From assembly GCF_000009905.1 (NCBI RefSeq), contig NC_006177.1, forward strand, positions 1,116,001 to 1,180,000: DNA of 64,000 nt, written 5' to 3'. Below the pieces are notes generated by a model. It worked only from the letters and a program-made list of their open reading frames with translations, ran no database searches and had not been told where the DNA came from. Each line of letters begins with the position of its first letter. Position 1 is the first letter of the stretch. The position numbers and the translations under genes are program-made. Shown here one piece after another: positions 1 through 64,000 of this stretch. Source of the stretch: Symbiobacterium thermophilum IAM 14863. Lineage in GTDB: Bacteria; Bacillota; Sulfobacillia; Symbiobacteriales; Symbiobacteriaceae.

Positions 1-51
1 GTGGGGGTGCTGGTGGTGCTGACGGGCTTCGGCGAAGGGAGGGGGAGGTGA
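1..51 (+). CDS. C-terminal tail of an upstream ABC permease-like gene (partial)
   Basis: The first 51 bases read as 16 codons and a TGA stop, in an open frame that enters from outside the window. The residues are hydrophobic (VGVLVVLTGF) and then basic (GEGRGR), like the last membrane segment and cytoplasmic tail of a permease. The stop lies one base before the GTG of the ModC-like ATPase, so the two are almost certainly co-transcribed. A ModB-type permease is an inference from the neighbour only. Confidence 0.5.
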   Translation: MGVLVVLTGFGEGRGR

Positions 52-52
52 G

Positions 53-1132
53 GTGCTGACCTGCCGGATCGAGAAGCGGCTGGGCGCGTTCCACCTGCAG
101 GTGGACCTGACCGCGGGCCCGCACATCACCGCCCTGTTCGGTCCCTCGGGTTCCGGCAAGAGCCTGACGCTGCAGGCGATCGCCGGGCTGGTGCGGCCGG
201 ACCGGGGGGTCATCCGGCTGAACGGCCGGACGCTGTTCGATGGAGAGGCGGGCACCAACCTGCCGCCCCAGGCCCGGCGGGTGGGGTATGTGCCGCAGCA
301 CTACGCCCTCTTCCCCCACATGACGGTCCTGCAGAACGTCGCCTACGGCCTGCACCGGCTGCCGCGGCGGGAGCGGCGGGAGCGGGCCGCCGCGGCGATC
401 GCCGCCGTCGGGTTGGCGGGCCTCGAGTCGCGCCGGCCCGGGGAGCTCTCCGGCGGGCAGCAGCAGCGGGTCGCCCTCGCCCGGGCCCTGGTCACCCGGC
501 CGGAGGTCCTGCTGCTGGACGAGCCCTTCGCGGCCCTGGACGACGCGACGCGGCGGGCGCTGCACGGGGAGCTGCTGGCCGTGCTGGCCGAGCAGCAGAT
601 CCCGACCCTCCTGGTGACGCACCAGCTGGAGGAGGCGTACGCGCTGAGCCGGACCATCGCGGTGTACGAAGCGGGCCGGGTGGTGCAGTTGGGGCCCCGC
701 ACGGCGGTCTTCCAGCGGCCCGCCACCTTGGAGGCCGCCGCCCAGATGGGATTTCACAACCGGCTCGAAGGGGTGGTGGCCGCGGTCGACGGCGAGGGCG
801 CCCGGGTCCGGGTCGGGCCGCACCAACTGCTGGCCCCGGCCGGGGACGCAAGGCCCGGGGAACGGGTGGTCTGCGCCATCCGGCCGGAGCACGTCATGCT
901 GGTCCGGAAGGACCGGCCGCTCCGGGCCCCCGGGGACACCGTGCTGGCCGGCGAGATCGTGGAGGAGATCGACTACGGCGGAGACGTGCTGCTGCTGTTC
1001 CGTTCGGACCCGCCCGGCGTGGAGCTGCAGGTGAGCCTGCCCGGGTACGTGTACGAGCGGCTCCACGTGGCGGAGGAGAAGCGGTGGGACGTGGTGCTGC
1101 GCCGGGCGTACCTGCGGACGTACCGCGTGTGA
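53..1132 (+). CDS. modC: ABC transporter ATPase, ModC-like (molybdate/sulfate type)
   Basis: This 359-residue protein would energise uptake of an oxyanion such as molybdate from the cytoplasmic face of the membrane. Walker A is GPSGSGKS (about residues 31-38), the signature is [15 protein letters not shown] (about 132-146) and Walker B is VLLLDEP, followed by the switch histidine in LLVTHQ. The last 130 or so residues form a TOBE-like domain (AIRPEHVML), as in ModC, PotA and CysA. GTG is the start, one base after the upstream permease stop, so translation is probably coupled. Substrate is uncertain: ModC fits the small TOBE-bearing layout, but sulfate, thiosulfate, iron or tungstate ATPases look alike. 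No solute-binding protein is visible because the operon start lies outside the window. Confidence 0.8.
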
Positions 1133-1158
1133 GCGGAGGGGGCTCGAGCCCCCTCCGC
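1133..1158. terminator. Perfect GC palindrome between convergent genes
   Basis: A 26-base perfect palindrome (GCGGAGGG, GGCTCGAGCC, CCCTCCGC) begins at the modC stop and lies before the end of the convergent small gene. There is no U-tract. It is probably a bidirectional transcription end or mRNA-stabilising hairpin. Confidence 0.55.
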
Positions 1159-1168
1159 CCGGCCTGAC

Positions 1169-1348
1169 CTATCGGGACGTCTCCCCCGGGTGGTTGGCGT
1201 GGAAATGCTGGGTGACCGGGATCGTCCGGCGGACCTTGGTCATCCGCAGGTTCCCTTCCACCTTCTCCACGTCCACCGGGTTGTACCGCTGCCGGATCTC
1301 CCACTCGTCGATCTTCTGACGGACCTCGGGTGGCAGAATCTCGGACAT
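1169..1348 (-). CDS. Small hypothetical protein (59 aa)
   Basis: The gene encodes a soluble, charged 59-residue protein starting MSEILPPEVRQKI and ending NHPGETSR. The start at 1348 is chosen because GGGAGGTG lies eight bases upstream of its ATG; a longer reading to 1384 has no such site. No cysteine pair, membrane segment or known motif is visible. The composition (EILPPEVRQKIDEWEIRQRY) looks like a real small helical protein. It converges on modC and is monocistronic. No function can be given. Confidence 0.6.
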   Translation of the reverse strand: MSEILPPEVRQKIDEWEIRQRYNPVDVEKVEGNLRMTKVRRTIPVTQHFHANHPGETSR

Positions 1349-1526
1349 GGCTGGCACCTCCCAATAAGCGTGAGGCCACTCCATAGCTTGCCCCAGGGAC
1401 GCCCCCGGCCGCGAGCCGTATCGCGCAGACGGCGACCGGGGCGGACCGCTGCCCGCACAGGAACGGGCGGGCGGCTTGCCGAAGTCACTTCAATACTTAA
1501 TCTTTCGGGATAAGGAGCGAGCCGTC

Positions 1527-2714
1527 ATGGAGAGACCTGCACCCGTTCCCAGCGACCGCGCGGAGACCCTGGCCGCACACGCCGGCGACGACCCGTTCCG
1601 CTTCCTGGGCGCCGCCGCGCCGCCCATCTTCGAGACGTCGACGTTCGTGTTCCGCACCGTGGCCGACGCGCTCGCCGCCTTTGCAGACGAGCAGGAGCAT
1701 TACGTCTACACGCGGCGGCGGAACCCCACCGTCCGGGTGGTGGAGGAGAAACTGGCGGCCCTGGAGGGCGCGGCGGAATGCCGGCTGTTTGCCTCGGGGA
1801 TGGCGGCGATCTCGGCCGCGATCCTCTCCTGCGTGGGGGCCGGCGACCACGTGGTCTGTGTTGACACCGCGTACGGGCCGGCGCGCGCCTTCATCACCGG
1901 TTACCTGAGCCGCTTCGGCATATCGGCCACGCTGGTGGACGGGTGCGACCCTGCCGAGTGGGAGGCGGCGGTGCGACCCAACACGCGCCTCTTCTACCTG
2001 GAGTCGCCCTCCTCCGGGCTGATGAAGCTCCAGGACCTCGCGGCCGTGACCGCGCTGGCCCGCAGGCACGGCATCGCCACCATCTGCGATAACTCGTACG
2101 CCACCATGCTGCTTCAGCGGCCGCTGGAGCTGGGCGTCGACCTGGTGGTGTACTCGTGCAGCAAGTACTTCGGCGGCCACTCGGACGTGCTGGCCGGGGC
2201 CGTCCTGGGCCCCGCAGAGCGGATCCGGCGCATCGGCGACGCCGAACAGCCGCTGCTGGGCGGCGTGGTCGGCCCCTTCGAGGCGTGGCTGATCGGCCGC
2301 GGGCTGCGCACCCTGCCCCTCCGGCTGCGGCAGCACCAGCAGAGCGCAGGCCGGGTTGCCGAGTTCCTGGCCGGCCACCCGCGGGTCGCCCGGGTCCACT
2401 ACCCCGGCCATCCGTCGCACCCGCAGCACGGACTGGCCCTCCGGCAGATGCGGGGGGCGTCGGGCCTGCTCTCCTTCGAGCTGGACACCGGGGACCTGAA
2501 GCAGGTCAGCCGGTTCGTCGACGCCCTGCGGCTCTTCCGGCTGGGGGTCTCCTGGGGGGGCTACGAGTCCCTGGTGTGGCTGCCGGTCATCGGCGCGATG
2601 CACCGCGCGCCCGAGGAGCAGTGGCCGAACCCGGGGCTGGTCCGCATCCACGTCGGGCTGGAGGATGTGGACGATCTCCTCGAAGACCTCGACCGGGCCT
2701 TGCGGGCGCTGTAG
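1527..2714 (+). CDS. Cys/Met-metabolism PLP enzyme (cystathionine gamma-synthase/lyase family)
   Basis: This 395-residue enzyme belongs to the transsulfuration family of fold-type I PLP enzymes, which make or break C-S bonds in cystathionine, homocysteine or methionine. Family hallmarks are YTRRRNPT (phosphate and substrate binding, about residue 60), DNSYAT, and VVYSCSKYFGGHSDVLAG, where Lys213 (codon at 2163-2165) should carry the cofactor. Length matches the family norm of 380-400. The ATG at 1527 follows AAGGAG by about ten bases, whereas the frame extends further upstream without a site. Specific activity (gamma-synthase, beta-lyase or gamma-lyase) cannot be told from sequence alone. It stands alone, with no met or cys genes next to it and no recognisable SAM riboswitch upstream. 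Confidence 0.85.
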   Translation: MERPAPVPSDRAETLAAHAGDDPFRFLGAAAPPIFETSTFVFRTVADALAAFADEQEHYVYTRRRNPTVRVVEEKLAALEGAAECRLFASGMAAISAAILSCVGAGDHVVCVDTAYGPARAFITGYLSRFGISATLVDGCDPAEWEAAVRPNTRLFYLESPSSGLMKLQDLAAVTALARRHGIATICDNSYATMLLQRPLELGVDLVVYSCSKYFGGHSDVLAGAVLGPAERIRRIGDAEQPLLGGVVGPFEAWLIGRGLRTLPLRLRQHQQSAGRVAEFLAGHPRVARVHYPGHPSHPQHGLALRQMRGASGLLSFELDTGDLKQVSRFVDALRLFRLGVSWGGYESLVWLPVIGAMHRAPEEQWPNPGLVRIHVGLEDVDDLLEDLDRALRAL

Positions 2715-2786
2715 ACGTACGCTTCACAACCGGGCCCCCTCGCCTCCGCCGGCGCATACTAGCGCGGAAGGAAGGGAGGGGGCCCC

Positions 2787-3776
2787 TTGTTGTCCAGTGC
2801 TTCGGGGGACAGGCGTCAGCGGCTCATCCACCGGGCGGGGTTGCTGACCATCGCCGTCAACCTCTGTCTCACCGTGGCCCGCGCGGCCGCCGGTTTTCTG
2901 GCCGGCTCCACGGCGGTCCTGGCCGACGCGGCCAACTCCGGTACCGACATCCTGGCCACGCTGGTGGTGATGGGCGGAAGCCGCATCGCCGCGCGGCCGC
3001 CTGACTGGAACCACCCATACGGCCACGACAAGGCCGAGCCGGTGGCGGCGAAGCTGGTGGGTATCCTTGTGACCTTCGCAGGGCTGGCCACCGCTGCGGG
3101 CGCCGTCCAGGCCCTGCGCGCCGGCGGCGAACCGGTCGGCCTGGCGGCGGCGGTGGTGACGGCCGTCTCCATCGCGGCCAAGGAGGCGCTGGCCCGGTAC
3201 CTGGCCCGTCTTGGCCGGCGGCTGCGCAGCCAGGCCGTGCTCGCCGACGCGGCCAACCAGCGCACCGACGTCCTGGCGTCGGCCACGGCGCTGGCCGGCG
3301 CCCTGGGCGGCCGGTTCGGGCTCCCCATCCTGGACCCCCTCATGGGCCTGCTGGTGTCGGCCCTGATCCTGCGCATGGGGCTTGGCCTGTACTGGCAGGC
3401 GGTGCGGGACCTGATGGACCGGGCGCCGGAGCCGGAGACGGTGGACGCCATGCGGCGGGCGGCCCTTTCCGTGCCGGGGGTGCGGGAGGTGGGCGACCTG
3501 CGGGCCCGGGTGTTCGGCCCGGGGATCTACGCCGAGTGCAAGGTGAGCGTGGACGCCGGCCTGACCGTGGCCGAAGGCCACCGGATCGGCAAGCGGGTGA
3601 AGGAGGCCGTGATGCGCGCCGTCCCCGGGTGCCGGGACGTGCTGGTGCACGTGAACCCCTACCCGGGCCTGGAGGAGGAGGGGGACGTGCTCCCTCTGTA
3701 TCCCGTGGCGGACGAACTTCCGGCAGTCGAGGGCGCGGAAGACGCCTGGGCGGGCCGGGAGGGAGAGGGGCCGTGA
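2787..3776 (+). CDS. Cation diffusion facilitator family efflux protein
   Basis: The 329-residue membrane protein should export a divalent metal (Zn, Mn, Fe, Co or Cd) in exchange for protons. It has the CDF layout: a first helix after a short basic N-terminus, metal-site aspartates in repeated DAAN elements (DAANSGTDI near residue 50 and DAANQRTDV near residue 155), the HPYGHDKAEPVAA motif near residue 73, and a soluble C-terminal ferredoxin-like domain with VPGVREV and VHVNPYP. The start is TTG behind a long purine tract (GGAAGGAAGGGAGGGGG). The last 30 residues are acidic and poorly conserved. The metal is not predictable here. Confidence 0.88.
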   Translation: MLSSASGDRRQRLIHRAGLLTIAVNLCLTVARAAAGFLAGSTAVLADAANSGTDILATLVVMGGSRIAARPPDWNHPYGHDKAEPVAAKLVGILVTFAGLATAAGAVQALRAGGEPVGLAAAVVTAVSIAAKEALARYLARLGRRLRSQAVLADAANQRTDVLASATALAGALGGRFGLPILDPLMGLLVSALILRMGLGLYWQAVRDLMDRAPEPETVDAMRRAALSVPGVREVGDLRARVFGPGIYAECKVSVDAGLTVAEGHRIGKRVKEAVMRAVPGCRDVLVHVNPYPGLEEEGDVLPLYPVADELPAVEGAEDAWAGREGEGP

Positions 3777-3794
3777 CGGCCCGTTGGCGCGGAA

Positions 3795-3834
3795 CGGGGC
3801 TGCCGCGGCACCTTGCGCTGCCGGGGCAGCCCCG
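3795..3834. terminator. GC hairpin between convergent genes
   Basis: CGGGGCTGCC at 3795-3804 pairs with GGCAGCCCCG at 3825-3834 around a 20-base loop. It lies between the CDF gene and the end of the convergent nucleotidase gene and has no U-tract. Confidence 0.45.
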
Positions 3835-3879
3835 CTGACCTGGTCGTCCTGACCGGGGAAAACCCGGCCATCGACCCGG

Positions 3880-5934
3880 CTAAGGCATGTTAATGACCTG
3901 GATCCGGTTCTGCAACTCGTAGGAGAGCGGCTCGTCGGCAGCCAGGGCCTTGACGTAGTCGACCAGGGCGTCCAGCAGGACGATGCCCAGATCAACCTGC
4001 TTGTCCGCGAGCTGCGCCAGGATGGTAAGGCCGTCGCCGCCCGACGCCATGAAGTTGTTCACGACCACCTTGTAGGTCGCGTCCGGGTCGATGGGCGTGC
4101 CGTCGGCCAGCTTGATCTCGACCACCCGCTCGCCGTCAGGCTTGCTGTAATCCCAGGTGAAGGTGATACCCGACACCTGCAGCGGCCGGTAGCCGCCTTC
4201 GTTCCTGAGCTGCCTGACGTAGCCGGTCAGCGCCTGCTCCAGCAGGGTCTTGACCTCGCTGCCCTTCATGTCGACCAGCACCAGGGTGTTGCCGAAGGGG
4301 CTCGTGGTGTACAGGTCGCCCCAGGTGACCATGCCTTCCTCGTTGGGGGTCAGGTGCGCCCGAATGCCGCCGCCGTTGTGGGCCGCGATCTGCGCGCCGG
4401 GCGCGCCAGCCAGCATGGCGTCCGTGATGAAGTCGCCGAGCACGCTCTCGCCAGACGGCTCGGTGTTGCGGGAGAGTTCATGGGCGAGCTTGCCCACCGG
4501 TACCTGCTTGATGGGCTCGATTTCGGCGGCCCACTTAGCCACGAGATCTGCCGCCCACGGGGTCGGGGCAAGGGCCTGGTGCGGATTCCACACCTCGACG
4601 GCTGCCTTCGTGACCTGCTTGTCGGCACGGCTCACGTAGAGGTCGATGCGGGCGAGGCCGGTGCCGTGAGGGCCGGACTGCACGGCCGGCACCTGGTTGC
4701 CGCTGGCATCGAGGACGTAGCCGGCCGCCTGCTTGTGGGAGTGGCCACCGGTGACAGCGTCAACCCGCTCCGTCACCCGGGGCATCCAGTCCGCCACCTC
4801 GCCGACGATCTCCAGGGGCTCGTCTCCCGGATCCACCGGGCTGTGGGTGACGACGACAATCAGATCCGCCCCGGCCTCGCGCAGCTTACGGGCCTCCTCG
4901 TTGATCACCGGCGCCGGATCGACGAAATCCAGCCCCTCCACGTTGGCCGCGAGCACGATGCCCTTGGTCTCCGGCGTGGTGATGCCGATGAAGCCGATGG
5001 TGTACTCGCCCACCTTCAGCGTCGTGGAAGGAACCGCCCATTCAGGCCGATCCTGCGTGCCCTCATAGAAGATGTTGGCCGCGATCACCGGATGCTCGGC
5101 GGTCGCCAGCAGTCCCTGCAGGGTCGGCTGGCTCCAGTCGAACTCGTGGTTGCCCAGGGTGGCGACCTTCACGCCGACCTTGTTGCGCCAATCCTGCACG
5201 GAGGCGCCGTTCACCAGGTTGGAGATCGGGGTGCCCTGGAAGGTGTCACCGCCGTCGATCAGGACGGTGTTGGGGTTCTTCAGCAACTGGCCGGCGATGG
5301 CGGTGGTGAACCGGGCGGCGCCCAGTTCCGCGCCGTTCGGCTCCAGACGGCCGTGGAAGTCGCTGTAAACCAGCAGGCTGATCTTGTCGGTGCCCTCGGG
5401 CAGGGGCTCCGGCACGGCCAGGCTGATCAGCTTGGCGGCCTCGCCCAGGGTGACCGGCGCGTCCAGGTCCAGTTCACCGGTGTCGCGGCCCAGCAGGACG
5501 CCGCGCAGCAGCAGGAACGCCAGGGCCTCGCGGGTGGCCTGATCCGCCGCGGCCGCGTCCGCGTAGCCCTCCAGCACGCGCAGGTCAGCGCCGGCCAGCT
5601 GGTCGCCGGCGACGGCCTTGGCGAGCAGGCGGATCGCCTCGCCGCGGGTGAGCGGACCCTCAGCCTCGTCGGCCAGGGAGGCGCCCGCCCGGACCAGCAG
5701 GTCGCGGAAGGACGCACCGTCAAGCGCGGCGTTCAGGTCGAGCTCTGCCGCTTCCTCAATGATGCCGTGCCTGATCAGGTCGCAGGCATAGGGGGCTGCC
5801 CAGTGGTCGCCCAGGCCGCAGTCCGTGGGTGCGGCCGGCACGACCGGCGCGGCGTAGGCACCGGAGGGCAGCGCGAGAAGCGAGACCATGAGTGCTACGA
5901 TTCCCGATGTCAGGAGCCGCATCAACCGGTTCAT
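3880..5934 (-). CDS. Exported 5'-nucleotidase/metallophosphoesterase with SLH-like N-terminal region
   Basis: This 684-residue protein probably hydrolyses nucleotides outside the cell. Residues 1-30 are a signal peptide ending SGAYA. About residues 30-180 resemble S-layer homology repeats (FRDLLVRAGASL, LTRGEAIRLLAKAV, VTLGEAAKLISLAV), suggesting attachment to the cell wall. The catalytic metallophosphatase domain follows: SDFHGRL, GGDTFQGTP, GNHEFDW, VVTHSP and GGHSH supply the two-metal ligands. The C-terminal third is the 5'-nucleotidase substrate domain, with NGGGIRAHL and NNFMASGGDG. The ATG at 5934 has AGGAGGAGG nine bases upstream; a longer frame upstream lacks any site. It is monocistronic. 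Confidence 0.88.
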   Translation of the reverse strand: MNRLMRLLTSGIVALMVSLLALPSGAYAAPVVPAAPTDCGLGDHWAAPYACDLIRHGIIEEAAELDLNAALDGASFRDLLVRAGASLADEAEGPLTRGEAIRLLAKAVAGDQLAGADLRVLEGYADAAAADQATREALAFLLLRGVLLGRDTGELDLDAPVTLGEAAKLISLAVPEPLPEGTDKISLLVYSDFHGRLEPNGAELGAARFTTAIAGQLLKNPNTVLIDGGDTFQGTPISNLVNGASVQDWRNKVGVKVATLGNHEFDWSQPTLQGLLATAEHPVIAANIFYEGTQDRPEWAVPSTTLKVGEYTIGFIGITTPETKGIVLAANVEGLDFVDPAPVINEEARKLREAGADLIVVVTHSPVDPGDEPLEIVGEVADWMPRVTERVDAVTGGHSHKQAAGYVLDASGNQVPAVQSGPHGTGLARIDLYVSRADKQVTKAAVEVWNPHQALAPTPWAADLVAKWAAEIEPIKQVPVGKLAHELSRNTEPSGESVLGDFITDAMLAGAPGAQIAAHNGGGIRAHLTPNEEGMVTWGDLYTTSPFGNTLVLVDMKGSEVKTLLEQALTGYVRQLRNEGGYRPLQVSGITFTWDYSKPDGERVVEIKLADGTPIDPDATYKVVVNNFMASGGDGLTILAQLADKQVDLGIVLLDALVDYVKALAADEPLSYELQNRIQVINMP

Positions 5935-6145
5935 GGTTTGCCTCCTCCTGCAGCGCCAGAAGGCGCGTGTTTTTTGGCAATAGCAATGGTACCACAAAAA
6001 TGATTTGGACTCCTGCAAATTCCTGCGCGCCTTCCGTGAAGGGGACCTCTTGGCCACCCGCGGCATAACCGGTTCATCGGCGAGCATACATCTGGCGTGT
6101 GGACGGGCCGTGGCTTACCGTGGGCAGAGAAGGGGGCGGGTGCGG

Positions 6146-6721
6146 ATGATGGAGCGGATAACGGTCATCGGGGGCACCGTGGCGGGGGTGGAGATCGCGG
6201 CGCTGATGGCGCGGGCGGGATACGCCACCTGCCTGCACGAGCCCGATCAAGCCGCCCTGGCCGAGGCCGGACGCCGGCTGCAGGACCGGCTGCTCGGCCG
6301 GCAGGGGGAAGGGGGCGGGGCTGCCTCCGTGGCCCAACTGGCGGCGGTGCGGGTGCGGCTGGAGGCGGTGCCGGAGGTGGCGGTGGCCGACGCAGACCTG
6401 GTCATCGAGGCGTCGTCGGTGGACCTGCCGGGCAAGCGGGAGCTGTTCGCGCGGCTGGACAGCTTCGCGCCGGCCCACGCCATCCTGGCCACCTGCTCGC
6501 CGACGATCTCCTCGGCCTACCTGGCGGCCGCCACCAGTCGGCCCGACCGGGTCGTCAGCCTGGGCTTCTTCAGCCCGCCCCTGGCGCCGCCGGCGGTCGC
6601 GGTGATCCAGGAGCCGCACCTGGCGCCGGAGGTGGTGGCCGCGGTGGCCGAGGTGGTCTGGCGGACGGGCCGTGAGCCGCTCCTGCTCCGGCGGGGCCGG
6701 GAACCCGAGGGGATGGCCTGA
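6146..6721 (+). CDS. 3-hydroxyacyl-CoA dehydrogenase-like NAD-binding domain protein
   Basis: The 191-residue protein is essentially one Rossmann domain. It opens with a beta-alpha-beta element (ITVIGGTVAGVEIA), then a basic-acidic turn (LHEPDQ), ADLVIEAS near residue 90 and ILATCSPTISSAYLAA, which match the NAD domain of 3-hydroxyacyl-CoA dehydrogenases. The C-terminal dimerisation domain of about 100 residues that normally completes the active site is absent, so activity is doubtful. The ATG at 6146 sits ten bases after AAGGGGG. It is followed by a strong hairpin. It may be a stand-alone NAD-sensing or vestigial protein. Confidence 0.6.
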   Translation: MMERITVIGGTVAGVEIAALMARAGYATCLHEPDQAALAEAGRRLQDRLLGRQGEGGGAASVAQLAAVRVRLEAVPEVAVADADLVIEASSVDLPGKRELFARLDSFAPAHAILATCSPTISSAYLAAATSRPDRVVSLGFFSPPLAPPAVAVIQEPHLAPEVVAAVAEVVWRTGREPLLLRRGREPEGMA

Positions 6722-6734
6722 GCCCCGCGGACGC

Positions 6735-6767
6735 GCGGCGGCGCCCCGACTCCGGGGGCGCCGCCGC
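6735..6767. terminator. Strong GC hairpin between convergent genes
   Basis: GCGGCGGCGCCCC at 6735-6747 pairs fully with GGGGCGCCGCCGC at 6755-6767. ACCTTTAC follows on the plus strand. It separates the NAD-domain gene from the yebC-type gene. Confidence 0.6.
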
Positions 6768-6771
6768 ACCT

Positions 6772-7500
6772 TTACGCTTCGCTGATATCGGCGTTCGTAT
6801 ACACGTTCTGCACGTCGTCGTGCTCCTCCAGCAGGTCCAGGAGGCGCATCAGCTGTTCGGCTTCCTCGCCCGACACGGCCACGGTCGTGGTGGGCACCAT
6901 GGCCACCTCGCCCTTCTCCACCGGGACGCCCGCCGCCTCCAGTTGCTTCATCACCTGGTTGAGCGCATCCGGGGCGGTGTAGATCGCGTAGGAGTCCTCC
7001 TCCGTGACCAGGTCCTCCGCGCCGGCGTCCAGGGCGATCATCATGAGGTCGTCCTCGCCGATGGGGGTCTCGCCCCGGTCGATCTCGATCACGCCGCGCT
7101 TCTTGAACATCCAGCTGACGCAGCCGGTCTCACCCAACGAGCCGCCGTGCTTGGAGAAGATGTGGCGCACGTCTGCCGCGGTGCGGTTGCGGTTGTCGGT
7201 GACGATGTTCATCATGATGGCGACGCCGCCGGGGCCATAGCCCTCGTACACGATCTCGTCGAAGCGCTCGGCGCTGTCCAGCCCGGCCCCGCGGGCGATG
7301 GCCCGCTGGATGTTCTCGTTGGGCATGTTGGCCTTGCGGGCCGCGGCGACCGCCACCTTCAGCAGAAAGTTGGTCTCCGGATCGGGCCCTCCCTCTCGGG
7401 CGGCCTTCATGATGTCCTTCGTGATGCGGGAGAAGGTCGCCCCTCGCTGCTGGTCCAGTTTGGCTTTCGATCGCTTGATGTTCTCCCACTTTCGGCCCAA
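6772..7500 (-). CDS. yebC: YebC/PmpR-family DNA-binding or translation-assisting protein
   Basis: This 242-residue protein has the family's full length and its diagnostic segments: WENIKRSKAKLDQQRGATFSRI at the start, NPxNFL-like spacing replaced by ETNFLLKVAVAAARKANMP, then YEGYGPGGVAIMM and an acidic third domain. YebC/TACO1 proteins were first described as transcription regulators; recent work links some to easing ribosome stalling. The start is TTG at 7500, with GGAGGGGG nine bases upstream. It is monocistronic and divergent from the IF-1 paralogue. Confidence 0.93.
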   Translation of the reverse strand: MGRKWENIKRSKAKLDQQRGATFSRITKDIMKAAREGGPDPETNFLLKVAVAAARKANMPNENIQRAIARGAGLDSAERFDEIVYEGYGPGGVAIMMNIVTDNRNRTAADVRHIFSKHGGSLGETGCVSWMFKKRGVIEIDRGETPIGEDDLMMIALDAGAEDLVTEEDSYAIYTAPDALNQVMKQLEAAGVPVEKGEVAMVPTTTVAVSGEEAEQLMRLLDLLEEHDDVQNVYTNADISEA

Positions 7501-7623
7501 GGGTGAAACCCCCTCCGACTAGATTGGCGCTGAACATTGTAGCACGCAGCGAAATCGGGCGACAAGGCGGATCCCGCGGTGTGGTCCACGAAACGTCTTT
7601 ACTGGAATCTCCTGTAACTCCGG

Positions 7624-7652
7624 ATGACGAACCGGAGGAAACTGGCTATAAT
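7624..7652 (+). promoter_or_regulatory. Probable sigma-A promoter for the IF-1 paralogue
   Basis: ATGACG at 7624-7629 and a perfect TATAAT at 7647-7652 are 17 bases apart. AAAGGAGGTG and the GTG start at 7678 follow directly, giving a very short leader. Confidence 0.65.
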
Positions 7653-7677
7653 ACATAAAGAAAGGAGGTGATGGGAC

Positions 7678-7905
7678 GTGGCCCGGTCGGACATGATCGA
7701 GGTGGATGGCGTGATCGTCGAGCCCCGGTCCAACGGCTTCTTCACCGTCCGGCTCGACCTGGAGAACCAGCCGGAGGTGATCGCTCACCTGGGAGGCAAG
7801 CTGCGCCGGCACTACATCCGCGTCGTGCCCGGCGACCGGGTGACGGTGGAGCTCAGCCCCTACGATCTCACGCGCGGCCGCATCGTCTACCGCTATCGGC
7901 ACTGA
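7678..7905 (+). CDS. infA: Translation initiation factor IF-1 paralogue
   Basis: The 75-residue protein is an S1-like OB fold that would bind the 30S A site. It keeps the family core: [49 protein letters not shown]. It differs from standard bacterial IF-1 by a short insertion in the second strand ([14 protein letters not shown] in place of VxLENGHxVLAHI). It stands alone between its own promoter and terminator, whereas infA usually sits with rpmJ and rpsM. GTG start, directly behind AAAGGAGG. It is either the only IF-1 displaced from its usual place or, more likely, a second specialised copy. Confidence 0.88.
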
Positions 7906-7979
7906 ACCAGCGCAGAACCGACGGCACGAATCCGCATGGGTTGCGGTGAGCTTCGAACCGCCGGTTTTGCCCTGGTGGG

Positions 7980-8011
7980 CGAAGGGGGAGCCCAGGCAGG
8001 CTCCCCCTTCG
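7980..8011. terminator. Terminator hairpin after the IF-1 paralogue
   Basis: CGAAGGGGGAGCC pairs with GGCTCCCCCTTCG around a six-base loop. It lies between the IF-1 gene and the convergent small gene. The U-tract is poor. Confidence 0.65.
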
Positions 8012-8055
8012 CGTGAATACCATGGAACGGGGGACCGCGGACGCGGCCTCCCGCC

Positions 8056-8250
8056 TCAGAAGTCTACGCTGTCGATCTGATCGATGCGGGTGGCCCTGGC
8101 CAGGCCGTTTCGGTCCACCGTGTACACGACGTCGTTGTCAAACGCCACGACCTTCTGGCGCCGGATGACGACGCCGTCCACGACCAGGCTCGTGTTAAAC
8201 CCGCCACCCCGCAGGTCCTCCAGCAGCTGGCGGATGGTTCCGTTCTGCAT
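8056..8250 (-). CDS. Small beta-rich hypothetical protein, paralogue of its divergent neighbour
   Basis: This 64-residue protein begins MQNGTIRQLLEDLRGGG and then alternates hydrophobic strands (TSLVVDGVVI, KVVAFDNDVVYTVD, IDQIDSVDF), the pattern of a small Sm-like or SH3-like barrel. The ATG at 8250 has AGGAGGAG seven bases upstream. Its C-terminal half aligns by eye with that of the divergently transcribed protein at 8363: LL.DLRG, VV..VD..G.A, then a final V..V.F. No function is known to me. Cytoplasmic, no cysteines. Confidence 0.65.
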   Translation of the reverse strand: MQNGTIRQLLEDLRGGGFNTSLVVDGVVIRRQKVVAFDNDVVYTVDRNGLARATRIDQIDSVDF

Positions 8251-8362
8251 GTGGGGACTCCTCCTCAGGGACGGATTGAGAGAGCCGGGGCACAGCCTCC
8301 CAGGTTTACATTATGCGTTCCCGCCCGCGGATGTCCGAATGGGGAAAGGAGGGGAGGCGGGG

Positions 8363-8665
8363 GTGCCGATCGCCTGTCGCTTCGCGCGGAGGGGCATGCT
8401 GGTCGCACCGCGCCGGCTGACCGCTCCCGGGGGGCCTGTTTCCCGGGTTGAGGGCTCCACGGCCGGTTCCGGGGGTGACCGGAGCGGCGGACGCGATCCG
8501 ATCGTCGAGCTGCTGGCCGAACTCCGGGGACGTGCGGTGACGCTGCAGGTGGGGCAGCGGCTGCTCACCGGCCGGCTCATCCTGGCCGACCCCGTGGTGA
8601 TCGTGGACGGGCAGGGCCGCGCGACGTGCGCGCGGCCGGAGGCGGTGGTGGCGGTGACGTTCTGA
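8363..8665 (+). CDS. Small beta-rich hypothetical protein, divergent paralogue
   Basis: This 100-residue protein has a basic, low-complexity N-terminal 45 residues and a C-terminal domain (about residues 46-100) that starts [13 protein letters not shown] and ends with [11 protein letters not shown]. That domain resembles the 64-residue protein on the opposite strand. The strand pattern ([22 protein letters not shown]) looks Sm-like. GTG at 8363 is chosen because AGGAGGGGAGG lies just upstream; the frame stays open much further without a site. It may be co-regulated with its divergent partner from the 112-base gap between them. Confidence 0.55.
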
Positions 8666-8686
8666 GCGGCGCGGATACACGAAGGC

Positions 8687-8716
8687 TTGGCTCGCCGGCG
8701 GCGCCGCAGGTATACT
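8687..8716 (+). promoter_or_regulatory. Probable sigma-A promoter for pgi
   Basis: TTGGCT at 8687-8692 and TATACT at 8711-8716 are 18 bases apart, about 36 bases before the pgi start. Confidence 0.6.
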
Positions 8717-8751
8717 GTGATCTGAACACTTGGAGCCTGGAGGGGGTCCTG

Positions 8752-10098
8752 TTGAGTTCTTCGCTGCGTTTCACCGTCTCGCCGTCTCTGCTCGGTCCCC
8801 ATCCCCACGAACTGACGTACCAGGCCGAGGCCATCCGGATCGCCCACCGGATGCTTCACGAACGGACAGGCCCGGGCGCCGGGTTCACCGGCTGGCTGGA
8901 CCTGCCCGAGCGCTACGACCGCGAGGAGTTCCGCCGCATCCAGGAGGCGGCCGCGCGCATTCGCGGCGATTCCGACGTCCTGGTGGTCATCGGGATCGGC
9001 GGCTCCTACCTGGGGGCGCGGGCAACCGTCGAGGCGCTCGGGCACGCCTTCCACAACCTGTTGCCTCCCGAGCGCCGCGGGGCGCCCCAGATCTTCTTCG
9101 CCGGCACCGACCTGAGCCCGCGCTATCTGACGGAACTGCTCGACGTGCTGGAGGACCGGGAGGTATCGCTCAACGTCGTCTCCAAGTCCGGGACAACCAC
9201 GGAGCCGGCCATCGCCTTCCGGCTGCTGCGGAACTGGATGGAGCGCCGGTACGGCAAGGAGGGCGCGCGCCGGCGCATCTACGCGACCACCGACGCCGCC
9301 CGGGGCGCGCTGAAGCAGCTGGCAGACGCCGAGGGGTACACCCGGTTCGTCATCCCCGACGACGTCGGCGGCCGCTACTCGGTGCTCACGGCCGTGGGCC
9401 TGCTGCCGATCGCCGCCGCCGGCATCGATATCGACGCGCTCATGGCCGGCGCCGCCGCGGCCGCCGCGGCGTACAGCGACCCGGATCTCGAGCGGAACCC
9501 GTGCTACCAGTACGCCGCCGCCCGCAACGCCCTCTATCGCAAGGGCATGACGACGGAGGTGCTGGTCACCTACGAGCCCGCCCTGAAGGCGACGGCCGAG
9601 TGGTGGAAGCAGCTGTTCGGCGAGTCGGAGGGGAAGGACGGCAAGGGCATCTTCCCCGCCGCCGCGGCCTTCACCACCGACCTGCACTCCTTGGGCCAGT
9701 ATATCCAGGAGGGCATGCGGAACCTGTTCGAGACGGTGGTGCACGTGGAACGGCCGTCCGTCGACATCCCGCTGCCCCCCGGCGACGAGGGCGACGGCCT
9801 GGGCTTCCTGGGCGGCCAGACGCTGCACCACGTGAACCACACCGCGTTCCTCGCCACCCGGCTGGCCCACACCGAGGGAGGCGTGCCCAACCTCACCCTC
9901 ACCCTGCCGGAGCTCACGCCCTACCATTACGGCTACATGCTCTACTTCTTCATGAAGGCCTGCGCGATCAGCGGGTATCTGCTGGGGGTCAACCCCTTCG
10001 ACCAGCCCGGCGTCGAGGCGTACAAGCAGAACATGTACGCGCTGCTGGGCAAGCCGGGGTTCGAGGCCCGCCGGGCCGAGATCGAGGAACGCCTCTAG
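8752..10098 (+). CDS. pgi: Glucose-6-phosphate isomerase
   Basis: This 448-residue cytoplasmic enzyme interconverts glucose-6-phosphate and fructose-6-phosphate. Landmarks are [14 protein letters not shown] (phosphate-binding SIS region, about residue 80), [12 protein letters not shown] (about residue 144), [17 protein letters not shown], and the C-terminal lysine in [11 protein letters not shown]. Length matches the short Gram-positive and thermophile form of the family. TTG at 8752 is the start, since GGAGGGGG precedes it by six bases. The gene is monocistronic between its own promoter and a strong hairpin. Confidence 0.95.
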
Positions 10099-10125
10099 GG
10101 CTAGGAAGTCGGATCACACACAAAA

Positions 10126-10156
10126 GCGGCGCCCCCGCATGTGCCGGGGGCGCCGC
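10126..10156. terminator. Bidirectional hairpin between pgi and the RRM gene
   Basis: GCGGCGCCCCCG pairs with CGGGGGCGCCGC around a short loop. Preceding AAAA supplies a U-tract for the minus-strand transcript, so it may serve both convergent genes. Confidence 0.75.
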
Positions 10157-10176
10157 CGTGCGATTGGCGCCGGACG

Positions 10177-10437
10177 TTACGCGCGAGCCGGGCGGCTCTG
10201 GGCCAGGTTGACGGTCAGAACACGGCCGTTGTACGGCTGGCCGTTCAGGGCCTCGATGGCCCCGGCGGCCGCCTCCTCTTCCATGTCCACGAACCCGAAC
10301 CCGCGGCTGCGGCGGGTCTCCCGGTCCAGGACGATCTTCGACCGCTTCACTTCCCCGTACGGGGCGAAGAGCGCCTCCAGTTCCTCATCCGTGGTAGCCC
10401 AGGGCAGATTCCCGACGAAAATGCTCACAACGGCCAA
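10177..10437 (-). CDS. RRM-domain RNA-binding protein
   Basis: The 86-residue protein is a single RNA recognition motif. RNP2 is IFVGNL (residues 6-11) and RNP1 is RGFGFVDM (about 45-52), with the aromatic residues that stack on RNA bases in place. TTG at 10437 is the start, with AGGAGG eight bases upstream. Small single-RRM proteins of this type occur in cyanobacteria and several other bacteria, where some respond to cold; its role here is unknown. Basic tail (SRPARA). Confidence 0.88.
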   Translation of the reverse strand: MAVVSIFVGNLPWATTDEELEALFAPYGEVKRSKIVLDRETRRSRGFGFVDMEEEAAAGAIEALNGQPYNGRVLTVNLAQSRPARA

Positions 10438-10545
10438 GTCTGACAGCCTCCTAAGTGAGAGTCACGGACCCGGCATACCTCTTCGCCCTTGCGACCGAGA
10501 AACCTGCCGCTTCGGCGAAATTTGCTGCCGGGCTGCGGCAGCGGG

Positions 10546-11097
10546 CTACCGGAGCAGGAGTGCGCCGATGACCAGCGAGGCGACCACGCCGTAGATGGGG
10601 GAGAGCTTCAGGTACTGCACCGAGATGAAGTAGGCGGCGGCGATGCCGAAGGGCAGCCAGCTCAGGAGCCCCGTGCCCTTGGGCTGGAAGGCGTAGCCGG
10701 CGAAGTCCCAGGCGAGCATCGCGAGCATCACGAAGACCACCGGACGGATGCCGTTTACCATCCCCTTCAGGACCGGGCTGTCCTTGAACCGGAGCATCAG
10801 CCCCGCCAGGGCGATCATGATCAGCCCGACGGGCAGGGTCACGGCGAGCAGGGCGACGATCGCACCCGGCCATCCGGCCACCCGGTAGCCGATGTACATG
10901 GTCAGCTTGGTCGCGATGGGCCCGGGCAGCGCGTTCCCCATGGCCAGGGCTGTTCCGAACTCTTCCCGGCTCACCCAGGCGAACACTTCCACGGCCTCGT
11001 GCTCGTACAGGGGGACGATGGACGGCCCTCCGCCGAACCCCAGGAGCGTCGCACGGCCAAAACCGATGAACAGGTCAAGCAGGGTCTTCCACTGCAT
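10546..11097 (-). CDS. Single-domain chromate transporter family protein
   Basis: This 183-residue membrane protein carries one CHR domain: FIGFGRATLLGFGGGPSIVPLYEHEAV, then EEFGTALAMGNALPGPIATKL and IGYRVAGWPGAIVALLAVTLP. Short CHR proteins are normally made in pairs from adjacent genes, but no partner CHR gene lies on either side here. Six or so hydrophobic segments are visible. The ATG at 11097 follows GGTAGG by nine bases. It may be a homodimer, or its partner may be elsewhere. Chromate or another oxyanion is the family substrate; this is not proven for orphan members. Confidence 0.82.
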   Translation of the reverse strand: MQWKTLLDLFIGFGRATLLGFGGGPSIVPLYEHEAVEVFAWVSREEFGTALAMGNALPGPIATKLTMYIGYRVAGWPGAIVALLAVTLPVGLIMIALAGLMLRFKDSPVLKGMVNGIRPVVFVMLAMLAWDFAGYAFQPKGTGLLSWLPFGIAAAYFISVQYLKLSPIYGVVASLVIGALLLR

Positions 11098-11238
11098 CGC
11101 GACCAACCTACCTTTCCGGGATGTGATGAGGAGCGTGACCGATCGAAGGGCGGATCTGCGACAGCCGGCGAATCTTCTCTGCAGGTAAGTTTCAGGCTTG
11201 GAGAGAAGTTCTCCTGTCGGAGCGAGGAGGAATGCAGG

Positions 11239-12687
11239 ATGAACGACCTCTGGGCCATCCTCTTGGCCTTCGGTTACGTCGGCGGCGTGGTGGCGGTGGG
11301 CGAGGTCGGATACCGCATGGGGCTGCCGCGCCCCATCGCCCGCAAGGTGGTGCACGTGGGCGCGGGTCTGTGGATCATCGGCACGCTGCTGGTCTTCGAG
11401 AACCGCTACCTGGCGGCGGTCCCGCCCGCGCTGTCCGCCGCGGCCAACTGGGTCGTTCACCGCCGGCGGCTCCTCGGGGCCGTGGAGGCCGACGCGGACA
11501 ACCTGGGAACCGTCTGGTTCGCGGTCTCCTTCGCGCTGCTGGTCCTGCTGGCCTGGGAGGAGCCCGCCGCCATGCTGGGCGGCGTGCTCGCCATGACCCT
11601 GGGCGACGCCGCTGCGTCCACGGTGGGGCTGCGCCTCGGGCGACGGCCGTACGCCACCCTGGGCGGCCGCACCAAGAGCCTGGAGGGCTCCCTGGCCATG
11701 TTCGCCGTGACGCTGTCGACCCTCCTCGTCGTGCTGCGCCTCTTCGCACCAGATCTGGCCGCCCCGGCCCTGGCCGGGCTGGCCCTCCTGGGGGCTGTGG
11801 CCGCATCGTGTGCGGAGGCGCTGGGCATCAAGGGGCTGGACAACCTCTGGGTACCTCTCGGCACCGGGTTCGTGGTCTGGAGCGGGCTGAACCTCGTCAC
11901 GCCCCTCCTGCCGGCCCTGGGCCTGGGTTCCCTGCTGGCGTCCCTGATCGGGCTGGCCGCCTGGCGGAAGGGCGCCCTCACACCCAGCGGAGTGCTGGGG
12001 GCCATCCTCACGGGCACGGCGGTGTTCGGACTGGGCGGCTGGCCCGGCGGGCTCGCCCTGGTCGCGTTCTTCGTGTCGGGCAGCCTGCTGTCCCGGCTGT
12101 TTCGGCAGCGGAAGGCCGTGGTCGAGGCCGACTTCGCCAAGACCGGCACGCGCGACCTGGGTCAGGCCCTCGCCAACGGCGTGGTGGCGGCGGTCGCCGC
12201 CGTGGCCTACACGGCCACCGGGCAGGCCGCCTGGATGGGCGCCATCCTGGGCAGCCTGGCGGCCGCCGCGGCGGACACCTGGGCCACGGAGCTGGGGGTG
12301 CTGGCCCGCTCGGCACCCCGGCTCATCACGACCTTCAAGCCCGTGCCTCCGGGTACCAGCGGCGCCGTCTCCGTGGGCGGCACGCTGGCCGCCGTGGGCG
12401 GCGGGCTCTTCATCGCCCTGGTCGGCGCCCTGGCGGATCCCCGCTGGTGGCGCCTCCTGCCCTGGGTGACCCTGGCCGGCCTCGCCGGCTCCTTCCTGGA
12501 CTCGCTGCTGGGGGCGACCCTGCAGGGCGTGTACTGGTGCCCGCAGTGCGGGAAGGAGACGGAGCGGCCGGTGCACGGGTGCGGCAGCCGGACCCGCCTG
12601 CACCGGGGGCTGCAGGTCGTCAGCAACGACCTGGTCAACCTGCTGGCCACCGTCGTCGGGGGGCTGGTGGGGTTCCTGATGGTGTAG
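11239..12687 (+). CDS. Fused phytol/dolichol-kinase-like and DUF92 (TMEM19-family) membrane protein
   Basis: This 482-residue polytopic protein joins two families. Residues 1 to about 220 match the CTP-dependent phytol/dolichol kinase family: RKVVHVGAGLWI, EADADNLGTVWF, MTLGDAAASTVGLRLGRRPY and GGRTKSLEGSLAMF. From about residue 240 to the end is DUF92: WRKGALTPSGVLGAILTG, GTRDLGQALANGVVAA, AAADTWATELGVL and TSGAVSVGGTLAAVGGG, followed by a small cysteine motif (CPQCGKETERPVHGCG). In plants and cyanobacteria the separate VTE5-like and VTE6-like proteins phosphorylate phytol and phytyl phosphate in turn. A bifunctional isoprenoid-alcohol kinase is therefore a reasonable inference. Start ATG, eight bases after GCGAGGAGG. 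Confidence 0.8.
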   Translation: MNDLWAILLAFGYVGGVVAVGEVGYRMGLPRPIARKVVHVGAGLWIIGTLLVFENRYLAAVPPALSAAANWVVHRRRLLGAVEADADNLGTVWFAVSFALLVLLAWEEPAAMLGGVLAMTLGDAAASTVGLRLGRRPYATLGGRTKSLEGSLAMFAVTLSTLLVVLRLFAPDLAAPALAGLALLGAVAASCAEALGIKGLDNLWVPLGTGFVVWSGLNLVTPLLPALGLGSLLASLIGLAAWRKGALTPSGVLGAILTGTAVFGLGGWPGGLALVAFFVSGSLLSRLFRQRKAVVEADFAKTGTRDLGQALANGVVAAVAAVAYTATGQAAWMGAILGSLAAAAADTWATELGVLARSAPRLITTFKPVPPGTSGAVSVGGTLAAVGGGLFIALVGALADPRWWRLLPWVTLAGLAGSFLDSLLGATLQGVYWCPQCGKETERPVHGCGSRTRLHRGLQVVSNDLVNLLATVVGGLVGFLMV

Positions 12688-12727
12688 CCGGCCGCGCGGC
12701 GGCGCGAACCGTCCGCAGGATAGAGAT

Positions 12728-12754
12728 GGGAGGGGGCTGATCAGGCCCCCTCCC
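12728..12754. terminator. Hairpin between convergent genes
   Basis: GGGAGGGGGC pairs with GCCCCCTCCC across the palindromic loop CTGATCAG. It lies between the fused kinase-like gene and the convergent membrane-protein gene. Confidence 0.6.
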
Positions 12755-12767
12755 TGGCTATGTGCGC

Positions 12768-13235
12768 TCAGAACAGATCGATGACCGCGATGGCGCCCGT
12801 CGTCACCGCCCCGACCAGCACGCCGGCAATCGCCACCCCTGCGGCCATGGACAGCGCCGTCAGCATGAGCGGCATCCGCATCAGGTTGGCCACGGCCGCG
12901 CCGGTCCACAGGCCGGTGCCGGGGATCGGGATCCCGATCAGCAGCGCCAGACCGAGCCAGCCGTAGCGCCGCACCTTCGCCTCATGCCGCTCCGCCGCGC
13001 GGTCGATGCGCGCCAGGATGCGGGCCGCCCACGGCACCAGCTGGGCGATGCGCCGGAGCATGTACATGATGAAGATGATCAGCGGCACCTGGAGCACGTT
13101 GCCCAGGACGCCGAGCGCGACGGCAACCGCCGGATCCAGTCCGCTGACGATACCCACGGGGATGCCGAAGCGCAGTTCCAGGAACGGGATGGCCGAGATG
13201 GCCATCACCTTCAGAGCAGCGCTCCAGTTGAACAC
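12768..13235 (-). CDS. Small multidrug-export-like membrane protein (COG2426 type)
   Basis: This 155-residue protein has about four hydrophobic segments. It carries the pattern AISAIPFLELRFGIPVG near the start and GLALLIGIPIPGTGLWTGAAVANLM near residue 105, typical of the family annotated 'putative small multidrug export protein'. That name rests on little experiment. GTG at 13235 is chosen because GGGAGGG lies seven bases upstream; a TTG 57 bases earlier has no site. Monocistronic. Confidence 0.75.
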   Translation of the reverse strand: MFNWSAALKVMAISAIPFLELRFGIPVGIVSGLDPAVAVALGVLGNVLQVPLIIFIMYMLRRIAQLVPWAARILARIDRAAERHEAKVRRYGWLGLALLIGIPIPGTGLWTGAAVANLMRMPLMLTALSMAAGVAIAGVLVGAVTTGAIAVIDLF

Positions 13236-13392
13236 CAGGAACCCTCCCGGGTTGGCGGTGTCGGCGCGGCGGAGCCGCGTCACGAACACCAATTTACCAG
13301 CGGCCGCCTCATTCCGTCAACGTGGGGGTGGAGCCGCCGTCTCTCCGTTAGACGGGCCCCGTCCGCGCGCGGTTGCGCGGGCCCGCCCGGGC

Positions 13393-14184
13393 CTAGCGCA
13401 GCACCCGGATGTGCCCGTTCATGTCCACGCCGTAGGTGCGGATCAGGTCGTCCAGCAGGAGAAATCGGTAGCCCTGTTCCCGCAGCGAGCGGATGATGGC
13501 CGGCAGCGCCTGGTCGGTCTGCTTGCAGGAGTCGCTGGCGTGCATCAGGATGATGGCGCCGGGGTGGGCCAGCCGGACGGTGCGGTTCACGATGCGGTCC
13601 ACCCCCGGGTTCTTCCAGTCCAGCGAATCCACGGACCAGATGACCGTCGCGTAGCCCAGGTCCTTCGCCGCCTGCACCGAGGCCTCGTTGAACGCGCCGT
13701 TGGGCGGCCGGATGTAGGTGGGGTCCCGGCCCGTCAGCTCCTTCAGGATCGCGTGGGCGGCGGCGATGTTCCGGGCAGCGCCCTCGCGGCCCAGCGTGTT
13801 GAGGTCGACGTGCGCGTGGCCGTGGGACTCGATCTCGTGGCCGTCCGCCTGGATCTGTTTCACCAGCTCCGCGTGATTCTTCGCCCAGGGGCCCGAGAGG
13901 AAGAAGGTCGCGGGCACCTTCTCGTTACGCAGTACCTCCAGCACCTTGGGAGCCATCTGGTTTCCCCACGAGATGTCGAAGGTGAGGGCGACCACCTTGT
14001 CCTCGGTCCTGGCGGAGTAAATCGGACGCAGGGTGGGCTGCAGCGAGGCGCTCACCGGCGCGGCGTCGTTGCGCTCCGTCACCCGTGCCCGGGCCGTTCC
14101 GGCGGGCAGGGCCAGAGCCGCGCCCATCAGGACCGCGGCCAGGAGAAGCGCCCTCCTGCGGGTCGGCGTGCGGTGCATCTTCAT
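13393..14184 (-). CDS. pdaB: Polysaccharide deacetylase, PdaB-like sporulation type
   Basis: This 263-residue exported protein should remove acetyl groups from cell-wall or spore-cortex polysaccharide. A signal peptide (basic TPTRRR then a hydrophobic run ending near ARA) precedes a NodB domain. Motif 1 is LTFDISWG, which has Ile where classic deacetylases have the second Asp; this variant is characteristic of PdaB. The metal histidines lie in SHGHAHVD, and RPPNGAFN, WSVDSLDW and ILMHASD complete the site. The ATG at 14184 has GGGAGGGG upstream. In Bacillus, PdaB is needed to keep spores intact; that role is inferred here. Confidence 0.82.
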   Translation of the reverse strand: MKMHRTPTRRRALLLAAVLMGAALALPAGTARARVTERNDAAPVSASLQPTLRPIYSARTEDKVVALTFDISWGNQMAPKVLEVLRNEKVPATFFLSGPWAKNHAELVKQIQADGHEIESHGHAHVDLNTLGREGAARNIAAAHAILKELTGRDPTYIRPPNGAFNEASVQAAKDLGYATVIWSVDSLDWKNPGVDRIVNRTVRLAHPGAIILMHASDSCKQTDQALPAIIRSLREQGYRFLLLDDLIRTYGVDMNGHIRVLR

Positions 14185-14356
14185 GCCCCTCCCTTGGCGA
14201 GACTTCGCAAGGCTGCCCAAAGTGTGCGTGCGGCGCCCGCGTCCCATACCTCGCGGCCTCCGGCGAATATTGGTACGCCTGGCAGGGTGCGGACAGGAAC
14301 GGCGCAACAGGTGAAGAATAGTCACTCATGCAAGAAGTTTGAAAGGGGAGCGGGAG

Positions 14357-15994
14357 ATGAGCTTTGCGCATGCGGGGAAGCTGGTCGCCCGGGCGCTGCG
14401 CAACGAGGGCGTGGAGGTCGTCTTCACCCTCTGCGGCGGCCACGTGATGTCCATCTACGACGGCTGCCTGGATGAAGGGATCCGGGTGGTGGACGTGCGG
14501 CACGAGCAGACGGCGGCGTTCGCCGCCGACGCCTGGTCCCGCCTGACCGGCCGTCCCGGCGTCGCCATCCTGACGGCCGGCCCGGGGGTCACCAACGCGG
14601 TGACCGGCATCGCCAACGCCTACCGCGCCCAGTCGCCGATGGTGGTGATCGGCGGGCAGGGGCCCCGCAGCCTGGCGGGCAAGGGCGCGCTCCAGGAGAT
14701 GGACGTGCTCTCCGTCATCCGCCCCATCACCAAGGGGCAGGTCTCCATCTCCGATCCGGCGCGCATCCCGGAGATCGTCTCCTGGGCCTTCCGGACGGCC
14801 ATGTCGGGCGTGCCGGGGCCGGTCTACCTGGAGATGCCGCTGGACCTGCTGTTTGCGCCGTGGGAGGACGGCGGCTCCCGCCTGCCGGCCCCCTACCCCG
14901 GGCGGCCGGCCATGCCGGGGGACGAAAGCCGCGTGGCGGCGGCGGCGGAGCTGCTGCGCGCGGCGGAGCGGCCGGTGGTCCTGATCGGCAGCCAGGTGCG
15001 CTGGTCCCCGCACTGGCAGGCGGCCCGGGAGTTCGCCGAAAAGGTGGGCGCGCCGGTCTATGTCTCGGGCATGGCCCGGGGCCTGTTGCCTCCCCGCTGG
15101 GCGCGTTCCCGCAAGGCTGCCCTGGCGGAGGCCGACGTCGCCCTGGTCTTCGGCACGCCCCTCGATTTCCGCCTGGGTTACGGCGGCTCTCCCGTGTGGA
15201 ACGAACAGTGCAGGCTGATCCAGGTGGACCTGGACCCGGCAGAACCCGGCCGCAACCGGGACGCGGCGGTGGCCATTCCCGGGGACAGCGGCACGGTGAT
15301 GATGCAGCTGCTGGCCTTGGGCGACCTGGGCGCCGGCCGGCCCGCGCGCCGGGCGTGGCTGGAACGGCTGGAGGCGGAGGAGGAGAAGCGGCTGGCCCGG
15401 ATGCAGCCGGACCTCACCAGCGAGGCCATGCCCGTCAATCCCCTGCGGCTGTGCGCCGAGATCGACCGGGCCCTGCCGGAGGACGCGATCCTCATCGGGG
15501 ACGGCGGCGACTTCGTGGCGACCGCGGCCAACGTGGTGCGGGTGCGCCGCTACCCGGCGGGCTGGATGGACCCCGGGCCGCTGGGCACGCTCGGGATCGG
15601 CATGGGGTTCGCCATGGCCGCGCGGCTGGCGCACCCGGACGTGCCCGTCGTCCTCCTGCTCGGCGACGGCACCGCAGGGCTCAACCTGATGGAGGTGGAG
15701 GCGGCGGTGCGGCAGAACCTGCCCTTCGTTGTGGTGGTGGGCAACGATGCCGGCTGGACCCAGATCCGCCGCGGCCAGGTGGAGATGTTCGGCAGCGAAC
15801 GCGCACCGGCCACGGCTCTCAGCTACACCCGCTACGAGCGGGTGGCCGAGGCCCTGGGCGGACACGGCATCTGGGTGGAGCGGCCGGAGGAGATCGGGCC
15901 TGCCCTCCGGCAGGCGCTGGCAGCGGACCGGCTGACCGTGATCAACGTGAAGATGGGCGGCAGCGACTTCCGGGCGGGCGCGATCAGCGTGTAG
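14357..15994 (+). CDS. Thiamine-diphosphate-dependent enzyme, acetolactate-synthase-like
   Basis: This 545-residue protein has the three-domain ThDP-enzyme layout. The catalytic glutamate lies in [13 protein letters not shown] (about residue 50). The central domain contains [11 protein letters not shown]. The cofactor motif is [31 protein letters not shown] near residue 440. Relatives include acetolactate synthase, oxalyl-CoA decarboxylase, benzoylformate decarboxylase and 2-hydroxyacyl-CoA lyase. No small regulatory subunit gene (ilvN) is adjacent, so a biosynthetic acetolactate synthase is less likely. The ATG at 14357 sits behind GGGAGCGGGAG. It is divergent from pdaB. Confidence 0.82.
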
Positions 15995-16059
15995 GCGCGG
16001 CAGGGCCCGCCGGCCCAATCTCGACCTGGTCCGGGCCTGATGTGACGTGACCAATCCGA

Positions 16060-16087
16060 GCCCGCCGTCGCAGCCCCGATGGCGGGC
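16060..16087 (+). terminator. Weak terminator after the ThDP enzyme
   Basis: GCCCGCC at 16060-16066 pairs with GGCGGGC at 16081-16087, followed by TTCG. The stem is short and the loop long. Confidence 0.4.
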
Positions 16088-16115
16088 TTCGCCGCTTCAA
16101 GGGGGAGGGGACTGC

Positions 16116-16436
16116 ATGAACGAGCTCCAGCTGCTCTTCCAGGCGCTGGCCTCGCTCCTGCCCGAGGCCATCTTGTCGCGGGTGCTCACCTACGCCGCCA
16201 TCACGGCGGCCCTGGTGGCCCTGCTCCGGCGCATCCCGTGGTTCGAGGCCCGCCGCCAGGTGGCCGCGCCCGTGGCCGCCGTCGTGCTCGGCCAGGGATT
16301 CGGCTGGCTGGCGGTGGGGTTCGATACGGCCCAGTGGGGCACCGCCGTCGGGGCGGGAGTGGTCATCGCCCTGGCCGCCGTCGGCGGGTACAGCGGCACC
16401 AAGAACGTGGCGCAGCATGTCCGCAAGGCTTCCTAG
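16116..16436 (+). CDS. Small holin-like membrane protein (106 aa)
   Basis: The protein has three to four hydrophobic stretches (LTYAAITAALVALL, VAAPVAAVVLGQGFGWLAVGF, AVGAGVVIALAAVGGYSG) and a basic tail (QHVRKAS). Size and layout resemble phage-type holins of Firmicutes, but no lysis enzyme or phage gene is nearby. The ATG follows GGGGGAGGGG by five bases. The gene abuts the broken phosphatase. Function unproven. Confidence 0.6.
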   Translation: MNELQLLFQALASLLPEAILSRVLTYAAITAALVALLRRIPWFEARRQVAAPVAAVVLGQGFGWLAVGFDTAQWGTAVGAGVVIALAAVGGYSGTKNVAQHVRKAS

Positions 16437-17003
16437 GCAACACGTCTACAGATCGGGTCACGGGTGCGTCCGGTCAACCGAAGCCCGGCACCCTTCCCAG
16501 TGGGATCTCGACCCGGAAGGCTGGCCGGCGCTTGAACGGCTGGCCGGCCTTCCGCACTGGGCCTCGGCCTGCCGGATCGTGAGCAGCACGGAGCTGAAGG
16601 CCGTCAGAACGGCGGAGTGCCTCGCCCGGCGGAACCGGCTTCCACCGCCGGAGGCCGTCAGCGCCCTGGGCGAGCGGCACAAGGGTTCCGTCGTGCCGAA
16701 CCATGCAGGGGTCGTCGTGAGGCTGTTCCGGTTTCCGAGCCAGCCGGCGGCGCAGGGGTGGGAGACCGTCCGCGCGGCGTTGGCCGCTTCGACCACGCGG
16801 TCACGGCGCTGGTGGAGGCCGCCCGGGGGCGGGACATCATCGTGGTCTCCCACGGCATCGTGCTGTCGCTCGTCCTGATCCGGCTCCGTGGGCAGGACCG
16901 GGTCGATCCGGCCGACTGGGCGCGGATCCGCATGCCGGACTGCCGCGTCGTGGACACCGACGCCATGCAGGTGGTGCAGCCCTTCGGGGCGTGGGGAGGG
17001 TGA
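16437..17003 (+). pseudogene. Histidine phosphatase (phosphoglycerate-mutase-like) pseudogene
   Basis: Two reading frames together give most of a histidine phosphatase. The first frame (to about 16785) reads HPSQWDLDPEGWPALERLAGL, then IVSSTELKAVRTAECLARR. The second, in a different frame, reads FDHAVTALVEAARGRDIIVVSHGIVLSLVLIRLRG, with the conserved second-histidine motif VSHG. The frames change near 16780-16790. The N-terminal RHG motif is also lost: the bases around 16448-16462 would give it only after small indels. No start or ribosome site is convincing. It is a decayed gene rather than a sequencing artefact if both lesions are real. Confidence 0.7.
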
Positions 17004-17210
17004 AACGCGGGCATGTCCCTCAGCTTGGGTCTTTACAACGATTAGGAGGAGGAGTTAGGATTTGTATATAGAAATCTAAATCTACCAATTTGTCGGTCGG
17101 GATTATTCAGGTGAACGCCTAACGGAGCGGTGCCCACCGACCCGCCCGGTGCCTGGAATCCCGAGTGCCGGGCCTCCGCGCGGCCCAGTGGGACCGGCGG
17201 AGGCGTGGCT
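17004..17210 (+). promoter_or_regulatory. AT-rich leader region before the TPR gene, with a possible 5-codon leader ORF
   Basis: The 207 bases between the pseudogene and the TPR gene include 17030-17115, which is much more AT-rich than its surroundings. It holds a strong Shine-Dalgarno (AGGAGGAGG, 17044-17052) that is not placed for the TPR gene. Nine bases later is TTG-TAT-ATA-GAA-ATC-TAA (17062-17079), a five-residue ORF. No clear -35/-10 pair is visible. The region may control the TPR/peptide pair. Confidence 0.35.
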
Positions 17211-18068
17211 GTGGGAAAGGAGGTGGAGGCGCTGTTCGAGGACGTCCACGTTCACGCGGAGCTGGCCCATGTGTTGCAGCAGGAAGGCCGGTGGGCCGAG
17301 GCCCTGCACCACGCGCGGCGAGTCGTCGCGCTGGCGCCCCGGGGCAGCGTGCTTCACCTCTGGGGCTACGCCAAGGCCGCGACCATCGCGGCGGACATGG
17401 GGCGCGGGCAGCTGGCGCATCGCTTCGCGACGGTCTACCTCGCCCTCGCCCGGGGGGCGTCCGGGGTGGAGCAGTACACGCCCTGGGTGCAGCAGGCCAT
17501 GGGGATCGCCTGTTACCAGCGCGGTCGCTTCCAGGAGGCCATCGCCTGGTACCGGCGGGCGGTGCAGGGCTTCGCCCGGTGCGGGCTCACGGAGCAGGTC
17601 GCCGTTGCCTCGTCGATGCTGGCCTTCAACCTGGCGCGCATCGGCCGGCCCCAGCGGGCCCGCGCCTGCCTGGCCGACCGCAGCGAGTTCCCGGAGAGCC
17701 GCTCCTACCTGTACGATTCTGCCATGACAGCGATCCACATGGCGGAAGGGGACCACGAGCTGGCGGTCAGCAGCGGCCGTCGGGCGCTGACGGCTTCCGG
17801 CAGGCGGTCCTTTGACTTCGCAGACGCGGCGGCAGTTGCCCTCCTCGTGTCCCGGGCCCTGCGGGCCCTGGGGGCGCGACGGGAGGCCACCGCCTTCATC
17901 CTCTCCGCCGCAAGGTTTGCGGTCCGGCAGCGATGGGAAGTGCTCGCGCCCCTGCTGCCAAACCGGGGCCAGAGAGGAGGTGACATGGCTCGTGAAGCGG
18001 CGGTCTCTCGTGGTCGCGGCAGTGCTCATCCTCGTGATGGGGCTAGCCTCTGCCCTGGGTGCGGATAG
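17211..18068 (+). CDS. TPR-repeat regulator-like protein overlapping a peptide gene
   Basis: The protein is about 285 residues and nearly all helical pairs in TPR style: AELAHVLQQEGRWAEALHHARRVV near residue 20, VQQAMGIACYQRGRFQEAIAWYRRAVQGF near residue 100, and further degenerate repeats such as FADAAAVALLVSRALRALGARREA. No helix-turn-helix domain is visible. It therefore resembles Rap-type peptide receptors more than PlcR or NprR, though it is shorter than the roughly 380-residue Rap proteins. GTG at 17211 is chosen because GGCGGAGG precedes it by seven bases; another GTG lies at 17205. Its last 77 bases overlap the start of the exported-peptide gene at 17992, which implies coupled expression. 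Role as a peptide sensor is inferred. Confidence 0.65.
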   Translation: MGKEVEALFEDVHVHAELAHVLQQEGRWAEALHHARRVVALAPRGSVLHLWGYAKAATIAADMGRGQLAHRFATVYLALARGASGVEQYTPWVQQAMGIACYQRGRFQEAIAWYRRAVQGFARCGLTEQVAVASSMLAFNLARIGRPQRARACLADRSEFPESRSYLYDSAMTAIHMAEGDHELAVSSGRRALTASGRRSFDFADAAAVALLVSRALRALGARREATAFILSAARFAVRQRWEVLAPLLPNRGQRGGDMAREAAVSRGRGSAHPRDGASLCPGCG

Positions 18069-18132
18069 GGCCATGGCCTGCAACGGTGGTAGCGGCGGGC
18101 CGCCACCGCCCCCCACCGGCAGCAAGTGCTAG
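17992..18132 (+). CDS. Small exported peptide precursor (46 aa), candidate signalling peptide
   Basis: Frame +1 encodes a basic start (VKRR), a hydrophobic stretch (SLVVAAVLILVMGLASALGA) and then DRAMA followed by CNGGSGGPPPPPTGSKC and a stop. This is a standard Sec signal peptide with possible cleavage after ALGA or after AMA. Cleavage after AMA would release a 17-mer with cysteine at each end and a five-proline core. GTG at 17992 has AGGAGGTGA upstream at 17976-17984, inside the TPR gene; a GTG at 17980 in the same frame is too close to the site. A size this small and overlap with a TPR gene match Phr-type pro-peptides. Maturation and activity are inferred. Confidence 0.6.
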   Translation: MKRRSLVVAAVLILVMGLASALGADRAMACNGGSGGPPPPPTGSKC

Positions 18133-18145
18133 TCGCTGGAAGGCG

Positions 18146-18175
18146 GGGTGCCGCAGGCCGTACCCTGCGGCACCC
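18146..18175 (+). terminator. Strong hairpin after the peptide gene
   Basis: GGGTGCCGCAGG at 18146-18157 pairs over 12 bases with CCTGCGGCACCC at 18164-18175. No U-tract follows, so it may end or attenuate transcription or protect the 3' end of the peptide message before the gene at 18216. Confidence 0.5.
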
Positions 18176-18215
18176 GCCGGCCACCCGCATCTGAAGCCAC
18201 GAAGGAGGTCGCCCG

Positions 18216-18728
18216 ATGATCAACGCGCTCACGCGTGAGCAAGTCGCCGGCCTGCGCCCGCCGGAGTTGCAGAGTTATGAGGAGCCTCTGTACGAGGTCG
18301 GCGTTCCCACGCTGGATCTGGAAAACCGCGTACCTCACCGCCGCCTCACCAGCATCGAAGCGGCGCAGCTCCAGGCGGCTTTCTGGCAGGCGGAACAGCA
18401 CTTCGGCAAGGAGTACGACGAAGTGTACCGCACCCTGGACGAGCTGAGGGAGCGCACGGAGGAGAGCGGCCCGCTCAACGAAGAATGGCGCCGGGCCATC
18501 GACGCGGCTTCCAACCTGCACTGGAACTTCGCCCGCGCCATCGGCGTCCTCGCCTTCCTCGCCGGACAGCGTGAGGGTTTCCGGCTGGGGGCCGCCGCCG
18601 TCACGCGCGGGGCGCAGGACCAGGCGATCGCGACGGCCTTGATCGGGGCGCTGGTGGACGACAAGCAGCTGGACCGGCTGATCGGGCAACTGGCCACGGG
18701 CCGGGAGGACCCGGAGTACATCGTCTGA
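18216..18728 (+). CDS. Hypothetical helical protein (170 aa)
   Basis: The protein is soluble and mostly helical (IEAAQLQAAFWQAEQHFGKEYDEVYRTLDELRERTEES, then HWNFARAIGVLAFLAGQREGFRLGAAAVTRGAQDQ). No signal peptide or recognised catalytic motif is seen. The ATG follows AAGGAGG by eight bases. It lies 84 bases downstream of the exported-peptide gene, past a strong hairpin, so it could be a third member of that unit. I do not recognise the family. Confidence 0.7.
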   Translation: MINALTREQVAGLRPPELQSYEEPLYEVGVPTLDLENRVPHRRLTSIEAAQLQAAFWQAEQHFGKEYDEVYRTLDELRERTEESGPLNEEWRRAIDAASNLHWNFARAIGVLAFLAGQREGFRLGAAAVTRGAQDQAIATALIGALVDDKQLDRLIGQLATGREDPEYIV

Positions 18729-18783
18729 CCGCCCGGCATCCGGCGCAGCGCCGGTTCGGCTCCACCACGTCCTTCCATAGGGT

Positions 18784-18832
18784 AAAAACGGCTCCAGGGC
18801 CGTCAGGGATCATTCCCTGCGGCCCTGGAGCC
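18784..18832 (-). terminator. Rho-independent terminator of tRNA-Arg
   Basis: On the minus strand, GGCTCCAGGGCC pairs with GGCCCTGGAGCC with an inner stem (CAGGGA/TCCCTG), followed by GTTTTTACC. It lies just after the tRNA 3' end and is a textbook intrinsic terminator. Confidence 0.88.
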
Positions 18833-18846
18833 TTGCAAATTTTCCC

Positions 18847-18923
18847 TGGCGCGCCCGGAGGGACTCGAACCCCCGACCAACAGTTTAGGAAACTGCTGCT
18901 CTATCCTGCTGAGCTACGGGCGC
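18847..18923 (-). tRNA. tRNA-Arg (anticodon CCT)
   Basis: The minus strand folds as a cloverleaf: acceptor GCGCCCG/CGGGCGC, D arm TAGCTCAGCAGGATAGAGC, anticodon stem GCAGT/ACTGT with loop TTCCTAA (anticodon CCT, reading AGG), and a T arm with GGTTCGAGTCC. A CCA end is encoded at 18847-18849. An intrinsic terminator follows. Confidence 0.95.
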
Positions 18924-18979
18924 CCATGACTCATCCATTATACGAGCCCATTGCCGCGTATGTCAACCGCAGGTCCGTG

Positions 18980-19291
18980 TCAGAACCTGCCGCGCCGCCG
19001 GGGGTCGTTGTCCACGAGGTTCTGGTCATAGATGCCCAGCCCCGGTCCGTCGGGCGTCATCACCCAGTCGATGATCGTGCCGTCCAGCAGCCGCAGCGCC
19101 TCCGCATCGGCCTCCACCGGCACGCCGCTCACCACCGCCGTCGAGGGCCGGCGCGGCACCAGCGTGAGCCGCCATGCACCGCCGGTCACCTCGGGATCCG
19201 CAGCGATGGAGAGCGCCAGGTTGCCGCCGCGCTCCTGGATGATCTGCTTCAGCTTCTGCGCCGCCTGGGGCGTGAAGGTGAACACCGCCAT
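18980..19291 (-). CDS. HesB/IscA-fold protein lacking cysteines
   Basis: This 103-residue protein begins MAVFTFTPQAAQKLKQIIQERG, the typical opening of HesB/IscA iron-sulfur carriers, and continues with their strand order (LALSIAADP, GAWRLTLVPRR, VPVEADAEALRLLDGTIIDW). It has no cysteine at all, so it cannot hold a cluster in the IscA way; Bacillus YneR/YqkB-like members are similar. The ATG at 19291 is preferred over the longer frame to 19402 because the HesB domain begins there and a purine-rich segment precedes it. Function unknown. Confidence 0.72.
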   Translation of the reverse strand: MAVFTFTPQAAQKLKQIIQERGGNLALSIAADPEVTGGAWRLTLVPRRPSTAVVSGVPVEADAEALRLLDGTIIDWVMTPDGPGLGIYDQNLVDNDPRRRGRF

Positions 19292-19377
19292 CACCGCCTG
19301 ATCCGATATTCGCCGTGCGGGGCGCGATTCCCTCATGGACACCCTAACAGGACGAACCTGTGCAAGGGGGGAGGCGC

Positions 19378-20106
19378 GTGCGCCGCGTTCTCGTCGTCGC
19401 ACTGGCCGTGGCCGCGATCGCCGCGGTCGCGCTGTGGCGGGCCGGCCGGCCCTCGCCGAAGCAGCAGTCGGCGCTGCAGGCGCCGGCGGTCGAGCTGGCG
19501 CGCGCGGCCCTGCCGGAGGTGCTCACGCCGGACCCGCGGGTCGACCGCAGCGGCTGGCCCGTCATCGTCGCCTTCGGCGACAGCCTCACCGCGGGGCTGG
19601 GAGTGGACCCGGACCGGAACTACCCCAGCCAGCTGCAGGCGCTGCTGGACGAGCGGGGCTACCGGTACCGGGTGGTCAACGCCGGCGTCTCCGGGGAGCT
19701 GACGGCCGGCGGCCTCAGCCGGGTCGACCAGGTGCTGGAGCACCGGCCGGCCGTGGTCATCCTGGAGCTGGGCGCCAACGACGGCATGCAGGCGCGTCCG
19801 GTGGCGGAGGTGCGGGAGAATCTGGCCGGCATCATCGCACGGCTGCAGGAGGAGGGGGTCGCCGTGCTGCTGGCGGGCATGCGGGCGCCGCCCAACCACG
19901 GCCCCGAGTATGAGGCGGCCTTCGCGCAGGTCTACCCGGACCTGGCGGCCGAGTTCGGCGTCCCCCTCATCCCCTTCTTCCTGGAGGGGGTGGCGGGGTC
20001 GCCCTACCTGAACCAGCGCGACGGCATCCATCCCACCGCGCAGGGGTACGCCATCGTGGTCAGAACGGTTCTGTCGGCGCTGGAGCCGCTGCTGCAGCCG
20101 CCCTGA
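19378..20106 (+). CDS. SGNH/GDSL-family esterase, membrane-anchored or secreted
   Basis: This 242-residue protein has an N-terminal hydrophobic helix (VLVVALAVAAIAAVALW) and a SGNH hydrolase domain. Block I is FGDSLTAGLG (Ser near residue 60), block II has the Gly in NAGVSGE, block III is GANDG, and block V is DGIHPTAQG with the catalytic Asp and His. It is closest to the TesA/arylesterase type, acting on esters outside the membrane. GTG at 19378 follows GGGGGAGG. Its end overlaps the convergent histidine kinase gene by 47 bases. Confidence 0.88.
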   Translation: MRRVLVVALAVAAIAAVALWRAGRPSPKQQSALQAPAVELARAALPEVLTPDPRVDRSGWPVIVAFGDSLTAGLGVDPDRNYPSQLQALLDERGYRYRVVNAGVSGELTAGGLSRVDQVLEHRPAVVILELGANDGMQARPVAEVRENLAGIIARLQEEGVAVLLAGMRAPPNHGPEYEAAFAQVYPDLAAEFGVPLIPFFLEGVAGSPYLNQRDGIHPTAQGYAIVVRTVLSALEPLLQPP

Positions 20107-21223
20107 GCGGCAGTTCGGCGGTGACGGTCGTGCCCCGGCCCGGCTGACCGTGGACCGTCACCGTGCCGCCGAAGGCGGCGGCGCGCTCCTGCATCCCCGT
20201 GATGCCCCGGCCCGGGCGGCCGGGCCGGCCGTGTCCGTCGTCCCGCAGCGTCAGCCGCACCCGGTCCGCGCCCAGCTCCAGCGTCACCCAGACCTGGCTG
20301 GCGTCGGCGTGCTTGGCGCAGTTGTTGAGCGCCTCCTGCTGGATGCGGTACAGCGCCAGCGCCGCGTCCGCCGGCGGCTCGGGGCCGGGCGTGAGGTGGT
20401 AGTGCACGGCCACGCCGTGCTCCTCGCCCCAGTCGGTGAGGTACGCCCGCAGCGCCTCCGCCAGCCCCATCTGCTCCAGGAGGTGGGGGTGCAGGTTCTC
20501 CATCAGCCGCCTGAGCTCGGCGTGGGCCCGCCGGAGCGAGTCGGCGGCCTCTTCCACGTGCCGCCGGCAGCTCTCCACGTCGGACTGGCGGGCGGCGATC
20601 TCCAGTCGCCGGAGCGGCGCGATGATTCCGGTGCCCAGCCAGTCGTGGATGTCGTGGGCGATGCGCCGCCGCTCGGCGTCCCGGGCCTGGACCAGCTCGC
20701 TGACCCGGCTGCGGGCCAGCGCCACCGCCCGCGCGTGGGACTGCCGCTCCCGGGCGGTGGAGCGGTCGACCACGTAGGCCACCAGGAAGATGGTCCCGAT
20801 GCGCAGGAAGAGCAGGCCCCAGTCCAGCGGGGCCCCAAAGGGGTTGTAGAGGAGGTAGATCAGCCCGTAGGCGGTGACGTTGACCCCCAGCAGGATGTAC
20901 GGCGCCACCCGCCGGAGCACCACCGGCGCCGTGAGCGACATGAGGATGTAGGCGGCCCAGACCTCGGAGCCCCGCCCGCCGGTGACCACCACCATCCCGG
21001 TCAGCAGCGCGGACCAGACGATGCAGTCGTACCAGAGGAGGTGCGGCCAGCCCCGGCTGCGCAGCCAGAGTTCCAGGAAGGCGGCGGCGGCCGACAGCAG
21101 GAAGACGGCCACCACCGGCGGCCGGATGAGCTCGGGCCGCTGGGCCCCGAGCAGGTAGACGACCACCAGCGCACCCCAGGCGATCTGCGCCTTGTTCTCC
21201 ACCGGAACGTCGGACCAGCGCAT
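20060..21223 (-). CDS. NarL-type sensor histidine kinase (HisKA_3)
   Basis: This 387-residue kinase has about five to six transmembrane helices in residues 15-150, with little extracytoplasmic sequence, so it may sense membrane state. The phosphoacceptor region is RRRIAHDIHDWLGTGI (His near residue 215) of the HisKA_3 class. The ATP domain includes ALNNCAKHADAS (N box), LRDDGHG and GRGITGMQERAAAFGG. The partner regulator is encoded divergently at 21335. AAGGAGG precedes the ATG. The layout resembles DesK-DesR and LiaS-LiaR pairs. The ligand is unknown. Confidence 0.9.
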   Translation of the reverse strand: MRWSDVPVENKAQIAWGALVVVYLLGAQRPELIRPPVVAVFLLSAAAAFLELWLRSRGWPHLLWYDCIVWSALLTGMVVVTGGRGSEVWAAYILMSLTAPVVLRRVAPYILLGVNVTAYGLIYLLYNPFGAPLDWGLLFLRIGTIFLVAYVVDRSTARERQSHARAVALARSRVSELVQARDAERRRIAHDIHDWLGTGIIAPLRRLEIAARQSDVESCRRHVEEAADSLRRAHAELRRLMENLHPHLLEQMGLAEALRAYLTDWGEEHGVAVHYHLTPGPEPPADAALALYRIQQEALNNCAKHADASQVWVTLELGADRVRLTLRDDGHGRPGRPGRGITGMQERAAAFGGTVTVHGQPGRGTTVTAELPLRAAAAAAPAPTEPF

Positions 21224-21334
21224 GGTCTGGCTTTCCTCCTTGTGTTAATATGATGCTGTTCAACGCTATTCTACAGCGATTCGCATGACAGGCGCACGCG
21301 CGCCTCAGCGGGCAGGCAGCGGGAGGTGGACGCC

Positions 21335-21946
21335 GTGAAGCGGCGGATTCTGCTGGTGGAGGACCAGACCGTGGTGCGGGAGGGGCTCCGGCAGCTGATC
21401 GAGAGCGATGCGGACATGGAAGTGGTGGGAGAGGCCGCCGCGGTGGCCGAGGCGGTGGCGCTGGCGGCCCGGCTGCGGCCGGACGTCGTCCTGCTGGACC
21501 TGAAGCTGGCCGACGGCAGCGGGCTCGACGCCGCCCGGCAGATCCTGCAGGGCAGTGACCCGCCGGCGGTTCTGGTGCTTTCCACTTACGCCGACGCGGC
21601 CCTGGTCCGCTCCGCCCTGGCGATGGGCGCCAGCGGGTACATCCCCAAGACCGCCTCGTTCGCCGAGATCGCCTCCGCGGTGCGCACCGCCGCCCAGGGC
21701 GGGGTGGTCATCCACCCGTCGCTGGCCGGCAAGCTGGCGGGCCGGGGGGAGGAGACGCTCCGGGAGGAGGAGATCGCCATGCTCCGGATGCTGGCCGAGG
21801 GGGCGTCCTACGCGGAGATCGGCAACCGGCTCTACCTCAGCGAGCGCACCGTCCGCCGGCACATGAACCTGCTGTTCGACAAGATGGGGGTGCAGAACCG
21901 CACCCAGGCGGTAGCGGAGGCCATGCGCCGGGGGCTGTTGAACTAG
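21335..21946 (+). CDS. NarL/LuxR-family response regulator
   Basis: This 203-residue protein has a receiver domain (LLVEDQTVVREGL, phosphoacceptor Asp in VVLLDLKLADGSG, Lys in YIPKTASF) and a C-terminal LuxR-type helix-turn-helix (LAEGASYAEIGNRLYLSERTVRRHMNLLFDKMGVQNRTQAV). GTG at 21335 has GGGAGG eight bases upstream; an in-frame GTG at 21326 overlaps that site. It is read divergently from its presumed kinase and should be phosphorylated by it. Confidence 0.92.
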   Translation: MKRRILLVEDQTVVREGLRQLIESDADMEVVGEAAAVAEAVALAARLRPDVVLLDLKLADGSGLDAARQILQGSDPPAVLVLSTYADAALVRSALAMGASGYIPKTASFAEIASAVRTAAQGGVVIHPSLAGKLAGRGEETLREEEIAMLRMLAEGASYAEIGNRLYLSERTVRRHMNLLFDKMGVQNRTQAVAEAMRRGLLN

Positions 21947-21975
21947 GCCCGGAGCGGGGATAACCCGCTCCGGGC
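21947..21975. terminator. Bidirectional hairpin between convergent genes
   Basis: GCCCGGAGCGGG pairs with CCCGCTCCGGGC around a five-base loop, filling the gap between the response regulator and the convergent membrane-anchored protein. Confidence 0.7.
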
Positions 21976-21976
21976 C

Positions 21977-22672
21977 TCAGTACTCGGGCATGGCGATGGT
22001 CAGGCTGAGCTGCCCCTGCCCGGCCGTGAACGACCGGATCTCGATGCGCCGACCCAGGGCCTGGGAGATCATGTCGCTGACCGGCAGGATGAAGGCGGCC
22101 TCGCGGGCGTCGTACCCCTGCCACCGGGGTTGGAGGAGCCAGCCCGCCAGCCGGATCAGGTGGGGCGACACGGGGATCTTCCCGACGTGGGCCCCGGTGA
22201 TCCGGAACTGGATCACCCCGGTCTCGTCCACCTCGGGCGCCAGCCGCAGCCGGAGCCCGACGGGACCGGCGAGCCGCGCCGGAACCCGGTCGGCTGGCGG
22301 CGCCACCACCGCCTCCACCAGCAGGACCCCGTCGTCCACCCCGCCGCGCACCCGAGCCAGCGGACCGTCGGGCGAGCCGCCGCTCAGCAGGGCAGAGGAG
22401 AGCATGCCGCTCACCTCGGCCTCGCTCAGGCGCAGGTGCACGTCGCCGCCCGTCCAGAAGGACGCGGACTGCTCCCGAATCTGAGTGGCCACGGTGACGT
22501 AAGCCTCGGTTCCGCCGGGACCCTGTTCGAAGTCGGCCACGGGTGCCACCAGGAGCGGCAGCCGCCACCACAGGCCGACGAGCGCGGCGCAGAGGAAGGC
22601 CAGAACCGGGACGGCCCGGGGAATCCGGCCCGAGCGCTCGGAGGTCGCGGGGGTTGTCGCCTGCACCGTCAT
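21977..22672 (-). CDS. Membrane-anchored hypothetical protein, YpmS/DUF2140-like
   Basis: This 231-residue protein has one N-terminal transmembrane helix (VPVLAFLCAALVGLWWRLPLLV) and a beta-rich outer domain. It contains VHLRLSEAEVSGMLSSAL, GVIQFRITGAHVGKIPVSPHLI and a final VSDMISQALGRRIEIRSFTAGQGQLSLTIAM. This order resembles YpmS-type proteins of Firmicutes, whose role is unclear. The start follows an AT-rich gap. The family assignment is tentative. Confidence 0.6.
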   Translation of the reverse strand: MTVQATTPATSERSGRIPRAVPVLAFLCAALVGLWWRLPLLVAPVADFEQGPGGTEAYVTVATQIREQSASFWTGGDVHLRLSEAEVSGMLSSALLSGGSPDGPLARVRGGVDDGVLLVEAVVAPPADRVPARLAGPVGLRLRLAPEVDETGVIQFRITGAHVGKIPVSPHLIRLAGWLLQPRWQGYDAREAAFILPVSDMISQALGRRIEIRSFTAGQGQLSLTIAMPEY

Positions 22673-22864
22673 GTCATCGACTCCGTATGTATGGTTAAGA
22701 ACGCATATTAATTATATGATCCTGTTCGCTGACGGTTCAACTGCGGAATTCCTCCGGTTCCTGGAGTTCGCCTGCCCCGCGCCACGAACCATCCCCGCTC
22801 TGTAGGAATTCACGCCGGAGCGCCAAAATTGTTTACAGAGGACTTGGGGGAGGTAGGTGAGCGG

Positions 22865-24814
22865 ATGTCGGAGTACGTCTGGCGACCCGACGAGGCCTGG
22901 CGGACGCGCGCGCGGATCGCCCGGTTCCTCGCGTCCTGTGGCGTGGGCAGCCTGGAGGAGCTGCAGGCCCGCGCGGCGGCCGACCCGGCCTGGTTCTGGG
23001 GGGAGGCCGTGAAGGACATCGGCATCGAGTGGTACGAACCGCCCAGGCAGATCCTGGACCTCTCGGCCGGCGCACCGTGGGCGGCCTGGTTCCGGGGCGC
23101 CCGCATGAACCTGGCCCACGAGGCCGTGGACAAGCACCTGCGCAACAGGCCCCACCAGCTCGCCGTCATCTACGAGGGCGAGGAGGGCACCGTCCGCACC
23201 TGGAGCTACCGGCAGCTCTGGGCAGAGTCGAACCGGCTTGCCGGGGCCCTGCGGGCGCTGGGGGTGGCGAAGGGGGATCGTGTGGGCATCATGCTGCCGC
23301 TCATCCCCGAGGCGGTGGCGGCCATGATGGCCGTGGCCCGCCTGGGCGCCATCTTCACGCCGATCTTCTCCGGCTTCGCGCCGGCGGCCGCCGCCAGCCG
23401 GCTGGCCGACTGCGAGGCGAAGCTCCTGATCACCGCGGACGGCTTCTACCGGCGCGGCCGGCTGGTCAACCTGAAGGCGGTGGCCGACGAGGCGGCCGCG
23501 CAGGCGCCCTCCGTCCGGAACGTGCTGGTGGTGCGGCGCACCGGCGCCGCCGTCGGCTGGACCCCGGGGCGCGACCTCTGGTACCACGAACAGGTCGCGG
23601 CGCAGCCGGCCCGCTTCGAGACGGCGCGCATGGACCCCGAGGACCCGTGCATGATCATCTACACCTCCGGCACCACCGGCCGCCCGAAGGGGGCGGTGCA
23701 CGTGCACGGCGGCTTCCCGCTGAAGGCGGCCCAGGACATGGCCCACTGCTTCGACGTGGGGCCCGGCGACCTGGTGATGTGGTTCACCGACCTGGGCTGG
23801 ATGATGGGGCCGTGGTTGATCTACGGGGGGCTCATCCTGGGCGCAACGGTCTTCCTGTATGACGGCGCCCCCGACCATCCCGCCCCCGACCGGCTGTGGG
23901 ACATGGTCGAACGGCACGGCATCACTCACCTGGGGCTGTCACCCACCGTCATCCGCGCCCTGGCGCCGGCGGGCACGGACTGGGTGGCCCGGCACGACCT
24001 GTCCAGCCTGCGGGTGCTGGGCGGCACGGGCGAGCCCTGGAACCCGGAGCCGTATCGCTGGTTCGTGGAGCACGTGGGCGGCGGCCGCTGCCCGATGATC
24101 AACTACTCCGGCGGCACCGAGATCTCCGGCGGAATCCTGGGCTGCGTGCCCATCCGTCCAATTAAAGAATGCTCCTTCAACGCCGTGGTCCCCGGCATGG
24201 CGGCCACGGTGCTGGACGAGCGGGGGCAGCCCGCGCCGCCGGGACAGGTGGGGGAGCTCGCGCTCACCGCCCCCTGGCCGGGCATGACCCGGGGCTTCTG
24301 GCGCGACCCTGACCGTTATCTCGAGACCTACTGGCGCCGGTTTGAGGGCTTCTGGGTCCACGGGGACTGGGCGTCGGTGGACGCGGAGGGGTTCTGGTAC
24401 ATCCACGGCCGCTCCGACGACACGATCAACGTCGCCGGCAAGCGGGTGGGGCCGGCGGAGTACGAGTCGGTGCTGGTCAGCGACCCCCGGGTGCAGGAGG
24501 CGGCGACGGTGGGCGTGCCCCACCCGGTGAAAGGGACGGCCCCCGTCTGCTTCGTCGTGCTGCGGCCGGGGGTGACGCCGGGTCCCGGCCTGGCGGACGA
24601 GCTGCGGGAGCGGGTCGCCCGGGAGATGGGCCGCCCGCTGGTGCCCGAGGCGGTGCTCTTTGTCGGGTCCCTGCCCAAGACCCGCAACGCCAAGATCATG
24701 CGCCGGGTCGTCCGGGCGGCGTACCTGGGTGAGGACCCAGGGGACCTCTCCGCCCTGGAGAACCCGGAGGCGGTGGCGGAGATCCAGCGGGTGCGGGCGG
24801 CGCAGTCCGGCTGA
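22865..24814 (+). CDS. AMP-forming acyl-CoA synthetase (acetyl-CoA synthetase-like)
   Basis: This 649-residue ligase activates a carboxylic acid as an acyl-adenylate and transfers it to CoA. Adenylate-forming motifs are [19 protein letters not shown] (P-loop, about residue 265), [42 protein letters not shown] and the C-terminal catalytic Lys in [12 protein letters not shown]. Length and an N-terminal AcsA-type cap ([12 protein letters not shown], then a helical 70-residue segment) place it near acetyl- or propionyl-CoA synthetases. The ATG at 22865 follows GGGGGAGG. The exact acid is unknown. Confidence 0.9.
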
Positions 24815-24861
24815 GGCGCGCCGGCGCGGCAGGCCTCAACATACGTCAGAGGGGGAGACGA

Positions 24862-25353
24862 ATGGAGTACACGTGCTGCGAGACCCGTTTGGGACCGATC
24901 TACGTGGCCTGGACCGCGCAGGGGATCGCCTGCGTTGCCGCCGGGGAGGGCGAAGAGGAGGCCTTCCGGGCCCGCTGCCGCGCCCTGACCGGGCAAAGCC
25001 CCGTCCGGAACGACGGGCGCCGGGCCGAACTGGAGCGGATGCTGCAGGGCTGGCTGGAGGGTGAGCCGTACGACGGTCCGGTGGACCTGTCCCCGCTCAG
25101 CCCCTTCGACCGGGAGGTGCTGGCCGCCTGTCGGGCCATTCCGCGGGGCGAGGTGCGCACCTACGGCGAGCTGGCCGCCGCGGTGGGCCGGCCCCGGGCC
25201 GCCCGCGCGGTGGGCGGCGCCCTGCGGCGAAATCCCGTGCCACTGCTCATACCCTGCCACCGGGTGGTCAGGAGCGACGGGACCATCGGCCAGTACAGCA
25301 TGGGCGGGCCGGAGGTGAAGCGGCAGCTCCTGGCCATGGAAGGCGCGCGCTGA
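24862..25353 (+). CDS. ogt: Methylated-DNA--[protein]-cysteine S-methyltransferase
   Basis: This 163-residue suicide enzyme repairs O6-alkylguanine by moving the alkyl group to its own cysteine. The active site is [13 protein letters not shown] (Cys near residue 132), preceded by the DNA-binding helix region [32 protein letters not shown]. The N-terminal domain is short and divergent. The ATG follows GAGGGGGAG. It lies 47 bases after the acyl-CoA synthetase gene and may be co-transcribed. Confidence 0.95.
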
Positions 25354-25418
25354 CGGTGCGCCCGCGCGTGGATGGCGGCCGATTGGGCACACTATGGCTG
25401 CGCCGGGAGAGCCTGTCC

Positions 25419-25447
25419 TTGAACCGTTCAGGAATTGGTAGTATGAT
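25419..25447 (+). promoter_or_regulatory. Strong sigma-A promoter for the small gene at 25502
   Basis: TTGAAC at 25419-25424 and TATGAT at 25442-25447 are separated by exactly 17 bases. AAAGGAG and the GTG start follow about 50 bases on. Confidence 0.78.
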
Positions 25448-25501
25448 GATCGTAGTAGATGCCCATCCACGGCGCCAGCAACGGAAAGGAGTTGAGCCGC
25501 A

Positions 25502-25717
25502 GTGAAGATGGAGTTTGTCGAGAAGGAACTGAAGAGCTGGGGCGAGATCATCATCACGACCTCCGGCGGGGAGAAGTTCGAGATCCACCTGGGCGACACC
25601 GAGTTCGACTACGAGAACCGGGTCATTCGGCTCAAGAGCCCCAACGCCCACTACGTCATCGAGGGCGACTCCGTGGAGAGCATCACCAAGCACTACGGCC
25701 ATCCGGACAACGACTAG
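25502..25717 (+). CDS. Small conserved-looking hypothetical protein (71 aa)
   Basis: The protein is acidic and beta-rich: EIIITTSGGEKFEIHLGD, then FDYENRVIRLKSPNAHYVIEGDSVESITKHYG. The pattern suggests a single small barrel and faintly recalls the two small proteins near 8.1-8.6 kb (strand, F-D, strand, acidic turn, DSV). It has its own strong promoter and terminator, so it may be abundant. GTG start, ten bases after AAAGGAG. Function unknown. Confidence 0.75.
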   Translation: MKMEFVEKELKSWGEIIITTSGGEKFEIHLGDTEFDYENRVIRLKSPNAHYVIEGDSVESITKHYGHPDND

Positions 25718-25746
25718 CGGCCGGCAGACCTGACGGGAAACGAGAC

Positions 25747-25778
25747 AAGCGCGGGAAGGACGAATCCTTCTCGCGCTT
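25747..25778 (+). terminator. Intrinsic terminator after the 71-aa gene
   Basis: AAGCGCGGGAAGGA pairs with TCCTTCTCGCGCTT (one mismatch) around CGAA, followed by GCTTTGCTT. Confidence 0.75.
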
Positions 25779-25807
25779 GCTTTGCTTCCGCGCCTTCCGC
25801 CTGTGGG

Positions 25808-27097
25808 CTACCTGCCGAGGAGCGCCTTCAGGTCGGCCTCCGGGGTGGTGGTCAGGCGCAGGTCGAACTGCTCCTGCAGCACCCGGAGCACGTCGGGGGT
25901 GATCCAGGCGGGCGGCTTCGGCCCCAGGTAGATCCCCCGGATCCCCAGCGACAGCAGGCACATCAGCACCGCCACGGCCTTCTGCTCCATCCAGGAGAGG
26001 ACGATGGAGAGCGGCAGGTCGTTTACCTCGCACCCGAAGGCCTCCGCCAGGGCCGTCGCGATCCGGATGGCGCTGATGGTGTCGTTGCACTGGCCGAGGT
26101 CCAGGAGCCGGGGGATGCCGTCGATCGTGCCCAGGTCCAGGTCGTTGAACCGGAACTTGCCGCAGGCCAGGGTGATGACGAGGGTGTCGGGCGGGGTCAT
26201 CCGCACGAAGTCCCGGTAGTAGTTGCCCAGGGAGCCGGGTGCGTCGCAGCCGCCGACGACGAAGAAGTGCCGGATCTTGCCCGCCTTGACGCCCGCGAGG
26301 ATCTTGTCCGCCATCGGCAGGATGTTGGTGTCGGCGAAGCCGGTGGTGAGCGTCACCTCGCCCGGCTTCTCCTCGCACGGCGGGAGGGAAAGCGCCCTGG
26401 CGATGACCGGCGAGAAGTCCCAGTTCTCAACGTGCGGCACGCCGGGCAGCCGGCTTGCACCCACGGTGAAGATGCGGTCCTTGTAGGCGTCCAGCGGGAT
26501 CTGGACGCAGTTGGAGGTGCCGACGATCGCGCCCGGGAACTGGGCGAAGAGCTTCTTCTGGTCGCACCAGGCGGCGCCCAGGTTGCCCACCAGGTGGGGG
26601 AACCGCTTCAGGCCGGGGTAGCCGTGGGCCGGCAGCATCTCCGAGTGGGTGTACACGTTGATCCCCGTGCCCTCGGTCTGCCGGAGCAGCTCGTACAGGG
26701 CCTTCAGGTTGTGGCCGGTGACGACGACCGCCGGTCCGGCGACGGTCCCGGTGGGGACCTGGGTGGGCACCATCTCGCCGAAGTGGTCGGTGTGCGCCTT
26801 CTTCAGCATGGTCATGGCGCGCAGCGTCATCTGGCCGGCCCGCATGTTGAGCTCCAGGAAGTGGTTGAGGTCGAAGTCGACGTTGGTGAGGGTGGAGTAC
26901 AGCGCCTCGGCGAAGAAGGCGTCGATCTCGGGGTCGGTGTACCCCAGCTCCCGGGCGTGGTAGGTGTAGGCGGCGATGCCCTTCAGGGCGTAGATCAGGT
27001 TTTCCTGCAGGGCCTGGATGTTCTCGTCCTTGCCGCAGATGCCCACCTTGGTGCAGCCGGTGCCGTGGGCCGTCATCTCGCACTGGTTGCAGAACAC
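25808..27097 (-). CDS. hcp: Hybrid cluster protein (hydroxylamine reductase), short class
   Basis: This 429-residue metalloprotein reduces hydroxylamine or nitric oxide and protects against nitrosative stress. The N-terminal cluster cysteines are Cys3, Cys6, Cys15 and Cys21 (MFCNQCEMTAHGTGCTKVGICG). Hybrid-cluster ligand regions include VTGHN, GTSNCVQIP, VGGCDAPG, TLACGKFRFND and the C-terminal EQKAV. About 430 residues is shorter than the usual 530-550 and fits the class lacking one helical bundle, found in thermophiles and archaea. GTG at 27097, ten bases after AAAGGAG. A CRP/FNR-type palindrome lies 71 bases upstream. Confidence 0.93.
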   Translation of the reverse strand: MFCNQCEMTAHGTGCTKVGICGKDENIQALQENLIYALKGIAAYTYHARELGYTDPEIDAFFAEALYSTLTNVDFDLNHFLELNMRAGQMTLRAMTMLKKAHTDHFGEMVPTQVPTGTVAGPAVVVTGHNLKALYELLRQTEGTGINVYTHSEMLPAHGYPGLKRFPHLVGNLGAAWCDQKKLFAQFPGAIVGTSNCVQIPLDAYKDRIFTVGASRLPGVPHVENWDFSPVIARALSLPPCEEKPGEVTLTTGFADTNILPMADKILAGVKAGKIRHFFVVGGCDAPGSLGNYYRDFVRMTPPDTLVITLACGKFRFNDLDLGTIDGIPRLLDLGQCNDTISAIRIATALAEAFGCEVNDLPLSIVLSWMEQKAVAVLMCLLSLGIRGIYLGPKPPAWITPDVLRVLQEQFDLRLTTTPEADLKALLGR

Positions 27098-27167
27098 GGG
27101 ACCTCAACTCCTTTGTGGAAGGATCGTCTTCGGTTTCTTACCTTCGCACACCGGCCCGGCCGGGGCA

Positions 27168-27183
27168 TGTGACGGTTTTCACA
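27168..27183 (-). promoter_or_regulatory. CRP/FNR-family operator upstream of hcp
   Basis: TGTGA-CGGTTT-TCACA is a perfect 5-6-5 palindrome of the CRP/FNR type, centred about 79 bases before the hcp start. In other anaerobes hcp is controlled by HcpR, a CRP/FNR-family regulator; the same is inferred here. Confidence 0.6.
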
Positions 27184-27273
27184 GTCTAGTCCAGAATGAG
27201 CCCTTGGTGCCCATGCGAGCGCTGCCGGTAGCCCTTTGGTGCCAGGGGAAGCCCCGCAGATGGAATCCGAATG

Positions 27274-27311
27274 GACGGCTCCCGACGGAAAAGATTTTGG
27301 CGGGAGCCGTC
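27274..27311. other. Long-stem inverted repeat in the hcp-amidase intergenic region
   Basis: GACGGCTCCCG at 27274-27284 and CGGGAGCCGTC at 27301-27311 are perfect 11-base inverted repeats around a 16-base AT-rich loop. It lies between the two divergent genes, about 77 bases before the amidase start. It could be an operator, an attenuator in the amidase leader, or a remnant. Confidence 0.5.
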
Positions 27312-27387
27312 GAAACATGTAACGGTTGGAACCTGACAGATATGGTCCCGTCTATTTTGATATAAACCTGTTGAGGAGTGTCGCCCC

Positions 27388-29721
27388 TTGAAGCGAGTCG
27401 CCGCCGCCGCTTTCGTATGGGTATTGCTGTCCTCTGTCCCCGCCGAGGCTGCCACCCTGCGCCCCCTTGACCAGGACGGCCTCAACGTGCGGTCCGGCCC
27501 GGGCACCGAGTACGCCATCATCGGGGGGCTCGGCTACGATCAGTGGGCCACCGTGCTGGGCCGGGAGGGCGACTGGTACCGGGTGAGGCTCCAGAGCGGC
27601 GCGGAGGGCTGGGTCGCTGCCTGGTTCAGCCGGGTGCTCCTGGAGGACGAGTTCCGCTACGCGGTCGTGGAGACCGACATCCTGAACGTGCGGCGTGAGC
27701 CGGGGCTGGACGCTCCGGTGCTGACCCGTGTGTACCAGGGCCAGTACGTCCGCCTCCTGGAGATGATCCCCGAATGGTGGCGCATCCAGCTCGACGACGG
27801 CACGGAGGGGTGGGTCTTCGCCCAGTACGTGCGGCAGGCCGCCGGGCCGCCCGGGGGACAGCCCGTCGAGCCCGGGGCGGGCGAGGCGCCGGCCCCGGTG
27901 ACGCCGCCGGCGAGTCAGCCGCCCGCGGCGCCGCCCGGCACCGTGCCCGACGTCTCGTTCCCGCCGCCTTCCGAGCCGGTGCCCGACCCTGCCAAGGTGG
28001 TCTCGGTCGTGCAGGAGACGGGCATCTATGCCGGCCCCAACAGCGAGGCGCGGCGCACCGACACCGTGCGGCCCGGCGAGCGGCTGCGGCTGCTGGACGC
28101 CCGGGACGGCTGGGTGCGGGTGGCATCGCCTCAGGACCGGTGGGGGTGGGTGCCCGGCGAACTGGTGCAGGTGGTGGACGGCCCCCTGCGCATCCAGGTG
28201 GCCGAGTCCGGCTGGAGCGTGGAGAAACCGGCCGCGCAGCAGCCCGCCGGCCGGCAGCCGGGGGCCGCGGAGATCGTGGCCGGGGACGCCGTCGTGGGAC
28301 CAAGGGGCGCAACCCTGCACCTGATCCCCGCGACCGCGGCGCGGGTGCTGGCGGAGCTGTCCCCGGGCGAGCCGCTGGAGGTCCTGGATCGGGACGGCCA
28401 GTGGGTGAAGGTGCGGCTCTCCTCGGGCCAGGTGGGGTGGACCCGGGGGGCCCTCCTGGAGCAGCCGCCGGCGCCGCCTGCGGATGGTGCGCCGGATGAC
28501 GGTGAGAGGGAAGGCGTCGATGCGGGCGGTGCCGCCGACGAGGGCGCGGCCGGCCCGGGGGAGGAGGACCGCGGGTTTGCGGTGCGCATGCGCCAGGGTG
28601 CCCCGGGGGTCTACGTCCTGGAGGTGACGGCTCCCGGCCGGAGCCTGGGCGCGCCCCGGCTGGAGGGCCGGACCCTGCGGGTGCCCTTCAGCACCGGCCT
28701 GGACGGCGAGCGGGCGATGCCGCTCAACCAGATGGGGGTGGCCCGGGCGGTGCTCACCCGGGACGGGCTGACCCTCACGCTCACGGGGGAGCCCAGGGTC
28801 GCCGTGGAATCGGCCCTGGACGGCACCCTGCTGGTGACCCTGCGGCCGGCGGTCACGGAGATCCGGCGGGAGGGCGTCGGGGACAACGGGGTCCTGCGCT
28901 TTACCGTCAGGGGTACCGTCCAGCCCCGGGCCCGGGCCGAGGCCGGCCAGATCATCGTGGAGTTCCCGGGAGCGGTGCTGGGGACCGCACAGGCGCCCGC
29001 GGGGGTGCAGGCGGTGGAGACCGCCACGGGCGTGCGGGTGGTCCTGCCCAGCAACCGGCCCTTTGCGCTGAAGCCGTGGGAGGGCGGCTACGACCTGGTC
29101 ACCTATGGCTCCGGGCTGGCCGGCAAGGTGATCATGCTGGACCCCGGCCACGGCGGTGATGACGGCGGCGCGGTGAGCCGGGCCACGGGCGTGGTGGAGA
29201 AGGCGGTCAACCTGCAGGTGGCCCTGCGCCTGCGGGCCCTGTTGGCGGAGAAGGGCGCGACGGTGTACATGACCCGCGCCGACGACCGGCGGGCCGCGCC
29301 CGACGAGTTCCTGAGGAGCGTGGACGGCGAGCCCTGGGATCAGCTGGACCTGCAGTACCGCACCATGCTGGCCAACCATCTGGGGGTCGACCTGTTCCTG
29401 TCCATCCACCACAACTCGGGAGAGACGCTCTCGCAGGGCACCGAGGTGTACTACACCAGCTGGACGCTGAACGGCGGGCGGTCCCGGGAGCTGGCCTCCC
29501 TGGTGCAGCAGGAGCTGGTTCGCGCCCTGGGCACCCGGGACCGCGGCGTCTTCGACGACACGTTCTTCGTCACCCGCAACACCCTGGCGCCGGCCGTCCT
29601 GGTGGAGCTGGCGTTCATCAACAACCCCGCCGAGGGGCCCCGCACCGTCGACCCGGCCTTCCAGGAGGCCGCTGCGCAGGCCATCGTGCGGGCGCTGGAG
29701 CGGTTCTATGCAGAACGATAG
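27388..29721 (+). CDS. N-acetylmuramoyl-L-alanine amidase with SH3 repeats and AMIN-like domain
   Basis: This 777-residue exported enzyme cuts the peptide from peptidoglycan. A short signal peptide (AAAAFVWVLLSSVPAEA) is followed by about four bacterial SH3 domains, the first two recognisable by LNVRSGPGTEYAIIGGL and LNVRREPGLDAPVL, the others at roughly residues 195-260 and 295-365. Pro- and Ala-rich linkers separate them. An AMIN-like beta domain spans about residues 400-560. The C-terminal Amidase_3 domain has zinc ligands in LDPGHGGDDGG, the Glu of VVEKAVNL, SIHHNSG and VELAFINNP. TTG start, nine bases after GAGGAG. It is divergent from hcp. Confidence 0.92.
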   Translation: MKRVAAAAFVWVLLSSVPAEAATLRPLDQDGLNVRSGPGTEYAIIGGLGYDQWATVLGREGDWYRVRLQSGAEGWVAAWFSRVLLEDEFRYAVVETDILNVRREPGLDAPVLTRVYQGQYVRLLEMIPEWWRIQLDDGTEGWVFAQYVRQAAGPPGGQPVEPGAGEAPAPVTPPASQPPAAPPGTVPDVSFPPPSEPVPDPAKVVSVVQETGIYAGPNSEARRTDTVRPGERLRLLDARDGWVRVASPQDRWGWVPGELVQVVDGPLRIQVAESGWSVEKPAAQQPAGRQPGAAEIVAGDAVVGPRGATLHLIPATAARVLAELSPGEPLEVLDRDGQWVKVRLSSGQVGWTRGALLEQPPAPPADGAPDDGEREGVDAGGAADEGAAGPGEEDRGFAVRMRQGAPGVYVLEVTAPGRSLGAPRLEGRTLRVPFSTGLDGERAMPLNQMGVARAVLTRDGLTLTLTGEPRVAVESALDGTLLVTLRPAVTEIRREGVGDNGVLRFTVRGTVQPRARAEAGQIIVEFPGAVLGTAQAPAGVQAVETATGVRVVLPSNRPFALKPWEGGYDLVTYGSGLAGKVIMLDPGHGGDDGGAVSRATGVVEKAVNLQVALRLRALLAEKGATVYMTRADDRRAAPDEFLRSVDGEPWDQLDLQYRTMLANHLGVDLFLSIHHNSGETLSQGTEVYYTSWTLNGGRSRELASLVQQELVRALGTRDRGVFDDTFFVTRNTLAPAVLVELAFINNPAEGPRTVDPAFQEAAAQAIVRALERFYAER

Positions 29722-29735
29722 CGTACTGTAGGGCT

Positions 29736-29763
29736 TTGCAGCGGTAAAGAGAAGGTGTATACT
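29736..29763 (+). promoter_or_regulatory. Probable sigma-A promoter for the aminotransferase gene
   Basis: TTGCAG at 29736-29741 and TATACT at 29758-29763 are 16 bases apart, with TG just before the -10. It lies 57 bases before the ATG. Confidence 0.65.
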
Positions 29764-29819
29764 GCTTCGTGAGTATGCATACCCAGGAAGCAGACCCAAC
29801 CGAGAGGAGAGGGAGCACC

Positions 29820-31013
29820 ATGCGTCTGTCCGCCCGAGCCCGCGCACTCACGCCGTCACCGACCATGGCGATCGACGCCATGTCGAAGCAGATGGTGGCG
29901 GAGGGCATAGACGTCGTCAACTTCTCGGTGGGGGAACCCGACTTCGACACACCGGAGTCGATCAAGGCCGCAGGCATCGCCGCCATCCAACAGGGAGAGA
30001 CCAAGTACACCCCTGCCGCGGGAACCCTGGAACTGCGCAAGGCCATCTGCGAGAAGCTGGAGCGGGACAACGGGCTGCAGTACCGCCCGGAGGAGATCGT
30101 GGTCTCCAACGGCGGCAAGCAGTCGTTGTACAATGCGTACCAGGTGCTGCTGGATCCCGGCGAAGAGGTGATCATCCAGGCGCCGTACTGGGTCTCCTAC
30201 CCGGAGATCGTGCGGTTGGCCGGGGGCGTCCCCGTGGTGGTGGAGACCGACGAGTCCACCGGCTTCCGCCTGACGGCCGACATGATCCGGGAGAAGCTGA
30301 CCAACCGCACCCGGGTCATCAACCTGAACAGCCCGAGCAATCCCACCGGCGCCGTGCTCTCCCGCAGGGAGCTGGAGGAGATCGCGGCCCTGGCGGTGGA
30401 GCACGACCTGATGATCGTGACCGACGAGATCTACGAGAAGCTGCTCTACGACGGCGCCGAGCACGTGTCCATCGCCTCGCTGGGGGAGGAGGTCAAGCGG
30501 CGGACCATCACCGTCAACGGCCTCTCCAAGGCGTACGCCATGACCGGCTGGCGTATGGGATACACCGCCTCGGAGCGGATCTACGCCAAGGCGATGGCAG
30601 ACCTGCAGTCCCAGTCCACCTCGGGACCGTCCTCGATCTCCCAGGCGGCTGCGGTGGCCGCACTGCGGGGCAGCCAGGAGTCGGTGGAGCAGATGCGGCA
30701 GGAGTTCGACCGCCGGCGCCGGCACATGCTGGAGCGGTTGAACCGGCTGCCGGGCTTCTCCGTGAAGGTGGCGCCGGCGGGGGCGTTTTACCTGTTCCCC
30801 AACGTGTCGGCTCTCTTCGGGGAGACCATCGCCGGGCGCAAGATCACCTCGTCCGATGACCTGGCGGAGGTCATCCTGGAGCAGGCCCACGTGGCCGTCG
30901 TGCCCGGGACCGGCTTCGGTGCGCCCCACCACATCCGCTTCTCGTATGCGACCTCGATGGAGCGCATCGACGAGGGGCTGGACCGCATCGCCCGGCTGCT
31001 CGCCAGGGGCTAG
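29820..31013 (+). CDS. aspC: Aspartate/aromatic aminotransferase (class I)
   Basis: This 397-residue PLP enzyme moves amino groups between aspartate (or aromatic amino acids) and 2-oxoglutarate. It shows VVNFSVGEPDFDTP near residue 35, NLNSPSNPTGAVLSR near residue 165, DEIYEKLLYD, and TVNGLSKAYAMTGWRMGYTAS with the cofactor lysine near residue 237. It is of the 1-beta-type common in Gram-positives and thermophiles. The ATG at 29820 follows GAGAGGAGAGGGAG. MurD and DinB genes follow; the 82-base gap makes co-transcription possible. Confidence 0.92.
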   Translation: MRLSARARALTPSPTMAIDAMSKQMVAEGIDVVNFSVGEPDFDTPESIKAAGIAAIQQGETKYTPAAGTLELRKAICEKLERDNGLQYRPEEIVVSNGGKQSLYNAYQVLLDPGEEVIIQAPYWVSYPEIVRLAGGVPVVVETDESTGFRLTADMIREKLTNRTRVINLNSPSNPTGAVLSRRELEEIAALAVEHDLMIVTDEIYEKLLYDGAEHVSIASLGEEVKRRTITVNGLSKAYAMTGWRMGYTASERIYAKAMADLQSQSTSGPSSISQAAAVAALRGSQESVEQMRQEFDRRRRHMLERLNRLPGFSVKVAPAGAFYLFPNVSALFGETIAGRKITSSDDLAEVILEQAHVAVVPGTGFGAPHHIRFSYATSMERIDEGLDRIARLLARG

Positions 31014-31095
31014 CGCACCCCCGGAGGCCGGGCGGAAGGTGCAGGGTCCGGCGGCCGGGTGAGGTGTGCAGACCGTAGGCAGGAGGTTGGCCGGA

Positions 31096-32454
31096 GTGAA
31101 GTTGCAGGAACGCGCGGCCGTGGTAGGCATCGGGATCTCCAACATGGCACTCATTCGCTACCTGGTGGCGCGGGGCGTCCGCGTCACCGCCTGCGACCGC
31201 ACCTCCGCCGAGAAGCTCGGCGAGCGCGCTGCGGAACTGGCGCGTCTGGGGGTGCCCCTCGTGGCCGGCGAAGGCTACCTGGAGCCGCTGGCCGATCACG
31301 ACCTCATCTTCCTGACCCCGGGCATGCCGAAACACCTGCCCGAGATCGAGGCGGCCCGGCGGCGGGGGGCGGCGATCTCCGGGGAGATCGGCCTGGTGCT
31401 GGACCTCTGCCGGGCGCCCGTGATCGGTGTCACGGGCAGCGCCGGCAAGACCACCACCACGACCCTGATCGGCGAGATCCTGCGGGCCGCGGGGCGGGAG
31501 ACCTACGTGGGCGGCAACATCGGGAAGCCGCTGATCGAGCAGGTGGAGGCGATTCCTTCGGAGGCGGTGGTGGTGCTGGAGCTCTCCTCGTTCCAGCTGC
31601 AGCTGGTCCACCGCTCGCCGCACATCGCGGTGGTGACCAACGTCAGCCCGAACCACCTGGACGTACACGCCACCATGGAGGAGTACGTGGAGGCCAAGAA
31701 GGCGATCTTCCGGCGGCAGTCGCCGGCCGACTGGCTGGTGCTCAACGCCGACGACCCGACCGTGCGCGCGTTTGCCGCCGAGGCCCGGAGCCGGGTGGTG
31801 CTGTTCAGCCGCCGGGCCGACCCCGGGGGGCGGGACGCGGCCTTCGTCCGGGAGGACCGGGTGATCTGGCGGCGGGGCGGCCGGGAGACGCCCATCCTGT
31901 TCCTGGACGAGATCAGGCTGCCGGGACTGCACAACCAGGAGAACGTCCTGGCGGCCGTAGCGGCCTGCTTCCTGGCCGGCGCGCCGCTCTCCGCGGTCCG
32001 GGAGGTCGTCACCCAGTTCACCGGCGTCGAGCACCGCATCGAGCCGGTGCGGGTGCTGGACGGCGTGAAGTGGTACAACGACTCCAAGGCCACCTCGCCC
32101 GCCGAGGCGGTGGCGGCGCTCACCACTCTTCCGGCGCCCATCGTCCTCATCGCCGGGGGGTCGGACAAGGGCATCCCCTTCGACCCGATCGCGCCCCTGG
32201 TGGCCGAGAAGGTGAAAACCTTGATCCTGATGGGGCCCACCGCGCCCAAGATCGAGGAGGCGGTGCGCAGGGGCGGCTACGCCGGACCGATCCGGCGGGC
32301 CGCGGACATGGCCGAGGCGGTGGCCCTGGCGCGGGAGGCGGCCGCGCCGGGCGACACCGTGCTGCTCTCGCCGGCCTGCGCCTCGTTCGACGCGTACCGG
32401 AACTTTGAGGAGCGGGGGCGCCACTTCAAGTCGCTGGTGGAGGCCTTGTCGTGA
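31096..32454 (+). CDS. murD: UDP-N-acetylmuramoyl-L-alanine--D-glutamate ligase
   Basis: This 452-residue cytoplasmic ligase adds D-glutamate to UDP-MurNAc-L-Ala in peptidoglycan synthesis. The N-terminal UDP-binding Rossmann domain starts [17 protein letters not shown]. The ATP loop is [19 protein letters not shown] (about residue 113). [44 protein letters not shown] and [19 protein letters not shown] are MurD signatures. GTG at 31096, nine bases after AGGAGG, is preferred. The gene lies outside a division/cell-wall cluster, and its stop overlaps the dinB start by four bases (GTGA). Confidence 0.94.
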
Positions 32455-33536
32455 GGACGGACCTCTGGGTGATCCACCTGGACATGGACGCATTCTTCGC
32501 CTCGATCGAGCAGCGGGACAACCCCCGGCTCCGGGGGAAGCCGGTGATCGTGGGCGGCTCTCCCAACTCCCGGGGCGTCGTCTCCACGTGCTCCTACGAA
32601 GCGCGCCGGTTCGGCGTCCGCTCCGCCATGCCCTCCCGGGAGGCCCTGCGGCTCTGCCCGCAGGCGGTCTTCATCCGGCCGAACCACGCCAAGTACGCGG
32701 CGGTGGGCCGCCAGGTGCGGGCGATCATGCGCCGGTTCACCGACGTCATCGAGCCGCTCTCCATCGACGAGGCGTTCCTGGACGTTTCCGGGCAGGACGC
32801 GGTGAGGGTGGCCCGGGAGCTGAAGGAGGCCATCCGGGCCGAGCTGCACCTCACCGGGTCCGCGGGCGTCTCCTACTGCAAGTTCCTGGCCAAGCTGGCC
32901 TCCGACATGCAGAAGCCGGACGGGCTGACCGTCATCACCTGGGAGCGGGCGCAGGAGCTCCTGCCCACGCTGCCGGTGCGAAAGCTGTGGGGCGTCGGGC
33001 CTGCCAGCGAGCAGGCCCTGCACGCGCTGGGAATCTACACCTGCGGTGACCTGCTGGCGTACGACCCGGACACACTGCGCAAGCACTTCGGCAAGCGGGC
33101 CGACGAGCTGATCCTGCTGGCCCGGGGCATCGACCCCCGCCCGGTGGTGCCGTACCGGGAGGCCAAGTCCATTGGCGAGGAGAACACGTTTCCCGTGGAC
33201 CAGACGGACCGGGAATACCTGAGCCGGCTCCTGGAGCGGTACGCCGACAACCTGGCGGAGGAGCTGCGGCGGCAGGGGCTCTACGCCCGGACCGTGACCG
33301 TGAAGATCAAGTGGAACGTCTTCGTCGAGGGCGGGCCCAAGGGCGGCGACTTCCTGCAGATCACCCGGAGCCAGACCCTGCCCATGCCCACCAACGACGC
33401 CCGGACCATCGGCCGGGTCGCCCGGGAGATCTTCGCCCGGGTGGAGTGGGAGGGGCGGAAGGTCCGGCTGCTGGGACTCTCGGTGCACAACCTGGTGAAG
33501 CAGGGCGAGCAGGTGCAGGCTTACCTGCCCATCTAG
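32451..33536 (+). CDS. dinB: DNA polymerase IV (Y-family)
   Basis: This 361-residue translesion polymerase has the Y-family catalytic motifs [42 protein letters not shown] and [13 protein letters not shown] with the metal carboxylates. These are followed by the thumb HhH region ([17 protein letters not shown]) and a little-finger domain. The extreme C-terminus (QVQAYLPI) resembles a clamp-binding peptide. GTG start overlaps the murD stop, so the polymerase is probably made by translational coupling. No LexA-type box is seen directly upstream. Confidence 0.95.
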
Positions 33537-33621
33537 GCGCCGTTCGGCCGTGGCGGGAGGAGCGGCTGCGTCTGCCGCTGTCGAGCGGGGAATGCAATAA
33601 CCGAGATACAGATAAGGTGCA

Positions 33622-33647
33622 GGCTGGCGCAGGATGATGCGCCAGCC
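33622..33647. terminator. Terminator between dinB and the subtilase gene
   Basis: GGCTGGCGC pairs with GCGCCAGCC around an eight-base loop, followed by TTTGTGG on the plus strand. Confidence 0.75.
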
Positions 33648-33669
33648 TTTGTGGTCGCCGCCGGCCCCT

Positions 33670-34542
33670 TCACGGTTCCTCCCGCAGGAGCCGGTCTGCC
33701 CGCAGCAGGCCGGCGCCCTGCGCAGAGGCGTGGATCTGGGGGAGCCATTCGGCGGTGTGCTTCAGGTGCGCCCGCACGGCCGCGGGGGTGAGGCCCGGGC
33801 GGACCGAGAGCAGCATCGCTGCGGCGGCCGTCACGTGGGGCGCGGCCATGGAGGTGCCGCTCATGCGGCAGAACCGGCCGCCCGGGGCCAGCGAGAAGAG
33901 GCCCGCGCCCGGGGCCACCAGGTCGACCTCGGGCCCGCGGCTGGAGAAGCGGGCGAGCCGGTCGCGCCGGTTGATGGCCGCCACAGCCAGCACCTCGGGG
34001 TACTTCCCCGGCGTGTCCACCGCCCCGCCCCGGCCGTCGTTGCCGGCCGCGCCTACCAGCAGGATGCCGGCCTTCTCCAGCGCGCGGATGGCCTCCGCCA
34101 GTTCCTCGCTGGCGCGCCGGTCGGTGCCGAAGCTGAGGTTGACGATCTCGCAGCCCTGCGCGCGGCACCACTGCAGCCCCGCGATGATGTCCCGGATGCG
34201 GCCGTAGCCTTGCCGGTCGAAGATCTTGACCGGCCGGATGCGCAGGGGCGGCGGCCAGACCGGCCGCTGCCCGCCTACCGCTCCCGACGCCACCGCCAGG
34301 ATGCCGGCCACATGGGTCCCGTGGCCGTGATCGTCGTGGGGCAGGTCGCCGGGAGAGAGCAGGTTGATTCCCGGTCCGAGCAGGTCCCGCAGGTAGGGGT
34401 GGGTCAGGTCCACGCCGCTGTCCAGCAGGCCGATCTCCACCGGGCCGCGGCGCCGCCTGCGCAGCCGAAGGAGCCGCCAGGCCTCGGGAAAGCCGGTCCG
34501 GCGGATGTGCCAGGGGGGTGTCCGCCATATCGTCCGGCCCAT
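33670..34542 (-). CDS. Subtilisin-like serine protease without signal or prodomain
   Basis: This 290-residue S8 protease has its triad in [12 protein letters not shown] (Asp near residue 42), [12 protein letters not shown] (His near residue 76) and [14 protein letters not shown] (Ser near residue 240), with the oxyanion Asn in [11 protein letters not shown]. Only about 35 basic residues ([20 protein letters not shown]) precede the catalytic domain, so there is neither a Sec signal nor an inhibitory propeptide. An intracellular protease is therefore likely. The ATG at 34542 follows GGGAGGAG by eight bases; the frame upstream runs antisense to typA and is not used. Confidence 0.85.
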
Positions 34543-34611
34543 CGGTTTCGCTCCTCCCGCCGAGTCTGGACCATCATTACGGCGGGTCGGAGGGCAATGC
34601 CACTCCGGGAC

Positions 34612-34640
34612 TTTACTTTTTATGGTATCGCTCGTATAAT
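34612..34640 (+). promoter_or_regulatory. Sigma-A promoter for typA
   Basis: TTTACT at 34612-34617 and a perfect TATAAT at 34635-34640 are 17 bases apart, in an AT-rich gap about 72 bases before the start. Confidence 0.78.
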
Positions 34641-34711
34641 ACGAGAGTTGGAGTTCACGCCGTGAACTCCCCATTTCGTGGGCACACTTCGCCTGAGGAG
34701 CGATTACAGAC

Positions 34712-36571
<1,860 letters not shown>

Positions 36572-36601
36572 GCCGGCTGCCTGCGGACGGCGGCACAGAA
36601 G

Positions 36602-36631
36602 AAGTGGAGGGCTGGGCGGCCCTCCACTTTT
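36602..36631 (+). terminator. Intrinsic terminator of typA
   Basis: AAGTGGAGGGC pairs with GCCCTCCACTT around TGGGCG, followed by TTG. The A-rich left flank also gives the minus strand a short U-tract. Confidence 0.82.
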
Positions 36632-36755
36632 GCCTGTCCGGGCGCTCATGCGATACGGTACTTGGCGGGGCACGTCCGGACGCCGTCAACCTCATGGACA
36701 CCTGCCGGCGCCATGCCGCCGATGCGCGAGAGCGCCAGCACCGACGCACCCGGGT

Positions 36756-37406
36756 TCACTGCAGGGTGAACTCCCAGGTGGCCTCGCCGTACTCGGGGTG
36801 TGTGAAGGTATACGTATACGTGCCCTCCAGCTTCTTCGCGAGGAAGCCCAACCAGCCGGATCCCGACTCTCCCTGCCTCAGGGTCCCCTGGAACTTGGGT
36901 GTGCGCAGGGCTGTGGCCTGCAGATTGTACGGGGCGTTCTTCTCCTCCGGCGTCTGGACCTTGTGCTGCTCGGTGGGGTTCACCGTATACGGGGCGCTGC
37001 CGCCGTTCTCCACCGTAACCTCGATCAGCAGGTAGGTGTATCCGGGCGCCGGGGCCTGGTCCACAGTCTCTGCCCGGTGCATGGTAACGGTGAGCGGACC
37101 GACCTGCGCCGATTCGCCCACCGCCAGCGGCCCGAGCTGCACCTTCCCGGCGGGCTCCGCGCCCCCACCCCCGCCAGGGCCTGCGCCATCGCCTGCGGCA
37201 CCGCCTGCGGCGTTGCCCACGGCATCGCCTCCTCCGTCGCCCCCGCCGCCGGTGGCCGGCTGGTTTCCGCCTGCCGAGCCTGCCGAGCTGGACGGGCTGG
37301 GGTCCGTCCGGTTGGGGCCGGTCTGGTCCGCGTACTTGCCGCAGCCGGCCACCAGCACGGCCAGCAGCGCCGCTGCTGCCCAGATCAGGATCTTGCGTCT
37401 CCTCAC
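36756..37406 (-). CDS. Lipoprotein with DUF4352-like domain
   Basis: This 216-residue protein has a lipobox (LAVLVAGC, lipidated Cys near residue 22), then a disordered Gly/Ala/Ser/Pro-rich linker to about residue 85. A beta-sandwich follows (VGPLTVTMHRAETVDQAP, YTYLLIEVTVENGGSAPYTVNPTEQHKV, EGTYTYTFTHPEYGEATWEFTL) that matches the Telo-bind-like DUF4352 pattern seen in many Firmicute lipoproteins. It is the last gene of the peptide-permease group and overlaps nothing. Its link to transport is only positional. Confidence 0.8.
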   Translation of the reverse strand: MRRRKILIWAAAALLAVLVAGCGKYADQTGPNRTDPSPSSSAGSAGGNQPATGGGGDGGGDAVGNAAGGAAGDGAGPGGGGGAEPAGKVQLGPLAVGESAQVGPLTVTMHRAETVDQAPAPGYTYLLIEVTVENGGSAPYTVNPTEQHKVQTPEEKNAPYNLQATALRTPKFQGTLRQGESGSGWLGFLAKKLEGTYTYTFTHPEYGEATWEFTLQ

Positions 37407-37425
37407 AGGTATCCCCCTCTGTCCG

Positions 37426-38349
37426 CTACTGTTTCAGGCGCGGGTCGAGCGCATCGCGCAGCCCGTCCCCGATGAAGTTGATGGAAAGCACCGTCAGGAA
37501 GATCATCAGGCCCGGCGGGATCCACGTCCACGGTCTGGTCTGCAGCACGGCCATGTTGTTTGCCTCACTCAGCATGTTCCCCCACGTGGGGACTGGCTGG
37601 TTCACGCCGAACCCCAGGTAGCTGAGCCCCGCCTCCGCGAGGATGATCCCCGCGACTTCCAGGGTGGCGTTCACGATCAGCGGCGCCATGGCGTTGGGCA
37701 GGAGGTGGCGCACGATCATGCGGAACGTGCCGACTCCCGCGGCCCGGGCCGCTTCGATGAAATCCCTCTCCCGCAGGGAGAGGAACTCTCCCCGCACGAG
37801 GCGGGCCGGCACTGGCCAGCTAAGGAAGACGATCGCGAACACCAGATTGGAAACCGACGGGCCTCGGATCGCGACGATGGTCAGGGCGAACATCAGGAAC
37901 GGGAAGGACTGGATCACGTCCACCAGCCGCATGAGCACGTTGTCGATCCAGCCGCCGAAGTAGCCCGCGACCGAGCCGATGACGATGCCCAGGACCATGT
38001 ACACGATGACGGATCCCAAGGCGATCGACAGCGACACCCGGCCGCCGTACAGCAGGCGGGTGAGGTTGTCTCGACCGGCGCTGTCGGTGCCGAGCGGGTG
38101 GCGGGCGGAGGGCGCTGCCCGGATGTACTGGATGTCGATTTCGTCGCGTCCCCAGCCGAGGGTGGCCTGGGTGATGACCGGCGCGAAGGCGGAGATGAGG
38201 ATCAGGATGAGGAGGATCGTCGCCCCGGCGACGGCCATGCGGTTCCGGAGGAACCGCCGCAGCACCAGCCGGGCGTACGAGGTCTCCTGCGCCGTCAGGC
38301 CGTCGAACTGGGTCGGAATCGGGTCCGGTGTAGGACGGGAGATCGCCAC
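37426..38349 (-). CDS. Peptide/nickel-type ABC permease (OppC/DppC-like)
   Basis: This 307-residue inner-membrane subunit has a long cytoplasmic N-terminus, then about six helices. The ATPase-contact loop is EAARAAGVGTFRMIVRHLLPN (about residue 205), followed by a C-terminal GDGLRDALDPRLKQ typical of OppC/DppC. It directly follows the OppB-like gene (12 bases). It should form the channel with that partner. No ATPase gene is in this cluster, so it must borrow ATPases encoded elsewhere. Confidence 0.93.
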   Translation of the reverse strand: MAISRPTPDPIPTQFDGLTAQETSYARLVLRRFLRNRMAVAGATILLILILISAFAPVITQATLGWGRDEIDIQYIRAAPSARHPLGTDSAGRDNLTRLLYGGRVSLSIALGSVIVYMVLGIVIGSVAGYFGGWIDNVLMRLVDVIQSFPFLMFALTIVAIRGPSVSNLVFAIVFLSWPVPARLVRGEFLSLRERDFIEAARAAGVGTFRMIVRHLLPNAMAPLIVNATLEVAGIILAEAGLSYLGFGVNQPVPTWGNMLSEANNMAVLQTRPWTWIPPGLMIFLTVLSINFIGDGLRDALDPRLKQ

Positions 38350-38361
38350 GGCTGTACCTCC

Positions 38362-39309
38362 TTACGCATACCGGATGCGGGGGTCAGCGACGGCATAGAG
38401 GATGTCGGCGATGAGGTTACCCAGGATGACCAGCAGGGCGAAGAACATGTTGGTGGCCATGAGCACAGAGTAGTCGCGGTTGTTGACCGCCTCAAACGTC
38501 AGCAGCCCCATCCCCGGGAACGTGAAGACCTGTTCGATGATGACGGCCCCGCCGAAGAGTCCGGGCAGGCTGAACCCGAAGAGGGTGATCACGGGGATCA
38601 TCCCGTTGCGGAAAGCATGTTTGTACACCACCACCCGTTCGGCCAGCCCTTTGGCGCGCGCAGTCCGCACGTAGTCCTGACGCAGCACCTCCAGCATGGC
38701 AGAGCGGGTGAAGCGGGCGTATGAGGCCATATCACGCAGCCCCAGGGTCACGGCGGGCAGCACGAGGTGGTGGAGCACGTCCCAGAAGCCGCCTCCGCCC
38801 GGGGTAATGATGCCGTTCATCGGGAAGATCGGAAGTCTCACCGCGAAGAAGTAGATCGCCAGGAGGGCGGCGAAGAAGGAGGGCAGGGAGATGCCCATGA
38901 AGGCGAACGTCGTCGCCGCGTAGTCGATCAGCGAGTACTGGCGTGTAGCGGAGATGACCCCGATGGGGATGGCCAGGGCCAGGCCGAGCAGGAAGGCCGT
39001 GCCCGTGAGCAGCAGGGTGCGCGGGATCGCCCGGGCCAGCATGTCGACCACCGGTTCCTGAGTGCGGACCGAGTACCCCAGGTTGCCTTTCAGCGTGGTG
39101 GTGAGCCAGCGGACGTACTGGATCGGGATGGGGTCGTTGAACCCCATCTCCTCCATGAGCCGGGCCCGGAGCGTGGGGTCGATCCGCGGGCCGAAGAGGT
39201 AGGCGTACGGGTCGCCCGGGGCGCTGTGGATGATGACGAAGACGATGATGCTGACGCCGAAGAGAATCGGGATCATCTGCAACAGGCGTCGCACGAGGTA
39301 CCGGCCCAC
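38362..39309 (-). CDS. Peptide/nickel-type ABC permease (OppB/DppB-like)
   Basis: This 315-residue inner-membrane subunit begins MGRYLVRRLLQMIPILFGVSIIVF, the standard OppB opening, and contains DPIPIQYVRWLTTTLKGNLGYS and the ATPase-contact loop RTARAKGLAERVVVYKHAFRNGMIPVI (about residue 235). It ends with ILYAVADPRIRYA. It lies 82 bases after the binding-protein gene and 12 bases before the OppC-like gene, forming one operon. Confidence 0.94.
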   Translation of the reverse strand: MGRYLVRRLLQMIPILFGVSIIVFVIIHSAPGDPYAYLFGPRIDPTLRARLMEEMGFNDPIPIQYVRWLTTTLKGNLGYSVRTQEPVVDMLARAIPRTLLLTGTAFLLGLALAIPIGVISATRQYSLIDYAATTFAFMGISLPSFFAALLAIYFFAVRLPIFPMNGIITPGGGGFWDVLHHLVLPAVTLGLRDMASYARFTRSAMLEVLRQDYVRTARAKGLAERVVVYKHAFRNGMIPVITLFGFSLPGLFGGAVIIEQVFTFPGMGLLTFEAVNNRDYSVLMATNMFFALLVILGNLIADILYAVADPRIRYA

Positions 39310-39391
39310 CTGTCAGTCTCCTTTCTTCCCGGCGGTGCGCGGCCCGGGGGTGCGTTCCCCCCGGGCCGCCAGCCGGTGGATGGTCAGAGGA

Positions 39392-41431
39392 TCACCGGGA
39401 GAGCCACAGCTCCTCGATGTTCCAGAGGTAGCCCTGCGGGCCGGGCTTGAAGTTCTGCAGACGGTCGTTGGCTGCGATCAAGGTGTTCACTGCGTACAGG
39501 ATGAGCGCCGGGGTCTCTTCCGTCCAGTGGCGCGCCCACTCGTGGTAGATCTCGATGCGCTCCTCGATGTCGTTGGTGGCCTTGCCGGCGGCGATCAGCT
39601 GCTCCGACTTCTCCGTCCACCACTGGCTGTCGTTGAAGCCGCCGGGCTCGGTGGCCGCCTTGTCCCACAGGCCCGTCGGGTCCGGGTCGGAGTTGCCCAG
39701 CGAGAAGCCGATGAAGTACATGTCGAAGTCCCGGGCCGCCCGCTTCTCATCCAGCGTCGGCCAGTCGTAACCCTCCAGGATGACCTCAATGCCGACCTCC
39801 TTCAGCCACTGCTGCACCACGGGCGCCGTCGCCTGCCGGACTGGGTTGCCGACGTTGGGGTACAGCAGCCGCAGGGTCAGCCGCTTCCCGTCCTTGTACC
39901 GGTACCCGTCGCTGCCCAGGACCCAGCCGGCCTCTTCGAGCAGCTGACGAGCCTTGTCGGGATCATACGGATACTGCTCGACGTCCTCCGTGTACGCCCA
40001 GGTGAGCGGGTGGATCGGACCGTACATCATGGAGGCGTGGCCGCCCATCAGGTTGTTGATGATGGCCTGCCGGTTGATCGCATGGTTGATGGCGCGGCGC
40101 ACCCGCACGTCGGTGGTGGGTCCCATCTCACCCCGGGCGTTGGGACCGGTGTTGTAGACCATCTCCTGGAAGACCATGTCCGGGAACTCGTAGATCTTCA
40201 CATGTGGCATCGCCGCGTAGGCGTCCAGCTCGTTGGGGCTGAACTCCACGTAGTCCAGCGTGCCGCGCTGCATCTCACCGACGGCCACCTCAGCGGCCAC
40301 GATGCGCCAGACGACCTCGTCGATGTAAGGCCGGCCTGCCCAGTAGTTCGGGTTGGCCTCCAGGATGGCGTACTGGCCGTCAACATACTCCTTCATCTTG
40401 AAGGGGCCGTTGCCGTTGGGGAAGATGTTGTACGGGTCATTGGCCGTACCCCAGTCCTGCACCGGGATGCTGCCGTACTTGCTGCTGTCCACGATCCCGT
40501 AGGCGATGTTGTAGAGGAACGGCGCGTTCGGCTGCTTCAGCTGGAAGACCACGGTGTAGTCGTCTACCGCGTAGAGACCGGGCAGGTTGCCGGTGGTGAC
40601 GATGCCCCGCTCGAAGTTCTCACGGGTTTCGCCGCTGATGCCGTTGGCGTAATCTTCGTACCCGACGACGTCCTCCCAACCGGAGTCACGCGGGCCGATG
40701 TACCTGGGGTGCCAAATGGCCTTGTACGTGAAGACGACATCCTTGGCGGTCACCGGGGTGCCATCGAAGAACGTCGCGTTCCGGCGCAGGTAGAAGGTCA
40801 GCTTCGTGTTGGTCTCGTCCCACTCCCATGCCTCGGCGAGGGCGGGCACGGGGATATAGCGCTCGTCATACTTCCACAGGCCTTCGTACATCAGGCCGGT
40901 AAGGTTGGAGCCGTATGTGTCATTGACGATGATCGGGTTGAAGGCCCCGATCGGCTTGTTCCACATGGCCAGGTTCAGCCGCCCGCCCCGGCGCGGCCAG
41001 TTCGGGTCGACGATGGAGATCGCCGTGGTGGCGGGGTCATACTCCACCTCGGCGCCGAACGCCTCGCTCACGAACCGCAGCGGAACCAGGGTGCGGCCGT
41101 TCTGGATGAACGGGGCGGCGTCCAGGGTCCGGGCCTGCCCGTTCACCCGGGCGGTGGTGCTGCCGATGACCAGCTGCACCGTGGTGTTGCCCCGGGTGGC
41201 CGTCACCGTGCGGGTGGACTCATCCCACTGCACATCCGCGCCCATCTTCTCGAAGATCGCCCGGAACGGGACGAAGACGCGGTTGTTCACGTTCACCGGC
41301 TCCACGTCGAACATCACCGGGTGGCCGTTGAACGTGACCGGGTACTTCACCTCCGGGCGGGCCGCCAGGGCCGGTGCTGACGAGGTCACAAGCATGAGGG
41401 CGGTGAGGAAGAGGACTAAGAACCGCTTCAC
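39392..41431 (-). CDS. Peptide-type ABC solute-binding protein with copper-amine-oxidase-like N-terminal domain
   Basis: This 679-residue exported protein combines two parts. After a signal peptide (LVLFLTALMLVTSSAPALA) comes a stalk domain of the copper amine oxidase N-terminal type, with two repeats: VNNRVFVPFRAIFEKMGADVQWD and IQNGRTLVPLRFVSEAFGAEVEYD (residues 30-150). The rest is a family-5 binding protein (NPIIVNDTYGSNLTGLMYEGL, LTFYLRRNATFFDGTPVTAKDVVFTYKA, RAINHAINRQAI). There is no lipobox, so the N-terminal domain may anchor or space the protein at the cell wall. GTG start, ten bases after AAGGAGG. It heads the permease operon. Confidence 0.9.
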   Translation of the reverse strand: MKRFLVLFLTALMLVTSSAPALAARPEVKYPVTFNGHPVMFDVEPVNVNNRVFVPFRAIFEKMGADVQWDESTRTVTATRGNTTVQLVIGSTTARVNGQARTLDAAPFIQNGRTLVPLRFVSEAFGAEVEYDPATTAISIVDPNWPRRGGRLNLAMWNKPIGAFNPIIVNDTYGSNLTGLMYEGLWKYDERYIPVPALAEAWEWDETNTKLTFYLRRNATFFDGTPVTAKDVVFTYKAIWHPRYIGPRDSGWEDVVGYEDYANGISGETRENFERGIVTTGNLPGLYAVDDYTVVFQLKQPNAPFLYNIAYGIVDSSKYGSIPVQDWGTANDPYNIFPNGNGPFKMKEYVDGQYAILEANPNYWAGRPYIDEVVWRIVAAEVAVGEMQRGTLDYVEFSPNELDAYAAMPHVKIYEFPDMVFQEMVYNTGPNARGEMGPTTDVRVRRAINHAINRQAIINNLMGGHASMMYGPIHPLTWAYTEDVEQYPYDPDKARQLLEEAGWVLGSDGYRYKDGKRLTLRLLYPNVGNPVRQATAPVVQQWLKEVGIEVILEGYDWPTLDEKRAARDFDMYFIGFSLGNSDPDPTGLWDKAATEPGGFNDSQWWTEKSEQLIAAGKATNDIEERIEIYHEWARHWTEETPALILYAVNTLIAANDRLQNFKPGPQGYLWNIEELWLSR

Positions 41432-41695
41432 GCAACCGATACCTCCTTTTCAGATTGTGTGTGGATCGGGAAAACTGGCAGCAGGCTCTCCTATCTCGTG
41501 GTTTTTCACCCCCAGGCGAGCATGGTCAGTCCTATTATTCGCACTTGACGAGGAAAATCCTTTATTCCGACACTCCAGATTAGGGGGAAATTGTCCCGGG
41601 GGCGCAGGGGGGCGGGCAGGATCTGACAGGAACCCGCCCTCCGGCAGTCGAAGAACTCTGCTGGCGTCACCCGATGGCGAAGGAGGAATCTACCG

Positions 41696-43024
41696 ATGCG
41701 CGCATACGACATCATCTATCGCAAGCGGATGGGGCAGGAGCTCACCACCGATGAGATCCGGTTCCTGGTCCGCGGGTACGTTTCGGGTGAGGTGACGGAC
41801 TACCAGATGGCGGCCTGGGCGATGGCCGTGTGCATACAGGGCATGACGCCGCGGGAGACCGCCGACCTCACGATGGCCATGGCCGAGTCCGGCGATCAGA
41901 TCGACCTGTCGGGCATCCGCGGCCGCAAGGTCGACAAGCACTCCACCGGCGGCGTGGGGGACAAGGTCTCGCTGGTCCTGGTTCCCCTGGTCGCGGCCTG
42001 CGGTGCGCCGGTCGCGAAGATGTCCGGCCGCGGCCTGGGCCACACCGGCGGCACCATCGACAAGCTGGAGTCGATCCCCGGGTTCCGGGTGGAGCTGAGC
42101 CCGCAGGAGTTCATCGACCAGGTGAACCGGGTCGGCTGCGCCGTGGCCGGGCAGAGCGGCAACCTGGTCCCGGCCGACAAGAAGCTGTACGCCCTGCGGG
42201 ACGTGACCGCCACCGTCGACTCCATCCCGCTGATCGCGTCGTCCATCATGTCGAAGAAGATCGCGGGCGGCGCCGACGCGGTGGTGCTGGACGTGAAGGC
42301 GGGGGCCGGCGCGTTCATGAAGGACCTGGACCAGGCCTTCCGGCTGGCGGAGATGATGGTGGCCATCGGCCGGGAGGTCGGCCGCGAGGTCGCGGCGGTG
42401 GTCTCCAACATGGACCAGCCGCTGGGGTATGCGGTAGGCAACGCCCTGGAGGTGGCGGAGGCCATCGAGACCCTGCGGGGCTTCGGCCCGAAGGACCTGG
42501 AGGAGATCTGCCTGCAGCTGGGCTCCCAGATGTTGCGCCTGGCCGGCGTCGCCCCGGACGGGGAGTCGGCCCGGAAGATGCTGCTCCGGGCCCTGCGGGC
42601 GGGCCACGGGCTGAACAAGCTGATCGAGATGGTGGAGGCCCAGGGCGGCGATCCCAGCTACATCCGGCAGCCGATCAAGCTGCCCCGGGCGAAGCGGATC
42701 GTCCCGGTGGCGGCGCCCCGGTCGGGCTACGTCCAGGCCATCGACGCCCTGGAGGTCGGCGTGGCCGCCATGCTGCTCGGGGCGGGGCGCGAGACCAAGG
42801 AGTCCGCCATCGACCTGGGCGTGGGCGTGGTGCTCCGCAAGAAGGTGGGCGACCCGGTGGAGGCCGGCGAGCCGCTGGCGGAGCTGCACGTGAACTCCGA
42901 GAGGCGGCTGGACGAGGCCCGGGAGCGGCTGGCGGGCGCCTACCGCATCGGCGGGGAGCGGTTGCAGGAGCCGCCGCTGGTCTACGGGCTGGTCACCAGC
43001 CACGGCACGGAGCGCTGGGCATAG
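41696..43024 (+). CDS. pdp: Pyrimidine-nucleoside phosphorylase
   Basis: This 442-residue enzyme splits thymidine or uridine with phosphate in nucleoside salvage. It has the family signatures MRAYDIIYRKRMGQELTTDEI, VDKHSTGGVGDKVSLVLVP (phosphate site) and MSGRGLGHTGGTIDKLESIPGF, and a C-terminal alpha/beta domain. Length fits the Gram-positive Pdp/DeoA family. The ATG at 41696 follows AAGGAGGAATCTACCG. It is monocistronic, ending at a strong terminator. The 264-base gap upstream holds no clear promoter that I can defend. Confidence 0.95.
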   Translation: MRAYDIIYRKRMGQELTTDEIRFLVRGYVSGEVTDYQMAAWAMAVCIQGMTPRETADLTMAMAESGDQIDLSGIRGRKVDKHSTGGVGDKVSLVLVPLVAACGAPVAKMSGRGLGHTGGTIDKLESIPGFRVELSPQEFIDQVNRVGCAVAGQSGNLVPADKKLYALRDVTATVDSIPLIASSIMSKKIAGGADAVVLDVKAGAGAFMKDLDQAFRLAEMMVAIGREVGREVAAVVSNMDQPLGYAVGNALEVAEAIETLRGFGPKDLEEICLQLGSQMLRLAGVAPDGESARKMLLRALRAGHGLNKLIEMVEAQGGDPSYIRQPIKLPRAKRIVPVAAPRSGYVQAIDALEVGVAAMLLGAGRETKESAIDLGVGVVLRKKVGDPVEAGEPLAELHVNSERRLDEARERLAGAYRIGGERLQEPPLVYGLVTSHGTERWA

Positions 43025-43030
43025 GACGCG

Positions 43031-43070
43031 CAGCAGGAGGGGGCACGGGGTGCCGCCCTCCTGCTGTTTA
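43031..43070 (+). terminator. Intrinsic terminator of the nucleoside phosphorylase gene
   Basis: CAGCAGGAGGG at 43031-43041 pairs with CCCTCCTGCTG at 43056-43066 with an inner GGCAC/GTGCC stem, followed by TTTA. Confidence 0.83.
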
Positions 43071-43181
43071 TGGCACTTTTGGGCCAGGACATGAACCTTG
43101 CGGGTCAGGAACTGTAGGGTCCCGAGACCAATGGTAGGTTTCGGTGAGGACAGGTATCATAAGAACCAGGAGGAGAGGACC

Positions 43182-44771
<1,590 letters not shown>

Positions 44772-44784
44772 GGGAGCGGTGGCG

Positions 44785-45483
44785 ATGGCGACTGGCAAGA
44801 AGCGCATCCTGGTGGTCGACGACGACCCGAAGATCCTGAAGGCCCTGGACCAGGCCCTCCAGCAGGAGGGGTACGAGGTCTACCGGGCGGAGGACGGCCT
44901 GCAGGCCCTCGAGATGGCGCGCAAGGTGAAGCCGGACCTGATGATCCTTGACATCATGCTGCCCAAGATGGACGGGTTCGAGGTCCTGGCCCAGCTGCAG
45001 TCGACGGGCGGCGTCCCCACGCTCATCCTCTCCGCCCGCGGGGAGGAGATGGACAAGGTGGTCGGGTTCAACGTCGGGGCGGACGACTACCTGGTGAAGC
45101 CGTTCCGGCTCTCGGAGCTCCTCCTGCGGGTCCGGGCGATCCTGCGCCGCACGGCCGGCGCCGGCGCGCCCGTGGACGAGGACCGGCCGCTGAAGTTCAG
45201 GGACATCGAGATCAACCGCTCCTCCCGCACCGTCATCGTGCGGGGTCAGCCGGTGGACCTGACGCCCAAGGAGTTCGACCTGCTCTGGCTCCTGGCCAGC
45301 CACCCCGGGCACGTCTTCAGCCGGGAGGCCCTGCTGCAGCGGGTGTGGCACTCCGAGTACTCCGGCGACGAGGCGGCGCTCACCGTCTGCGTGCGCCGGC
45401 TGAGGGAGAAGATCGAGCGCGACCCCGGCCACCCGGAGCTGATCAAGACCATTTGGGGGATTGGGTATAAGTTTGATGGATGA
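44785..45483 (+). CDS. OmpR/PhoB-family response regulator
   Basis: This 232-residue regulator has a receiver (LVVDDDPKILKALDQAL, phosphoacceptor Asp in LMILDIMLPKMDG, Lys in DDYLVKPF) and a winged-helix output domain (VDLTPKEFDLLWLLASHPGHVFSREALLQRVW, then a final TIWGIGYKFDG). The ATG at 44785 is favoured, eight bases after GGGAG, over the GTG two codons earlier. It forms an operon with the haem-type kinase. Confidence 0.93.
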   Translation: MATGKKRILVVDDDPKILKALDQALQQEGYEVYRAEDGLQALEMARKVKPDLMILDIMLPKMDGFEVLAQLQSTGGVPTLILSARGEEMDKVVGFNVGADDYLVKPFRLSELLLRVRAILRRTAGAGAPVDEDRPLKFRDIEINRSSRTVIVRGQPVDLTPKEFDLLWLLASHPGHVFSREALLQRVWHSEYSGDEAALTVCVRRLREKIERDPGHPELIKTIWGIGYKFDG

Positions 45484-45598
45484 CCTTTAGTATGACTTTG
45501 GTTCAAGTTAGTTTTGCGAAAGGGCAGGGAAAGGATCGCGAAAGAAACGGGCGCTACCCTTGAAGGTGAACCATTCCACCCTTCAGGGGGTGCCCGTC

Positions 45599-46354
45599 TT
45601 GTCACACCTCTGCTATGCAACGGGTCTGCAGCTTCTTTCGTGGTCCCTGGGTCTTGCCGCCACGCTGGTGCTGCTCGACAGCCGCAGCGGGTTCCTGCGC
45701 GACCACCCGCCGCTGGCCTGGCGGGTCGCGGGCGTGCTCCTGGGACCGCTGGCGGTCCTGAGCCTTGCCGCGGTGGCGGTGGGTGGCGGACCGCGCTGGG
45801 TGACGCTGGGCCTCGTGCTGCCCTACGCGCTGATGGCACTGGGCGCGAGCTGGGTCTGGTACCGCGGCGCGCGGGCCGACCTGCGGCGCCAGCGGGAGCG
45901 GGAGGCCGCGGTCTTGGGGCTGCTGGCCGTGCTGTTCGCCAGCCTGGCGCAGACGGGGGGAGACGGGCTCCCGGTGCTGTCGCTGGCCGCCTCGCTGGGC
46001 AGCGCCGCCCTGGTGGGCGGACTGGGCATCCTCGCCCTGGGCTGTACGGTGCGCCGCCGGCGGGACGAGGTGGAGGTGGACCCCAACTGCGACGGCATTC
46101 CGGTGCGGGTGGTCGCCACCGGGCTGGGGATCATGGCGCTGGCCGCGTCCGACGTCGGGCGGGCCCTCCTCACCGGCAGCGCCCCGCTGCCGGCCTCGCT
46201 GGGGCTGTGGCTGGGCTGCTCCCTCCTGGTCCCGGTGCTGGTGCTCCTCGCCGGCCGCCGGCTCTCCGACTGGAACCGGCCGCTGCTCTGGCGCACCGCC
46301 TGCCTGGCCGCCCTGGTGGGGCAGCTGGCCCTGCAGACGACGCTGGTGGCGTGA
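45599..46354 (+). CDS. Polytopic membrane protein of unknown function
   Basis: This protein of about 251 residues has seven or so hydrophobic segments (LLSWSLGLAATLVLLD, AGVLLGPLAVLSLAAVAVG, VTLGLVLPYALMALGASWVWY and so on) with a cytoplasmic-looking basic loop (RRRRDEVEVDPNCDG). TTG at 45599 is chosen because GGGGG lies eight bases upstream; an alternative TTG at 45560 has no site. I do not recognise the family. It lies 115 bases after the response regulator and ends at a strong terminator, so the kinase pair may control it. Confidence 0.65.
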   Translation: MSHLCYATGLQLLSWSLGLAATLVLLDSRSGFLRDHPPLAWRVAGVLLGPLAVLSLAAVAVGGGPRWVTLGLVLPYALMALGASWVWYRGARADLRRQREREAAVLGLLAVLFASLAQTGGDGLPVLSLAASLGSAALVGGLGILALGCTVRRRRDEVEVDPNCDGIPVRVVATGLGIMALAASDVGRALLTGSAPLPASLGLWLGCSLLVPVLVLLAGRRLSDWNRPLLWRTACLAALVGQLALQTTLVA

Positions 46355-46369
46355 AGGGGAAAACGAGCA

Positions 46370-46398
46370 ACCGCCTGCCGAACGGGCAGGCGGTTTTG
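46370..46398. terminator. Bidirectional intrinsic terminator
   Basis: ACCGCCTGCC at 46370-46379 pairs with GGCAGGCGGT at 46385-46394, followed by TTTTGC. A matching A-rich segment on the left serves the opposite strand. Confidence 0.85.
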
Positions 46399-46405
46399 CT
46401 CGCGA

Positions 46406-46765
46406 TCAGGGGACGGACTTCCAGGTCCAGACGAAATCCTCGGCGGTCAGCGGGTCGCCGTTGGACCACTTCAGGCCGTCACGCAGGTAGAAGGTGAAGA
46501 CGGTGGCGTCGTCGTTGACTTCGTACCGCTCTGCCGCACCCGGGATCGCGTTGCCCTTCTCGTCCAGCCGCATCAGGCCCTCGAACAGGGCGATCTCCAC
46601 GTGGGACTCGGGAAGGCCGGTGGTGACCCGCGGGTCGAGGGACGGCGGGTTCGTGCCGATGTTCATCCGGATAACCATCTCTTGCGAACCCGAACTGGAC
46701 CTGCCGGAGCACCCGACGGCTGCCAGCATCAGCACCGCCAGCATGCCTGCAACGAAACGACGCAT
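46406..46765 (-). pseudogene. Truncated peptide-binding lipoprotein (OppA-like remnant)
   Basis: The 119 residues are the intact beginning of a family-5 solute-binding lipoprotein: lipobox LAAVGC, then MNIGTNPPSLDPRVTTG, EIALFEGLMRLDEKGNAIPGAAERYEV and FYLRDGLKWSNGDPLTAEDFVWTWK, ending at SVP and a stop. The family normally has 500-600 residues. The remaining 400 or so are absent, and the stop adjoins the terminator of the neighbouring gene, so a deletion has removed the rest. The start and ribosome site (GGGAGG) are still intact, so a secreted fragment may be made. Confidence 0.8.
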
Positions 46766-47085
46766 CGTGTGTAAACCTCCCTCAGCGCATCTCTGTCTCT
46801 CTCAGTCGTTCGCTCCCGGACACTCGTCGGATCGCGGTCGCCTGTCTGACCGGTGTCCTCGGTTCACCTCCTCACGCGGACATCGGCAGCGGCAGAGGCC
46901 TCTCAGGAGACCCCATTAATAGAAGATTTCCTCCAGTTCAGCAAGAGGGATATTCTCTTATACCCTAATGCTTTACCTGGGGAAAACACCAAAGGAACTC
47001 GGCCCGGAAAAACACATATCCTTCTAGCGCGACGATGTCGCACTAGAAGGATAACTCTGACGGCTGTATTCCTGCAAGAGGGAGG
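46766..47085. other. Intergenic stretch with no gene
   Basis: These 320 bases hold no credible ORF; the longer frames are shadows. The right half (about 46910-47065) is AT-rich and includes the minus-strand terminator hairpin at 47017-47053. The left part is the leader of the truncated binding-protein gene. The low GC could mark old insertion or deletion, which fits the adjacent truncated gene. Confidence 0.6.
47007..47053 (-). terminator. Intrinsic terminator of the NifU-like operon
   Basis: TATCCTTCTAGTGCGAC pairs with GTCGCGCTAGAAGGATA over 17 bases with one mismatch and a three-base loop. Read on the minus strand, it is followed by TGTGTTTTTCC, 33 bases after the 108-aa gene. Confidence 0.85.
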
Positions 47086-47412
47086 TCAGCGGCTGTCGAC
47101 CTTCCGCTGCCTGCGCCGGGCCAGGAACCGCTCGGTCAGCCAGGCGGCCCGGGCGGCGCCCAGGCTCAGCAGCATGCCGAGGGCGAGAATGACCAGCACC
47201 AGCAGGAAGAGCGGCCAGGCCGCCTGCAGCGCCTCCAGCGGTCCGACGCCGAAGACGCGGCCGATCCACCAGAAACCCACACCGGCGGCGGCAACCCCCA
47301 TGACCGCCGCGGTGATCCCCATCTGCCGATGTACGCGCGCCTGCACCTCGCGCTCCGAGGCGCGCCGGGCGGCGCGGCCGGGCTGCGTCGCGCCGTCAGG
47401 GGCCACCCTCAC
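47086..47412 (-). CDS. Small membrane protein with two helices (108 aa)
   Basis: The protein has a basic N-terminus (RAARRASEREVQARVHRQMG), two transmembrane helices (ITAAVMGVAAAGVGFWWIG and WPLFLLVLVILALGMLLSL) and a very basic tail (LTERFLARRRQRKVDSR). It resembles the 2TM-type proteins of unknown role. GTG at 47412 is chosen, five bases after AGGAGG; other GTGs lie close by. It follows the NifU-like gene after 18 bases and shares its operon. Confidence 0.65.
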   Translation of the reverse strand: MRVAPDGATQPGRAARRASEREVQARVHRQMGITAAVMGVAAAGVGFWWIGRVFGVGPLEALQAAWPLFLLVLVILALGMLLSLGAARAAWLTERFLARRRQRKVDSR

Positions 47413-47430
47413 TGCCACCTCCTGCCGGAC

Positions 47431-47664
47431 TCAGACGGCCTCGACGGCCCGGATTTCCGGCACCTGCTGCCGGACAGCCCGCTCAATGCCCATCTTCAGG
47501 GTCATCGTCGACATCGGGCAGCCGCCACAGGCACCCACCATGCGAATGCGGGCCACGCCGTCCTCGACGGCGACCAGTTCCACCTCGCCGCCGTCCATGC
47601 GGATCGCGGGCCGGATCAGGTCAAGCGCCCGCTCGACGCGCTCGAACAACGTCTCTTCAGCCAT
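47431..47664 (-). CDS. NifU-like scaffold C-terminal domain protein
   Basis: This 77-residue protein is the stand-alone NifU C-terminal (Nfu) domain used to carry or deliver 4Fe-4S clusters. It has the signature LIRPAIRMDGGEVELVAV and the cluster-binding pair in GACGGCPMSTMTLKMGIE (Cys-x2-Cys). The ATG at 47664 follows GGGGGTGAG. No other suf or isc gene is adjacent, as is common for this domain in Firmicutes. Confidence 0.93.
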   Translation of the reverse strand: MAEETLFERVERALDLIRPAIRMDGGEVELVAVEDGVARIRMVGACGGCPMSTMTLKMGIERAVRQQVPEIRAVEAV

Positions 47665-47761
47665 GCATTCTCACCCCCGAATCGGTGCCCGTGGCAGGCA
47701 CCAAAACTTTGGGCACACGACAGCTTAAGTGTACCATAGGGGCGCAGGCGTGAAAAGCCAC

Positions 47762-48397
47762 TCAGGCTGAGGGTTCATGCTGGGCGATCAGGTGGCGGAC
47801 CTGCGCGATCAGGACCTCGAGCCCCGGTTTGTTGTGGGCCCCCTCGGGAATGATGACGTTGGCGTACCGCTTGCTCGGCTCGACGAAGGCCTCATGCATG
47901 GGCTTGACGGTGGACAGGTACTGGTTGATCACCGAATCCAGGGTGCGCCCGCGCTCGTGGATGTCACGCACGATCCGGCGCAGGATGCGCACGTCGGCGT
48001 CGGTGTCCACGAACACGCTGAGGTCGTACAGGGCGCGCAGCTCCGGATGCGCCAGCACCAGTACGCCTTCCACGACGATGATCGCCGCCGGCTCCACCCG
48101 CAGGGTCTGGTGCTCCCGCAGGTGGGTCGAGAAGTTGTACACCGGCCGCTCCACCGCCTGGCCAGCCTTCAGTGCCTTCAGGTGGGCGATGAACAGGTCG
48201 TTGTCGAAGGCGTCGGGGTGGTCGTAGTTGAGCTGGCTCCGCTCTTCGTAGGTGAGGTTCCGGTTGTCCTTGTAGTAGGCATCGTGGGGCAGCAGCGCCA
48301 CGTCGTCCGGGAACGCGGCCGAGATGTAGTTGGCGATGGTGGTCTTCCCGGAGCCCGTGCCCCCGGCGATCGCGATCACTGCCCTCGGGGCTGGCAT
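47762..48397 (-). CDS. udk: Uridine kinase
   Basis: This 211-residue kinase phosphorylates uridine and cytidine. It has the P-loop IAGGTGSGKTTIA (about residue 10), HDAYYKDNRNLTYEER, NYDHPDAFDNDL, VEGVLVLAHPELRALYDLSVFVDTD and RRIVRDIHERGRTLDSVINQYLSTVKPMHEAFVEPSK, all family signatures. The ATG at 48397 has AAGGAGG ten bases upstream; the frame upstream of it lacks support. It is divergent from sodA. Confidence 0.95.
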   Translation of the reverse strand: MPAPRAVIAIAGGTGSGKTTIANYISAAFPDDVALLPHDAYYKDNRNLTYEERSQLNYDHPDAFDNDLFIAHLKALKAGQAVERPVYNFSTHLREHQTLRVEPAAIIVVEGVLVLAHPELRALYDLSVFVDTDADVRILRRIVRDIHERGRTLDSVINQYLSTVKPMHEAFVEPSKRYANVIIPEGAHNKPGLEVLIAQVRHLIAQHEPSA

Positions 48398-48656
48398 AGA
48401 GATACCCTCCTTAGAACATGCGCTGGCGCTTGCAGAGTCCAGAAGTCCCCGTTCGATTATCCCCCAGGGGGTGGACGTGCGCAAGGGCTGCGCGCGGGGC
48501 TCGTGACCAGGTTCTGGCCAACTTTCGGAGCAACAAAGTTGAAAATCCGGGTGGGATTCGCTACCCTATGCAGCAGAGACCATTTCTCCGCGCCACCAAC
48601 TGGCGTCATATTGAATGGAAAGGAAACATCAAGATTGCGTTAGGAGGGTTCCGCAC

Positions 48657-49271
<615 letters not shown>

Positions 49272-49290
49272 CGGCCGGGCGGCCGGATCG

Positions 49291-49318
49291 GGCGGCGCCC
49301 CCTTGCGGGGGCGCCGCC
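49291..49318. terminator. Terminator hairpin after sodA
   Basis: GGCGGCGCCCCC pairs perfectly with GGGGGCGCCGCC around a four-base loop. A U-tract is lacking. Confidence 0.7.
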
Positions 49319-49373
49319 TGCGCATGCAGGGCGCCCCGCCGCGCCATACTAGGCGCGAAGGAGGCGGAGCGGC

Positions 49374-49673
49374 ATGGAGCAAGACGGCCGCAGGGCCCCC
49401 GGCCGGGACGGAGGCGGGCGACTGACCGAGCAGGAGCTGTACTTCGTCACCCGTGCGCTGGACGCCGAACTGCTGGCCCTGCAGAAGAACGACCACTACG
49501 CGGAGGAGATGGCCGACGAGAACGCCCGCCGGCTGATGCAGGAGCATGCGGACATCCACCACAGGCGGGTCCGCCTGCTTCTCGGGCTCCTCGATGCGCC
49601 CGACGACATCACCACGCACGCGAAACTCCTGCTGCAGTCGGGGGAGGGGGTGCAGGCTGGTGCGCATGACTGA
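49374..49673 (+). CDS. CotF-like small helical protein, first of a pair (99 aa)
   Basis: The protein has a Gly/Arg-rich start and then LTEQELYFVTRALDAELLALQKNDHYAEEMADENARRLMQEHADIHHRRVRLLLGLL, the helical pattern of CotF-type spore coat and related ferritin-like small proteins. It overlaps the start of the next, larger CotF-like gene by 14 bases. The ATG follows AAGGAGGCGGAGCGGC. A role in the spore coat is inferred from family and from the host's sporulation genes. Confidence 0.68.
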   Translation: MEQDGRRAPGRDGGGRLTEQELYFVTRALDAELLALQKNDHYAEEMADENARRLMQEHADIHHRRVRLLLGLLDAPDDITTHAKLLLQSGEGVQAGAHD

Positions 49674-50019
49674 CGCCGACCGGCTGCGCGACTGCCTCTG
49701 CTCGTCCCGGGATCTGGCGAAGCTGTACGCGGAGGCGGCCCTGGAGGCGGCCAACAACGGCGTTCGGGAGTTCTTCCTGGCGATGCACGGCGAAGAGACC
49801 CACAACCAGGAGGTGCTCTTCCACTTCCTGCACACCCGGGGCGAGCACCCGACCCGGGCGGCGGACCCGGGCCATATCGCGGCGGTGCGGCAGCGCTACG
49901 GCGAAGCGTACCGCGCGCTGGGGCTGACCGACCCGCCCTCGTTCCGGCGCTATGCGACCGCGGATCCGCGGGTGCCCCCGGCCGCCGCACAGGCGCCCGA
50001 GCACTTCCGGCCGCACTGA
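49660..50019 (+). CDS. Spore coat protein CotF-like
   Basis: This protein of about 119 residues contains DRLRDCLCSSRDLAKLYAEAALEAANNGVREFFLAMHGEETHNQEVLFHFLHTRG, the core of the CotF family, followed by a Pro/Ala-rich tail. The GTG at 49660 is preferred, 12 bases after GGAGG; an ATG at 49666 is the alternative. Overlap with the preceding gene implies coupled translation. It probably lies in the spore coat, expressed late in sporulation. No mother-cell promoter could be confirmed by eye. Confidence 0.75.
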   Translation: MRMTDADRLRDCLCSSRDLAKLYAEAALEAANNGVREFFLAMHGEETHNQEVLFHFLHTRGEHPTRAADPGHIAAVRQRYGEAYRALGLTDPPSFRRYATADPRVPPAAAQAPEHFRPH

Positions 50020-50079
50020 CGGACGGCGCCCCCTGTCGCCGCACACGGCGGACGGGGGGCGTCGCCGCGCCGCGCGGTA

Positions 50080-50088
50080 TGTTAAGAT
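50080..50088 (+). promoter_or_regulatory. Extended -10 element before the DUF72 gene
   Basis: TG-T-TAAGAT forms an extended -10 about 24 bases before the GTG start. The -35 region is GC-rich and weak. Confidence 0.45.
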
Positions 50089-50111
50089 GAAGGTGGAGGG
50101 GGGGAGCGAAG

Positions 50112-51002
50112 GTGGCCCGGATCCGCGTGGGCACCTGTGCCTGGTCCGATCACGAGGAGTACTACCCGCCCGGCCTGCCGCCGCGCGAGCGGCTGTCTTA
50201 CTACGCGCGGCACTTCTCGCTGGTGGAGGTCGACAGCACCTTCTACCGGCTGCAGCCTGCCAGGTGGTTCGAAAGCTGGGCGGAGCGCACGCCGCCTGAC
50301 TTCCGCTTCAACGTGAAAGCTTACGGCGCGATGACCCGGCACCACCGCGAGCCCCGGCCGGGGGAGGAAGACGTGGTGGAGGTCTTCCGGCGGTTTGACG
50401 CCTCGGTGCAGCCGCTGCGGGAGGCCGGGAAGCTGGGCGCGCTGCACTTCCAGTTTCCGCCCTGGTTCACCTGTACGGAGGAGGCGCGCGCGTGGGTGCG
50501 GTTCTGCCGGGAGTTTTTCGCCGACGACCTGGTCGCGGTGGAGTTCCGGCACGTGTCCTGGTTCCGGGGGGAGAGTCGCGACGCCACCCTGGAGTTCCTG
50601 CGGGAACTGCGGGCGGTGCATGTCGCGTGCGACGCGCCGCAGGTGGGCACGGGAACCGTGCCGCAGGTGGTGGCGGTGACCGACCCTCGCCTGGCGATCG
50701 TCCGGTTTCACGGCCGCAACGCGCAGACGTGGTACGTGAAGGCGACGACCACGGCTCAGCGGTTCGACTACCTGTACAGCCAGGAGGAGCTGGCGGAGTG
50801 GCTGCCGGCCATCCGGGACGTCCTCGCTCCCGGTGCGGCGGAGGTGCACCTGTTGATGAACAACAATCGCGCCAACTACGCCGTGCGGAACGCGCTGGAC
50901 CTGATGGAGCTGCTCGGTCTGCCGACCCCTCCCCGCGACGAGCGCGGGGTGCCCCTGCCCCCCGTTCGGCCCAGGCGCACGGAACAGTTGCGGCTGTTCT
51001 AG
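50112..51002 (+). CDS. DUF72 (YecE-like) family protein
   Basis: This 296-residue cytoplasmic protein opens IRVGTCAWSDHEEYYPPGLPPRERLSYYARHFSLVEVDSTFYRLQP, the DUF72 N-terminus, and contains FRFNVKAYGAMTRHHR, LGALHFQFPPWF, VAVEFRHVSWF and VRFHGRN, with an AAEVHLLMNNNRANYAVRNAL end. The fold is a TIM barrel; no activity is established for the family. GTG start behind GGAGGGGGGAG. A pair of inverted repeats follows at 51010. Confidence 0.92.
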   Translation: MARIRVGTCAWSDHEEYYPPGLPPRERLSYYARHFSLVEVDSTFYRLQPARWFESWAERTPPDFRFNVKAYGAMTRHHREPRPGEEDVVEVFRRFDASVQPLREAGKLGALHFQFPPWFTCTEEARAWVRFCREFFADDLVAVEFRHVSWFRGESRDATLEFLRELRAVHVACDAPQVGTGTVPQVVAVTDPRLAIVRFHGRNAQTWYVKATTTAQRFDYLYSQEELAEWLPAIRDVLAPGAAEVHLLMNNNRANYAVRNALDLMELLGLPTPPRDERGVPLPPVRPRRTEQLRLF

Positions 51003-51009
51003 GGTGTCG

Positions 51010-51037
51010 ACTTCTGTCACGTTCATGTAACAGAAGT
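51010..51037. other. Inverted repeat between DUF72 and the ECF sigma gene
   Basis: ACTTCTGT at 51010-51017 and ACAGAAGT at 51030-51037 are perfect 8-base inverted repeats, with further AC/GT pairing inside. There is no U-tract. It may end DUF72 transcription or act as an operator for the gene at 51178. Confidence 0.45.
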
Positions 51038-51177
51038 GGGACTGCTCCGCAAAATGGAGTGGCGCGGTGCAGGGGGATCCGTTAGAATAACTCTACCCGT
51101 GACAGGTCGACGTCAGAAAATTAGACAGAATATTTAATCGTGCGCGAAAGTGCTAAGGGAAAGGGGCGGGATGAGCG

Positions 51178-51780
51178 GTGTCATGGCAGGCTCGCCCCGG
51201 CGCGCAGCCTCTCCCTGCGGGGGATGAGGAGGGGCGCCGCATCGTCCGTCGGCTCACGGCCGGCGATGAGGAAGCGCTGGGCATGATGATGGAATCCTTC
51301 GGGGGCGCACTGTTGCAGTACGCTCACCGCCTCGTCGGTGACCGGCACGCCGCGGAGGAAATCTGTCAGGATGCCCTGCTCAAGGCCTGGCAGCAGGGGG
51401 AGGAGTTCGACCAGGACGGCCACCTGAAGGCCTGGCTCTTCCGCGTCGCGCGCCACCGCGCCATCGACTGCCTCCGGCGGCGCCGCAGCGTCGTCGTCGA
51501 AGCGTTCGCGAACCAGCCCGCGGAGAGGGCGGTACATCCCGAGGCCGAGGCCGAACGGGCCTGGCTGACGGAGGCCATCCTCGACGCCCTGGCGGAGCTG
51601 CCGCCGCCCTACCAGTCGGTGATCCAGATGCGCTTCTTCCACGACATGGGTTACCGCGAGATCGCCGAGTGTCTGCACATCCCGATCGGCACGGTCAAGA
51701 GCCGGCTCAACTATGGCCTGAAGGGGCTCGCGCGCATCCTGCGCGCGCGGCGGATCTCCCTCGACGTCCTGGAGCACTGA
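51178..51780 (+). CDS. ECF-type RNA polymerase sigma factor
   Basis: This 200-residue sigma factor has region 2 (MMESFGGALLQYAHRLVGDRHAAEEICQDALLKAWQQ, then LKAWLFRVARHRAIDCLRRRR) and region 4 (ILDALAELPPPYQSVIQMRFFHDMGYREIAECLHIPIGTVKSRLNYGLKGLARIL). GTG start behind a GGGAAAGGGG tract. No anti-sigma gene lies next to it, which is unusual: the following gene is thiN with its own promoter. An AT-rich stretch at 51080-51145 upstream may contain its promoter, but no autoregulatory -35/-10 could be fixed. Confidence 0.9.
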   Translation: MSWQARPGAQPLPAGDEEGRRIVRRLTAGDEEALGMMMESFGGALLQYAHRLVGDRHAAEEICQDALLKAWQQGEEFDQDGHLKAWLFRVARHRAIDCLRRRRSVVVEAFANQPAERAVHPEAEAERAWLTEAILDALAELPPPYQSVIQMRFFHDMGYREIAECLHIPIGTVKSRLNYGLKGLARILRARRISLDVLEH

Positions 51781-51836
51781 CGCACGGGGGACGCTCCGCG
51801 CCGCGCCCCGGGGGTTCCCGGTCGGACCCGCTCTGC

Positions 51837-51842
51837 TATAAT
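51837..51842 (+). promoter_or_regulatory. -10 element for thiN
   Basis: A perfect TATAAT lies 47 bases before the thiN start. The expected -35 site (TTCCCG at 51815) is poor. Confidence 0.5.
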
Positions 51843-51889
51843 GGGGCAGAGAACGGTGCGAGGCGGGACGCACCAGGAGGAGGTCCGGG

Positions 51890-52540
51890 ATGGCTCACGG
51901 AGGACGGCGGCGCGCGGCGATCTTCGCCGCGGGGGAACTGCTGGATCTGGATCGGGTCAGGGCCCTGGTGGGGCAGCCCGACCTGGTGATCTGCGCCGAC
52001 GGCGGCCTGCGCCACGCACAGGCGCTGGGTCTGCGGGTCGACTTGCTGGTGGGCGACTTCGATTCCCTGGACGGCGCCGCGCTGGCCGACGCCCGTGCGG
52101 CCGGGATGGCCATCGTGCAGGTGCCGGTGGAGAAGGACAGGACGGACAGCCAGATCGCCCTCGAGGAGGCGCTGCGCCGGGGTGCGGACGAGATCCTGCT
52201 GGCGGGCGGCTCCGGCACCCGGCTGGATCACACGCTTTCCAACGTCCTGCTCCTGCCCCGGTGCCCGGTTCCGGTCACGATGACCGACGGCAAGAGCGTC
52301 GTGCGGGTCCTGCGGGACGGCCAGACGCTGGAGGTGCCGCGGGCAGCGGGCGCCTACCTCTCCCTGGTTCCGCTCACCCCGGCCGTCACCGGCGTGACGG
52401 TGACCGGCGTGCACTGGCCCCTGGGGGGCGCGGCTCTGCGGTGGGGCGAGTCGCTGGGCATCTCCAACCGGGTGGTTGATGTCGCCGCCCGGGTGTCCGT
52501 TGGCGCCGGTTGCCTGCTGGTCATCCAGGCGTGGGACTGA
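51890..52540 (+). CDS. thiN: Thiamine pyrophosphokinase
   Basis: This 216-residue enzyme makes thiamine diphosphate from thiamine and ATP. Signatures are VICADGGLRHAQALGLRVDLLVGDFDSLDG (metal/ATP carboxylates), VEKDRTDSQIALEEAL and GGSGTRLDHTLSNVLLL, then a C-terminal thiamine-binding beta domain. It could supply cofactor for the ThDP enzyme at 14.4 kb. The ATG follows AGGAGGAGG. No TPP riboswitch is evident in the short leader. Confidence 0.94.
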   Translation: MAHGGRRRAAIFAAGELLDLDRVRALVGQPDLVICADGGLRHAQALGLRVDLLVGDFDSLDGAALADARAAGMAIVQVPVEKDRTDSQIALEEALRRGADEILLAGGSGTRLDHTLSNVLLLPRCPVPVTMTDGKSVVRVLRDGQTLEVPRAAGAYLSLVPLTPAVTGVTVTGVHWPLGGAALRWGESLGISNRVVDVAARVSVGAGCLLVIQAWD

Positions 52541-52556
52541 CGGAAGCTTTCGACCT

Positions 52557-52583
52557 CCAGGTCCGTCCTCGCGGCGGACCTGG
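52557..52583 (+). terminator. Intrinsic terminator of thiN
   Basis: CCAGGTCCG pairs with CGGACCTGG around nine bases, followed by ATTGCCTTT. Confidence 0.75.
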
Positions 52584-52637
52584 ATTGCCTTTCGGTGGAG
52601 GCCCCGGCGGACCCGGATTCCGCTCCGGGCCGGCCTG

Positions 52638-52646
52638 TGTTAAGAT
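52638..52646 (+). promoter_or_regulatory. Extended -10 element immediately upstream of the HAD gene
   Basis: TG-T-TAAGAT ends six bases before the ATG at 52653. If active, transcription would start at or next to the A of the start codon, giving a leaderless message. No Shine-Dalgarno is present. Confidence 0.5.
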
Positions 52647-52652
52647 GGCGCC

Positions 52653-53492
52653 ATGAAGATCCGACTCTTTGCCTTCGATCTGGATGGGACCCTTGTGGAC
52701 CGGGCCGGGCGCATCTCGGCGGAGAACCGCCGCGCCGTGGCGATGGCCCGCGCCTCGGGCGCGGAGGTCATCCTTGTGACCGGCCGGTCCTGGCGGACGA
52801 CCCTTCCCTATTACCGGGAGCTGGGGCTCACCGGTCCGGCGATCTGCTACCTGGGCGCGCTGGTGGTGGAGGACGAATCCGGGTGGATCGGCTACCACCG
52901 CCCGCTGGCGCCGGAGGCCTGGGCCCGGCTGCGCCGGTTCGCCCTGGAGGAGGGGCTCTCCATCACCGCGGTCGCGGCGGCCGACCGGGCCGTGCCGGGG
53001 TTCCAGCTGCCGCCCAAGGACCTGCTGGTGAATGATGTCGCCTACAGCACGGGCCCGCCGGACGACTTCGCCTGCTGGCGGGAGTGGAATCCTTACACCG
53101 AGATCGACCCCGGGCTGGAGCGGGCCACCGCCCCGCCGACGATGGCGGCGATATACGGCGACCGGGCGGTTGCGCGGGTGACGGCGGCGTTTCCGGACGG
53201 GCTCCCGGCCTCCCAGTTCGACCTGAGCGACCGGGTCCCCGGCGAGACGGTGCTGCACGTCTGGCACGAGGAGGTCGACAAGGGTCGGGCGCTGGCGCGC
53301 TACTGCCGGCGCCGGGGGATTCCCGCCTCCGCCGTCATGGCCCTGGGCGACACGACGGTGGACGTCCCCATGCTCCGGTTCGCCGGCATCGGCGTCGCCG
53401 TCCCCGACGGCCATCCGGCAGCGCTGGAGGCGGCCGACTGGGTCGCCACCCCCGCGGAGGCGGTCGCCCGGGCGCTCGGTGCCGGGGGGTGA
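52653..53492 (+). CDS. Cof-type HAD-superfamily phosphatase
   Basis: This 279-residue hydrolase has motif I FAFDLDGTLVD (Asp nucleophile at residue 8), motif II VILVTGRS, the motif III Lys in EEVDKGRALARYC and motif IV VMALGDTTVDVPMLRFAGIGVAV. Between these lies a Cof-type alpha/beta cap. Substrates of such enzymes are sugar phosphates or nucleotide-type molecules. No ribosome site precedes the ATG. The CCA-transferase gene begins four bases after its stop. Confidence 0.92.
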   Translation: MKIRLFAFDLDGTLVDRAGRISAENRRAVAMARASGAEVILVTGRSWRTTLPYYRELGLTGPAICYLGALVVEDESGWIGYHRPLAPEAWARLRRFALEEGLSITAVAAADRAVPGFQLPPKDLLVNDVAYSTGPPDDFACWREWNPYTEIDPGLERATAPPTMAAIYGDRAVARVTAAFPDGLPASQFDLSDRVPGETVLHVWHEEVDKGRALARYCRRRGIPASAVMALGDTTVDVPMLRFAGIGVAVPDGHPAALEAADWVATPAEAVARALGAGG

Positions 53493-53496
53493 GGGC

Positions 53497-54870
53497 ATGG
53501 GCGGAGCGGCCAGGGCGCTGCGGCTCGGCTGGGGCCGGTGGGCCCTGCCGGGCCGGCTTCGGCGCGCCCTGCCTCCCGGCGGGCGGACGATCCTGGCGAG
53601 GCTCACAGGAGCCGGGCACGAGGCGGTCGTGGTCGGCGGCGCGGTGCGGGACCTCTTGCTGGGCCTCGTACCCCAGGACTGGGACCTGGCGACCAGCGCC
53701 CGCCCGGCCGAGCTGCAGGCCCTGTTCCCGGAAGGCCGGGCCGTGGGCGCGGCCCGGGAGACCGGCACGCTGCTGATCCCGGGGGACGGGACGACCTACG
53801 AGATTACGCCCTACCGCGCCGGCAGGCTGGAAGGGGACCTGGCCCGGCGCGACTTCACCATCGACGCCATGGCCGCCACCCCCGAAGGCCGGCTGATCGA
53901 TCCCCTCGGGGGGCGGCGGGACCTGGCGGCGGGGGTCGTGCGGGCCTGCGGCCGACCCGAGGACCGGCTGGCCGAGGACCCGCTGCGGATGCTGCGGGCC
54001 GTGCGGCTGGCGGCCCAGTTCGACCTGGAGCTGGACCCGGCCCTGGCCCGGGCCATTGCCGCGCTCGCGCCGCGGCTTCAGGCCGTGGCCCCCGAGCGGA
54101 TCGGCGCCGAGTTCGGCCGGCTGCTGGTGACCGACCGGCCCGCGTGGGGGATGCAGCGGCTGCGGGAGCTGGGGCTGCTGCATCAGTTCGCCCCGGAGCT
54201 CCTGGAGATGGTGGGGGTGGAACAGAACCGGTACCACGCCTTCCCCGTGTGGGAGCATTCGCTGATGGCCCTGGCCCTGGTGCCGCCCGCCCTGCACCTC
54301 CGCCTCGCGGCGCTGCTGCACGACGTCGCCAAGCCCCGGTGCCTCTCCGTGGACGCGGACGGGGAGCGCCACTTCTACGGGCACGAGGCGGTCGGGGCCG
54401 AACTGGCTGACCGGCTGCTGCGGCGGCTGCGGTTCGACAACGCCACCCGGGAAAAGGCCGTGCACCTGGTGCGCCGCCACATGGACCTGCACCTGGACGG
54501 CCCGGTCACCGACGCGGCCCTGCGCCGGATGGTCCGGCGGATCGGGGTGGAGCACCTGGACGACCTGGTGCAGCTTCGCCGGGCCGACCGGCTGGCTTCG
54601 GGCAAGCGGGAGGGCGACCTGGGCCCGGACACGATGGCGATCCTGGACGGCATCCGGAGGGTGCTGGCGGAGGACGCGGCGCTGAAGGTCACGGACCTGG
54701 CCGTCGACGGCCACGACGTGATGGCCGCCTTCGGGCGCGGCCCGGGCCCCTACGTGGGCCAGGTGCTGGAGGCCCTGTTGGAGGAGGTTCTGGATCGGCC
54801 GGAGCTGAACCGGCGGGAGGCGCTGCTGCGGCGGCTGCAGGAGATGGCGGACGGCGGCTGGAAAGGATGA
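53497..54870 (+). CDS. cca: tRNA CCA-nucleotidyltransferase family protein with HD domain
   Basis: This 457-residue enzyme belongs to the class II CCA-adding/poly(A) polymerase family, which builds or repairs tRNA 3' ends. The catalytic head is AVVVGGAVRDLLLGLVPQDWDLAT (carboxylates DWD), then DLARRDFTIDAMAATPEGRLIDPLGGRRDL and DRLAEDPLRMLRAVRLAAQF. The C-terminal half contains an HD metal-phosphohydrolase domain (YHAFPVWEHSLMALAL, LLHDVAKP). The ATG at 53497 sits in GGGGTGAGGGC. The single tRNA gene in this window already encodes CCA, so repair is at least one role. Confidence 0.9.
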   Translation: MGGAARALRLGWGRWALPGRLRRALPPGGRTILARLTGAGHEAVVVGGAVRDLLLGLVPQDWDLATSARPAELQALFPEGRAVGAARETGTLLIPGDGTTYEITPYRAGRLEGDLARRDFTIDAMAATPEGRLIDPLGGRRDLAAGVVRACGRPEDRLAEDPLRMLRAVRLAAQFDLELDPALARAIAALAPRLQAVAPERIGAEFGRLLVTDRPAWGMQRLRELGLLHQFAPELLEMVGVEQNRYHAFPVWEHSLMALALVPPALHLRLAALLHDVAKPRCLSVDADGERHFYGHEAVGAELADRLLRRLRFDNATREKAVHLVRRHMDLHLDGPVTDAALRRMVRRIGVEHLDDLVQLRRADRLASGKREGDLGPDTMAILDGIRRVLAEDAALKVTDLAVDGHDVMAAFGRGPGPYVGQVLEALLEEVLDRPELNRREALLRRLQEMADGGWKG

Positions 54871-54888
54871 GGCAAGGAGGCGGAACAC

Positions 54889-55560
54889 GTGACGGAGACA
54901 GAGCTGCGGGAGTTGACCGCGGGCTTCGTGCCCTGGAACCAGTGGGTGCGGCCCGTGGCGGAGTCGAAGGTGGCCCTGGTGGCCACGGCGGGCGTGTACC
55001 TGAAGCACGGGCTGCAGGAGCCGTACGACGACGGGCGCCCCGGCGGCGACCCGTCCTTCCGGGAGTTTCCGGTGGTCGTCCGGTACGAGGATCTGGCCGT
55101 CGCGGGGCCCCTCCCGGCGCCGGCCCGGGAGGATCTCAACCTGGTCTTCCCGCTGGAGCGGCTGCGGGCCATGGCCGAGTCCCGGGCGATCGACGCCGTC
55201 GCGCCCTTTGCGTACAGCTTCAGCGGGACCATCACCGACCCGGTGCCGCTGCTGGCCGGGTACGGGCCGTCCGTGGCCTACCGCATCCGACGCATGGGCG
55301 CCGACGTGGCGCTGGTCTGCGCCGCCGGCGGGACGGGCAGGCTCACCGCCGCCCTGGTGGCGCGGCTGATCGAACTGGCCGGCGTCCCCACGGTGGTCCT
55401 GGACGGCGAAGCCGACGGGCTGCGCGGGCTGGGGATCCCCCGGGGCGTGGCGATCCGGCGGCCCGCCGCGCCGGGCGACGCCGAAGGGCAGCAGCGGCTG
55501 CTGCGTGCGGCGCTGGAGGCCGCCTGGGGCCTGCACGAGCCCGGCGTCGTGGAGCTGTGA
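54889..55560 (+). CDS. Short relative of glycine/proline reductase selenoprotein B family
   Basis: This 223-residue protein contains KVALVATAGVYLKHG, GDPSFREFPVVVRYEDL, LNLVFPLERLRAMAESRAIDAVAPFAYSFSGTI and MGADVALVCAAGGTGRLTAALVARLIELAGVPTVVL. These are the conserved steps of GrdB/PrdB-type reductase subunits. The selenocysteine or cysteine redox site of true reductases is not apparent: the only cysteine, in VALVCAAGG, is not in a C/U-x-x-C motif. GTG start, seven bases after AAGGAGG. It lies 18 bases after the CCA-transferase gene. Reductase activity is unlikely; function unknown. Confidence 0.72.
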   Translation: MTETELRELTAGFVPWNQWVRPVAESKVALVATAGVYLKHGLQEPYDDGRPGGDPSFREFPVVVRYEDLAVAGPLPAPAREDLNLVFPLERLRAMAESRAIDAVAPFAYSFSGTITDPVPLLAGYGPSVAYRIRRMGADVALVCAAGGTGRLTAALVARLIELAGVPTVVLDGEADGLRGLGIPRGVAIRRPAAPGDAEGQQRLLRAALEAAWGLHEPGVVEL

Positions 55561-55564
55561 TGCC

Positions 55565-55840
55565 ATGAACTACGAGTGGGTGGAGGTCTACAAGGCGCCG
55601 GACCACGTCGAGGCCGAGCTGGTCCGCGGCCTGCTGGAGGCCAGCGGCATCCCCGTCGTGACCGAAGCGCGCGGGGCCCAGTCCCTGCCGTTCCTCCTGG
55701 GCCCGGCCCGGGTCGGCGGGCACATCTCGATCCGGGTGCCGCCGGAGCATGCGCAGGCGGCCCGGGAGGTGCTGGCGGCCCGGGAGGAGCCGTCCTGGCC
55801 GTCTGGTCCGGGCGGTGGAAACGGGGAGGACGAGATGTAG
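55565..55840 (+). CDS. DUF2007-type small protein (91 aa)
   Basis: The protein starts YEWVEVYKAPDHVEAELVRGLLEASGIPVVTEARG, then GGHISIRVPPEHAQAAREVLAA and a Gly/Glu-rich tail. This matches small 'putative signal-transducing' DUF2007 proteins, a ferredoxin-like fold with no proven role. The ATG lies four bases after the preceding stop. It ends the HAD-cca-reductase-like operon. Confidence 0.8.
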   Translation: MNYEWVEVYKAPDHVEAELVRGLLEASGIPVVTEARGAQSLPFLLGPARVGGHISIRVPPEHAQAAREVLAAREEPSWPSGPGGGNGEDEM

Positions 55841-56271
55841 CCGATCGCAGGGGCGGCGGCCGTCGTGCACAGAGCAGACGGCCGCCACTTCACGTCTGTG
55901 GCATCAGCCGTTCCCGCGCCCGGCGGCAGTGGAACCCCGGAGTTGCAGGAAGAGTCAAACGCGGTAGGGGGATGACACGAGCCCTCATGTGGGTGCTGGT
56001 GCTGGCCAACCGGTCGGTGAAGGCCCTGGATTCCATCGCCGAGTCGCTGCGCCAGAACCGCCCCACATCGCGCGAAAGCCCTTGGCGAACCGACACTACC
56101 GTGGCGCGCCGGCGGCGCGCGCCGAAGCAGGAGAAAACCAGGACGCTGCAGGTAGGCGTCCTGGTTTCTTCTCGTCTACGGTCCACGCCCGCCTTCGCCA
56201 CCGACGTCACCTCACACTGGGCGGGCCGTCCACTGCGGACCCCCTGCTGCTTGCCGCGCACTGCGCACTGC
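55841..56271. other. Intergenic region with a terminator and at most one doubtful short ORF
   Basis: No convincing gene occupies these 431 bases. An ORF from ATG 55973 (MTRALMWVLVLANRSVKALDS) has purines (GTAGGGGG) immediately upstream, too close for a normal ribosome site, and reads through the hairpin at 56135-56167, so it is doubtful. The stretch after the hairpin carries the end of the coiled-coil protein's in-frame extension on the minus strand. Confidence 0.5.
56135..56170 (+). terminator. Intrinsic terminator, plus strand
   Basis: AAACCAGGACGC at 56135-56146 pairs with GCGTCCTGGTTT at 56156-56167, followed by CTT. It is the likely end of the operon from 52653, nearly 300 bases after its last gene, or of an unrecognised short transcript. 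Confidence 0.7.
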
Positions 56272-56490
56272 TCACCGGCTCAGCCGGGCGCTCACCTCAT
56301 GCCACAACAGGTTCAGCTGATCGCGGGCCGATGTGGAATCCAGGATCAGGGCGGCCTTGGTGGACTCCGAGAGGTTCACCAGCTTCTGCAGGTCCTGCTT
56401 GTCCGCGGTGGGGGCGGCCTGCAGCGCGTCCAGCAGCGTCTGGTGGGCGATGGCCAGCTCGTCCCGGGCGAGGCCGCGGTTCCCCTCCGC
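56272..56490 (-). other. In-frame C-terminal extension beyond an amber codon
   Basis: After the TAG at 56491-56493 the same minus-strand frame stays open for 72 codons to a TGA at 56272-56274. It reads AEGNRGLARDELAIAHQTLL, DALQAAPTADKQDLQKLVNL, then SESTKAALILDSTSARDQLN. The residues continue the helical, coding-like character and codon use of the upstream part. Either the TAG is a recent nonsense change or it is sometimes read through. Confidence 0.7.
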
Positions 56491-57081
56491 CTAGTAGACC
56501 TGGGCGAGCAGGACCTCCCCCTGGGCCTTGATCAGGAGCCCCTTCACCGACATCTCCAGCGACAGCGCGGCGGCCGTCTCCTGCTCCGACGAGGCCAGCT
56601 GGTCCTTCAGTGACGCCTCCAGGGCCTGCAGCTTGGCGTCCATTTCCTCGCGGGCGCTCTTCAGGTCCAGCTTCAGCGTCTCGATCTCCTTCAGCCGGGC
56701 CTCGAGGCCGGTGAGCTCGCCTTCCTGTTCCAGCAGCACGCCGGCGGCCACCGCGGCCTCCTGGACCCGCTTCATCTCCGCCTCGAGCTCTTCCCGCTGC
56801 CGCCGCACCTCCGCCTGAAGCTCCGCCGTAGTGCTTGCCAGCTCGGCCCGCAGGGCGGCTACCTCGTCCAGGGTGGCCTGGCGCAGCGCCGTGAGGTCGT
56901 CCTCCGCCGCCGCGGTCGCGGCGGCGATGGCATTCATCCGCAGCTCGACGATGAGGAAAGCGGTACCCGCGCTGATGGCCGCCATCAGCACCACCAGGCC
57001 CAGCCCGCGCAGGAGGGATACGGCCAGTCCGTGGCGTTGTGCGTGGTTTTCCGGCTGTGGCGCGGTGTCCGGGGTGCTCAT
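56491..57081 (-). CDS. Membrane-anchored coiled-coil protein, ending at an in-frame TAG
   Basis: This 196-residue product has a short N-terminus, one transmembrane helix (GLGLVVLMAAISAGTAFLIVEL, about residues 25-46) and a long coiled coil (EVAALRAELASTTAELQAEVRRQREELEAEMKRVQ and following). It ends AQGEVLLAQVY at a TAG, but the frame continues without loss of coding character for 72 more codons. The ATG at 57081 follows AAAGGAG. The full-length ancestral product was probably 269 residues. It is divergent from the amino-acid transporter operon. The role is unknown. Confidence 0.72.
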   Translation of the reverse strand: MSTPDTAPQPENHAQRHGLAVSLLRGLGLVVLMAAISAGTAFLIVELRMNAIAAATAAAEDDLTALRQATLDEVAALRAELASTTAELQAEVRRQREELEAEMKRVQEAAVAAGVLLEQEGELTGLEARLKEIETLKLDLKSAREEMDAKLQALEASLKDQLASSEQETAAALSLEMSVKGLLIKAQGEVLLAQVY

Positions 57082-57213
57082 TGCGCCAACTCCTTTCAAT
57101 TTTGTATAACGACTAGCAGGTACAGGCGGATCTTTGGCGAAATTGGGTTAAATCGTATACGCGCTTTATCGCGGTAACGAGACAGACAGACAAAGAGTGG
57201 GGGTTCAACGTTG

Positions 57214-58131
57214 ATGAGAAAGAGTTCCGCTTTCCTCCTGGTTATCCTGCTCCTGACCGCGTTGGCGCTCGCCGCGTGCGGGGGTGCCCGGTCGTCGGAC
57301 GGCGGCCAGCCCTCCGGCGGCAGCGCCGCCCAGCAGCCGTCCGGAGGCGCGCAGGCGCCGGCCGACGCCGGGGCGGAGGCGCCGTCGGCCGGAGAGTCCG
57401 CGCAGCCGGCCAGCTCCCTCGAGCGGATCAAGGCCGAGGGCGTGCTGCGGGTCGGCATTGACGCGTCCTACCCGCCGATGGAGTTCGTGGATGAGGACGG
57501 CAAGACCCCGATCGGCTTCGACATCGACCTGGCCAACGCCGTCGCGGAGAAGCTGGGCGTGAAGGCCGACTTCACCATCATCGACTGGGCGGGCATTCAG
57601 GCCGGCCTGCTCGGCGGCCACTACGACGTCATCATGTCCTCGATGACCATCACGGAAGAGCGGCAGAAGGAGATGGACTTCGTCCAGTACCTGACGATGG
57701 GCATCGCCTACGCCTCCCGGCCGGGGGTGGAGGTCAGGTCCGACGCGGACCTGGACGGCAAGATCGTCGTCGTCCAGGAGGAGACCACCGCCCAGTACTA
57801 CGTCGAGGATCTCATGGCCGACAAGGGCATCCAGCCCAAGGAGCTCCGTTCCTTCCCGTACGCCACCGACGCCTTCCGGGAGCTGGCCAACGGCCGGGCC
57901 GACGTGGTGGCCATCGACGCCCCGGTGGCCGGTTACTACGCCCAGCTGGACCCCGACCAGTACCGGGTGACCGGGTTTGCCGAGATGGATCCCGACCCCA
58001 TCGGCATCGCCCTGCGCAAGGGGGAGACCGAGTTGCGGGAGGCGCTCCAGAAGGCCGTGGAGGAGCTGGAGGCCGAGGGCGTGCTCCGGGAGCTGCAGGT
58101 CAAGTGGTTCGGCGACGCGGCCGGGCAGTAG
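57214..58131 (+). CDS. Polar amino-acid ABC transporter binding lipoprotein
   Basis: This 305-residue family-3 binding protein has a lipobox (ALALAACGG, lipidated Cys near residue 22), a Gly/Ala/Pro-rich linker to about residue 68 and the binding domain: VLRVGIDASYPPMEFVDEDGKTPIGFDIDLANAVAEKLGV, IMSSMTITEERQKEMDFVQYL and VAIDAPVAGYY. Arginine and aspartate positions that hold the amino acid's carboxyl and amino groups appear to be kept. The ATG at 57214 is ten bases after GGGGG; a TTG is one codon earlier. It heads an operon with permease and ATPase. Confidence 0.93.
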   Translation: MRKSSAFLLVILLLTALALAACGGARSSDGGQPSGGSAAQQPSGGAQAPADAGAEAPSAGESAQPASSLERIKAEGVLRVGIDASYPPMEFVDEDGKTPIGFDIDLANAVAEKLGVKADFTIIDWAGIQAGLLGGHYDVIMSSMTITEERQKEMDFVQYLTMGIAYASRPGVEVRSDADLDGKIVVVQEETTAQYYVEDLMADKGIQPKELRSFPYATDAFRELANGRADVVAIDAPVAGYYAQLDPDQYRVTGFAEMDPDPIGIALRKGETELREALQKAVEELEAEGVLRELQVKWFGDAAGQ

Positions 58132-58200
58132 CGCCGGCGACGAAGGCTATGCAGCGCGGGTCGGCCGGCGGCCGCAGCCCTGGGAAGTAGGTGATTCCGG

Positions 58201-58857
58201 TTGGCCAGGTTCATCGAACATACCCTCAACATCCTGCCCGTCCTCTTCGAGGGGCTGGGCGTCACGCTGAAGCTCACGGCCCTCAGCGCCCTCTTCGGCA
58301 CCCTCCTGGGGCTGCTGGCGGCCCTGGCGCGCATCTCCCGCAACCCGCTGTTCACCGTGCCCGCGACCCTTTACGTCAACCTGTTTCGCGGGACGCCGCT
58401 GCTGCTGCAGCTGCTCTTCATCTACAACGCCCTGCCCCAGCTGGGGCTCCTCATCCAGCCCTTCCCGGCGGCCGTGCTGGGGTACAGCCTGAACTCCGGC
58501 GCCTACATCGCGGAGATCATCCGGGCCGCCATCCAGTCCATCGACCGGGGGCAGATGGAGGCCGCCCGGTCCCTGGGCATGTCCTACGGGCTGGCGATGC
58601 GCCGGATCATCCTGCCCCAGACCTACCGCCGCCTGCTGCCGCCGATGGTCAACGAGCTGTCCGCCCTGACCAAGGACACCTCGCTGGCCTCCACCATCTC
58701 CATCCTGGAGCTGATGAAGTACTCGTCGCAGTTCGTCTCCCGCACCAACCTGGCGTGGCAGACCTACGTCTGGACGGCGGCGTTTTACCTGGTGGTCACC
58801 ATGACCCTGAGCGCGCTGGCCAGCCGGCTGGAGAAGAAGCTGGAGGCGAGGGGATAG
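58201..58857 (+). CDS. Polar amino-acid ABC transporter permease
   Basis: This 218-residue HisMQ-type permease has about five helices. It shows [50 protein letters not shown] and the ATPase-contact loop [29 protein letters not shown] (about residue 125). A single permease gene suggests a homodimeric channel. TTG start behind a weak GTAGGTGA site. The ATPase gene begins one base after its stop. Confidence 0.94.
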
Positions 58858-58858
58858 C

Positions 58859-59626
58859 ATGGGCGAACCCATCATCGTCATCGAGGGGCTGAAGAAGAGC
58901 TTCGGCAGGCTGGAGGTGCTCAGGGGCATCGACCTGACCATCCACCAGGGGGAGGTCGTGGTGGTCATCGGCCCTTCCGGCTCGGGCAAGTCCACCCTGC
59001 TGCGCTGCATCAACTTCCTGGAGAAGCCCACCGCCGGGCGGGTGCTCTTCCACGGGGAGGAGGTGGGGCAGCGGCTCGTGAACGGCCGGCTCGTCCCCCT
59101 TCCCGAGAAGGTGCTGGACCAGCAGCGGGCCCGCATGGGCATGGTCTTCCAGCGCTTCAACCTGTTCCCGCACATGACCGCCCTGGAGAACGTCATCGAG
59201 GCGCCGATCCGGGTCCGGAAGCTGCCCAGGCACGAGGCCGAGGAGCTGGGGCTGCGCCTGCTCCGGCGGGTGGGCCTCGCCGACAAGGCCGGCCAGTACC
59301 CCAACTTCCTCTCCGGCGGCCAGCAGCAGCGGGTGGCCATCGCCCGGGCCCTGGCGATGGAGCCCGACGTGATGCTCTTCGACGAACCCACCTCCGCCCT
59401 GGACCCCGAGCTGGTGGGCGAGGTGCTGCAGGTGATGCAGGACCTGGCCAACGACGGCATGACCATGGTGGTCGTCACCCACGAGATGGGCTTCGCCCGG
59501 GAGGTGGGGGACCGGGTGATCTTCATGGACGGCGGCCTGATCCTGGAGGAGGGTCCCCCCGAGCAGATCTTCGGGGAGCCGCGCCATCCCCGGACCCGAG
59601 AGTTCCTCTCCAAGGTGCTGCACTGA
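58859..59626 (+). CDS. Polar amino-acid ABC transporter ATPase
   Basis: This 255-residue GlnQ-type ATPase has Walker [16 protein letters not shown] (residue 38 on), the Q loop in [18 protein letters not shown], signature [19 protein letters not shown], Walker [17 protein letters not shown] and the switch His in [12 protein letters not shown]. The extra loop with [23 protein letters not shown] occurs in amino-acid ATPases. It completes the operon with the two genes upstream. Confidence 0.96.
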
Positions 59627-59696
59627 CCGATCCGGCGGGCCGGGCGCAGCGCCGGGCGGCACCCCAGGGAAGACGGACCGGCAGACGGCAACGGGC

Positions 59697-59732
59697 AGCC
59701 CCCGGGTGCGCACAGCCACCCGGGGGCTCTTC
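59697..59732. terminator. Terminator between the transporter and nitroreductase genes
   Basis: AGCCCCCGGGTG pairs with CACCCGGGGGCT around eight bases, followed by CTTC. It can serve both convergent transcripts. Confidence 0.68.
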
Positions 59733-59738
59733 GCTGGC

Positions 59739-60383
59739 CTACTTCTCCCCGAACCGCTCGAACGAGTAGATCTCCTCCAGGGGCCTGCGGGTGCGGGCGG
59801 GCTGTTGCCATCCCTCCGCCGGGTAGCCCACGGCCACGACGCCGGCGAAGAGGGAGTCCTGCGCCGGCGCGCCGACGGCCTCCTTGACCTTCTCGCCGTC
59901 GAAGCCGGTCATCCAGAGGGTCGCGAGCCCGAGCCGGGTCGCGGCCAGCAGCAGGAAGCCGACGGCTGTATAGGTGTTGGGCAGGACCAGCAGCTGCCGG
60001 TAAGCCTGGTCCTCCCGCAGCCGTCGGACCATGGCCTCGCGGTCGGGCGGCGCCTGTCCGGCCCGGATCTGGCCTTCGATCCGGTCCGCCAGGGCGTCCG
60101 CCTGCCGGAGCGATGCCAGGCAGACCACCGATGCTCCCGCCGTCTGCACGACCTGCGCGTTCCGCCCTGCGGTGGCGGCGGCCAGCCGCGCCTTGGTCTC
60201 CGGTCGGCGGACCACCACGAACTCCCAGGGCTGAAGGTTCATGGCGCTGGGGGCCTGCCGGGCGGCCTCCAGGAGTTGCAGGAGCACCTGCTCGGACACC
60301 GGATCGGGCCGGAACTCCCGCACGCTGTGGCGGCGGGCGATCGCTTCGAGGACGTCACACGGATTCTGCGGCAACTCGGTCAT
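59739..60383 (-). CDS. Nitroreductase family protein
   Basis: This 214-residue flavoprotein has the family start DVLEAIARRHSVREFRPDPVSEQVLLQLLEAARQAPSAMNLQPWEFVVV (FMN phosphate and ring contacts) and a C-terminal GVVAVGYPAEGW. It would use NAD(P)H to reduce nitroaromatics, quinones or flavin-like compounds. The ATG at 60383 has AAGGGAG eight bases upstream; a start six codons earlier is possible. It lies just downstream of the efflux gene in one operon. Confidence 0.9.
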   Translation of the reverse strand: MTELPQNPCDVLEAIARRHSVREFRPDPVSEQVLLQLLEAARQAPSAMNLQPWEFVVVRRPETKARLAAATAGRNAQVVQTAGASVVCLASLRQADALADRIEGQIRAGQAPPDREAMVRRLREDQAYRQLLVLPNTYTAVGFLLLAATRLGLATLWMTGFDGEKVKEAVGAPAQDSLFAGVVAVGYPAEGWQQPARTRRPLEEIYSFERFGEK

Positions 60384-60405
60384 GTTCACAACTCCCTTCA
60401 CGGGA

Positions 60406-61641
60406 TCAGTCTCCGGAGGAGAGGCCCTCCTTTATGCCCCGCAGCGGGATGGAGGAGAGGAGCAGCACCGCCCACCCCAGGAGGGCCAGCAGCGCGCATC
60501 CCGCGGCGATGGTGCCCAGCCCGGTGACGAAGTCAGGCCAGGGCAGCGCCGCCAGGACCATGCCCAGCGACCCCATCGCCGTGTTCCCGAAGTTGATGAG
60601 CGCCGAGGCGGAGCCGGTGTCGGAGTCCTGCTGGCTCAGCAGGGTGTTGGTGGAAACCGGCCGGATCAGGCTGGAGCCGAAGGAGTAGGGAATGAACGAG
60701 AGCAGGAAGGCCAGCGGGGCCGTCCGGCCGAGGAGGAGGACCGCCAGCCCGCCGCAGAGCGCGAGCCCGAGTGCGCCGGTGATGATGAGGCGGGGCGGCA
60801 CCTTCCGGTTGATCGCGATGTACGTGAGGGGCCCCAGCACAGAGACCCCGGCGTTGGTGGCGAAGAAGAGGCTGTAGGCGGTCTCCGACAGGCCGAAGAA
60901 GTCCTGGTAGATGTACGAGCTGACGGAGATGTAGGCCATGAAGCCGGCCGGGATCAGCGCGACCACCAGCAGCAGGCTGGTGAACGACGGGTTCCGGGCC
61001 ACCACGAACAGCCGCCCCAGGCTGCCCAGGATCGGGCCCCGGAGGCGCGCCCCGGGCGGGAGCGGCTCCTGCAGCAGCAGCGCCGCCGTCAGCGAGCAGA
61101 GCGAGATCCCGGCCAGCATCAGGAAGGTGGTCCGCCAGGTGGCGTACTGCACGATGAAGGCGCCGATGATGGGCGCCAGCATGGGCGCGACGACGCTCAT
61201 CGACTGGATGGTGGCGAGGATGGTGCCCCGCATCCGGCCGTCGAAGCAGTCCTTCACCAGGGCCGTGGACACCGAGACCATGCAGCCCGCCCCCAGGGCC
61301 TGGAGGACCCGGAACAGGATGAGCTGCCAGATGGAGCCGGCCCCGGCGCAGGCGAGGGACGCGGCGAGGTACAGGCCGAGCCCGGCCACCAGCACCGGCT
61401 TCCGCCCGTAGCGGTCGCTGAAGGGGCCGAAGACCAGCATCCCCACCGCAAAAAAGAAGAAGAAGCCCACGAGGGTCAGGTTGAGGACGCCGGCGGTCAC
61501 GCCGAACTCGTCCATCATGGTGGGGAACGACGGCAGGTACATGTCGGTGGAGAGCGGGGCCGTCATGTTGAGGACGGTGATCAGGGCGATGAGGCCTGCC
61601 GTCCCCAGCCGTTTCTGCGGGGCGAGCAACCCTTGCTGCAT
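60406..61641 (-). CDS. Bcr/CflA-type MFS drug-efflux transporter
   Basis: This 411-residue transporter has 12 hydrophobic segments. The first helix ends NMTAPLSTDMYLPSFPTMMDEFG, typical of Bcr/CflA, and the MFS loop 2-3 motif is GPFSDRYGRKPVLVAGL. It exports compounds using protons. Its stop is 23 bases before the nitroreductase start, so detoxification by reduction and export is a plausible joint role. No regulator is seen nearby. Confidence 0.92.
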   Translation of the reverse strand: MQQGLLAPQKRLGTAGLIALITVLNMTAPLSTDMYLPSFPTMMDEFGVTAGVLNLTLVGFFFFFAVGMLVFGPFSDRYGRKPVLVAGLGLYLAASLACAGAGSIWQLILFRVLQALGAGCMVSVSTALVKDCFDGRMRGTILATIQSMSVVAPMLAPIIGAFIVQYATWRTTFLMLAGISLCSLTAALLLQEPLPPGARLRGPILGSLGRLFVVARNPSFTSLLLVVALIPAGFMAYISVSSYIYQDFFGLSETAYSLFFATNAGVSVLGPLTYIAINRKVPPRLIITGALGLALCGGLAVLLLGRTAPLAFLLSFIPYSFGSSLIRPVSTNTLLSQQDSDTGSASALINFGNTAMGSLGMVLAALPWPDFVTGLGTIAAGCALLALLGWAVLLLSSIPLRGIKEGLSSGD

Positions 61642-61668
61642 GCGCGGTCGTCCTCCCGGATGTTCAGG

Positions 61669-62466
61669 CTAATCGGGGTTCACGGTGTCGGCGGGGCGCT
61701 CCGTCACCACCAGCCGGCCCGCGCTGTCCCAGTGGCCGACCACGCTTTCGCCGACGAGCTGGGGCTGGCTGCCGTCCCACCGTGCAGTGTAGAGCCGGTT
61801 CTCCTTGTAGAAGAGCACCTGGCTGCCGTCCGGCGAGGGGATGAGGCTCGTTGCGCCGGTGAGGAAGGCGCTGAGGGGGGTGACCAGGGCCGTCTCCGGA
61901 TCGGCCTCCAGCCACCGCTGGGCCGTGTCCCGGAAGAGCAGCGTGGACCGGGGCGTCCACTGGATCGGCGCCAGCGGCCGTACGTCGGCCCCATCGGCCC
62001 CGGCCTGGGCCGCCGTGGCGATCCCCGCTCCCGGCGGGCTCCCGGAATCCGGCGAGGCATCGGGGCCCCCGGCGCCCGGCTGGGCCCCGGAGCCGGCGTC
62101 GGCCGGCGAAGGCGTCCCGACCGGCGGCGGCGTCACCTGCCAGAGCCAGGCGCCGTCGATGCGGGTGACCCAGAGTTCGTCGCCGTGCAGCACGGCCCGG
62201 AACAGCCCGTCGGGGGAGACGGGCGCCGTGGACAGGGCCTCGAGGGTGTCAGCCGAAGGCGGCGATGCATACAGTCCAGACAGAGCGCGGCCGGTGAGCG
62301 GCGTCGGTTCACCGGGCAGCGGCAGCGCGGCATGACCGGCGGCCACGGGGGCCGCCGGATCGATCCCGTTTGGGTTAGGCGCCTCGGACGGGCCGGACCG
62401 GCCGCAACCGGCCAGCACGAGGCCGGCGAGCAGCAGGGCGGCACGGCCGAACCGATGTGGCGTCAC
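61669..62466 (-). CDS. Lipoprotein of unknown function, propeller-like repeats
   Basis: This 265-residue protein has a lipobox (AGLVLAGC), a Pro/Gly/Ala-rich central linker (about residues 110-165) and short repeats of the type SPDGLFRAVLHGDELWVTRIDGAWLWQV and SPDGSQVLFYKENRLYTARWDGSQPQLV. These look like TolB/WD-type beta blades, too few for a full propeller. GTG start after AGAAGGGAG. It lies 27 bases upstream of the MFS gene and leads that operon. Confidence 0.75.
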   Translation of the reverse strand: MTPHRFGRAALLLAGLVLAGCGRSGPSEAPNPNGIDPAAPVAAGHAALPLPGEPTPLTGRALSGLYASPPSADTLEALSTAPVSPDGLFRAVLHGDELWVTRIDGAWLWQVTPPPVGTPSPADAGSGAQPGAGGPDASPDSGSPPGAGIATAAQAGADGADVRPLAPIQWTPRSTLLFRDTAQRWLEADPETALVTPLSAFLTGATSLIPSPDGSQVLFYKENRLYTARWDGSQPQLVGESVVGHWDSAGRLVVTERPADTVNPD

Positions 62467-62632
62467 GGTGGATGACTCCCTTCTGCGAAGGAAACCCGCA
62501 GGACGCGGGGAATATAATCAAGGTTTGTCGCCATCGTGGTCGTAAACCGGATGAAGGCTCCACGAAAGAAATTAACATAAACCGAGGTGAGGGGGAAGGG
62601 CAACCGACTCCCGGGAAAGGCGAGGGAGCGCG

Positions 62633-64000
62633 ATGAACCTGCGATCTCGAATGGCCGTGTGGATGGGCAAGGCCCTGGTCACCGCCACCCGCGTGGCGGG
62701 GCGCGGCGGCACGAGCCTGCCCGGCGCGGTGGCCCGGAAGGTGGCCCCGGACCTGCTGCGCACCTTAGCGGCGCAGCCGCGGGAGGGCGTGGTGGCGATC
62801 ACCGGCACCAACGGCAAGACCACCACGGCCAAGATGCTCGCGTCCATCTGCGAGGCCGCGGGCTGGGACGTGGCCCACAACCGGGCCGGCGCCAACCTCA
62901 TCTCCGGCGTGACCACCGCCTTCATCCAGGCGGCGGACTGGAAAGGGCGCATCCACCGGTCCGTGGGGCTGCTGGAGATCGACGAGGCCACCATGCCCCG
63001 GGCCTGCCAGGAGGTGCGGCCGAAGGTCGCGGTGGTGACCAACTTCTTCCGCGACCAGCTGGACCGGTTCGGCGAACTGGAACACACCGTGGACCTGGTC
63101 GCCCGCGGCCTCGCCCATCTGGCCCCCGGCGGCCGGGCGGTGCTGAACGCGGACGACCCGAACTGCGCGCGCCTGGGCCAGCGCCGGGGGGTGGAGCCGC
63201 TCTACTACGGACTCCAGGTGGACGCCGCGACGGCGGAGGCCGCCTCCCAGGCCGCCGACGCCCGCCACTGCGTGCAGTGCGGCCATCCCTACGAGTACCG
63301 GGTCCTGCACTACGCCCACCTGGGCGACTACCGCTGCCCGCAGTGCGGCCACCGCCGGCCCGAGCCCCGGGTATATGTCGACCGGCTGTGGGACGTGGAC
63401 GCCCGGGGCTCCTCCATGCGGCTGGTGACCCCCGAGGGCGCCTGTGAGGTGCGGCTGCAGATCCCGGGCCTGTACAACGTCTACAACGCCATCGCCGCGG
63501 CCGCCGGCGCGGTCGCCCTGGGGCTGCCGCTCGCCGCGATCCGGCAGGGGCTGGAGACCACCACCAGCCAGTTCGGCCGCATGGAGATGATCACCATCGG
63601 CGACCGGCAGGTGTTCATGGCCCTGGTGAAGAACCCCGCGGGGTTCGACTCGGTGATCCAGACGGTGATGCAGGCTGAGGCCCGCAAGAACCTGGTGATC
63701 GCCATCAACGACCAGTACGCCGACGGCACCGACGTCTCGTGGCTGTGGGACGTGGACTTCGAAAGGCTGGCCGGCCACCAGTCGGAGATCAACTTCGTCA
63801 TCTGCACCGGCGTCCGGGCCGAGGACATGGCCGTCCGGCTGAAGTACGCCGGCATGGACCCCGCCAAGCTCTCGGTGGAGAAGGATCCCGAACGGGCCGT
63901 GAAGCAGGGGCTGCGCTACATCCAGCCCGGTGACCTGCTGTACATCCTGCCCACCTACACCGCGATGCTGCAGATCCGCGGCCTCATCGCCCGCAAGGGG
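62633..64000 (+). CDS. murT: MurT-type lipid II isoglutaminyl synthase subunit (partial at window end)
   Basis: 456 codons are visible and no stop is reached. The product is a Mur-ligase-like protein: ATP loop GVVAITGTNGKTTTAKMLASI (about residue 55), NRAGANLISGVTTAFI, VTNFFRDQLDRFGELEHTVD and NADDPNCARLGQRRG. A zinc-ribbon insertion with CVQCGHPY and CPQCGHRR and a DUF1727-type C-terminal part (VKNPAGFDSVIQTVMQ, AINDQYADGTDVSWLWDVDFERL) identify MurT. With GatD it amidates D-glutamate in lipid II. A gatD gene is expected just past the window. The ATG follows GCGAGGGAG. Confidence 0.92.
   Translation, partial: MNLRSRMAVWMGKALVTATRVAGRGGTSLPGAVARKVAPDLLRTLAAQPREGVVAITGTNGKTTTAKMLASICEAAGWDVAHNRAGANLISGVTTAFIQAADWKGRIHRSVGLLEIDEATMPRACQEVRPKVAVVTNFFRDQLDRFGELEHTVDLVARGLAHLAPGGRAVLNADDPNCARLGQRRGVEPLYYGLQVDAATAEAASQAADARHCVQCGHPYEYRVLHYAHLGDYRCPQCGHRRPEPRVYVDRLWDVDARGSSMRLVTPEGACEVRLQIPGLYNVYNAIAAAAGAVALGLPLAAIRQGLETTTSQFGRMEMITIGDRQVFMALVKNPAGFDSVIQTVMQAEARKNLVIAINDQYADGTDVSWLWDVDFERLAGHQSEINFVICTGVRAEDMAVRLKYAGMDPAKLSVEKDPERAVKQGLRYIQPGDLLYILPTYTAMLQIRGLIARKG

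Follow-up and report, generated by a model that had tools for sequence, protein, structure and literature searches.

A candidate peptide-signalling cassette in Symbiobacterium thermophilum: a TPR-only protein gene overlapped by the gene of a small exported peptide

In the Rap-Phr cassettes of Bacillus, the gene of a TPR protein that has no HTH is followed by an overlapping frame for a small, Sec-exported precursor. The HTH-bearing RRNPP receptors (NprR, PlcR, Rgg/ComR, AimR, and Qsr/QssR of Clostridium) are likewise TPR proteins encoded beside exported pro-peptides in Bacillota (PMC10075063, PMC9765709), and an HTH-less TPR receptor candidate with a pro-peptide has been reported outside Bacillus as subfamily 17 of Anoxybacter fermentans (PMC12700828). 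The default screen for unannotated pro-peptides considers ATG starts from -60 to +400 bp (PMC10075063). Here we describe a gene pair in S. thermophilum that lies in a 64,000 nt stretch of DNA (the window), positions 1116001-1180000 of the single-contig, 3,566,135 bp genome (G000).

The first gene of the pair (17211..18068, plus strand) encodes a TPR-only protein of 285 aa, a candidate intracellular peptide receptor. Its reading frame is open over 17115-18068, and a GGAGG lies 7 nt 5' of the GTG at 17211. GTG 17205 is a further start candidate, as is, by homology, CTG 17232: the TTG start of the TPR homologues aligns with this CTG, which lies behind AAAGGAGG. This could put the true start some 7 codons downstream, and the uncertainty in the start is up to 9 codons. 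Pfam identified TPR families only (TPR_2, 1e-14; TPR_12, 2e-12), with no HTH domain in this protein or in its 42% identical paralogue, and no RNPP-type domains were detected in the window protein. No RRNPP receptor-family HMM matched it, the Pfam matches being to generic TPRs and the NCBIfam matches all far below cut-off, and a search for viral, phage and plasmid relatives found none. A sigma-70-like promoter match upstream (TTTACA-18-TAGGAT, 9/12; 17032..17061, plus strand) is weak evidence of a promoter, and Rfam elements, including riboswitches, were absent from the locus except for a tRNA. The remains of a histidine phosphatase gene, split into two frames, occupy 16417-17003; the gene is intact in a relative (L112, 4694-5257), where it stands immediately 5' of the TPR gene.

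An AlphaFold model of the single chain, built from a six-sequence alignment (pLDDT 82), has 12 helices that form six TPRs in a superhelix, in agreement with a sequence-only reading of this stretch that had described 17211-18068 as encoding a helical TPR protein without an HTH. The model was disordered over the C-terminal 35 residues, most of which are encoded by the overlap with the second gene or by bases next to it. Foldseek and VIA-align grouped the model with peptide-binding TPR superhelices: TONSOKU (Z 20.6), RapH (18.9), LGN (18.7), Rap-CSF (18.7) and NprR-NprX (18.2), with the RapH, RapF and RapI matches at Z 17-19. The modelled fold fits a peptide receptor, and does not single out RRNPP. 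As the model aligned to RapH over 128-369 only, the Rap three-helix bundle has no counterpart in the window protein.

The second gene (17992..18132, plus strand; 46 codons, GTG start) has a ribosome-binding site of its own, AGGAGGTGA, at 17975..17983, and encodes the predicted exported pro-peptide MKRRSLVVAAVLILVMGLASALGADRAMA followed by CNGGSGGPPPPPTGSKC. An alternative GTG start at 17980 (50 aa) is possible, but falls within the ribosome site. The predicted signal peptide of 29 aa (17992..18078; heuristic score 3.97) has KRR, 11 or more hydrophobic residues and an A-x-A at DRAMA/C, where the slash marks the predicted cleavage site; the signal-peptide call was made by script and by eye and not by SignalP. 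The predicted mature peptide, CNGGSGGPPPPPTGSKC (18079..18129), is a 17-mer with a Cys at each end. The two frames share exactly 77 nt (17992..18068), in which the TPR frame encodes its disordered tail (pLDDT ~31, residues 250-285). The overlap, the separate ribosome site and the 46-residue precursor with a signal peptide had all been claimed from the sequence-only reading, and all were confirmed. Just 3' of the peptide stop is a strong GC hairpin without a T-run (18142..18178, plus strand; -37.6 kcal/mol, z -4.0), which probably marks the end of a two-gene unit, such that the TPR and peptide genes look like one unit.

The window genome has one close TPR paralogue (42% identity; G000:2761884, locus 2). 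Its TPR 3' end is likewise overlapped by an exported small ORF, with the predicted mature peptide CNGGNGNGGPPPSGSRC, and the core of the mature peptide is conserved between the paralogues despite the 42% identity of their TPR proteins. The hairpin recurs at locus 2 and at its orthologue. Both loci are present in a congener MAG, apparently JAMNXV01 (G002), in which locus 2 is intact, with the peptide CNGGNGNGGPPPSESGC, and locus 1 has an open TPR gene (79% identical) and a peptide gene that is broken in its signal sequence by a mobile element. This interrupted orthologue of the window peptide gene (L112, 6054-6296), split by a multi-copy insertion sequence that has 8 copies in the window genome and is found in 12 places in another congener (G001), is a natural case of a signal-less receptor. 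In another genus, apparently JAQBPS01 (G003), two TPR relatives (26-31% identity) overlap the peptide frames MPRRLLLVALLVIGALVSSAFLAEA/GPGGGGGPTPTTVFPAPTT and LRKRLLTVVLLVLSVVVFGALSANA/GPGGGSGPNPTATPTPTK. Altogether, homologous exported-peptide frames overlapped the TPR gene at the matching position in 6 of 6 family members from three genomes of two genera, by 68-77 nt. The sequence-only reading had named loss of the small frame in relatives that keep the TPR gene as evidence against it; the frame is kept in every such relative, the one copy broken by the insertion sequence included. At the level of sequence, these comparisons show one overlapping unit, conserved as such, that encodes a superhelical TPR protein together with the precursor of a small exported peptide. 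The TPR family is absent from G001, where a strict scan of the sampled TPR loci gave no pairs, and this absence, together with the destroyed peptide gene beside an open receptor gene in G002, indicates that the cassette is dispensable.

No conserved partner gene was found near the loci. A 170-aa ORF 3' of the window pair (18216-18728) had no Pfam match above cut-off and an 80-aa ORF downstream at locus 2 had no Pfam match whatever; of unequal length and without likeness by eye, these ORFs gave no sign of a downstream partner common to both loci. The 80-aa protein (L004, 4450-4692, plus strand) is retained in G002. A divergent HTH_17 protein 5' of locus 2 (L004, 2999-3223, minus strand) was not seen there.

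Spurious ORFs are abundant in high-GC DNA, and the small ORF could on that account be a chance frame inside and after the TPR gene. The strict scan bears on this reading: it called a signal-like ORF of 28-110 aa with a ribosome site and a start at -100 to +70 of the stop, and found none beside 271 control long ORFs (400 kb of G000 and G004), against the 6 of 6 family members above. (The control scan's greedy ORF picking omits the window gene, which was scored separately.) The conserved mature core and the third-position bias described below also speak against a chance frame, a reading that is already contradicted and to which we attach next to no probability.

The same scan of 60 TPR loci, most picked by TPR_12 and a few by weak peptide matches, found 8 credible pairs, all in G003 and G004 (L095, L098, L099, L101, L103, L106, L109 and L118; Pfam TPRs in all). 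Counting sampled loci and controls, 8/60 against 0/271 gives p=8e-7. Matches on the plus strand of L095 and at L117 were discarded by eye as not credible. The exported ORFs paired with these more distant TPR genes are unrelated in sequence, and some again have two Cys (ACDDNGGGPGLVGC; ACGGTTMPC...). At L106, two adjacent TPR genes have peptides that share IGGVGVKS. In G004 (L106 and L095), two divergent TPR/exported-peptide pairs whose peptides share this sequence adjoin a threonine aldolase gene, and G003 has one pair in the same place by its threonine aldolase gene. A subtilisin-like (S8) protease gene lies 3' of the pair at L109 (3270-4199) and is possibly that of a maturation protease.

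Selection was assessed by comparing locus 2 of two Symbiobacterium genomes, a small data set of about 22 codons. Outside the overlap, the peptide gene had 10 substitutions, 7 of them at third positions, with 3 amino acid changes against 6.7 expected (P=0.006). All 4 substitutions in the CNGGNGNGGPPPS core were synonymous (P=0.004). By this comparison, the part of the locus-2 peptide gene outside the overlap is under purifying selection, a point on which the sequence-only reading had staked its proposal. Within the overlap, amino acid changes were not depleted in either frame (4 observed, 3.8 expected), and nucleotide identity was 91% against 79% in the remainder of the TPR gene.

The last of these figures is relevant to another possible source of a signal. 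Enterococcus sex pheromones derive from signal peptides, and a pheromone might similarly be cut from the signal peptide of the window precursor itself and not from its Cys-bracketed tail; the signal sequence is indeed the best-conserved nucleotide stretch at locus 2. However, dual coding is expected to give such identity in the overlap, and amino acid changes were depleted in the tail core and not in the overlap, such that we consider a pheromone of this kind very improbable.

Based on the recurrence of the pairing in relatives far above chance, we think it probable that the TPR gene and the peptide gene form a two-gene cassette for cell-to-cell peptide signalling that works like Rap-Phr. The precursor would be exported via Sec and cleaved by signal peptidase I after DRAMA, and the resulting Gly/Pro peptide of 17 residues, bracketed by Cys, would accumulate outside, either whole or as a fragment. 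Uptake may be by an Opp-type ABC importer; the window genome encodes 12-13 OppA-type binding proteins. The imported peptide would then bind the concave TPR groove and alter the receptor's hold on a putative protein partner. As it contains neither a DNA-binding nor an enzymatic domain, the receptor should act, like Rap, through protein-protein interaction. The layout, the export signal, the conservation of the mature core, the constancy of the TPR partner beside diverse peptides, the tandem units in precursors of relatives and the many OppA-type proteins are consistent with an exported pro-peptide that is sensed inside the cell by a TPR receptor. Counting against this reading are the non-specific structural match, a 17-mer with two Cys in place of a short linear pheromone, the lack of a conserved partner gene, the dispensability of the cassette and the small data set on selection.

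Several of these observations also favour the signalling cassette over an envelope or surface micro-protein, that is, a disulphide- or lipid-anchored Gly/Pro peptide for which the TPR protein would be a cytosolic helper or a regulator of synthesis, with no signalling back into the cell. In favour of such a micro-protein, the mature region begins with Cys after AMA, ASA or VSA, the conserved pair of Cys points to a stable fold outside the cell, and there is a weak match of the peptide to the NCBIfam invert_tail domain (E 0.0026, below cut-off). With respect to a lipobox ([LVI][ASTVI][GAS]C), VSAC of G002 fits, but AMAC of the window and ASAC of the paralogue do not; charged residues immediately precede the Cys in the window copy and the G003 homologues have no Cys at the cleavage site (ANA/GPGG and AEA/GPGG). 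In the wider set, a constant TPR partner stands beside peptides that have no sequence relation to one another, as in ligand-receptor pairs, and the tandem units in relatives' precursors also argue against an envelope role, which we regard as unlikely. The Gly-rich, Cys-bracketed peptide might also be like a bacteriocin or a RiPP, with the TPR protein serving in its regulation, immunity or maturation, and a remote TPR relative (L008) weakly matched RiPP-associated TPR models (FxSxx_TPR, 6e-7; HaaT, 1e-5; far below cut-offs). Against this, the leader is a Sec signal peptide and not a RiPP leader, and the neighbouring genes read at the window locus and at locus 2 include no modification enzyme or dedicated exporter, leaving a peptide of this type improbable.

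Relatives elsewhere in the class suggest a link of TPR/peptide pairs to c-di-GMP. A search with the TPR protein of G008, a distant homologue, matched the window TPR protein at 1.6e-7 and a TPR protein of G026 at 7.7e-7. In both genomes the start of the exported-peptide gene overlaps the stop of a TPR-only gene, and a c-di-GMP-I-GGC riboswitch lies directly upstream (L008 in G008, 1190-2330, minus strand; L190 in G026, 1152-2321). The G008 precursor has three GVYDPPPPR-type units, and tandem peptide units are a known format of RRNPP pro-peptides (PMC11343458). In other genomes of the class or phylum, a TPR-HD-GYP gene is followed by an exported peptide gene (L118, L130, L158, L161, L162, L165 and L192), and seven TPR-HD-GYP/peptide operons have a c-di-GMP-I riboswitch upstream. 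Several of their peptides share the C-terminal core G-P-[IMV]-[IV]-x4-aromatic (GPMVSDFVF, GPMVSDFVW, GPIIRGGGF), of which GAMVSDWVW is a variant, and the G019 peptide (L162) has GPIIGDALY three times. These may be peptide-to-c-di-GMP signalling operons, a type for which nothing was found in the literature searched.

The c-di-GMP riboswitch occurs in 135 of 154 genomes of the class, and 30 loci chosen by the c-di-GMP-I-GGC riboswitch alone gave no further pairs above the score threshold. The riboswitch by itself is thus no marker, and its association lies with the TPR operons, as a description that carries no significance figure. At L091 (1235-1672; G008 C33:77034-77471), a c-di-GMP-I-GGC riboswitch is followed by an exported peptide of ~82 aa with VVGPIYQAQ, close to a TPR match on the opposite strand. 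At L160 (G005), a frame past the stop of a TPR-HD gene has ...RPIIRDGGF without a signal peptide and seems to be a degraded version of the peptide-encoding gene that is intact in G006 (SGPIIRGGGF).

We speculate, tentatively and short of favouring the idea, that the window pair belongs, as one branch, to a family of intracellular TPR peptide receptors that has not been described, spans the lineage and is independent of the known RRNPP subfamilies. Other branches would be tied to c-di-GMP, with TPR or TPR-HD-GYP proteins and exported pro-peptides that have a conserved or tandem C-terminal core, encoded behind c-di-GMP riboswitches, and in Symbiobacterium the receptor would bind a 17-mer bracketed by Cys and possibly closed by a disulphide. 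S. thermophilum depends on a partner bacterium, which makes a secreted signal ecologically interesting. If the signalling interpretation is correct, quorum sensing by intracellular detection of peptides would reach into a high-GC, deep-branching lineage of Bacillota that published RRNPP screens at default settings would miss; the GTG start and the 77-nt overlap would hide the window peptide gene from such a screen. Symbiobacterium does not appear in the main text of PMC10075063 or PMC9765709, whose supplements might list it. The relatives in which one operon combines a c-di-GMP riboswitch, a domain of the c-di-GMP phosphodiesterase type and putative peptide sensing would join two signalling fields.

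How closely the window pair resembles the described systems can be judged feature by feature. With 285 aa and six TPRs, the protein falls within the 250-500 aa, TPR-containing range of RRNPP/RRNPPA receptors, and the adjacent 46-aa precursor, with its Sec signal features, within the 10-100 aa range of their pro-peptides. Its TPR superhelix matches RapH, RapF and RapI, but it is shorter than Rap, as had been noted from the sequence alone: Rap has nine TPRs and a three-helix bundle (PMC9765709), and the Rap HMM did not match the window protein. The window precursor is set apart from Phr by its 17-mer tail with Cys at the termini and its 77-nt overlap, and RRNPP pheromones are short and linear, unlike a 17-mer with two cysteines. 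Receptors of the NprR/PlcR/Rgg/PrgX/AimR type have an N-terminal HTH, whereas the window protein has none, and subfamily 17 differs in its clan B, nine-TPR fold. Membership of the Rap or HTH-type RRNPP groups is not supported, given the lack of an HTH, of the Rap bundle and of a family HMM match, and six TPRs in place of nine. The proposal of an RRNPP-like or convergent system thus has partial support: such a system is consistent with the layout, the export signal and the TPR fold, a fold that LGN and TONSOKU match equally.
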